Assembly: GCA_013205435.1 (NCBI GenBank)
Contig: JABMMX010000282.1
Coordinates: forward strand, 1-32,801
DNA from: Deltaproteobacteria bacterium
GTDB taxonomy: Bacteria > Myxococcota_A > Bradymonadia > REDH01
Reading direction: 5' to 3'
DNA length: 32,801 nt
The position numbers were made by a program, and so were the translations under genes. The notes under the pieces were generated by a model, which saw only the letters and a list, made by a program, of their open reading frames with translations, was not told where the DNA came from and made no database searches. Shown in pieces: positions 1 to 32,801 of this stretch (its first letter is position 1; each line of letters opens with the position of its first letter).

Positions 1-1331
1 GGGCTCGTGGGAGCGCCCTCATCCACCTGCGTGTCGCAGTTGTTGTCGATGCCGTCGCAGGCCTCCGTCGCGCCGGGATAGACGGCGCCGTTCAGGTCAT
101 CGCAGTCGTCGCCCACCGTCGCGCGCGGCTCGCCGACCACGCAGCCCGTCACGGGCGCCACCGCAGCGTCGCCGTGGCCGTCGCCGTCGGCGTCGGGCCA
201 GGTCTGCAGCACCGCCGAATCCTCGTCCACCTCGCCGTCGCAGTCGTTGTCGCGAAGGTCGCAACCGTCCGTTAGGTCGGGGCGGACCGTCGCCCGCGTG
301 TCGTCGCAGTCGCCGTTGTTGGCCACCATGCCCGGCTGGCTGCTGCAGAAGCGCGACGAGACCGCCGCCCCGTTGCCAAAGCCGTCGCCGTCGGTGTCGG
401 GCCAGAGCCGTGCGGAGGGCAGGCCGTCGTCGATCGCGCCGTCGCAGTCGTTATCGCGGAGGTCGCAGTTCTCGGGTGCGCCCGGGTGGATGGCAGCGTC
501 GAGATCGTTGCAGTCGGCACCCGCACAGGCCGTTCCAATGCCGTAGCCGTCGCGGTCGCTGTCCACACAGCCGCCGCAACTCCCCGAGGTCGGCACACAC
601 TGCCGAATCGTCTGGCCCGCAGGGATAGTGCAGCTCTGGCCGGCGAGGCAGTCATTGACCGTCGCGCAGGCGCGCAGGCAGCGCAGCCCATCCGTGAGCT
701 GCACGAACTGGTCCGCGATGCCGCCGCAGTCGGCATCGGTCGCGCACGCCGAGCAGATCCAGCTGCTCACCGCGACGCAGACATTGCTGCAGAAGTCGCC
801 GTCGATGAGGTTGCCGTCGTCGCATGTCTCGCCGAGGTCGACGACCAGGTCGCCGCAGCGCGCCGCAGAGCAGTCGGTGCGGCAGGCGTTGGGACGGCTG
901 TTTGAGTTCGCGGAACCATCGTCGCAGGCCTCCGCCCCTTCTAGGATGCCGTTGCCGCAGCCCGAAAGCGCCGGATCCGTCACAGCAGCGTCGGTCTCCT
1001 CGGGCGTCGTGTCGGCCACGGTGGTGTCTTCCACGCCGATGTCGGTTGTGTCGGCCACCGTCGTGTCTGCAACCGTCGTGTCGGCCGTCGCTGTATCCGA
1101 AACGCTGGTGTCGGCAGCGTCGGCAGCGTCGGTCGCACCGGTGTCTGCTCTGCCCGTGTCCCGCGCGCCGCTGTCTGAGGTCTCCTCCGCGCCGAGGTCC
1201 TCAGCTGCATCACCCTCCGCGTCGGCCTCGCCGATCACCTCACCGCCCGCACAGGCAGCAAAAAACAGCCCACCGCAGAGCAGCATTGAGAGGCGGAAAT
1301 CGAGCCCATCAAACAGTCTGGTCACGCCCAT
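1..1331 (-). CDS. MopE/DUF4215-type Cys-rich lipoprotein (C-terminus beyond window)
   Basis: Reading the minus strand from an ATG at 1331 gives an open frame of 443 codons to the window edge, so the C-terminus is missing. GGAG lies 8 nt before the ATG, and the start overlaps the stop of the upstream SDR gene by 10 nt, which suggests translational coupling. The N-terminus is a signal peptide ending LFFAAC (Cys27), a somewhat weak lipobox. A low-complexity spacer rich in ADT/TVADT follows (about residues 30-118). Next come two DUF4215-like Cys modules (CGNGILEGAEACDDG near 125, then CGDLVVDLGETCDDGN near 159). After these are MopE-type units of the form DxDGDGxG, DCND and NDCDGxxDDG (from about 257 to the edge). 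In MopE-like proteins such acidic motifs bind metals. A surface lipoprotein is inferred; the ligand is unknown. An internal Met16 is an alternative start. Confidence 0.85.
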   Translation of the reverse strand, partial: MGVTRLFDGLDFRLSMLLCGGLFFAACAGGEVIGEADAEGDAAEDLGAEETSDSGARDTGRADTGATDAADAADTSVSDTATADTTVADTTVADTTDIGVEDTTVADTTPEETDAAVTDPALSGCGNGILEGAEACDDGSANSNSRPNACRTDCSAARCGDLVVDLGETCDDGNLIDGDFCSNVCVAVSSWICSACATDADCGGIADQFVQLTDGLRCLRACATVNDCLAGQSCTIPAGQTIRQCVPTSGSCGGCVDSDRDGYGIGTACAGADCNDLDAAIHPGAPENCDLRDNDCDGAIDDGLPSARLWPDTDGDGFGNGAAVSSRFCSSQPGMVANNGDCDDTRATVRPDLTDGCDLRDNDCDGEVDEDSAVLQTWPDADGDGHGDAAVAPVTGCVVGEPRATVGDDCDDLNGAVYPGATEACDGIDNNCDTQVDEGAPTS

Positions 1332-2233
1332 CGAAACGACTCCATCGTAGCCGCCTCGTCCCAGCGAGGCGCAAATCCAGTCGCAGCCACAAAGGGCTCC
1401 GCCGACACCACAATCGGATACTTCACATGATTGACCGCCGCAGCAGGCAAGTTCGAAAATCCGAACCGTCCCGTAAGGTGTCCAAACATCGACTCAGGGA
1501 TCGGGATGTGCGGCTTGCCCACCGCGCGGCAGAGCACCGACAGCGGTACAGGATGGGGCCCCGCCACGTTGAAGACCCCGCGCAGCTTCTTTGTCACCGC
1601 CAGCACCACCGCCTCGGCCGCGTCGTGCTCATGGATGAACTGAAAGAGCGGATCAAAGCCCAGCACCGCCGGCACCCGCTTGCCTGCCAAGAATCCAGCC
1701 AGCGTACCGCGCCGCGACGGACCCAGCGTGTAGACCATGCGCAACACCGCCGTCTTCATCTTCGGCATGCGCCAGAGCGCTGAGGCAGCAAAAAGATCCG
1801 CAGCCACAAGGTCGGCAAGGTCGGGGAAGGTCGAACCGCCGAGCGGCGGATCCGACTCCGTGTGGTAGAGTGTCGAGTCGGCCGCCGCGCCATAGACGGT
1901 GTGCCGGCCCACAAAGACCGCCTGCTTCACGCCGTAGGCCTCGCAGTAGTCAAACAGCCGCCGCGTGCCGCCCAGGTTGGTCTGGTAGCGCTCCTCGTGC
2001 GGGGCAGAAAAGTGGGTCACGGTCGCCATATGGATCAGCACGTCGGGCCGATGCACACGAAAGACCTCTTCGGCCGGCCGCTTGCGGATGTCGGCCTGGA
2101 ACATCGTGATGCCTGCAGGTGCATCGGGCCAGGGCCGCCGGTCGAGGCCCAGCACGCTGTGGCCCCGCGCCGTCAGCAGCTCCGCCACCATCTTGCCCAG
2201 CGCACCCGTAATGCCTGTGATCAGAACCTTCAT
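1322..2233 (-). CDS. SDR / NAD-dependent epimerase-like protein, atypical active site
   Basis: The protein has 303 residues and begins with a classic Rossmann nucleotide-binding turn (MKVLITGITGALG; TGxxGxxG at residues 6-13). It then follows the extended SDR layout: an acidic residue after strand 2 (LGLDRR), ADIR, and an IHMAT segment after strand 4. The catalytic region is unusual. Where extended SDRs carry Ser-Tyr-x3-Lys, this protein reads GRHTVYG and later DLADLVAADLF, so the YxxxK pair is not evident. It may bind NAD(P) without normal epimerase chemistry, or act as a redox sensor or complex partner. The start has AGGAG 5 nt upstream. It lies 17 nt after the acyltransferase and overlaps the next lipoprotein gene by 10 nt, so it belongs to the same operon. 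The substrate is unknown. Confidence 0.85.
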   Translation of the reverse strand: MKVLITGITGALGKMVAELLTARGHSVLGLDRRPWPDAPAGITMFQADIRKRPAEEVFRVHRPDVLIHMATVTHFSAPHEERYQTNLGGTRRLFDYCEAYGVKQAVFVGRHTVYGAAADSTLYHTESDPPLGGSTFPDLADLVAADLFAASALWRMPKMKTAVLRMVYTLGPSRRGTLAGFLAGKRVPAVLGFDPLFQFIHEHDAAEAVVLAVTKKLRGVFNVAGPHPVPLSVLCRAVGKPHIPIPESMFGHLTGRFGFSNLPAAAVNHVKYPIVVSAEPFVAATGFAPRWDEAATMESFRWA

Positions 2234-2250
2234 CGCGACTCCTGTTCTGC

Positions 2251-3084
2251 TCAGCGGAGGTGGTTGGGCATGTCGTTGGAGAAGGGGAAGGGCATGTCGC
2301 GCCCTGTCAGCCCAACCCGCATCAGCTCCTCGATCTGCTCGCGCACCGCTGCCACCTGCAGCGCAATCACATCATCGGGTTCGCTGCCGTCGCCTTCGAG
2401 GTAGATCGGCTGCCCGAACACCACCTTGCAGGGGACCGGTAGCGGGATTGGCAGAAGGTAGGGCGTGATGGGCAGGTAGGGGGCGCCCAGCAGCTTGGCG
2501 AGCCGCTTGGCATGCATCACCGTCGGCACCGCCTCTTCTCCGCCGACGAAGGCGAAGGGGACCACAGGGCTCTTCGTCCTCATCGCAAGTCGCGCAAAGC
2601 CGGTGCCGAAGCGGACCAGCCGGTAGCGGTCGCGGAACAGCTTCCCCGTTCCCCGCGCACCCTCCGGGAAGGCGAGCACAATCCGCTCGTCGCGCAGGAA
2701 GCGATCGGCATGCTCGGGTAGCCCGGTCACATGGCCAAGCCGCGAAAAGAGCGGCGAGATGAAGGGCCACTTCTGCGCAAAGTACTCCACCATGCCGTGG
2801 GCATGGCGCGGCGGGTCGTGGTCAAAAAACAGCGAGGCAACCACCATCGCCGCGTCGAGCGGAATCCCCCCCGAGTGGTTGCCGATGAGCAGCGCCCGTC
2901 CCGCCTTCGGAACGTTCTCCATGCCCTCTACCTGCACCTTGAAGTAGTGGCGGTAGAGCGGCTTGATGGTGCTGTAGAACCAGGCGAGGTGCTCGCGCGA
3001 GATGCCGTAGGGGTCGAGGCCATACCGGTTAAACGGCAGGCCGATGGATTCGAGCCGCTCCTCTACCTCTTTGTCGAACGCCAT
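2251..3084 (-). CDS. PlsC-type lysophospholipid/glycerolipid acyltransferase
   Basis: The protein has 277 residues with the two hallmark motifs of glycerolipid acyltransferases. The first is GNHSGGIPLD (residues 68-77), the variant His/Asp acceptor-binding motif. The second is FPEGARG (139-145). The family moves a fatty acyl group from acyl-CoA or acyl-ACP to a glycerol-based or other lipid acceptor at the inner membrane. The C-terminal part has hydrophobic patches (LPITPYLLPIPLP) typical of the membrane-facing face. GGAGG lies just before the ATG at 3084. The gene sits 18 nt behind the large Cys-repeat lipoprotein gene and 17 nt ahead of the SDR gene, so the three are probably co-transcribed. 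The precise acceptor cannot be told from sequence. Confidence 0.88.
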   Translation of the reverse strand: MAFDKEVEERLESIGLPFNRYGLDPYGISREHLAWFYSTIKPLYRHYFKVQVEGMENVPKAGRALLIGNHSGGIPLDAAMVVASLFFDHDPPRHAHGMVEYFAQKWPFISPLFSRLGHVTGLPEHADRFLRDERIVLAFPEGARGTGKLFRDRYRLVRFGTGFARLAMRTKSPVVPFAFVGGEEAVPTVMHAKRLAKLLGAPYLPITPYLLPIPLPVPCKVVFGQPIYLEGDGSEPDDVIALQVAAVREQIEELMRVGLTGRDMPFPFSNDMPNHLR

Positions 3085-3102
3085 CTCGCCTCCACAGTTG
3101 AC

Positions 3103-5930
3103 TCAAGGTTGGCAGCTGCCGCCCACACAGTTCTGGCCCGCGCCGCAATCGGCACTGGTCAGACACTCTCGGCCCGCAGCACAGCTGCCGGCCACACACA
3201 GTTCGCCCGCCGCGCAGTCCGCGTTGATGGCGCAGCCTCGGGCGTTACAGAACCCGAACTCGCAGCTCTCGTTCGCGGCGCAGTCGATGTCGCGATCGCA
3301 GACAGACTCCGGGAAGAAGTAGCAGCCGCCATAGACGCAGCTCTGGTTCACGGGGCAGTCGGAAGCGGTCCCGCAGCCGCCCGCGTTGCCGCAGACGAAG
3401 TTCTCACAGGCGAGGCCGAAGATGCAGTCGGCCGCCGAGCCGCAGAAGAGCTGCTGCAGGCAGCGGTCGGCTACGCAGGTCGCGTTGCCGCCACAGTCGG
3501 CCGCTGTAACGCAGGCGAAGGGCTGGCAGACAAACCCGTCGCAACGGGTGGTGGCGGGGCACTCCGAATCGGAGATGCAGTCGGGCGTGATGATGCAGAT
3601 CCCCGCCTCCTGGCTGCAGATCGTTCCGGGCGCACAATCCACATCGTTGGCGCAGGCCGCGATGGTGGTGCAGCGGCTGCCGACGCAGGTCTCGCCGGTG
3701 GCGCAATCGGCGCCGGTGGTGCAGGTCGCGATGGTCTCGCAGATGGCGGAGAAGCGGTTGCAGAACTCGTCTGCACCGCAATCCGCGTCGCTGCCGCAGG
3801 AACCCGTCGGTGCGCACCGGTAGGCGACGCACTGCGAGCCGTCCGCGCACTCGGCGTCGGTGAGGCAGGTGCCCACCCGGTCGCAGCGGCGGTCGGTGCC
3901 GCAGATGAAGCCGGCGGGGCAGTCGCCCAGGTTGAGGCAGTCAGGAATCACATCGCAGCGGCCGGAGCGGAGGCAGATCGCGCCGCCGCAGTCGTCGTTG
4001 GTGGTACAGGCGGGCGCCCAGGTGCAGAGCCCATCGAGGCAGGCGTGGTCGGCCGTCGGGCAGTCGCGATCGGCGCGGCAGGCCGTGGTCGAGCGGCAGA
4101 CGCCATCGGTGCAGCTGTCGCCAGCCGGGCAGTCGCCGTCGCCCGTGCAGAGGCCACCCCATACACAGGCTTCGCCCGTGCAGCGCAGTCCTGGGCCGCA
4201 CTCAAAGTCGGTTGAGCAGAAGGGGGCCGCATCGCAACGGCCGAACTCGCAGCGGTCACCCGGAGGGCAGTCGGTATCGACGGCGCAGGTCGAGGCCGAC
4301 GGCGGGATGCAGGCACCTGCCAAGCAGGTCCAGCCCGCCGCACAGCCCGCAGCGGCGGTGCAGCCGCTCGGCACTTCGCAACGACCGGCGTTGCAGACCG
4401 CGGTGGGGCCAAGGAACGAGCAGCCCTCGTCGCTGCCGCAGAGCAGCGGAGGCCAGCAGGTGGCATCGAGGCACTGCCAGTCCGACGGGCAGGGCGTTGC
4501 CGCGCTGCAGCTCGTCGGCACGCACCGGTTCTGATCGCACCGCTCGCTGCTGCGGCACTCGCTGTCGGTCTGGCAGTCGGGTGCAGCCTGGCAGATGCCA
4601 AGGCGGCAGATGGCGCCGAGCGCGCAGTCGTCTCCCGTGTCGCAGGGGCGGTAGCTGGCGCAGGCGCCATCCACGCAGAAGCCAAAGTCGCCGCACTCCG
4701 CAGAGGTGGTGCAGGCCGTGTCGACAACGCAGCCCCGCTGAATCGGGTCGCAGACCTCGCCCGCTGCGCAGTCGCTGTTGCTGGTGCAGCCGCTCTCGGG
4801 GACGCAGCCGCCAAAGGCGCACTGCTCGCCGGCGGCGCAATCGGCGTCGGCGACGCAGAGCGGAGGCAGGCAGGTGCCCGCAGTGCAGGCCCAGGTCGAC
4901 GGGCAGTCCGCCGCGCTCGTGCAGCCATCGGGCGGCACGGTGCAGACGCCGCGGTCGCAGGCCAGCCCCGGCGCGCAGTCGGCGTCCGAGGCGCAATCCG
5001 AGAAGATCGCGCAACGGCCCGCATCGCAGAAGTAGCCGGCGGCACAGGCCGCATCGGTGGTGCAGCCGCTCCGCGGGATGCAGGCGCCGCCGCTGCAGAT
5101 CTCCGACACCGCACAGTCGAGCGAGGTGGTGCAGCTGCCATCAGAAGGCAGACAGGCGCCCGCGTCGCACCGCTCGCCCGTCGCGCAGTCAAGCGTGGAA
5201 CCGCAGCCTTCGCGCGGCGAACAGAAGCCGATGTTGCACTGCTCGCCGGGGTTGCAGTCCGAATCTGTCACGCAGGCGGGCTCGGGCAGCGGCACGCAGG
5301 CTCCGGAGATGCAGGTGTTGCCGGTTCGGCAGTCGCTGTCGGCCACGCAACCCGTCGGGTTGAGGCAGACATTGCCCGTGCAGGGCAGGCCGAAGGGGCA
5401 GTCTGCCGCCGTCGTGCAACGCAGCGGCGGGAAGCAGCGGGTCGCCTCGCAGCTCCAGGCCGGCGGGCAGTCTGCCGTCGTATCGCAGCTCGTCGCAACG
5501 CAGTTGTTGAAGTCGCACCGCTCACCTGCCGCGCAGTCGCTGTCTGCGCTGCACTCGGGGATCGCAAAGCAGACGCCGCTCGCGCCGCAGTAGGTGCCCG
5601 GCGAGCAGTTGTCGTCCGATACGCAGGGGATGAGCGTCTCGCAGTAGCCGTTGAAGCAGAAGCCGCCGGCGCAGTTGGCGTCGCTCGCGCAATCGACCCG
5701 CGGCACGCAGGTCCGCGAGGTGAACGAACAGACCGAACCGGGCTCACAGTTCGCGTCGCTCTCGCAGCCGCCGGTTGCCACGCAACGGCCGCCCACACAC
5801 TGGCTCCCTGCCGCGCAACCAGCGTCGCCCGTGCAGGCCTCGAAGACACAGCCACCTGCGATGCAGGCGTAGCCCTCCGCGCAGTCCAGATCGCCCGCGC
5901 AGGCCGCCTCTGCCTCGCAGCTGCAGTCAA
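3103..5930 (-). repeat. Higher-order 14-unit repeat within the Cys-repeat protein
   Basis: Counting four-Cys units after the linker, units 6, 20 and 34 share a signature (ERCDFNNC, ERCDQNRC, TTRCDGFVC). Their last Cys falls at residues 277, 603 and 935, at 5500, 4522 and 3526 in the DNA, giving periods of 978 and 996 nt. Units 3, 17 and 31 alone share a longer C-x6-C spacing (CSFTSRTC, CDPIQRGC, CNRFSAIC). Units 9, 23 and 37 share an extended tail (VPLPEP, IPPSAST, YFFPES). Nearly three copies of a 14-unit block are present, the last cut short. Confidence 0.8.
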
Positions 5931-6330
5931 CGGCAGTCGAGCCAGGCGGGCAGACGAGGTCGGCGCAGCCGCCTGATCCATCGCCCGAGCCGTCGGTATC
6001 ACCAGAGCTGCCGGTATCGCCCGACCCATCGACCTCACCCGAGCCGTCGGCATCGCCCGACCCATCGGTGTCGCTTTCTGCGTCTCCAGGTGCTGCAGCA
6101 GGGTCGCGCACGCAGAGCCCCTCCTCGCAGAGGCGCCCCAGCCCGCATTCGGCGCTGGCAGTGCACTGCGTCGACGGTGCCTGGCAGATCCCCGCTTCAC
6201 AAAGGAAGTCGCTCGGACAGTCAAAGTCGCTCTCGCAGCCATCAGTTGAGGTTGTCGCAGAGGTCCCGCAGCCCGTTGCGAAGGCGAGTGCGAGCATCGC
6301 AGAGCACCCAAAGTAGTTTAGTATCCGCAT
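3103..6330 (-). CDS. Giant Cys-repeat (about 42 four-Cys units) surface lipoprotein
   Basis: The protein has 1075 residues from the ATG at 6330. This start is chosen over an in-frame ATG at 6375 because GAGG sits 8 nt upstream and a signal peptide begins there (MRILNYFGCS..., lipobox ATGC with Cys21). Two four-Cys units come first, then a low-complexity linker of DGSG/DGSGD repeats (about residues 77-115). About 40 further units of roughly 23-24 residues follow, with the pattern C-x4-DC-x5-C-x4-C-x3, reminiscent of Dickkopf N-terminal Cys repeats. Individual units differ, but every fourteenth unit shares its quirks (see findings). There is no enzymatic domain, and the protein ends on a unit (VGGSCQP) with no anchor tail. 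A long, disulfide-stapled surface rod or adhesin is inferred. It is the first gene of the likely minus-strand operon running to position 1. Confidence 0.9.
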   Translation of the reverse strand: MRILNYFGCSAMLALAFATGCGTSATTSTDGCESDFDCPSDFLCEAGICQAPSTQCTASAECGLGRLCEEGLCVRDPAAAPGDAESDTDGSGDADGSGEVDGSGDTGSSGDTDGSGDGSGGCADLVCPPGSTAVDCSCEAEAACAGDLDCAEGYACIAGGCVFEACTGDAGCAAGSQCVGGRCVATGGCESDANCEPGSVCSFTSRTCVPRVDCASDANCAGGFCFNGYCETLIPCVSDDNCSPGTYCGASGVCFAIPECSADSDCAAGERCDFNNCVATSCDTTADCPPAWSCEATRCFPPLRCTTAADCPFGLPCTGNVCLNPTGCVADSDCRTGNTCISGACVPLPEPACVTDSDCNPGEQCNIGFCSPREGCGSTLDCATGERCDAGACLPSDGSCTTSLDCAVSEICSGGACIPRSGCTTDAACAAGYFCDAGRCAIFSDCASDADCAPGLACDRGVCTVPPDGCTSAADCPSTWACTAGTCLPPLCVADADCAAGEQCAFGGCVPESGCTSNSDCAAGEVCDPIQRGCVVDTACTTSAECGDFGFCVDGACASYRPCDTGDDCALGAICRLGICQAAPDCQTDSECRSSERCDQNRCVPTSCSAATPCPSDWQCLDATCWPPLLCGSDEGCSFLGPTAVCNAGRCEVPSGCTAAAGCAAGWTCLAGACIPPSASTCAVDTDCPPGDRCEFGRCDAAPFCSTDFECGPGLRCTGEACVWGGLCTGDGDCPAGDSCTDGVCRSTTACRADRDCPTADHACLDGLCTWAPACTTNDDCGGAICLRSGRCDVIPDCLNLGDCPAGFICGTDRRCDRVGTCLTDAECADGSQCVAYRCAPTGSCGSDADCGADEFCNRFSAICETIATCTTGADCATGETCVGSRCTTIAACANDVDCAPGTICSQEAGICIITPDCISDSECPATTRCDGFVCQPFACVTAADCGGNATCVADRCLQQLFCGSAADCIFGLACENFVCGNAGGCGTASDCPVNQSCVYGGCYFFPESVCDRDIDCAANESCEFGFCNARGCAINADCAAGELCVAGSCAAGRECLTSADCGAGQNCVGGSCQP

Positions 6331-6386
6331 GCGTCCGACCTCGAAGAAACCTTGTTGCGTTGCCCATTGCCACAATGCTCAGACGA

Positions 6387-6401
6387 GCGACCTTAGGTCG
6401 C
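6387..6401. other. Short perfect palindrome between two minus-strand genes
   Basis: GCGACCTTAGGTCGC is a 6-bp inverted repeat around a 3-nt centre. It lies in the 89-nt gap between the membrane-protein gene (stop at 6420) and the start of the Cys-repeat lipoprotein gene (6330). It could be an operator or a weak RNA hairpin. It lacks the following T-run of an intrinsic terminator on either strand. No function is assigned. Confidence 0.3.
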
Positions 6402-6419
6402 CCGACAGCTCGCGCACGA

Positions 6420-6836
6420 CTAGCCCTGCGGGGCCTTCGCCTCTGCCGGCGGTGCCTCCGGCGCCGTCGTGCCGGCATCCCGCATCGCGCTGCCAAGAAT
6501 CGCAGCCACCGCCACCAGAAGCGGCCCTACGAACCAGACCAGCCGCGCCGGACCGGCACCACGCTGCGCCAACGCAACGGCGCCGCCGAGGACCAGCCAG
6601 ATGAGAAGCTTCGCGCCGAGCAGGCCGTGGCTGAGGTGGGCGTAGCCGCCGATCATGTGGAGGCCGGCGCCAAGCACCAAGATGAGGCCCGTGCCGTGAA
6701 TCGCAGCCGCCAGCTTCCGGTTCTGATTGCTCTCCTTCGTTCCGCCATTCATGCTGTGGAGCGCCAGGCCCCCGAGCGACAACATCATCATCGCTACGCC
6801 GAGGAGGTGGATCGTCTTTACAATGTTCAGGCTCAT
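6420..6836 (-). CDS. Small His-rich four-helix membrane protein
   Basis: The protein has 138 residues from the ATG at 6836, chosen because GGAG lies 7 nt upstream; an in-frame ATG at 6854 has no such site. Four hydrophobic segments are visible (about residues 7-27, 42-62, 72-92 and 97-117), followed by an Ala/Pro-rich cytosolic or periplasmic tail. Histidines sit in or beside the membrane segments (His10, His26, His47, His60, His67, His70). This layout recalls SirB2/CopD-like integral membrane proteins, where such residues may bind heme or copper, but I do not recognise the family with confidence. The gene diverges from the PHA-granule-type gene across 155 nt and lies 89 nt upstream of the Cys-repeat lipoprotein gene. 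Confidence 0.7.
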   Translation of the reverse strand: MSLNIVKTIHLLGVAMMMLSLGGLALHSMNGGTKESNQNRKLAAAIHGTGLILVLGAGLHMIGGYAHLSHGLLGAKLLIWLVLGGAVALAQRGAGPARLVWFVGPLLVAVAAILGSAMRDAGTTAPEAPPAEAKAPQG

Positions 6837-6991
6837 CTTTGTGCTCCGCGGCAAGTAGGGTCGAATGGGCGAGCATTACCCGAATCCATCGGGCGAAGAT
6901 AGTATTGCCGCCCGCTGCGCCACTCTCTCCTTGACCCCTGCCCCCCGCTGCGGCAACAGGCGCAACCTCCCACCCGAGCCTCCGAGGCACC
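6837..6991. promoter_or_regulatory. Divergent intergenic region
   Basis: This 155-nt gap separates the divergent membrane-protein gene (minus) and PHA-granule-type gene (plus), so it should contain both promoters. On the minus strand an AATACTATCTT stretch near 6899-6909 stands out from the GC-rich surroundings and could form a -10 element. On the plus strand TTGACC near 6932 is a possible -35 box without a good partner. No clear operator is seen. Confidence 0.3.
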
Positions 6992-7276
6992 ATGTCCGAA
7001 GTCCGCGTCTCCGTCCCCCACTCCCTCCCCATCCCGAAGGCCATCGAGAAGGTGAAGGCCTTTGAGGAGATGATGGCCAAGTTTGCCGTCTCCTGCGAGT
7101 GGAACGGCAACACCGCCAAGCTCAAGGGCGCAGCCGCCTCCGGCTCCATCGAGATGACCGACAGCGCCGCCATCATCGTCGTCAAGCTCGGCCTCTTCGC
7201 CAAGGCAGCGGGCGTGGAGCCCGAGCGCCTCGCCGGCTCCATCAAGAAGCGGCTCGAAGCGGCCTTCGCCTCCTAG
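6992..7276 (+). CDS. Polyhydroxyalkanoic acid system (PHA_gran_rgn) family protein
   Basis: The protein has 94 residues. The order of features fits the PHA_gran_rgn family: a start strand with PHSL (residues 9-12), a helix rich in Lys/Glu, then CEWNGNTAKLKG, a GSIE strand and a VVKLGLF strand, ending in a Lys/Arg-rich helix (IKKRLEAAF). Members of this family occur near polyhydroxyalkanoate genes and are proposed to associate with storage granules; a biochemical activity is not established. GAGG lies just upstream of the ATG. The gene is convergent with the WS/DGAT-type gene, whose stop codon is only 1 nt away. No PHA synthase or phasin is in the window, so a PHA role rests on family membership only. 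Confidence 0.75.
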   Translation: MSEVRVSVPHSLPIPKAIEKVKAFEEMMAKFAVSCEWNGNTAKLKGAAASGSIEMTDSAAIIVVKLGLFAKAAGVEPERLAGSIKKRLEAAFAS

Positions 7277-7277
7277 G

Positions 7278-8612
7278 TCAGAGCCCGCCCGATTCGCTGT
7301 CCAGCAGGTCGGCGAACTGGGCCACCAGCTGCTCCACCTCTGATTGCGAGACCACCGTCGTCTTGTAGTTGAAGTTGAAGCTCACCACGCCCTCGCAGCG
7401 CGTTACTGTCAGCACGATGCCCGTGCGCGGCGTGGTCGGCGTCGAAATGAGCGCGCCCGTCACCCGCCACCCCTCGCCGGCGATGGTCGGGATCGGGATG
7501 GCCAGCATGTTGCTCAGGTTGAGGTTGATGACTGTGGGCCCGGCCGAAAAGAGCATCTTGCGCAGGTCGCCCATCCGGAGCGACAGCACCATCCACCGCT
7601 CCACCAGGTAGCGCCGTAGATGGGCCCGTCGCACTGCCTGCGCGCGGAGCTGCAGGTGGGCAGTCATCATGAGCGCGCGGGCGTCGCCGACCTGATCGAG
7701 CCGCAGGTCGATGATGAAGCTCGAAAGGTGGTTTGCAAAGGAGTCGAATCCGCTTCGGGGCCGCGTCTCGGCAATGAGCGTCATGTTCACCCGCTGCGGC
7801 TGCTCGCCGAGCTGGGCGTGCCACCGCCGGTTGGACTCGAAGAGCCAGGCGATGATGAGCGCGTTGAGGTTGGCGCCCGCAGCCTTTGCCGTCGCGGCCC
7901 GCGCATCGAGCAGGGCTGCGGGCCGTGTGAGGTGCAGCGTCCGGTTGCTGCCCGTGTAGTCGAGGCTCCGGTTCTGGCGCAGCTCCGAAACCGGCTTCCG
8001 GATGCCGGCCCAGAGGCCTCGGAGATACTCCCAGATGCCGCCCACGAAGAGGCGCCGCTGCTCCCACGGCGAAAGCGCGAGCGCCTCGAGCTCCGCGCGG
8101 CGAGGGTAGGGCGCAGCGACCGCGATAGCCTCTCCCCGCTCAGCGGCACCGATGAAGGCGGCCAGCTCCGTCAGCAGCGTCAGCATGGCGCGTCCGTCGG
8201 CCAGGCCGTGATGCTGTTTCACAAAGAGCCGTTGCCCCTGTGGCAGGGTTGCGAGCACCACCTCGAAACCGCCTTCCGATGTGAGGTCGATGAACCGGTC
8301 GCAGAGCCGGTGGCGAAGTGCGGTGAGCGCCCCATCGTCGGCGACATCGACCTGCTCAAACGGGATCTCCGCATCGCGCAGCAGCCAGACCCAGCGCTTG
8401 GCGGTGGCTGCGTCGCCCTCGGACGGCGCGACCGTGGCGGTGAGCAGCGGGAAGCGGAGCGCCAGCAGCCGCAGCGCCTCACGCAGCGCCGGCGTCGGGA
8501 GGTGGCCCTCGAGCACCAGCTCCCAGGTAGGAGCATTCGAGGTGCCCTGCGCGGCCTCCGTCGCCGCAAAGCAGACCTTGTCGAGGAAGTCGAAGGGGAG
8601 GGTGCGCTGCAT
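7278..8612 (-). CDS. WS/DGAT-type O-acyltransferase
   Basis: The protein has 444 residues from the ATG at 8612, preceded by AGGAGG with a 4-5 nt gap. The frame stays open to 8813, but the extra part overlaps the divergent NifU-like gene and is rejected. The catalytic motif HHGLADG (His134-His135-x3-Asp139-Gly140) is intact and sits after a VKQ strand, as in wax ester synthase/diacylglycerol acyltransferases and other CoA-dependent condensation-fold enzymes. The second half contains an NLSNM-type segment and a PRTG/ITVTRCEG strand seen in the C-terminal WES domain. The reaction would be transfer of an acyl chain from acyl-CoA to a fatty alcohol, diacylglycerol or another hydroxyl acceptor. The acceptor is unknown. 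Its neighbours (PHA-granule-type protein, lipase) fit lipid storage. Confidence 0.8.
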   Translation of the reverse strand: MQRTLPFDFLDKVCFAATEAAQGTSNAPTWELVLEGHLPTPALREALRLLALRFPLLTATVAPSEGDAATAKRWVWLLRDAEIPFEQVDVADDGALTALRHRLCDRFIDLTSEGGFEVVLATLPQGQRLFVKQHHGLADGRAMLTLLTELAAFIGAAERGEAIAVAAPYPRRAELEALALSPWEQRRLFVGGIWEYLRGLWAGIRKPVSELRQNRSLDYTGSNRTLHLTRPAALLDARAATAKAAGANLNALIIAWLFESNRRWHAQLGEQPQRVNMTLIAETRPRSGFDSFANHLSSFIIDLRLDQVGDARALMMTAHLQLRAQAVRRAHLRRYLVERWMVLSLRMGDLRKMLFSAGPTVINLNLSNMLAIPIPTIAGEGWRVTGALISTPTTPRTGIVLTVTRCEGVVSFNFNYKTTVVSQSEVEQLVAQFADLLDSESGGL

Positions 8613-8721
8613 GGCGCCTCCTAGACCCGGGCGCGGGTCGCTGTCGAGCGCGCCCGCCTTGCGCGCTACCGCTCTGGTGTGCAAAGGGGCGCCACACGTC
8701 CGACCCAAGCAGGAGAGTCCC

Positions 8722-9012
8722 ATGCGCCGCCGCATCCAGAAGCTCATCATCGAACAGATCAACCCCGCCGTCGCCAGCCATGGGGGCGAGGTCCACCTCG
8801 TCGACCTCGTCAATTCCGTGGCCTACATCCGCCTCTCCGGCGGCTGCCAGGGCTGCTCGAGCTCCAACGCGACGCTGAAGAATGGCATCGAGCGGCTCAT
8901 CCGCGAAGAGCTCCCTGAGATCACGCAGGTGGTCGACGTGACAGACCACGAGGCCGGCGAGAAGCCCTACTTCGCGCAGGGTAACGAAGGCAGCAGCCCG
9001 GTCGTCCGTTGA
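8722..9012 (+). CDS. Stand-alone NifU-like (Nfu) Fe-S scaffold domain protein
   Basis: The protein has 96 residues from an ATG at 8722 with AGGAGA upstream. It consists of one NifU C-terminal domain: a helix (RRRIQKLIIEQINPAVASHGG), then EVHLVDLVNSVAYIRLSGGCQGCSSS with the conserved CxxC pair (Cys42, Cys45), then the TLKNGIERLIREELPEI helix and a VVDVTDH strand. This domain assembles or carries a [4Fe-4S] cluster between two monomers and hands it to target proteins in the cytoplasm. It lacks the A-type domain of E. coli NfuA, as is common for short Nfu proteins. Its stop codon overlaps the TTG start of the following lipase gene (TTGA), so the two are translationally coupled although their functions seem unrelated. 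Confidence 0.9.
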   Translation: MRRRIQKLIIEQINPAVASHGGEVHLVDLVNSVAYIRLSGGCQGCSSSNATLKNGIERLIREELPEITQVVDVTDHEAGEKPYFAQGNEGSSPVVR

Positions 9013-10457
9013 TCCGCTTCGCTCTCACGCTGCTGCTCGGCCTGGTCCTCACGGGCTGCGCCGACGAGGCCAAGCCGGCAGAGACGGCCGACACCGGTTC
9101 GGGCGAGGGTTCGGGCTTAGGTGATGGCTCGGGTTCGGGCGATGGTTCGGGGGAGGGCTCAGGGACCGTAGCCTACCAGCCGCCAGACGCGCCGCTCTAC
9201 GAGAGCCCCGCGAGCCGCTTCCCCGCCTCCGACTGTGATCGGACGCTCAACCCGATCGTCTTTGTGCATGGCTTTCTGGCCTCGGGTGACACCTGGGAGA
9301 GCTTCGCCCGCAGGTTTGCCTCCAACGGTTACTGCGCCGACCTCCTCTTTGCCTTCGACTGGAACACGGTAACCCGCGCCCCCTCGACGCTGAACGACCT
9401 CGACGCCCTCATCGACCGTGCGATCGCGGCGAGCGGCGCGACGCAGGTCGACCTCGTCGGCCACTCTGCGGGCGGCGGCATCGGCTACGACTACCTCGCC
9501 AACCCTGCCCGTGCAGCCAAGGTCGCCCACTATGCCCACATCGCCAGCGTGGTGAAGGCTGCGCTGCCCGGTCCCGAAGGTTCGGGGGTCGAGACGCTAC
9601 AGCTCACCTCGCCCGCCGACTTTGTGGTGACCGACAGGGCCGATATCCCGGGGGCGACCAACACGGTGCTCGACGAGCTTGACCACTACGCGGTCGCCAC
9701 CGCTCCAGCCTCCTTTGCGGAGCTCTACACCTTCTTCCGCGGCGCAGCGCCCGCCACGCTGGAGGCCACCGACGAGCCCGTCCCCTACATCTCCGGGCGC
9801 GTCGTGTCGCTTGGGGAGAACAAGCCTACGGTCGGTGCATCGGTGTCGATCTACGAGGTGGATGCAGAGACCGGCCTTCGCCTGACCCCGCTCCCCGAGG
9901 CCCGCTTCCTGGTCGGCGAGGAGGGCACCTTTGGCCCCTTCATCGGCGCCCGCGACACCTTCTACGAGTTCGAGGTCTGGCCGGCCGACCCGCGCGCCAT
10001 ACCCGTCCGCTACTTCCGGCGCCCCTTTGAGCGCTCTGCCGGTCTGGTCTATCTCCGCACCTTTCCCGGCCCCGGCAGCCTCGCGGCCTCCTTCCTGACG
10101 GCCGTGAAGTTCGACGATCGGGCCAGCACGGTTGTCGTCTTCGGAGGCGATGGCGCCTTCCTGGCCGGTCGCGACACCCTCACATTGAACGGCACCAACA
10201 TCGCGACCGAGGATGTGGCCTCTGCTGCAGACAGCACCATCGCCCTCTTCGCCTACGACACCAACCTGAACCAGACGACCGAGGCGACGCCGGTGGGGCT
10301 CTTTGAGAGCTTCCCCTTCCTGGCCGCGATGGATGTCTATGTGCCGCCCGTGGCGGAACAGCCGGTCGAAATGCAATTTGGCACACAAAAGATCGTCATG
10401 CCCGGCAGCCCGGCCCGAGCGCGTGGCGCCCTGATCGCGGTCTTCGAGCGGTACTGA
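9009..10457 (+). CDS. Secreted lipase/esterase lipoprotein with C-terminal beta domain
   Basis: The protein has 482 residues and a TTG start that overlaps the nfu-like stop. It begins with a lipoprotein signal (LVLTGC, Cys17) and a Gly-Ser-Asp/Glu spacer (about residues 29-52). The alpha/beta-hydrolase part shows the oxyanion strand PIVFVHGF (82-89), the nucleophile elbow GHSAGG (Ser153), and candidate acid and base residues SPADFVV (Asp204) and LDHYAV (His226). This is a complete triad in lipase order. The remaining roughly 230 residues are beta-rich (GRVVSLGENKPTVGASVSIY onward) and resemble the C-terminal domain of lipases such as that of Archaeoglobus; this comparison is from memory. The enzyme would hydrolyse lipid or polyester esters at the cell surface. 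Confidence 0.82.
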   Translation: MIRFALTLLLGLVLTGCADEAKPAETADTGSGEGSGLGDGSGSGDGSGEGSGTVAYQPPDAPLYESPASRFPASDCDRTLNPIVFVHGFLASGDTWESFARRFASNGYCADLLFAFDWNTVTRAPSTLNDLDALIDRAIAASGATQVDLVGHSAGGGIGYDYLANPARAAKVAHYAHIASVVKAALPGPEGSGVETLQLTSPADFVVTDRADIPGATNTVLDELDHYAVATAPASFAELYTFFRGAAPATLEATDEPVPYISGRVVSLGENKPTVGASVSIYEVDAETGLRLTPLPEARFLVGEEGTFGPFIGARDTFYEFEVWPADPRAIPVRYFRRPFERSAGLVYLRTFPGPGSLAASFLTAVKFDDRASTVVVFGGDGAFLAGRDTLTLNGTNIATEDVASAADSTIALFAYDTNLNQTTEATPVGLFESFPFLAAMDVYVPPVAEQPVEMQFGTQKIVMPGSPARARGALIAVFERY

Positions 10458-10743
10458 TTCGATCGGCTCGCGCAGTGGTGCGTTGAGGCGGAAGAGCGCA
10501 TTCCCTGTGGCCCGTTTGTCACACGACGCGCGTGACGCGGTGCCGATAACGCGGCGCGCAACGGCCAACCTTTCGGGATTGCTCGCGAATCTGCGTGCAA
10601 ATCTCCCGCACAAAATTTCCTCTGCGGAGGGAATAGAGCTCAAAAATTGTCACAAAATCGTCTCTTGACCGTTTGACGAGCATCCCGAACAACCCTAGCG
10701 CGAGTAGATAGGGTGACCGAAACTGCCCTGATTGGAGGTTTGC
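10458..10743 (+). promoter_or_regulatory. Upstream region of the giant surface-protein gene
   Basis: This 286-nt gap is the longest non-coding stretch. It changes from GC-rich to locally AT-rich at about 10610-10665. Possible -35 boxes are TTGACC (10665-10670) and TTGACG (10673-10678), but no convincing -10 hexamer follows at 16-18 nt. An inverted repeat GTCAC-9 nt-GTGAC (10518-10536) is a candidate operator. GGAGG at 10734-10738 is the ribosome-binding site and fixes the ATG at 10744. No terminator hairpin for the lipase gene is evident. Confidence 0.4.
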
Positions 10744-13700
10744 ATGCGTCCGTGGATTCTTTCGTTGTCTCGAGCGGGAACGGCTATCGGCTTGGTATCG
10801 CTCACCTTGGTAGGTTGTGACTCTGGATCTCCCGAACTGGAGAGCCAAACGACGCCGGTCGCTTCAGCGCCCGACGGCGGCATTGTCGCACCCGATGCTT
10901 CCACGCCCACCCCGGTTGGGGCCACGAACCTGCGGAGCGGAGAGATCCGGCTCGCAGACTTCCAGGGCCACTACGACGGCACCCAGTTCGTCATCGATTC
11001 CATCAAGCCCGCGGCTGAGCCCGTCGAGGGCTTCGGTCTCATGTCACGCGAGCAGCAGCTCTGCATCCTGAACGTCGTCCAGGACGGCATTCCCGGCAGC
11101 GGCCCAGCCAACTCGCTGGAGCTCGTAACGGAGAGCCAGGCGCGCAACGGTGCCTGTCCTGCGCCCTACGACACGGTGCCCTCGCTCTGCGCGAATGTTA
11201 CCCTTCGCTCCTTCTACACGGATCGCACCCGGACAGATGTCTACGTGCGCATCAACAGTCTTACGACGCCGCTCGCAAACCCGGTGCTCAACAGCGCAGT
11301 TTCAACCCCTGGCCTCCCCTCCGGTCTGGGCATCTTCTCCTACGGCAACCTCGGCCTTGCCGGCTCGCCCCAGGCGGCTGCCTCCCGCGACTGGGTCTTC
11401 CAGACGTCGGGCGCCTCCTTCAGCTTCACCGGCAGCGTCGTTACCAACATGGCGGAGTTCGCCAATGGTCTCGACGACGACTGCGACCTCCGCGTGGACG
11501 AGGGCATCGCCAACTACGCCGACGGCATCGCCTGTGTCGACAACACCGACTGCACCAGCACCCTCTGCCAGGGCGGCATCTGCGCCCCAACCACCTGCTC
11601 CAACGGCGCGCCCGACGCGGGCGAGACCGACATCGACTGCGGCGGCATCTGCGGCGCCTCCTGCGTTGGCGACAAGATCTGCACCGCCGGCACCGACTGC
11701 ATCACCGGCCAGTGCCCCGCAGGCCTCTGCCTCGGCTCCACCGGCGACGTCTGCGCGGGCAACCCCTCCTGCGTCAATCAGGTCTGCAATCCGAACATCG
11801 CGGTCACCTCGGAGCCGCTGACCTTTGCCCCCGAGACCGTGGGCCCCAACGCTGTGACGGTGACGCAAGTCGACGGAGACCCGCTGGGTGATGATACCGT
11901 ATCCAGCGCCATTCCGCTCGGCTTTGGCTTCAACTTCTACGGAAACCAGTTCACCAACATTTACGTGTCCGACAACGGCTGGGTCTCTTTCACGGCTCCC
12001 GCCTTTTCTACCGCGTTCCGCTCAGCCATCCCGAGCACCAGTACGCCCAACAACCTGATCGCGGCCTGGTGGTCCGATCTCGATCCCGATGGCACGGAGA
12101 CCATCACCTACTTCACGACTGGCACTGCGCCCAACCGCAAGTTCATCGTCAACTATGGAGCTGTTCCGACCTATACCTTTCCCGACACGACTGTCACCGC
12201 GCAGATTGTTCTCTCGGAGGGTAGTAACACCATCGACATCCACTGCACGGATTGCAGCAACCCGGGTACGCAGCAACGCACGCAGGGCGTCGAGAATGCG
12301 ACTGGCACCGCTGGGCTGGCCACCGCGGGCGTGAACAACGCCATCGCCACCAAGACCAACACCTCCATCCGCTTCAACACCGTCACCCAGGATGGCTTCT
12401 GCGCCGCGGCCAGCTGCACCGACGCCGTCGATAACGGCAACGAGACGGGCGTGGATTGCGGTGGCCTCTGCGGCAGCAACTGTGCAGACGGCATCACCTG
12501 CAACGTCGGTGCCGACTGCCTCCGCGGCAACTGCGCCGCCGGTATCTGCGTCTCCTGCTTCGACGGCATCAAGAATCAGACCGAAGGCGACACCGACTGC
12601 GGCGGCGCCTGCGCCCTCCGCTGCGGCTCCAGCCAGACCTGCAACATTACGGCGGACTGCATCTCCGGCATCTGCGACGCCTCCAACATCTGCGTGCCGA
12701 CCGGCGACCCGGGCGATGCCTGCGCGAGCGACAACGACTGCGACAGCAAGGTCTGCGACGCCGGCGGCCCCGGCTCGCAGGGCGGCTACCCGCTCAACCT
12801 CAACGGTCTCATCACGGACGGCAATCCTGCGGTCAACAGCTTCGGCGGCCCGCTAGGGGACGACCAACTGAGCGCACCCTACCCCATTGGCTTCAACTTC
12901 CCCTTCTACGACACCACGCAGACTCAGGTGGTTATCTCGTCGAACGGCTGGCTGACCTTCGGTTCGGCGACCGGCTCATTCGCCTCCACGATCCCGTCGA
13001 CCTCCACGCCCAACGGCGTCGTCTCCTTCTTCGGACGCGACCTCGACCCCAGGGACGGTGGTACGATCACCTATGCGACGGTGGGCACCGCGCCCAACCG
13101 CGAGTTCCTTGTGAACTACAACAACATCCCGGACTTCGGCGGATCCGACCACGGCCCCATCACGGTGCAGGTCGCGCTTCAGGAGACCACGGGCTACATC
13201 GACATCCGCTGCGTCAGCTGCGTGTCGAACACCTCAACCGCCATTATGGGCATCGAGAACATGGCCGGCACCCTCGGCATCCCGATGCCCGGCGCCGCCT
13301 ACTCGGCGGCCCGAAACCTTACGAATACCAGCATCCGCTTCCAGACCGTCACCCGTGTGGTCGGCGTCTGCCTTGCACCCACCTGCTCGGACGTGACGTC
13401 TAACCAGGACGAGTCGGGCATCGACTGCGGCGGCGCAGTCTGCACGACGCGCTGCGCTGGCGGCCAGGCCTGCATCGCCGGTGGTGACTGCACGAGCACC
13501 CGCTGCGAGAACGCGGTCTGCTCCACCTGCACCGACGGCATCAAGTCCGGCACCGAGACCGACATCGACTGCGGCGGCGTCTGCGGCTCCACCTGCATCG
13601 ATACCAAGATCTGCAGCGTCAACGCCGACTGCGCCTCCAACCGTTGCGAGGGTGGCATCTGCACCTCCTGCACCGACGGCGTGAAGAACGGCAGCGAGAC

Positions 13701-16700
13701 CGACCTGGACTGCGGCGGCGTCTGCGGTGGCACATGCAACTTTGCAGAGGTCTGCTTGGTTGCCGGGGACTGCTTCACCAACAACTGCACGGCCGGCAGC
13801 TGCGGCAAGGGCGCGACCGGCGCCAACTGCGGTGGCCCCGTGGACTGCGACAGCCAGGTCTGCGTGCCGGGCATCGCGAAGGGCGCGAGCGACACCGCGG
13901 CAACCTACGCGCTTGTCCCGACGGCCGGCTTCGCGCCGGTGACCTTTCCTTCCTCGGATGACAGCTCAACGCTGCTCCAGATCGGCTTCTCCTTCCCCTT
14001 CTTCACGGGGACCTTCACGGAGCTCTCGCTGAGCACGAACGGCCTCTTCCAGTTCGGCGGAACCGCCTCGAACAGCTACTCGGCCGCACTCGGTTCCACG
14101 GCCACGCCGAACAACTTCGTCACCTTCTTCAACAAGGACCTGACGGTGGCCGGCGCGACCATCACCTCGGGAACCGTGGGCACGGCGCCGAACCGCAAGT
14201 TCGTCATCGATTTTCAAGACCTCGCAGACTACGGCGGCTACGACCACGGCCCCGTTAGCCTCCAGATCCAGCTCAACGAGAGCACGGGCTACATCGACCT
14301 GATGTACACCAACGCCGACTCCGGTCTCGACACGCTGCGCATCGGCGCCGAGGGCCCCTCCGTAGGCGGCGCGACGCCCGACTTCATTGCGCTCGATGGC
14401 TACAACCCAGGTTCGACGGCCTTCGTCAACAAGGCGGTTCGCCTCGGCACCTTCAACCAGTACCCCGGCCTCTGCGCCGCGCCGAACTGCTCGGACGCAA
14501 CCAAGAACCAGGCCGAGACCGACATCGACTGCGGCGGCCAGTGTGGCGCTGTTTGCACCATTGGTAAGGGTTGCAGCACGGTTGGAGACTGCGACCCCGG
14601 CGCAGCGGGCGTGGCCGAGTGCCTGCTCGTCGGCACCGCCACGATCTGCATGAACTGCGGCGATGGCACCAAGAACGGCAACGAGGCCGACGTGGACTGC
14701 GGCGGCTCCTGCGCCACCGACTGCGTCTCGGGCCAGACCTGTGGCGGCAACAACGACTGCGATAGCAACCTCTGCGTTGGCGGCCTCTGCGCGGGGTGCG
14801 CCGACGCCACCCAGAACGGCACCGAGACCGATGTGGACTGCGGCGGCGCAGATTGCGGCCCCTGCTTCGGCGGCAAGATCTGCGTTGCAGACGGCGACTG
14901 CCTGTCGGCCTCCTGCGTTGGCGGCTTCTGCGCGCTCGGCGCAACCGCCTCCTCCTGCAGCCAGGGCGATCAGTGCCTCAACGGCGTCTGCGGCGGCGGC
15001 ACCATCCCCTCTGCAAACGGCGTGGCGGTCACCTGGAACCCAGACGCATCGCTGAATGCTGTGACCGCCGGAGCCCGCGCCTCCAGCACCATCGGTGGAA
15101 CCTCCAAGCTTGGCGATACGACCATCACACCGGCGATCCCGCTTGGCTTTACCTTCCGCTATTTCGACCAGCTCTACACGACGGCGCGCATCACCGGAAA
15201 CGGTTGGCTCTCGTTCACCGCGACCTTCTCAAGCGACAACCCACCGTTCCTGTCGCCGAGCACATCTACCCCGAACGCAATCATCGCCCCCTTCTGGTTC
15301 GATGCGAACCCCTCGGCCGGTGACGCGAACACCGATGTCCGATACCTCACCACGGGCACGGCTCCCAACCGGAAGTTCATCGTGAACTGGATCAATGTGC
15401 CCAGCTATTACGCCTCGACCGACAAGGCGACCTTTCAGGTCATCATCTACGAGAACGGCGGGTATGTGGACATCAACTGCAAGGACTGCACGGTCAACTA
15501 TTCGCAGTCGAAGGCTCAGATCGTAGAGAATGCGGCAGGCACGCAGGCCTTCTCCGCCTACTCGCTCAACAACTCGACCACCTTCAGCACCCCCAACCAG
15601 ACGGCGAAGCGCTACTTCACCAACGCGACCAACGGCGCCTCCTGCGTTGCACCCACCTGCAACGACGGCGTGAAGAACCAGGGCGAGACCGACACCGACT
15701 GCGGCGGCGCAGCCTGCGGCGCCACCTGTGCTCCGACCAAGATCTGCGCAGCCGACACCGACTGCGGTGGCCTCGGCGCCTCCTGCGCTGCCGGCGTCTG
15801 CCGCAACTGCGCCGACGGCGTATTGAATGGCACGGAGACAGCCCTGGATTGCGGCGGCCAGTGCGGCGCGACCTGCGGCGGCGGCCTTGCCTGTAACTTG
15901 GGCACGGATTGCGCGACGAGCGGCTGCACGGGCGGCCTCTGCAACCTTGGTGCGACGGGCGAGCTCTGCACCTTGGGCAACCAGTGCGCCAACGGCGTCT
16001 GCTCAACCCCTGCTCCGGTGGCCATCACCACCGCTCCTGACGCAGCGTCGCTCGGCAACATCACGGCCGGCACGCAGGCCACCTCGTTCGGTTCGAAGCT
16101 GGGCGACTCGGGTCACTCCGACGCCGTCACGCTTCCGTTCGCCTTCAATTTCTTCGGCACGACTTACCCGAGCGTGAAGATCAACGGTAACGGTTGGATC
16201 AGCTTCGATTTGGCATCGACCAACAGCCACAATGCTCCGACCACCTCGCCCTCTTCCTTCAACCCGAATGCCGTCATCGCGGGCTTCTGGTTCGACGCCG
16301 AGGCGACGATAAGCGCAAGCTCCGACGTGCGCTACACCACCGTAGGTACCGCACCCAATCGGAAGTTCATCGTGAACTACGTGGCGCTTCCCTACTGGTT
16401 GAACGCTTCCGACACCGTAACGTTCCAGATCGCCCTCAACGAGGGTGAGAATACCGTCGACATCTTCTGCTCGGATTGCACCCTGGCGACCACCGGTACG
16501 ACCAAGGCACAGGTCCTCGAGAATGGCGCCGGCACGGTCGCTCGGTCGGCCTACTCCCTGAGCGCCTCGTCGTCCTTCAGCATCCCGAACAACACCGGCT
16601 TCCGCTACAACACCGGCTCCATCAAGGCCTGCCAGGCGCCGACCAACACGGACGGAGTGAAGAACGGGACCGAGACCGACACCGACTGCGGCGGGACCTC

Positions 16701-19700
16701 GGGCACGCTCTGCGCGCCGACCAAGATCTGCATCGCCGACACCGACTGCGGCGGCGCCAACGCGACCTGTGCTGGCGGCTTCTGCCGCAACTGCAGCGAC
16801 ACGGTGAAGAACGGTAACGAGACCGACATCGACTGCGGTGGCATCTGCGGCGGCAACTGCGGCTTCAACAAGATCTGCGGCCTGAGCACCGACTGCGCCA
16901 GCCAGAACTGCGTGAGCGGCCGCTGCGGACTCTCGGCGGATGGCCTTGCTTGCTCCGCGAACGGTGACTGCGCGAGCAGCTCCTGCGATGGCGTCGCGGG
17001 CGGGCGGATTCTCTCCGCGGTGAACCAGGTTGGAACCTACAACGATGGTCTTGGTACCTCGCTGACGGGAGACGACTCTTCCGTGGCTGTGCAGCTTGGA
17101 TTTAAGTTCCAATTCTTCGGGAATGAGTTCTCGACCGCGACGGTGAGCACGAACGGCTACCTTGTATTCTCGGGATCTGTGACGGGTTATGGCTCCAATC
17201 TCCCGACTGCCGCCGCTCCGAACAACCTCGTCGCCCTCTGGTGGAATGATCTCAATGCCTCCGCAGCGGGCCAGATCCGGTTCTACACAACGGGAGCAGC
17301 GCCCTTCCGGAAGTTCGTGGTGAACTACAATGGATTGAACCACTACTCTTCTGGGAACCTGATCAACGCGCAGATGGTGTTGCATGAGTCCCTGAACTAC
17401 GTCGACCTCACCTGCCTGAACTGCGCGGTGGATGGCGATCTCCATTACCAGGGCGTGGAGAATGCGACGGGCACCAGCTCCTTCACGACGGAGACGAACG
17501 GTTCCTCGTCGTCGGCCATCACGAACCGTACCGTCCGTTACGTGACAGGCGCCAGCAGCCCCATCTGCGCACCTGCGACCTGTGGCGATGGCAGTTTGAA
17601 CGGCACGGAGACGGGCATCGACTGCGGAGGTAGCTGCCGGTCGGACTGCACGAAGAACGTTGCCTGCGTGGCGGGTACGGATTGCCTGTCTGGCAGTTGC
17701 ATCAGCGGCCTCTGCGCCGGCATCGCGGATGCGGGAGCGTGCGCGCTTTCGAACTCCTGCACGAGCGGTGTCTGCACCTCCGGCGCCTGCGCTGCGCCCA
17801 CCTGCACCGACACGGTGAGGAATGGCGCTGAGACCGACCTCGATTGCGGCGGCGCCACCTGCGGCGCCACCTGCGGCGCTGGAAAGGTTTGTGGCACAGT
17901 CACAGACTGCGCATCGAACCGCTGCGATGGCGGCCTCTGCCGCACCTGCACCGACGGTGTGAAGTCGGGCACAGAGTCCGACATTGACTGCGGCGGCGTC
18001 TGCGTCAGCGGCAGCGCTGGCAAGTGCGCGCTTACCAAGATCTGCGCGGTCAACGGCGATTGCGGCTCGGGCAACTGCGTGGCAGGCGTCTGCGCTGCCC
18101 CGCCGTTCGACTGCTTCGACGGCATCAAGGGCAGCAACGATGTCAACGAGACGGGTGTTGACTGCGGTGGCTCGGATTGCGCAGCCCGCTGCTTCGTCGG
18201 CACTGCCTGCATTGTGGGCGGCGACTGCGCAAGCGGCGTCTGCACCAGCGGTATCTGCGCCAAGGCCAGCACTGGCGGCAGCTGCCTGACGGGCGCCGAA
18301 TGCAACGACGGCGTCTGCAGCGGAGGCGCGCCGACGGCACAGAGCACTGCGGTGCTCTACACCACGCCGGACGGCACCTGGACGACCATCAGCGGCATCT
18401 CTGATGACAGCTTGAAGACCGCGTCGCCCATCGCGATCGGGTTCAGCATGAACTACTTCGGCAACCAGTACACCACCTTCGATGCGACCTCGAACGGCTG
18501 GATGGCTCTTGGGACCAACGGCGTCAGTGCGTTCACCTCCAGCCTGACGCTGCCGAGCTTCACGGCAAGGAACGGTATCGCTCTCTTCGCTCAGGACAGC
18601 GGCTCCAGCACCCCGCCGGTTGCCACCTATCGCTACAAGGTGTTTGGCACGGCTCCCTTCCGGAAGCTCATCTACGATGTGACCAGGAACCGGACTTTTT
18701 ACAACACGGCGAGCGTGACCTACACCGCCCAAGCTGTGCTCTATGAGACAACGGGTCGCGTTGAGGTTGTCTGCAACCCCTGCACACAGGAGACGACCCG
18801 CCCTGGAACGCAGGGCGTGACCAACGCTGCAGGCACCGTTTCGGCCTTCCTCGCTGGCCGCAACAACGCAGCCTTCAGCGCTACCGACACGGCCGTGTTC
18901 GACACCATTGCAGGCCGCACCTGCCAGGCGCCCACGAACACGGACGGCGTGAAGAACAGCACAGAGACCGATATCGACTGCGGTGGTAGCTCCGGCATCA
19001 CCTGCGGCGGTGGTAAGGTCTGCACGATTGCGGCGGATTGCGCGAGCGCCAACTGCACTGGCGGTCTCTGCGGCAAGCTGGCCGACGGCGCATCTTGCGC
19101 TGCGGATAATGACTGTAACAGCAGCCTCTGCGGCGGCACTGACCCGCGCGGTGTCTCGGTCGGCACCTTCTCGGCCATTACCTACCCGAACTGCGCTGCG
19201 CCGGGGGCAGGCGAGACCTGCTACAGCATTAGCGACGACTCAACTTCGGCAGCCATCACCGTTCCCTTCACCTTCAAGTTCTTCGACATTGGTTACACCT
19301 CTCTTCGAATCAACAACAATGGTTGGGTAACTTTCGATTCGGCGGACGTCTCTACCAACGGCTACACCAACACGCTCTCGAACGTCACGACCGTCTTCCC
19401 GCACACCGCTCGCGACCCCGGCCCCGCCATCTACCTGTATGGGTTCGACATGGCTACCTCGACGAACAAGTGGGCCACCTACACGCTTGGTACAGCCCCG
19501 AACCGCGAGTTCTACATTACGCTCAATAACGGCGTTGGGTATACGGCAACGAACGGTACGGCGACGGGGGCAATCATCCTGCTCGAGGCGGACAACTCGG
19601 TGCACATCCAGTGCGACACCTGCACCAAGCTTACTAGCACGAATGTGAAGCGTCGCGGCGTTCTCAACGCCGACAGCTCGCTCGCCTACTTCTACGCCGA

Positions 19701-20517
19701 CAACACCACGCTCGGTTCGGAGGACTCTGTAGCCTTCACGGTGGATGGCGCAACGAACGCTGCCCGTCGCCGTCTGGTCTACCAGACGAACTGGTCGAGC
19801 AAGGTTTGCGCCGTGACCGCCAGCCGCGGAGTGCCCTGCGTCAGCAACGGTGGCTGCCTGAGCGGATCCTGCGTCGCCGGAAATGCGGTGAGTTCGATCG
19901 CCTACGTGGCGCCCAGCAACCTGCTCGGCGGCGCAGCGAACAACGGCGGCGCTCTGGTTAGCTCCTCCGGCACCACCGATGCCCGCTTGTCGGGCTCCAA
20001 CGTGTCGTTGACCTACCCGATTGGATTCAACTTCAAGTTCTTCGGCACGCAGTATGCCAACTTCCGCGCGGCGTCAGATGGCCACCTGTACTTCTCGACG
20101 AACAACACCTCGTCAGCAGCTGCATCGCAGGCGACAGCGGCCTCCACAGCGCCGAACGCTGTGGTCGGCTACGCATGGCACGACATGGGCGCGCAGACGG
20201 CGACGACCGCTGGTAACTTCCGCACTACCGGTTCCGCCCCGAACCGTACCTTCATCTTCAGCGTCAACGGGGCGGCAACTGCTACCGCCGGCGGCGTGTC
20301 CTCGGCTGAGGTAAAGGTTTACGAGACCTCCAACCTCGTCGACATCACCTGCGTCGCCTGCACCCAGGGTTCGACAGCTACTTCGACCGCCATCGTCCTT
20401 GAGAACTCGGCGGGCACGGCGAACCTCAATGCGCTCGGTGCAGGCACCGGCACGACAGGCGCGGTGAACACCTCCTCCTACCGGTTCAACCCGAACCCGG
20501 CCTCCGTCTGCTTCTAA
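10744..20517 (+). CDS. Giant 3257-residue lipoprotein alternating nidogen-like and Cys-rich domains
   Basis: The ATG at 10744 follows GGAGG and begins a lipoprotein signal (LTLVGC, Cys25; Asp at +2). An earlier in-frame TTG at 10732 overlaps the ribosome-binding site and is rejected. Residues about 30-240 are a unique N-terminal domain ending with a MopE-like NGLDDDCDLRVDEG. Then Cys-rich blocks (C.DGVKNGTETDIDCGG.CG..C, then DC.SG.C..G.C) alternate with nine beta domains of about 200 residues. Each beta domain shows a GF.F.FFG..Y strand, an NGW(I/L)SF strand, a TAPNRKF(I/V)VNY strand and an ENA.GT segment, resembling the NIDO (nidogen-like) domain. There is no catalytic motif. The protein ends abruptly at SVCF, with no C-terminal anchor. 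A surface adhesin or matrix fibre is inferred. A strong terminator follows, so it is probably transcribed alone. Confidence 0.9.
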   Translation: MRPWILSLSRAGTAIGLVSLTLVGCDSGSPELESQTTPVASAPDGGIVAPDASTPTPVGATNLRSGEIRLADFQGHYDGTQFVIDSIKPAAEPVEGFGLMSREQQLCILNVVQDGIPGSGPANSLELVTESQARNGACPAPYDTVPSLCANVTLRSFYTDRTRTDVYVRINSLTTPLANPVLNSAVSTPGLPSGLGIFSYGNLGLAGSPQAAASRDWVFQTSGASFSFTGSVVTNMAEFANGLDDDCDLRVDEGIANYADGIACVDNTDCTSTLCQGGICAPTTCSNGAPDAGETDIDCGGICGASCVGDKICTAGTDCITGQCPAGLCLGSTGDVCAGNPSCVNQVCNPNIAVTSEPLTFAPETVGPNAVTVTQVDGDPLGDDTVSSAIPLGFGFNFYGNQFTNIYVSDNGWVSFTAPAFSTAFRSAIPSTSTPNNLIAAWWSDLDPDGTETITYFTTGTAPNRKFIVNYGAVPTYTFPDTTVTAQIVLSEGSNTIDIHCTDCSNPGTQQRTQGVENATGTAGLATAGVNNAIATKTNTSIRFNTVTQDGFCAAASCTDAVDNGNETGVDCGGLCGSNCADGITCNVGADCLRGNCAAGICVSCFDGIKNQTEGDTDCGGACALRCGSSQTCNITADCISGICDASNICVPTGDPGDACASDNDCDSKVCDAGGPGSQGGYPLNLNGLITDGNPAVNSFGGPLGDDQLSAPYPIGFNFPFYDTTQTQVVISSNGWLTFGSATGSFASTIPSTSTPNGVVSFFGRDLDPRDGGTITYATVGTAPNREFLVNYNNIPDFGGSDHGPITVQVALQETTGYIDIRCVSCVSNTSTAIMGIENMAGTLGIPMPGAAYSAARNLTNTSIRFQTVTRVVGVCLAPTCSDVTSNQDESGIDCGGAVCTTRCAGGQACIAGGDCTSTRCENAVCSTCTDGIKSGTETDIDCGGVCGSTCIDTKICSVNADCASNRCEGGICTSCTDGVKNGSETDLDCGGVCGGTCNFAEVCLVAGDCFTNNCTAGSCGKGATGANCGGPVDCDSQVCVPGIAKGASDTAATYALVPTAGFAPVTFPSSDDSSTLLQIGFSFPFFTGTFTELSLSTNGLFQFGGTASNSYSAALGSTATPNNFVTFFNKDLTVAGATITSGTVGTAPNRKFVIDFQDLADYGGYDHGPVSLQIQLNESTGYIDLMYTNADSGLDTLRIGAEGPSVGGATPDFIALDGYNPGSTAFVNKAVRLGTFNQYPGLCAAPNCSDATKNQAETDIDCGGQCGAVCTIGKGCSTVGDCDPGAAGVAECLLVGTATICMNCGDGTKNGNEADVDCGGSCATDCVSGQTCGGNNDCDSNLCVGGLCAGCADATQNGTETDVDCGGADCGPCFGGKICVADGDCLSASCVGGFCALGATASSCSQGDQCLNGVCGGGTIPSANGVAVTWNPDASLNAVTAGARASSTIGGTSKLGDTTITPAIPLGFTFRYFDQLYTTARITGNGWLSFTATFSSDNPPFLSPSTSTPNAIIAPFWFDANPSAGDANTDVRYLTTGTAPNRKFIVNWINVPSYYASTDKATFQVIIYENGGYVDINCKDCTVNYSQSKAQIVENAAGTQAFSAYSLNNSTTFSTPNQTAKRYFTNATNGASCVAPTCNDGVKNQGETDTDCGGAACGATCAPTKICAADTDCGGLGASCAAGVCRNCADGVLNGTETALDCGGQCGATCGGGLACNLGTDCATSGCTGGLCNLGATGELCTLGNQCANGVCSTPAPVAITTAPDAASLGNITAGTQATSFGSKLGDSGHSDAVTLPFAFNFFGTTYPSVKINGNGWISFDLASTNSHNAPTTSPSSFNPNAVIAGFWFDAEATISASSDVRYTTVGTAPNRKFIVNYVALPYWLNASDTVTFQIALNEGENTVDIFCSDCTLATTGTTKAQVLENGAGTVARSAYSLSASSSFSIPNNTGFRYNTGSIKACQAPTNTDGVKNGTETDTDCGGTSGTLCAPTKICIADTDCGGANATCAGGFCRNCSDTVKNGNETDIDCGGICGGNCGFNKICGLSTDCASQNCVSGRCGLSADGLACSANGDCASSSCDGVAGGRILSAVNQVGTYNDGLGTSLTGDDSSVAVQLGFKFQFFGNEFSTATVSTNGYLVFSGSVTGYGSNLPTAAAPNNLVALWWNDLNASAAGQIRFYTTGAAPFRKFVVNYNGLNHYSSGNLINAQMVLHESLNYVDLTCLNCAVDGDLHYQGVENATGTSSFTTETNGSSSSAITNRTVRYVTGASSPICAPATCGDGSLNGTETGIDCGGSCRSDCTKNVACVAGTDCLSGSCISGLCAGIADAGACALSNSCTSGVCTSGACAAPTCTDTVRNGAETDLDCGGATCGATCGAGKVCGTVTDCASNRCDGGLCRTCTDGVKSGTESDIDCGGVCVSGSAGKCALTKICAVNGDCGSGNCVAGVCAAPPFDCFDGIKGSNDVNETGVDCGGSDCAARCFVGTACIVGGDCASGVCTSGICAKASTGGSCLTGAECNDGVCSGGAPTAQSTAVLYTTPDGTWTTISGISDDSLKTASPIAIGFSMNYFGNQYTTFDATSNGWMALGTNGVSAFTSSLTLPSFTARNGIALFAQDSGSSTPPVATYRYKVFGTAPFRKLIYDVTRNRTFYNTASVTYTAQAVLYETTGRVEVVCNPCTQETTRPGTQGVTNAAGTVSAFLAGRNNAAFSATDTAVFDTIAGRTCQAPTNTDGVKNSTETDIDCGGSSGITCGGGKVCTIAADCASANCTGGLCGKLADGASCAADNDCNSSLCGGTDPRGVSVGTFSAITYPNCAAPGAGETCYSISDDSTSAAITVPFTFKFFDIGYTSLRINNNGWVTFDSADVSTNGYTNTLSNVTTVFPHTARDPGPAIYLYGFDMATSTNKWATYTLGTAPNREFYITLNNGVGYTATNGTATGAIILLEADNSVHIQCDTCTKLTSTNVKRRGVLNADSSLAYFYADNTTLGSEDSVAFTVDGATNAARRRLVYQTNWSSKVCAVTASRGVPCVSNGGCLSGSCVAGNAVSSIAYVAPSNLLGGAANNGGALVSSSGTTDARLSGSNVSLTYPIGFNFKFFGTQYANFRAASDGHLYFSTNNTSSAAASQATAASTAPNAVVGYAWHDMGAQTATTAGNFRTTGSAPNRTFIFSVNGAATATAGGVSSAEVKVYETSNLVDITCVACTQGSTATSTAIVLENSAGTANLNALGAGTGTTGAVNTSSYRFNPNPASVCF
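11623..16838 (+). repeat. Exact 20-mer repeated four times in the giant gene
   Basis: GAGACCGACATCGACTGCGG occurs identically at 11623-11642, 13555-13574, 14515-14534 and 16819-16838, each coding ETDIDCG at the same place in a Cys block. Near-identical copies occur elsewhere (for example near 14824 and 18965). Such identity at DNA level could allow slipped or unequal recombination that changes domain number. Confidence 0.85.
11800..20505 (+). repeat. Nine-fold nidogen-like plus Cys-block repeat
   Basis: The GFxFxFFG strands that open each beta domain lie at about 11920, 12885, 13980, 15137, 16131, 17092, 18432, 19257 and 20020. Approximate domain spans are 11800-12390, 12780-13350, 13890-14460, 15010-15620, 16010-16620, 17000-17550, 18335-18915, 19140-19800 and 19885-20505. 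The Cys blocks between them vary in length, from about 25 codons (19805-19880) to about 255 codons (17560-18330). The beta domains diverge clearly from each other, so duplication is old, while the Cys blocks are more alike. Confidence 0.85.
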
Positions 20518-20537
20518 GAAGTCGACTCGCTTTCAAG

Positions 20538-20571
20538 AAGCCCGCCCTTTCAGGCGGGCTTTCCGCTTTTT
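20538..20571 (+). terminator. Strong intrinsic terminator after the giant gene
   Basis: A perfect 9-bp stem AAGCCCGCC / GGCGGGCTT (20538-20546 with 20553-20561) encloses the loop CTTTCA. A T-rich tract with TTTTT at 20567-20571 follows. It lies 21 nt after the stop codon and separates the giant gene from the next lipoprotein gene. Confidence 0.9.
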
Positions 20572-20611
20572 GTGAGGGCAGCGCGGCGCGCCCCCTTTTG
20601 CTCCTCCGTGG

Positions 20612-20634
20612 ACCGCTCCGGTAGGAGCGGTTTT
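20612..20634 (+). promoter_or_regulatory. Second hairpin with T-run directly before the next gene
   Basis: A perfect 8-bp stem ACCGCTCC / GGAGCGGT (20612-20619 with 20624-20631), loop GGTA, runs into TTTT. It ends about 16 nt before the ATG at 20650. It may be a backup terminator, or a leader hairpin or attenuator of the downstream gene. Its 3' end is close to the ribosome-binding site GGAG but does not cover it. Confidence 0.5.
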
Positions 20635-20649
20635 CCCTTGGAGTCGTTC

Positions 20650-23508
20650 ATGCGTAATTTCCTCGGACTTGGTCTCGCCTCAGTCTTCGCCCTCGCGGGT
20701 TGTGGAGAGGAGGCCAAGAAGCAGCCCGCTCCCGCAGACGAGTGTTCTACCTTCTCCCCATGCGCCATCGGCGAGTGCGTGGAAGGCCAGTGTGTTGCAG
20801 GCGATGTGGTCGAGGATACCGACCCGGGCGTTGACACGGCACCGGACACCCAGCCCGACACCACAGACACGGGTACCCCCGATACCATCGAGCCTACGGG
20901 TGCCGCCTGCGGCGTGGCCTGCGTGGCAGACGGCGATTGCGACAGCGGGCTGTGCCGTCCGCTTGGCACGGGGGCAGCCAAGGTCTGCACCGAGCTGTTT
21001 GCCACCGATGGCTGCGATGGCTGCCCCAGCTTCGGGCCCATCTCTGCGGGCGCCTCGGGCAGCGACGGCGACCTCTGCGCCGCGGGCGATTATGGTGACT
21101 GCGCTGCCTGCACGGCAGACGCCGACTGCGGCGCCGGCCTCTGCCAGCCCACCAGCGGCTCAACTTTCTGTCAGATGCCCTGCTTTGGCGACAACAGCTG
21201 CCCCGAGGGCTTCACCTGCCGCGGCGCCGACCGCAACGGTTCAGTCGTTGCGGTCTGCGAGCCCGACAACGGCCTCTGCACGGGCTGCATCGATGAAGAT
21301 GGCGACGGCTACGGAGGTGGGCCCGCCTGTCTTGGTCCGGACTGCGCACCTGCCGACCCCACCATCAACCCGGGCGCCCCCGAGCTCTGCAACAATGCAG
21401 ATGAGGACTGCGATGGCCGCGCAGACGATGGCATCTCGCTCGCGACCGACGAGAACAACTGCGGAGGCTGCGGCATCGTCTGTGACCTCGCGAATGCAAA
21501 CGAAGTCTGCACCGCCGGCATCTGCCGTGTCGACAGCTGCACGGGCAACTTTGCAGACTGCAATGGCGACCGGGTGGATGGCTGCGAGGTGAACTTCGAC
21601 GACCCCGATACCTGTGGTTCCTGCGTGGTGACTGGCGGCCTGGTCGGTGCGCCCTGCGGCATCTGCGGCGACGGCGTCTTCGCCTGCTCCGGCGTTGGCA
21701 CGGCCGAGTGCGTTGGCGATACCGCGAATGCGTGCGGCGGCTGCGAGCCGCTCCCGCAGGTTCTGGGCGACACCTGCGGCTGCGGCGCGGGCGAGTGGGC
21801 CTGCGACCCTGCGACGCCCGGCGCGCAGGTCTGCATCAACGATGCGCTGGCCAACGACTGCGGCGGTTGCGGCGCGGTTGAGGGCGGCGTTGCTGGCGAG
21901 GCCTGCTGCGGTGCCTTCACGCTGGCCTGCGACCCCTCGAACCTGAACTCCGTCTTTTGCGATGTACCCGACAGCTTCCCCCGCAACGCCTGTGGCGGTT
22001 GCACTGCGCTCGCCCGTGAACCCGCTCAGCCCTGCGGCACCTGCGAGAGCGGAGCCACAGTCTGCGACGGCCGTGAGGCGACCCGCTGCGATGGTGACTT
22101 GGGGAACGCGGCACTGAACGGCTGCGGCGGTTGCGCGACGCTGCCGGGCGAGCCGGGCGAGGCCTGCGGCACCTGCGGTCTCAACAGCTATGTCTGTGAT
22201 GCAACGGACATTGACCAGAGCAGCTGCAACGGAGACACCCGCGTCAACAGTTGCGGCGGCTGCGCCGCGCTCGACATCGCGCCCGGCGCTGCCTGCTGCG
22301 AGACCTACACGGCCATCTGCGACCCCCTCCGCCCCGGTCTGACGAAGTGCGATGTACCTGTGACCGTGCAGCTCAACGCCTGCGGTGGTTGCGGCGTGCT
22401 CGACCAGCGGCTTGGCGAGGTCTGCGGTACCTGCGGCTCGGGCCGCTACGCCTGCGGCGGCCAGGATACGGTGGTCTGCGCCGGCGACCTTGGCGCTGCC
22501 GCGCTCAACGCCTGCGGCGGCTGCGGCCTGCTTGATGGCGAGCCCGGGTCGGCCTGCGGCCCCTGCGGCGAGGACTTTGTGGAGTGCGTAGGTACCGATA
22601 TCGTCGCCTGTGACGGCGCAACCAGCTTCAACAGCTGCGGCGGATGCTTGCCGCTCGCCAACGAGCCCGGCGCCACCTGCTGCGGTGGCACCTCAGAGTA
22701 CACTTGCAACCCCGACGATCGCAACGGTACCGTCTGCCCGAGCGCCGATGGCCGAGTGAACTTCTGCGGGGGCTGTGGCAACGGTCGCGCAGAACTCGAC
22801 GGCGCCTGCGGCACCTGTGGCTCCGGTACCTACGCGTGCGACCGGGCCGATCCGACTGCGGTTGTCTGCAATGGCGACCAAGGTGCAGCCGCTCTGAACG
22901 CCTGCGGCGGCTGCGGCCCTCTTAGCGCCCGCATCGGCGAGGCCTGCGGCAGCTGCGGTCTCGATACCTACATCTGCGACCCCTCGGGCGGTGGCGATGT
23001 GGTCTGCTCGGGAGATACCACTTTTGACTGTGGCGGCTGCACCGACTTCGCCGAGAGCGAGGGCGACGCCTGCGGATCTTGCGGTCTTGGCGCCTTTGCC
23101 TGCTCGGGCAGCACGCTGACCTGTGTGGGCGATGCAGCGAACGAGTGCGGCACCTGCGAGACGCTCCTCCAGCCACCAGGCGGCAGCTGCTGCGAAGGCG
23201 GCACGCTGGAGTGCAACCGCGACACCGGCACCGTCCTCTGCAACAACACCGACCCCGGGCTTCTTAACGCCTGCGGCGGCTGCGCACGGCTTGAGGCAAA
23301 CCCGGGTGATGGCTGCGGCACCTGCGGCTACGGCACCTTCATCTGTGACGGTGACGGTCTGACCTGTGAGGGCGACCCCGGCGATGGCATCCTCAACGCC
23401 TGTGGTGGCTGCTCGACGCTCGATGGTGTCCCGGGCACCAGCTGTGGCGGTGGAGACATCTGGGTCTGCGACGGAACCGAAGCCGTCTTCTGCTCCCCGC
23501 CCGGCTAG
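20650..23508 (+). CDS. CGGC-repeat surface lipoprotein with a MopE-type unit
   Basis: The protein has 952 residues from the ATG at 20650, which follows GGAG by 6 nt; the frame is open further upstream but there crosses the leader hairpin. The lipoprotein signal ends FALAGC (Cys18). A Thr/Asp/Pro spacer follows (DTAPDTQPDTTDTGTPDT), then several irregular Cys modules. One MopE-type unit (DEDGDGYG, DCAPADPTINPGAPELC, DEDCDGRADDG) lies near residues 215-260. The rest, from about residue 320, is fifteen units of about 43 residues beginning CGGC and holding a second motif, either CGTCG or CC. No enzyme motif is present. A disulfide-rich surface protein is inferred. Terminators flank the gene, so it is probably a single-gene transcript. 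Confidence 0.88.
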   Translation: MRNFLGLGLASVFALAGCGEEAKKQPAPADECSTFSPCAIGECVEGQCVAGDVVEDTDPGVDTAPDTQPDTTDTGTPDTIEPTGAACGVACVADGDCDSGLCRPLGTGAAKVCTELFATDGCDGCPSFGPISAGASGSDGDLCAAGDYGDCAACTADADCGAGLCQPTSGSTFCQMPCFGDNSCPEGFTCRGADRNGSVVAVCEPDNGLCTGCIDEDGDGYGGGPACLGPDCAPADPTINPGAPELCNNADEDCDGRADDGISLATDENNCGGCGIVCDLANANEVCTAGICRVDSCTGNFADCNGDRVDGCEVNFDDPDTCGSCVVTGGLVGAPCGICGDGVFACSGVGTAECVGDTANACGGCEPLPQVLGDTCGCGAGEWACDPATPGAQVCINDALANDCGGCGAVEGGVAGEACCGAFTLACDPSNLNSVFCDVPDSFPRNACGGCTALAREPAQPCGTCESGATVCDGREATRCDGDLGNAALNGCGGCATLPGEPGEACGTCGLNSYVCDATDIDQSSCNGDTRVNSCGGCAALDIAPGAACCETYTAICDPLRPGLTKCDVPVTVQLNACGGCGVLDQRLGEVCGTCGSGRYACGGQDTVVCAGDLGAAALNACGGCGLLDGEPGSACGPCGEDFVECVGTDIVACDGATSFNSCGGCLPLANEPGATCCGGTSEYTCNPDDRNGTVCPSADGRVNFCGGCGNGRAELDGACGTCGSGTYACDRADPTAVVCNGDQGAAALNACGGCGPLSARIGEACGSCGLDTYICDPSGGGDVVCSGDTTFDCGGCTDFAESEGDACGSCGLGAFACSGSTLTCVGDAANECGTCETLLQPPGGSCCEGGTLECNRDTGTVLCNNTDPGLLNACGGCARLEANPGDGCGTCGYGTFICDGDGLTCEGDPGDGILNACGGCSTLDGVPGTSCGGGDIWVCDGTEAVFCSPPG
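21750..23505 (+). repeat. Three-unit higher-order repeat in the CGGC protein
   Basis: Units with a CC motif instead of CGxCG (CCGAF, CCETY, CCGGT, CCEGG) lie at 21901, 22291, 22675 and 23185. Spacings are 390, 384 and 510 nt, the last equal to one period plus one 126-nt unit. The unit after each CC unit carries CGTC and ends in a GDxGxAALN-like tail; the next ends GDTxxNS-like. The array is therefore an A-B-C block copied about four times with one extra unit inserted. Confidence 0.8.
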
Positions 23509-23528
23509 TCAGAGCGGTCCATTGCTGC

Positions 23529-23557
23529 GGGGCGCCTCGGCGCCCTTCGCCGTTTTT
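23529..23557 (+). terminator. Intrinsic terminator after the CGGC-repeat gene
   Basis: The GC-rich inverted repeat GGGCGCC / GGCGCCC (23530-23536 with 23539-23545) is followed by TTCGCCG and TTTTT (23553-23557). It lies in the 76-nt gap between the convergent CGGC-repeat gene and rnhA. Confidence 0.7.
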
Positions 23558-23584
23558 GGCGGCCGAGACTGCGGTGCGTGCGCC

Positions 23585-24076
23585 TTAGCGGTTCTCCCGC
23601 TCGTAGACCTCGTCCACGCCGTGGCCCGTGCCGCCCGAGGCTGCTCGGACGAGCTCATCGCACCGCTCGTTGTCTGCGACGCCCGCATGTCCCTTCACCC
23701 AGACGAAGGTGGCCTTGTGGCGGGCGGCTGCGGTGAGGAGCCGCTCCCAGAGGTCGGCGTTGAGCGCCCGCTCCTTGGGGTTGCGCATCCAGCCGTTGGA
23801 GCGCCACTTCTTGGCCCAGCCCTTCTCGATGCCGTTGACCACATACTGGCTGTCGGTGTGGAGGCGGACGCTGCAGGGCTCTTTGAGCGCCTCGAGGGCG
23901 ACGATGGCACCGAGCAGCTCCATGCGGTTGTTGGTGGTGAGGCGGAAACCGGCGGAGAGCTCTTTGACCTTCTCGCCATAGCGGAGGACGACGCCGTATC
24001 CGCCGGGGCCGGGGTTTCCGATGGCGCCGCCGTCGGAGTAGGCGATGATGTTCCGGAGGGGGGCGGGCGATGTCAC
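23585..24076 (-). CDS. rnhA: Ribonuclease HI
   Basis: The protein has 163 residues with a GTG start at 24076 that overlaps the upstream stop codon (GTGA). The catalytic carboxylates are all present: Asp15 in YSDGG, Glu53 in NRMELLGA, Asp75 in HTDSQYV and Asp140 in NERCDEL. The flexible His130 in VKGHAG is also present. The basic handle region (KGWAKKWRSNGWMRNP, residues 85-100) matches E. coli RNase HI. The enzyme cuts the RNA strand of RNA-DNA hybrids, removing R-loops and primers. A continuous open frame extends upstream to 25021, but this lies inside the Sel1-like gene in another frame and is not coding. Co-translation with an envelope lipoprotein is unexpected. Confidence 0.95.
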   Translation of the reverse strand: MTSPAPLRNIIAYSDGGAIGNPGPGGYGVVLRYGEKVKELSAGFRLTTNNRMELLGAIVALEALKEPCSVRLHTDSQYVVNGIEKGWAKKWRSNGWMRNPKERALNADLWERLLTAAARHKATFVWVKGHAGVADNERCDELVRAASGGTGHGVDEVYERENR

Positions 24077-25797
24077 GGCTTGGCCTTGGGGGTAGCGCAG
24101 AGCGGGCAGGCCTCCGGGAGGCCGCCGTCGCAGGCGAGTTGAGCGAGCGCCGTTGCCTGCGCGTCGCCGGGATTGATCCGGTTGAGCGACTGCGCCGCCT
24201 TGAGGCAGCCCTGCATGGTGCCGGCTTCGCATCCGCGGAGGTAGTCGGTGATGGCGCGCCCGGCCTCGCTCTCCACCTTGGCGGTGCGCAGATCGCCGGC
24301 TTCGACGCAGCCCCAGCCGACCTGCAGCGAGCAGCCCCGATCGAGCCAGGCGAGCGCCTGCGCAATATCCGTCGTCTCGCGCCGACCAAGATGGACGCAG
24401 CCCCAGCCGGCGCCCTGCAGACAGGCGTGGTCGAGGACGGTCTGGGCCTCGGTACGGTCTGGCAGTGAGGCTCCCGCAGGGCCAATCAGGAGTCCGAGCT
24501 CCACGCAGGCGCGGAGGGTGTCGGCCTTGCAGAGGGCGGTGAGGGCAACGCGTGCCTCCGAGGGATTGGGTTGCAGCCCAGGGCCAGTGATGCGTTGGAC
24601 GGCCAGGTCGACGCAGCTCTCGGGGTCGCGCCGCTCGCAGGAGGCGCTTCGCAGCATGGCCGCCTCTTGTGGGGCTGTCGGTCCGTGGCTCCGCTCCATC
24701 AGCGAGGCGGCGAGGAAGCGGCAGGCGTGGGGCTCGCCCTCGGCACAGGCCTTCTCGAGCGGGGCCCGGGTGGGCTTGGGCTGTCGCGCCGTCCAGCTGA
24801 ACAGCTGCTCGCAGGCGGCGGGCTCTGTGTTGCAGCTGAAGGTGAGCCTCGCGAGCAGCTCGGGCGAGAGGCGCCCCTTGTCGCGGAGCATCGTCAGGCG
24901 CGCTTCGCCGGCGCAGCCGCGCGGGTCGTCGTGCAGACAGGCCTCGCGGTAGATGGGCTCGGCCTGCGCGAAGGCATCGTCTGCGGCCGTGGCGATGAGC
25001 AGGTCGGCCTTGGAGACGCATCCTCGGTCGGAGCCCTGCGCACAGGCGAGCGCTGCCTGACGGAGCGCCTCTTCGAGCCTGACGGGGGTGCCGCGTCCGA
25101 ACTGGTGGCTCAGGGCGAGCTCGGCGCAGCCATCTGCAACCCTCTGCTCACAGCCCCGCGTGAAGAGCCCGTTCATGAGGCCGCGGTCGCCCTGCGGGAT
25201 GGCCTGTGCAGCGTAGCCGCGTCCGAGGGCGACACAGGCCTCGGGGACGATGCCGTTGCAGCGTGCCAGCAGGAAGTTCTCGGCGGCGCTGAGTTGGTCG
25301 GCCTCGCCCCGCGCGAGCGAGATAAGGAGGGTGCAGCTCGCAAGGTGGTGGCCTTCGCAGCCGCGCTTTGCGAGCTCGCGCGCCTGTCCCGCAGAGCCGC
25401 CGTTGGGGCCGGCCTTGTAGAGCTGTTTGGCGAGGGCGCCGCAGGCGGGCGCATACTGCCGGGTGCAGGCGTCGCGCAGGAGCATGGTTGCGCGGAGGTA
25501 GGCTGCCGTCTCGCTGTTCGGAGCGCTCCCCGAGCCGCTGCCGCTGTCGCCCGAACCGCTGGCTTCCGGACTGGCCCCAGCCGCCGCTGCACAGCCCGAC
25601 CCCTCCTGCTGCAGGCAGGAAATGGAGGCATCCCAGGCGGCGATGTCATCCAGTGTTGCTGGTGCTGCTGCCGGAAGCGCGGGCGCGGCGGCCGCCTTTG
25701 CGCGCTGCGGCGCGGGCGCCTGCGATGGCGGCGTGGTGCCCGAGCAGGCGACGAGGAGTGCGGTTGCGAGGCAGAGCAGGGGGCGGATGAGGTTCAT
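24073..25797 (-). CDS. Cys-paired Sel1/Hcp-like repeat lipoprotein
   Basis: The protein has 574 residues from the ATG at 25797; an in-frame ATG at 25839 lies before the signal peptide and is rejected. No clear ribosome-binding site precedes it. The lipobox is LLVAC (Cys18). A SGSGDSGSGSGS spacer follows near residues 75-95. From about residue 100 the protein consists of roughly 35-residue helical repeats of the type (L/A)xxxCxxGxxxxCxxLAxx, for example RGCEGHHLASCTLL, RGCEQRVADGCAEL and RGCSLQVGWGCVEA. Paired Cys in each repeat recall the Helicobacter cysteine-rich (Hcp) Sel1-like proteins, where they form disulfides. Such solenoids bind proteins or peptidoglycan fragments; the partner here is unknown. 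It is the first gene of a two-gene unit with rnhA. Confidence 0.82.
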   Translation of the reverse strand: MNLIRPLLCLATALLVACSGTTPPSQAPAPQRAKAAAAPALPAAAPATLDDIAAWDASISCLQQEGSGCAAAAGASPEASGSGDSGSGSGSAPNSETAAYLRATMLLRDACTRQYAPACGALAKQLYKAGPNGGSAGQARELAKRGCEGHHLASCTLLISLARGEADQLSAAENFLLARCNGIVPEACVALGRGYAAQAIPQGDRGLMNGLFTRGCEQRVADGCAELALSHQFGRGTPVRLEEALRQAALACAQGSDRGCVSKADLLIATAADDAFAQAEPIYREACLHDDPRGCAGEARLTMLRDKGRLSPELLARLTFSCNTEPAACEQLFSWTARQPKPTRAPLEKACAEGEPHACRFLAASLMERSHGPTAPQEAAMLRSASCERRDPESCVDLAVQRITGPGLQPNPSEARVALTALCKADTLRACVELGLLIGPAGASLPDRTEAQTVLDHACLQGAGWGCVHLGRRETTDIAQALAWLDRGCSLQVGWGCVEAGDLRTAKVESEAGRAITDYLRGCEAGTMQGCLKAAQSLNRINPGDAQATALAQLACDGGLPEACPLCATPKAKP

Positions 25798-25896
25798 GGC
25801 GATGGAGCATAGCGATGGCTGCGGCGGGTCGGCAAACAATGCGATGGTCGGCGTGCGATGTTTGATGCCCGGGCCTGCGACGAGTAGAGCGCACCC

Positions 25897-26745
25897 ATGC
25901 TAGAGAGCCGCCCCAAGTCGCCTGAGCGAAGCTACGACCACCGCTACCACATCGGCAACGCGGGCGATGTCTGGAAGCATGCGGTCTGGCTGGCGCTGCT
26001 TGGCGCTCGTCCGTTGCAGGGAGCTCCGGTCACGGTCGTGGAGACGCATGCGGGGCGGGGCCACTACCAGCGCGGACCAACGGGCGAGTGGATGGAGGGG
26101 CTGGCCAAGCTCGGCGATCTGTCCGGTGCGCCGGACTGCCTCACCCGGCTGGCGCAGCTGCAGGGTTGCAGCGCCGGGCGGGTGGGTGAGCGTCTCGTAG
26201 GGTCTCCGCTGGTGACCCTGTCGGCACTGCGGCCGGATGATGCGCTGCTCCTGCACGAACTCGACCCAGAGGCCTGCGCGACGCTCCGGACGGCTGTCCG
26301 CGGTGCGCCCGGGGTTACGGTGCTGGAGCAGGATGGCTGGGCTGCGGTGGCGTCGCCCGGCAAGCAGATCTTCTTCGTCGACCCGCCCTTTGCAACGCGC
26401 GAAGAGTGGCAGCTTACGGCAACGCGCGCCATCGCCTGGGCCGCCTCGAACCCACGCACAACCGTCGTGGTCTGGTATCCCATCAAGGGGGCGTCGCGAC
26501 CGGCGGCACTGGTGAATGCGCTCCGGGCGTCGGGCGTGGCTGGCTGGTTCGGCGAGCTCTGGACGGCGCCCTACGACGAGGGACGCAACCGGCTGAACGG
26601 CTCCGGCATGGCGATGCTTCGTCCGCCCGTCGGCCTCGAGGCTGCTGTCGCAGAGCTGGGCGGTTGGCTCGGTCCGCGGCTCGCGGTGCGTGACGGCGAC
26701 TGGCAGCTCAGGATGGCGGGCTGGAAGGCCAAGGAGAGGCCATGA
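25897..26745 (+). CDS. rlmJ: 23S rRNA (adenine2030-N6)-methyltransferase RlmJ
   Basis: The protein has 282 residues. Family landmarks are in order: DHRYHIGNAGDVWKH (14-28), VVETHAGRGHY (47-57), GEWMEGL (63-69), SPLVTLSALRPDDALLLHEL (103-122), EQDGW (144-148) and the catalytic DPPF (162-165), then VVWYPIKG. RlmJ methylates N6 of A2030 in 23S rRNA using S-adenosylmethionine, and E. coli RlmJ is of similar length. No strong ribosome-binding site is seen before the ATG. The stop overlaps the start of the next gene (ATGA), so the M15 peptidase is co-translated. The gene diverges from the Sel1-like lipoprotein gene across 99 nt, where I see no distinctive motif. Confidence 0.9.
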   Translation: MLESRPKSPERSYDHRYHIGNAGDVWKHAVWLALLGARPLQGAPVTVVETHAGRGHYQRGPTGEWMEGLAKLGDLSGAPDCLTRLAQLQGCSAGRVGERLVGSPLVTLSALRPDDALLLHELDPEACATLRTAVRGAPGVTVLEQDGWAAVASPGKQIFFVDPPFATREEWQLTATRAIAWAASNPRTTVVVWYPIKGASRPAALVNALRASGVAGWFGELWTAPYDEGRNRLNGSGMAMLRPPVGLEAAVAELGGWLGPRLAVRDGDWQLRMAGWKAKERP

Positions 26746-27800
26746 GGCGCCTGTTTACAGCGGTTGCGCTCTTGCTCCTGGCAGGCTGCGTGCCCGACCC
26801 CGGGCTCACCCGCTCGGGCTATCGGCAGACCATGCGAGAGCTTGCGTTGGAGAGCGCGCGGCAGTGCGACAGCGGCTTCGAATACCCGCAGTCGCTGGTG
26901 GATGGCATCGGCCGGCAGCTGGTCGAGGAGCTCCGCTGCATGGACGACACGCGGCTCATTTTTTATCAGCCCTGCCGCGAGCCTGGATGCATCAACGCGG
27001 CCGGCCCGCAGCCGCTGGCGATGCGCCCCGAGGTCTTTCAGGCGCTCGGCGAAGCGGCGCTGGCGAAGCGGGACTTCATCTCCATTTCGGCCGCCTACCG
27101 CGACGTGGCGATGCAGTACTACTCGCGCTGGTATGTGGAGAACTGTGACGCGAACTTCAACGCCGCTGTGCCCGGAACCTCGAACCACCAGGGCGGTCGG
27201 GCGATCGATGTGGTGGCCTACAACTTCTGGTGGAACACGCTGCTCGAGGTCGGCTTTGAGCACCCCATCCCCAGCGATGAGCCCCACTTTGAGCTCACGG
27301 GCGACGCGCAGTTCGTGGCCGAGAGCACGGAGCTCCAGTCACTGAGCGTGCTGGCCTTCGAGCGGCTCTGGAACCGCAACCACCCCGAGGCGCCCATCGC
27401 CGAAGATGGGCTCTACGACGAGCCGACCAAGGCTGCGCTCGGCGAAACGCCCGTGGAGGGCTTCACCGTAGGCGCCTGTGATGCGGGTGCGGCGCCCGAT
27501 GCGGGAACCGGCGTCGACGGCGGCGGAGAGGTGGCCCTCGATGCCGGAGAGACCGACGGGCCAGATGGTTCGACGGTCGATGCGGGGCGACCCGATGTCA
27601 TTTCGTCCGACGCGCTCGGCGAAGGACTTACGCGATCGCCCAGCGCCGCACCGACAACGCTCGAACAGCTCCACGGCGCGCGTGATGCGTCGGCGCTGGC
27701 AGCGGGTGGCTCAGACGGCTGCAGCGCAGGAGGCGGGGCCGGTGGCTGGCTGTCGCTCTCTCTCGTGGCCTTGCTGCGCCGTCGCCGGCGGGCAGGCTAG
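26742..27800 (+). CDS. M15-type peptidoglycan peptidase with lipobox and MYXO-CTERM-like tail
   Basis: The protein has 352 residues. The signal peptide ends LLLAGC (Cys16). The metallopeptidase core has the zinc-ligand pattern SNHQGGRAID (His149, Asp156) and DEPHFEL (His182), as in VanY/DacB-like D,D-peptidases that trim peptidoglycan. A short PG-binding-1-like segment follows (FERLWNRNHPEAPI...EDGLYDEPTKAAL, about 206-233). Next comes an Asp/Gly/Ala-rich low-complexity stalk (about 245-300). The end reads SDGCSAGGG, a hydrophobic stretch (WLSLSLVALL) and RRRRR, which fits the MYXO-CTERM sorting signal processed by myxosortases. It is coupled to rlmJ by an ATGA overlap. The stop codon overlaps that of moeA on the other strand. 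Whether both ends are used is open. Confidence 0.83.
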   Translation: MRRLFTAVALLLLAGCVPDPGLTRSGYRQTMRELALESARQCDSGFEYPQSLVDGIGRQLVEELRCMDDTRLIFYQPCREPGCINAAGPQPLAMRPEVFQALGEAALAKRDFISISAAYRDVAMQYYSRWYVENCDANFNAAVPGTSNHQGGRAIDVVAYNFWWNTLLEVGFEHPIPSDEPHFELTGDAQFVAESTELQSLSVLAFERLWNRNHPEAPIAEDGLYDEPTKAALGETPVEGFTVGACDAGAAPDAGTGVDGGGEVALDAGETDGPDGSTVDAGRPDVISSDALGEGLTRSPSAAPTTLEQLHGARDASALAAGGSDGCSAGGGAGGWLSLSLVALLRRRRRAG

Positions 27801-29011
27801 GGCCGGAGCCAGGCGACGAGGCTCCCGGCGGCCACTGGGCTGTCGGAGGCGGGGATGCGGGCGAGCGCGTCGCAGTCGAGCAGGTTGCTCAGCATGTGCG
27901 AGCTCTGCTTGCCGAGTGGCTGGAGGCTGAGGTTCCCATCTTCGCCGTAGGTCAGGGCGCAGCGGAGCCAGAGGTCGCGCGTGGGGTTGGCGCGCACGGT
28001 TGCTGCGAGGCGCCCGGCGAAGAGGTGGGGCGCTGGCCGGCGCTCGCCCTCCAGGCGGCCGAGGATGCGGGCGCCGAAGGTGGCGAGGCCGGCGAAAACC
28101 GCGGCGGGATTGCCCGGCAGGCCGAGCAGGAGGGTGGTGCCGCGGGTGGCAAAGAGGGTGGGCTTTCCGGGCTGCTGCGCGACGCCCCAGAAGTGTTCGG
28201 TGAAGCCGGCTGCGGCTGACGAGGCGCGCAGGTGGTCGCGGTCTCCGACGGAGGCGCCGCCCGTGGTGATGATGAGGTCTGCGTCGATGTTGGTGAGGGC
28301 GAGCGTGAGAAGTTCTGCGTCGTCGGGGAGGCTGGCCGAAGTGACGACCTCCGCTTTTTGCCGCGCTGCCCAGGCGGCCAGCAGCGGGCTGTTGGCGTCG
28401 AAGACCATGCCGGCTTCGAGGTCGCCTTGCGCGTCGCGGAGCTCGTCGCCGGTGACCAGCAGCGCGACGCGGGGGGCGCGGTGGACGGAGACGCTGCCGA
28501 GCCCGGCCATGGCCAGCGCGCCGATGGCGCCATGCGTGAGCCTGTGCCCGCTCCGGCCAACGACGGCGCCTCGCGCCAGCTCCTCTCCGGCCTCTCGGAT
28601 GTTGGCGCCCAGCCGCTGTCGCGCCGCAGCCTCGGCGCTGATGCCGATGAAGGGCTCGTCGCCCCGCTCCACATCCTCCTGTCGGATGACGAGGTCGGCA
28701 CCTTCCGGGACCTGCGCGCCCGTGAAGATGCGCTGGCAGGAGCCCCGTTCCAGCGGAGGCGGTGCGCCCGCTGCACCGGCCGCCGAGGTCGCCGTCACGG
28801 CAAGGCGAAGCGGGCCTTCCGCGCCCGAGAGATCTGCGCTGGCGACCGCGTAGCCATCCATCGCGCTCTGCCGAAACGGGGGCAGGTCGATGCGGGCAAA
28901 GGCATCCTCGGCGAGCACCCGTCCGAGCGCTTCGCGCAGCGGCAGCCGGCGCGCGGGCAGCGGGCCAATCTGGTCATCGAGATGGGCGAAGGCATCGTCG
29001 ATGGAGATCAT
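27797..29011 (-). CDS. moeA: Molybdopterin molybdenumtransferase MoeA
   Basis: The protein has 404 residues from the ATG at 29011, overlapping the moaC stop (ATGA). Motifs in order are LPPFRQSAMDGYA, IFTGAQVPEGAD, IREAGEE, VTGDEL, the MoCF-binding core ITTGGASVGDRDHL and QQPGKPTLF...LGLPGNPAAVF. MoeA inserts molybdate into adenylylated molybdopterin in the cytoplasm. The family normally reads PPFDNSAMDGYA, so the RQ pair replacing DN is a small deviation. It is the last gene of the moa operon. Its TAG stop overlaps that of the convergent M15 peptidase gene within CTAG. Confidence 0.95.
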   Translation of the reverse strand: MISIDDAFAHLDDQIGPLPARRLPLREALGRVLAEDAFARIDLPPFRQSAMDGYAVASADLSGAEGPLRLAVTATSAAGAAGAPPPLERGSCQRIFTGAQVPEGADLVIRQEDVERGDEPFIGISAEAAARQRLGANIREAGEELARGAVVGRSGHRLTHGAIGALAMAGLGSVSVHRAPRVALLVTGDELRDAQGDLEAGMVFDANSPLLAAWAARQKAEVVTSASLPDDAELLTLALTNIDADLIITTGGASVGDRDHLRASSAAAGFTEHFWGVAQQPGKPTLFATRGTTLLLGLPGNPAAVFAGLATFGARILGRLEGERRPAPHLFAGRLAATVRANPTRDLWLRCALTYGEDGNLSLQPLGKQSSHMLSNLLDCDALARIPASDSPVAAGSLVAWLRP

Positions 29012-29790
29012 GCAGGGCGGCTCCGAACGCGGTGCACCAGGGCGGGGGCAACGGCGGCGAGGAGCTGGTCGGTGATCCCGCCATGCTCTTCGACGAGAAG
29101 CACGGTTCGGAGGCCGCACTGCGATGCGCGGAGCTGCCAGGCGGCCGCTGCGGGCAGCCGTCGGACAGCGAACTGACGCATCGCGAGCTCGATGCCGCTG
29201 TCTGGATCGCCGGCGGTCGGGGCCTCGTCAAGGCTGTCGGGCGGGAGCAGGGTCACCGAGAGATCTGCCGCCTCCTCGGGCGCTATTTCGAGCGTCGCAA
29301 GGTCGCCAAACCAAGAGGCCGCCCGGTCGAGCGTGGCCCCTCGGAGGCTCACCCGGAGCGGCCGGTCGTGCCAGGCCTCGCTGTCCTTTCCACCTGTCTT
29401 GCTCAGCAGCAGCGTGGGCCCAATCGCGATGTCGGAAGTGTGTGGTTTGAGGATGTCGTAGAGGGTGATGGCGCAGATCGCGGCGGCTGTCAGCGCCTCC
29501 ATCTCGACGCCCGTCGCGGCGACCGCGGCGACCGAGACTTCGATGCCGATGGAGGCCTGCTCGAGCCGGTAGCTGACCGCCACGTGTGTGAGCGCCACCT
29601 GGTGGCAGAAGGGGATGAGATCGGAGGTCTTCTTCGCGGCCGAGATGGCGGCAATGCGGGCAATCTCGAGCGCATCGCCCTTCGCGAGGGCGCGGGCGCG
29701 TACCTGGCCTACCCAGAACTCCGGCATCGATACCGACGTCGCGGCCACGGCCACGCGATGCGAGTCGGGTTTGTGAGAGATGTTACGCAT
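29008..29790 (-). CDS. moaC: Cyclic pyranopterin monophosphate synthase MoaC with degenerate MoaB-like tail
   Basis: The protein has 260 residues, about 100 longer than normal MoaC. GGAG precedes the ATG. Residues 1-138 are a full MoaC: RNISHKPDSHRVA, RIAAISAAKKTSDLIPFCHQ, TGVEMEALTAA, YDILKP and a closing KTGGK. MoaC acts with MoaA to form cyclic pyranopterin monophosphate from GTP. The tail (about 142-260) resembles the C-terminal half of the MoaB domain in bifunctional MoaC/MoaB proteins: GIELAMRQFAVRRLP, a shifted ASQCGLRTVLLV segment and AAVAPALVH. The MoaB nucleotide-binding GGTG motif is not there; the matching place reads LLPPD. The MoaB activity is therefore probably lost. It overlaps moaE by 8 nt and moeA by 4 nt. 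Confidence 0.92.
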   Translation of the reverse strand: MRNISHKPDSHRVAVAATSVSMPEFWVGQVRARALAKGDALEIARIAAISAAKKTSDLIPFCHQVALTHVAVSYRLEQASIGIEVSVAAVAATGVEMEALTAAAICAITLYDILKPHTSDIAIGPTLLLSKTGGKDSEAWHDRPLRVSLRGATLDRAASWFGDLATLEIAPEEAADLSVTLLPPDSLDEAPTAGDPDSGIELAMRQFAVRRLPAAAAWQLRASQCGLRTVLLVEEHGGITDQLLAAVAPALVHRVRSRPA

Positions 29791-30235
29791 CGTTGGCTCC
29801 AGGAGCTGGCGTCAGTGGGGTGCCATCGAGCCAGCTGCTCGGCGCCTCTTTGTAATGCTCGAACTTCCAGATGGGCACCTCCGCCTTCACCGCCTCGAGC
29901 GCGGCCTCGGCGACGGCGAAGGCCTCGCGCCGGTGGGGCGCGCGCACCACGACGAGCACAGCGGTATCGCCGAGCGCGAGGGCACCGGTGCGATGGCGGA
30001 TACGGATGCGAAGCTTCGGATGGGCCACCAGCGTGCGCGCCTCGATCTCTGCAATCGCCGCAGCCGCGAGCGTCTCGTGGGCCTCGTAGGTCAGCGCCGT
30101 CACGGCGGCGCCCCCCTGCTGGTCGCGGACCGTTCCGGCAAAGACGACGAGCGCGCCACAGGAGGTATCTTCCGTCTCTGCGAGCAGCGGCTCGAGCAGC
30201 AGCGGTTGGTCGGTGAGCCAGCGATCGCTCTCCAT
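29783..30235 (-). CDS. moaE: Molybdopterin synthase large subunit MoaE
   Basis: The protein has 150 residues. Conserved MoaE features are CGALVVFAGTVRD (26-38, Arg37), LTYEAHE, HRTGALALGDTAVLVVV, APHRREAF and AVKAEVPIWKFEHYKE with the two active-site lysines (Lys117 and Lys124, matching Lys119 and Lys126 of E. coli). It pairs with MoaD to add two dithiolene sulfurs to the precursor, giving molybdopterin. The ATG abuts the moaD stop (TGAATG), and its 3' end overlaps moaC by 8 nt. Confidence 0.95.
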   Translation of the reverse strand: MESDRWLTDQPLLLEPLLAETEDTSCGALVVFAGTVRDQQGGAAVTALTYEAHETLAAAAIAEIEARTLVAHPKLRIRIRHRTGALALGDTAVLVVVRAPHRREAFAVAEAALEAVKAEVPIWKFEHYKEAPSSWLDGTPLTPAPGANDA

Positions 30236-30493
30236 TCAGCCTCCCGACACAGGCGGGAGCAGGTCCAGACGGTCCCCGTCAGCGAGCAGGCTCCCCGGGG
30301 GAACGAGGCTCCCGTTAAGCGCAGTCGCGCAGCGCGGAAGCAGCGGAGCGAGGGCAGGGCGCTGCATTGCGAGGGCCTCCAGCAGCACCCCCACCGTGGC
30401 ACTCGGAGCGACCTCGAGGGCCAACGTCCGCTCCCCTGCGAGCGCTGCCGCCGGGCCGTAGAAGGCGAGCTGGATGGTGATGGCTTCGGTCAT
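30236..30493 (-). CDS. moaD: Molybdopterin synthase sulfur-carrier subunit MoaD
   Basis: The protein has 85 residues from the ATG at 30493, which overlaps the moaA stop (ATGA); the frame is open further upstream but there lies in moaA. It has the ubiquitin-like beta-grasp pattern (TIQLAFYGPAAALAG, LEVAPSATVGVLLEAL, ALNGSLVPPGSLLADGDRLDLLPPVSGG) and the required C-terminal Gly-Gly. That end becomes a thiocarboxylate and donates sulfur in the MoaD-MoaE complex. Confidence 0.93.
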   Translation of the reverse strand: MTEAITIQLAFYGPAAALAGERTLALEVAPSATVGVLLEALAMQRPALAPLLPRCATALNGSLVPPGSLLADGDRLDLLPPVSGG

Positions 30494-31476
30494 CCGCCGA
30501 GCTCCGACATGCCGGTGCGGGTGACAGCGTCGACATTCCATGCGTGGCCGACAATCTTGGTCCGCGCGGCCTCGACAAAGCCCTCGCGAAGGGCCGCCCG
30601 ATCGCGTCCGAGGATCGCCTCACGCACAGAGACCTGGCGGTCGTCGGCGAGGCAGGCGCGGAGCTCGCCCACGGCCGTGAGCCGGAACCGGGTGCAGCTC
30701 TCGCAGTAGCCGTGGGAGAGCGGTGTGATGAAGCCAACGCTGCCCCGTGCGCCGGGCTGCTGCCAGGTACGCGCTGGGCCGAAGCCGTCGGAGGCGCAGG
30801 GCACAAGTTGGTGCGTTTCGACCAGGCGGTCGCGCATCGCAGAGAGATTTGCAAAGCGGCCGAGACGGGTGAGTTCGGCGCCCTCGCCGACCGGCATGAG
30901 TTCGAGGAAGCGGACGGTGAAGGGGTTGGTGCGCGCGAGCTCCAGCCAGCCTTCGACCTCATCCTCGTTGAAGCCCTCGAGCAGCACCGTGTTGATGTGG
31001 ATGGGGCCGAGCCCGGCCGCCGTCGCGGCCTCGATGCCGCGCCAGACCTTGTCGATAAGGCCGTTGCGCGTGATGACGGCGTAGCGGTCGGGGCGGAGCG
31101 AATCGATGCTCACATTGACGCGGTGTAGCCCTGCGGCCGCGAGCGCTTCAGCCTGCTCTGCGAGCAGCAATCCGTTGGTGGTCAGCGCCGGTGCCGTGAA
31201 GGGGGTCTCGGTCGTGACACGCGCCACCAGCTTCGCCAGCCCCGGCCGCAGCAACGGCTCGCCACCCGTGATGCGGAGCCGCGTGAAGCCGAGCGCGGCA
31301 GCCTCCTGAAGGACGAAGAGGATATCGTCGTCGGAGAGTAACTCGCGCCGCGGCGCAAAGCGCATGCCCTCCGCCGGCATGCAGTAGGCGCACCGCAGGT
31401 TGCAGCGGTCGATGACCGAGAGGCGGAGGTAGTCGACCCGCCGGCCATGGCTGTCTGTGAGGGGGTGGTGCGGCAC
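30490..31476 (-). CDS. moaA: GTP 3',8-cyclase MoaA (radical SAM)
   Basis: The protein has 328 residues with a GTG start at 31476, chosen because family members begin about 10-15 residues before the DxxGRxxxYLRLS segment, here DSHGRRVDYLRLSV. A GGAG 15 nt upstream is further than usual, so the start is moderately sure. The radical SAM cluster motif is CNLRCAYC (Cys25, Cys29, Cys32). A second cluster is bound by CESC...C (Cys258, Cys261, Cys275). ITGGEPLLR contacts SAM, and the C-terminus ends in the activating Gly-Gly (SELGG). MoaA converts GTP to 3',8-cyclo-dihydro-GTP, the substrate of MoaC. It is the first gene of the operon moaA-D-E-C-moeA. Confidence 0.95.
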   Translation of the reverse strand: MPHHPLTDSHGRRVDYLRLSVIDRCNLRCAYCMPAEGMRFAPRRELLSDDDILFVLQEAAALGFTRLRITGGEPLLRPGLAKLVARVTTETPFTAPALTTNGLLLAEQAEALAAAGLHRVNVSIDSLRPDRYAVITRNGLIDKVWRGIEAATAAGLGPIHINTVLLEGFNEDEVEGWLELARTNPFTVRFLELMPVGEGAELTRLGRFANLSAMRDRLVETHQLVPCASDGFGPARTWQQPGARGSVGFITPLSHGYCESCTRFRLTAVGELRACLADDRQVSVREAILGRDRAALREGFVEAARTKIVGHAWNVDAVTRTGMSELGG

Positions 31477-31609
31477 GGCGGTTTGCGAAGTCTCCGAGAG
31501 AGACAGTGGCGGTAGAAGGGGGCGCCAGTGATGTCGAGAGTCAGAGCGAAGTTTGCGCCTCCCGTGGCGCGCCACTAGGCCAAGCTCGCCCCTCTCCCTC
31601 CGAGGTTTC
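31477..31609. promoter_or_regulatory. Divergent moaA-queD control region with GTGGCGCGCCAC palindrome
   Basis: These 133 nt lie between the divergent moa operon and queD and should carry both promoters. A perfect 12-bp palindrome GTGGCGCGCCAC (31564-31575) sits 34 nt before the queD ATG and could be an operator or a stem. GAGG just before 31610 is the queD ribosome-binding site. I could not recognise a Moco riboswitch on the moaA leader, nor a clear -35/-10 pair. Confidence 0.35.
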
Positions 31610-32050
31610 ATGCTCGTCTGCACACGCCGGATTGAATGGGATGCCATGCACCGCATCCCCAACCACGAGGGACGCTGCCGCGCCTTCCATGGCCACCGCT
31701 ATGTGGCCGAGGTGACCTGCCACGCCCCATCGCTCGACGCGCTGGGCCGCATCGTCGACTTCGGCGTCATCAAGGAGCGGGTTGGCGGCTGGGTCGACGC
31801 GCAGTGGGACCACACCGCCATTTTGATGCGTGGCGACAGCGACCCCGCAGCGCTCGCGATTGCCGCCTCCAACGAGGCGCTCGGCCGGCCCATTTACTGG
31901 ATGGAGCGGCCGCCGACGGCGGAGAACATCGCGGCTGAGCTTGCCGAGAAGGCGAGCCTGCTCTTGGCCGGAACGGGCGTCACCGTGGTGCGACTTCGCA
32001 TCTGGGAGACGCCGAACGCCTGGGCGGAGTGGACGCCCGACCCCGCCTAG
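31610..32050 (+). CDS. queD: 6-pyruvoyl-tetrahydropterin synthase / QueD family protein
   Basis: The protein has 146 residues from the ATG at 31610, preceded by GAGG. Zinc-binding histidines are visible in AMHRI (His14) and FHGHR (His27, His29), with the catalytic Cys23 between them. Further hallmarks are VDFGVIK (49-55), DAQWDHTAIL (Asp67, His68), PTAENIA (102-108) and WETPNAWAEW with Glu133. QueD makes 6-carboxy-tetrahydropterin from dihydroneopterin triphosphate in queuosine synthesis; relatives make pyruvoyl-tetrahydropterin or carry out other pterin chemistry. No other queuosine gene is nearby, so the exact role is not fixed. Its location beside another GTP-to-pterin pathway is notable. 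Its stop overlaps udk on the opposite strand. Confidence 0.85.
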   Translation: MLVCTRRIEWDAMHRIPNHEGRCRAFHGHRYVAEVTCHAPSLDALGRIVDFGVIKERVGGWVDAQWDHTAILMRGDSDPAALAIAASNEALGRPIYWMERPPTAENIAAELAEKASLLLAGTGVTVVRLRIWETPNAWAEWTPDPA

Positions 32051-32685
32051 CGGTCGGAGACGTTGCGAGGGTGGGCGCGGAAGAGGAGCGCCTGGGTGAT
32101 CAGGTTGATGCCGACGGTGTTCTGTCCCCCTTCCGGCAGCAGGATGTTGGCGTGGCGCTTGCTCGGCTCGACGAACTGTTCGTGCATGGGGCGCACGGTG
32201 GCGAAGTACTGGTCGCGGACATCGAGGAAGGAGCGGCCCCGCTCCACCATGTCGCGGCGCATGCGGCGCATGAGGCGGATGTCGGCGTCGGTCTCGACGA
32301 AGATCATCAGGTCGAAGCGGGCGCGCAGCTCGGCGCTTGCGAGCACCAGGATGCCCTCGACGACGACGGTGCGGGCAGGGGCGACGGTCGAGGTAACAGG
32401 GGTGCGGGTGTGGGTGCGGAAGTCGTAGACCGGCTTCTCGAAGGAGCGGCCTGCGCGGAGCTCGTCAAGGTGGCTGGCGAGCAGCGAAGTCTCGAGCGCA
32501 TCGGGGTGGTCGAAGTTCAGGGCCGCCCGCTCCTCGAAGTTCAGGTGGCTGAAGTCGCGGTAGTAGGAGTCGTGGTCAATGAGGGCGCAGCTGCCGGGCA
32601 GCATCGCCTCGATGATGGTGCGCGCGACGGTGCTCTTGCCGCTCCCGCTCCCGCCTGCCACGCCGATGATGTAGGATTGGCTCAT
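32047..32685 (-). CDS. udk: Uridine kinase
   Basis: The protein has 212 residues from the ATG at 32685, which has AGGA 6 nt upstream; an in-frame ATG at 32772 would add a long Pro/Ala-rich leader absent from the family. The P-loop GGSGSGKST (11-19) is followed by IDHDSYYRD, NFDHPDA (substrate site), PVYDFRTHTRT, VVVEGILVL, the lid region RRMRRDMVERGRS and VEPSKRHANILLPEGG. The enzyme phosphorylates uridine and cytidine with ATP or GTP in pyrimidine salvage. It has the usual length of about 210 residues. Its TAG stop overlaps the queD stop within CTAG. The remaining 116 nt to the window end hold no gene I can support. Confidence 0.95.
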   Translation of the reverse strand: MSQSYIIGVAGGSGSGKSTVARTIIEAMLPGSCALIDHDSYYRDFSHLNFEERAALNFDHPDALETSLLASHLDELRAGRSFEKPVYDFRTHTRTPVTSTVAPARTVVVEGILVLASAELRARFDLMIFVETDADIRLMRRMRRDMVERGRSFLDVRDQYFATVRPMHEQFVEPSKRHANILLPEGGQNTVGINLITQALLFRAHPRNVSDR

Positions 32686-32801
32686 CTGATTTCCTGCTGC
32701 TGGGTAGGGGCGCGCTCGATAGTCGGAAGGTGCGGCGCGGGGCAAGTAGGCGGGCGCGGCGGCGCCCAACATTGGCTCCCTGCGCTTCGATGGGATAGTT
32801 A

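Follow-up and report, generated by a model that had tools for sequence, protein, structure and literature searches.

Long arrays of four-cysteine units are common in the class Bradymonadia and are easily taken as featureless stalks. One such array is encoded by a predicted lipoprotein gene at positions 3103-6330, on the minus strand of a 32,801-nucleotide stretch of DNA (the whole of which is here called the window), and it raises the question of whether its units are interchangeable or stand in an order that has been copied and kept. If the latter holds, one must further ask how large the copied block is, how old the copies are, and whether the distance between them or their content has been conserved.

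The gene and its product

According to the list of open reading frames and their translation, the gene begins with an ATG at 6330, ends in a stop codon at 3103-3105 and encodes 1075 amino acids; the mechanical reading frame stays open further upstream, to a TTG at 6375, and a Met start at the same place or close by is found in orthologues. The segment 6268-6330 reads as a signal peptide with the lipobox LALAFATG-C, in which the predicted lipid-bearing residue is Cys21 (codon 6268-6270). Both Cys21 and Gly22 are invariant across 12 orthologues, and by such direct reading the product is a predicted outer-membrane lipoprotein. Parsing of the remainder gives 42 four-Cys units, of which two are N-terminal (6112-6237) and 40 follow a Gly/Ser/Asp-rich linker and a short Cys-rich stretch of other spacing (5902-6111); the unit numbers used below cover these 40 and are those of an earlier, sequence-only reading of the locus. 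An imperfect 18/36-nt tandem repeat at 5979-6069 codes the linker, and the N-terminal part that includes it has the highest dN/dS within the gene (0.23).

The genome from which the window derives is a 3.67-Mb draft of 404 contigs, about 81% complete. Its closest relatives are metagenome genomes labelled uncultured delta proteobacteria or Myxococcales, with farther orthologues labelled Lujinxingia and Bradymonadaceae, labels that would place the bacterium in the Bradymonadia of the Myxococcota; isolate names point to lakes as the habitat of these bacteria.

A period of 14 units

The sequence-only reading had claimed that the irregularities of individual units recur every 14 units, and this recurrence is confirmed in both sequence and cysteine spacing. 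Against a null of shuffled unit order, similarity between units rises at lag 14 (z=4.5) and lag 28 (z=5.2) to values reached in none of 4000 shuffles, with all other lags below 1.5. Cysteine spacing alone gives z=6.7 at lag 14 (0 of 20,000 shuffles) and z=3.9 at lag 28 (p=0.003). When all units are compared with one another, the best partner of a unit lies at n±14 or n±28 in 13 of 40 cases, where 1.9 are expected (0 of 5000 shuffles). Self-comparison of the DNA at offsets in multiples of 3, a check which that reading had proposed, ranks 69 nt, the length of one unit, first (z=5.4) and 978 nt second (z=3.4); the latter diagonal is weak, as would be expected because the copies are old. The period recurs independently in the proteins L029 and L030 taken together (lag 14, z=6.7; lag 28, z=4.6) and again in family f5 (lag 14, z=4.9). 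The array is a super-repeat, a multi-unit block repeated with the positions of its units kept. Coincidence within a long array of similar units, to which the shortness and likeness of the units and some strong pairs at other lags might lend a little credit, is exceedingly improbable given the shuffling results and the preservation of the same register in orthologues.

The individual landmarks fared unevenly. The last cysteines of units 6, 20 and 34 do lie at residues 277, 603 and 935, in steps of 978 and 996 nt, and seven-residue tails occur in units 9, 23 and 37 and in no other unit among 1-39. The C3-x6-C4 spacing is present in units 3, 17 and 31 as described, but is not theirs alone, since unit 33 has C-x6-C too; likewise, RCD with a four-residue tail marks units 6, 20 and 34, but RCD itself is shared with unit 11.

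A nine-unit signature module

The signal of the period resides mainly in a module of nine units and about 206 residues, with fixed, unit-specific spacings and motifs, which stands three times on the minus strand: as copy A (units 2-10; 5221-5835), copy B (units 16-24; 4234-4857) and copy C (units 30-38; 3247-3867). Between them lie two spacers, units 11-15 (4858-5220) and units 25-29 (3868-4233), with weak copy-to-copy homology to each other, and the protein closes with units 39-40 (3106-3246); in families f5, f18 and f42, too, the final module is succeeded by about two units. One consensus aligns 42 module copies from 24 proteins. It starts with the x6 unit, has RCD with its four-residue tail three units on, and continues with a unit that ends in PPL in many copies, then INxVC..PGGC, the unit with the seven-residue tail (GACxPxPP) and CEFGxC.

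An eight-unit profile, from which the tested protein was left out each time, finds exactly three peaks per protein in the window's family (z 7.5-11.6), the next peak being at most 2.7. For the window's lipoprotein, copies A, B and C score z 8.8, 8.8 and 9.6, a result aided by the presence, among the training sequences, of an orthologue 90% identical to it; such help is less of a factor for L029 and L030. Module matches to the three copies have E-values of 1.6e-60, 6.4e-59 and 1.5e-60. Other families have two strong peaks or one, and in f2/f6 faint extra peaks (z 3-5) appear some 19-20 units upstream.

The extent of the copied segment can be judged from the spacers, which align copy to copy when the three genera are pooled (p=0.003) and give p=0.23 in the window alone, in a test of six units that includes unit 16/30, counted elsewhere as module. 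The pooled homology suggests that all 14 units were probably duplicated together. The earlier proposal that the protein grew through duplication of a block some 14 units long is therefore upheld: homology links units n, n+14 and n+28 in the window, and orthologues keep them in the same register.

Module and spacer have since been conserved to different degrees. Between genera, modules exceed spacers in the window's family (0.34 v 0.25, p=0.009) and in f5 (0.50 v 0.39, p=0.001); between two close species both are conserved and dN/dS is low in both (0.13 in modules v 0.09 in spacers). These comparisons bear on the idea of a neutral or length-adjusting stalk, in which units are interchangeable, copying is a matter of chance and the recurrence every 14 units survives as a relic without a role of its own. 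Unit numbers among relatives do range from 27 to 82, unit copying is frequent in some of them, and dN/dS between close species does not single out the modules, but the odd spacings and motifs of the module persist over families and classes while the spacers drift. A neutral stalk that matters for its length only is disfavoured by this conservation of the module and appears unlikely. Unit order is a fixed feature shared between families and, in the case of the module, between classes, so that an addressable module is present in at least some such arrays.

Age and distribution of the copies

The three module copies are 38-43% identical in protein sequence. Where residues are identical, they share codons at a frequency of 0.585 at lag 14 and 0.486 at lag 28, against 0.526 at other lags; as this is no commoner than elsewhere, codon choice is saturated, the copies are old and nothing homogenises them. 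The likening of the array to a centromere therefore has to be divided. Its layout, in which unit n is closest to unit n+k, does resemble that of centromeric higher-order satellites. Such satellite repeats are kept near-identical, whereas the lipoprotein has three copies only, codes for protein, and bears no trace of the continuing exchange that would maintain near-identity, so that the comparison fails as a description of process.

Three copies 14 units apart are kept in orthologues from all three sampled genera of the window's family. At E≤1e-30 the module is present in 41 of 57 Bradymonadia genomes and also in seven sampled genomes outside the class but within the same phylum (families f18, f34 and f42), in five of which two strong copies are separated by about 306 residues (13 units). 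The eight genomes of the Bradymonadia family f3 that were searched are without the module at this threshold and have other DUF7107-like matches. Across relatives, strong copies lie 11 (L110), 13 (L036), 14, 15 (L104-L107), 16 (L035, L058), 18 (L101, L103) or 20 (L102) units apart, 14 being the commonest.

This variation speaks to a second alternative, in which 14 units form a structural ruler, equal to a single turn or a set length of the rod, and selection holds the modules at exactly that distance. A precedent exists in nebulin, which has seven simple repeats per super-repeat and one conserved motif in each (PMC7109182), its super-repeats being matched to the thin filament. Like nebulin and titin, the lipoprotein arranges small modules in higher-order units; their periods match a filament lattice, whereas the spacing of its modules varies among relatives. 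A ruler would account for a distance of exactly 14 units, twice per protein, in all three sampled genera of the window's family, for the prevalence of 14 in family f5, and for the pairs about 13 units apart in the five genomes outside the class. It is weakened by spacings of 11 to 20 units elsewhere, constancy being confined to the window's family, and by the fact that pairwise conservation falls on the module and not on spacer length. Because spacing drifts in relatives, there is no support for a strict structural period of 14, and a ruler seems quite unlikely; the suggestion that a turn or binding site is fixed at every 14th module is not supported in that form, what is conserved being the nine-unit module.

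The tree of module copies places all B copies of the three genera in one clade (97/95) and the C copies likewise (100/97), and joins the C copies of the window's family to C of family f5 (98/94). By AU tests, neither a clade of all B copies nor one of all C copies can be rejected. Restriction of copy C to families f1 and f5 was considered and dropped, as two-module proteins occur in f7 and outside the class. The simplest reading would be an ancestor with two modules and the gain of a third copy in the window's family.

Two further observations concern copying in relatives. In a second, 950-aa paralogue from a genome of the same family (G005:C193:10554-12404), the module is matched twice, more weakly, at positions about 1230 nt from each other. 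In the f2 orthologues L043 (76 units) and L046 (81-82 units), units resemble one another at short lags (z as high as 4.5), which points to more recent copying of one or a few units at a time and sets these proteins apart from that of the window.

Family and fold of the repeat unit

Scored over the whole protein, DUF7107 (PF23416) reaches 133.1 bits in 19 stretches, well over the Pfam gathering cut-off of 24.6, and TIGR04201 (Myxo_Cys_RPT) reaches 28.3 bits in one stretch, over the NCBIfam cut-off of 25. Besides DUF7107, Pfam returns just a weak Dickkopf_N match below cut-off, and no PA14 domain or CCP/Sushi unit is matched in the lipoprotein. Nor is there a MYXO-CTERM sorting tag: NCBIfam gives TIGR04201 alone, and the C-terminus is a four-Cys unit. 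In the literature DUF7107 was not found by name, and TIGR04201 was found named once. Each unit has about 23 residues and probably two disulfides.

Prediction of the full-length structure is poor (pLDDT 55, pTM 0.25). With copy C alone and the 42-row alignment, AlphaFold2 gives pLDDT 91.6 and pTM 0.79, with a short helical turn and a beta-hairpin in most units of the model; the high pLDDT may be owed solely to the deeper alignment and must not be taken as a sign of anything special in the module. A Foldseek comparison with the PDB gives no significant match, and a profile search of PDB sequences finds none below E=0.02. Some 23 residues superpose at about 1 Å on squash-inhibitor mini-folds, and at 1.4 Å on the DPY module of Dumpy. 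Min-23 is a mini-fold with two disulfides (PMC6259850), and the likeness to it, to the squash inhibitors and to DPY extends to length (about 23 residues), disulfide number and the beta-hairpin; squash inhibitors have six cysteines, against four per unit here, and with Foldseek E-values of about 2 or higher this is resemblance only. Kinship with viral models was also considered and rejected: Cys-rich giant-virus proteins gave low E-values, but TM-scores of at most 0.25 and mostly large rmsd reduce the likeness to local resemblance.

A proposed origin and role

Taken together, these results are best explained, with a probability of about 0.6, by a disulfide rod with a lipid anchor, along which a nine-unit module recurs; the rod would have been lengthened by copying of a 14-unit segment and would work in the manner of the long homologous repeats of complement receptor 1. 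The four-Cys units, of DUF7107/TIGR04201 type, would form the rod, and the lipid would hold it in the outer membrane. Unequal recombination would have copied the segment of one module and its five-unit spacer, adding a third copy in the window's family to an older state of one or two. Each module might then be a folded segment that offers the same binding surface or stiff joint, and its copying would add valency or reach. Surface location, ligand and role are inferred.

Two known systems come close in layout or in unit. Firstly, human complement receptor 1 is an extracellular chain with long homologous repeats, in which a seven-unit block stands in four copies with equivalent functional sites (PMC6883348). 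Both proteins are chains of short disulfide units with a recurring multi-unit block, and the analogy is one of layout only, for the lipoprotein is bacterial, has an unrelated unit, a period of 14 units and far more diverged copies. Relatives with one or two modules at other spacings argue for an old duplicated module, closer to complement receptor 1 than to a centromere. Secondly, the repeats of myxobacterial TraA have been proposed to form a rigid stalk at the cell surface (PMC3325183), and by profile score they share the DUF7107/TIGR04201 unit. TraA differs in its PA14 lectin-like domain, its MYXO-CTERM and its nine repeats, whereas the lipoprotein has a predicted lipid anchor and units ordered into a recurring nine-unit module.

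A bolder extension, tentative and rather doubtful, would make the module a folded recognition element, so far undescribed, among the surface lipoproteins of Myxococcota. Its small disulfide units would create the site through their order and not through their presence alone, and the number of copies (one to three) and the distance between them would determine valency and reach, directed at a partner cell or the surface of prey. An addressable module makes DUF7107, a domain of unknown function, testable, since it lends itself to expression, folding and use as bait. The locus also provides a bacterial case in which super-repeat evolution can be followed through extant lineages that have one, two or three copies.

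Neighbouring genes

Across families, no conserved neighbour in a fixed position is shared. Ser/Thr kinases lie near the Cys-repeat gene in several families, in varying places. In several f5 relatives the gene just downstream is QueE-like (best match TIGR04349, slightly under cut-off), a housekeeping enzyme, and radical-SAM maturation of the lipoprotein was accordingly rejected. A gene of about 760 aa stands directly upstream of the Cys-repeat gene in six f2/f6 relatives (L040, L041, L043, L045, L046 and L113), with OmpA and carboxypeptidase-regulatory-like domains in both of those scanned (L040 and L045). This arrangement of an OmpA-domain gene is found in f2/f6 relatives only, and none was seen beside the lipoprotein gene of the window. 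It recalls TraB, the OmpA-like partner of TraA (PMC3325183), a parallel that may serve as a lead and must not be read as evidence. Elsewhere on the plus strand of the window, a 3261-aa open reading frame at 10732-20517 has 208 cysteines, and its residues 1487-1626 form a nidogen-like (NIDO) domain; among its four-Cys stretches 27 can be parsed as units, from which the 14-unit period is absent. It is followed at 20572-23508, also on the plus strand, by a 978-aa open reading frame with a MopE-type putative metal-binding motif.
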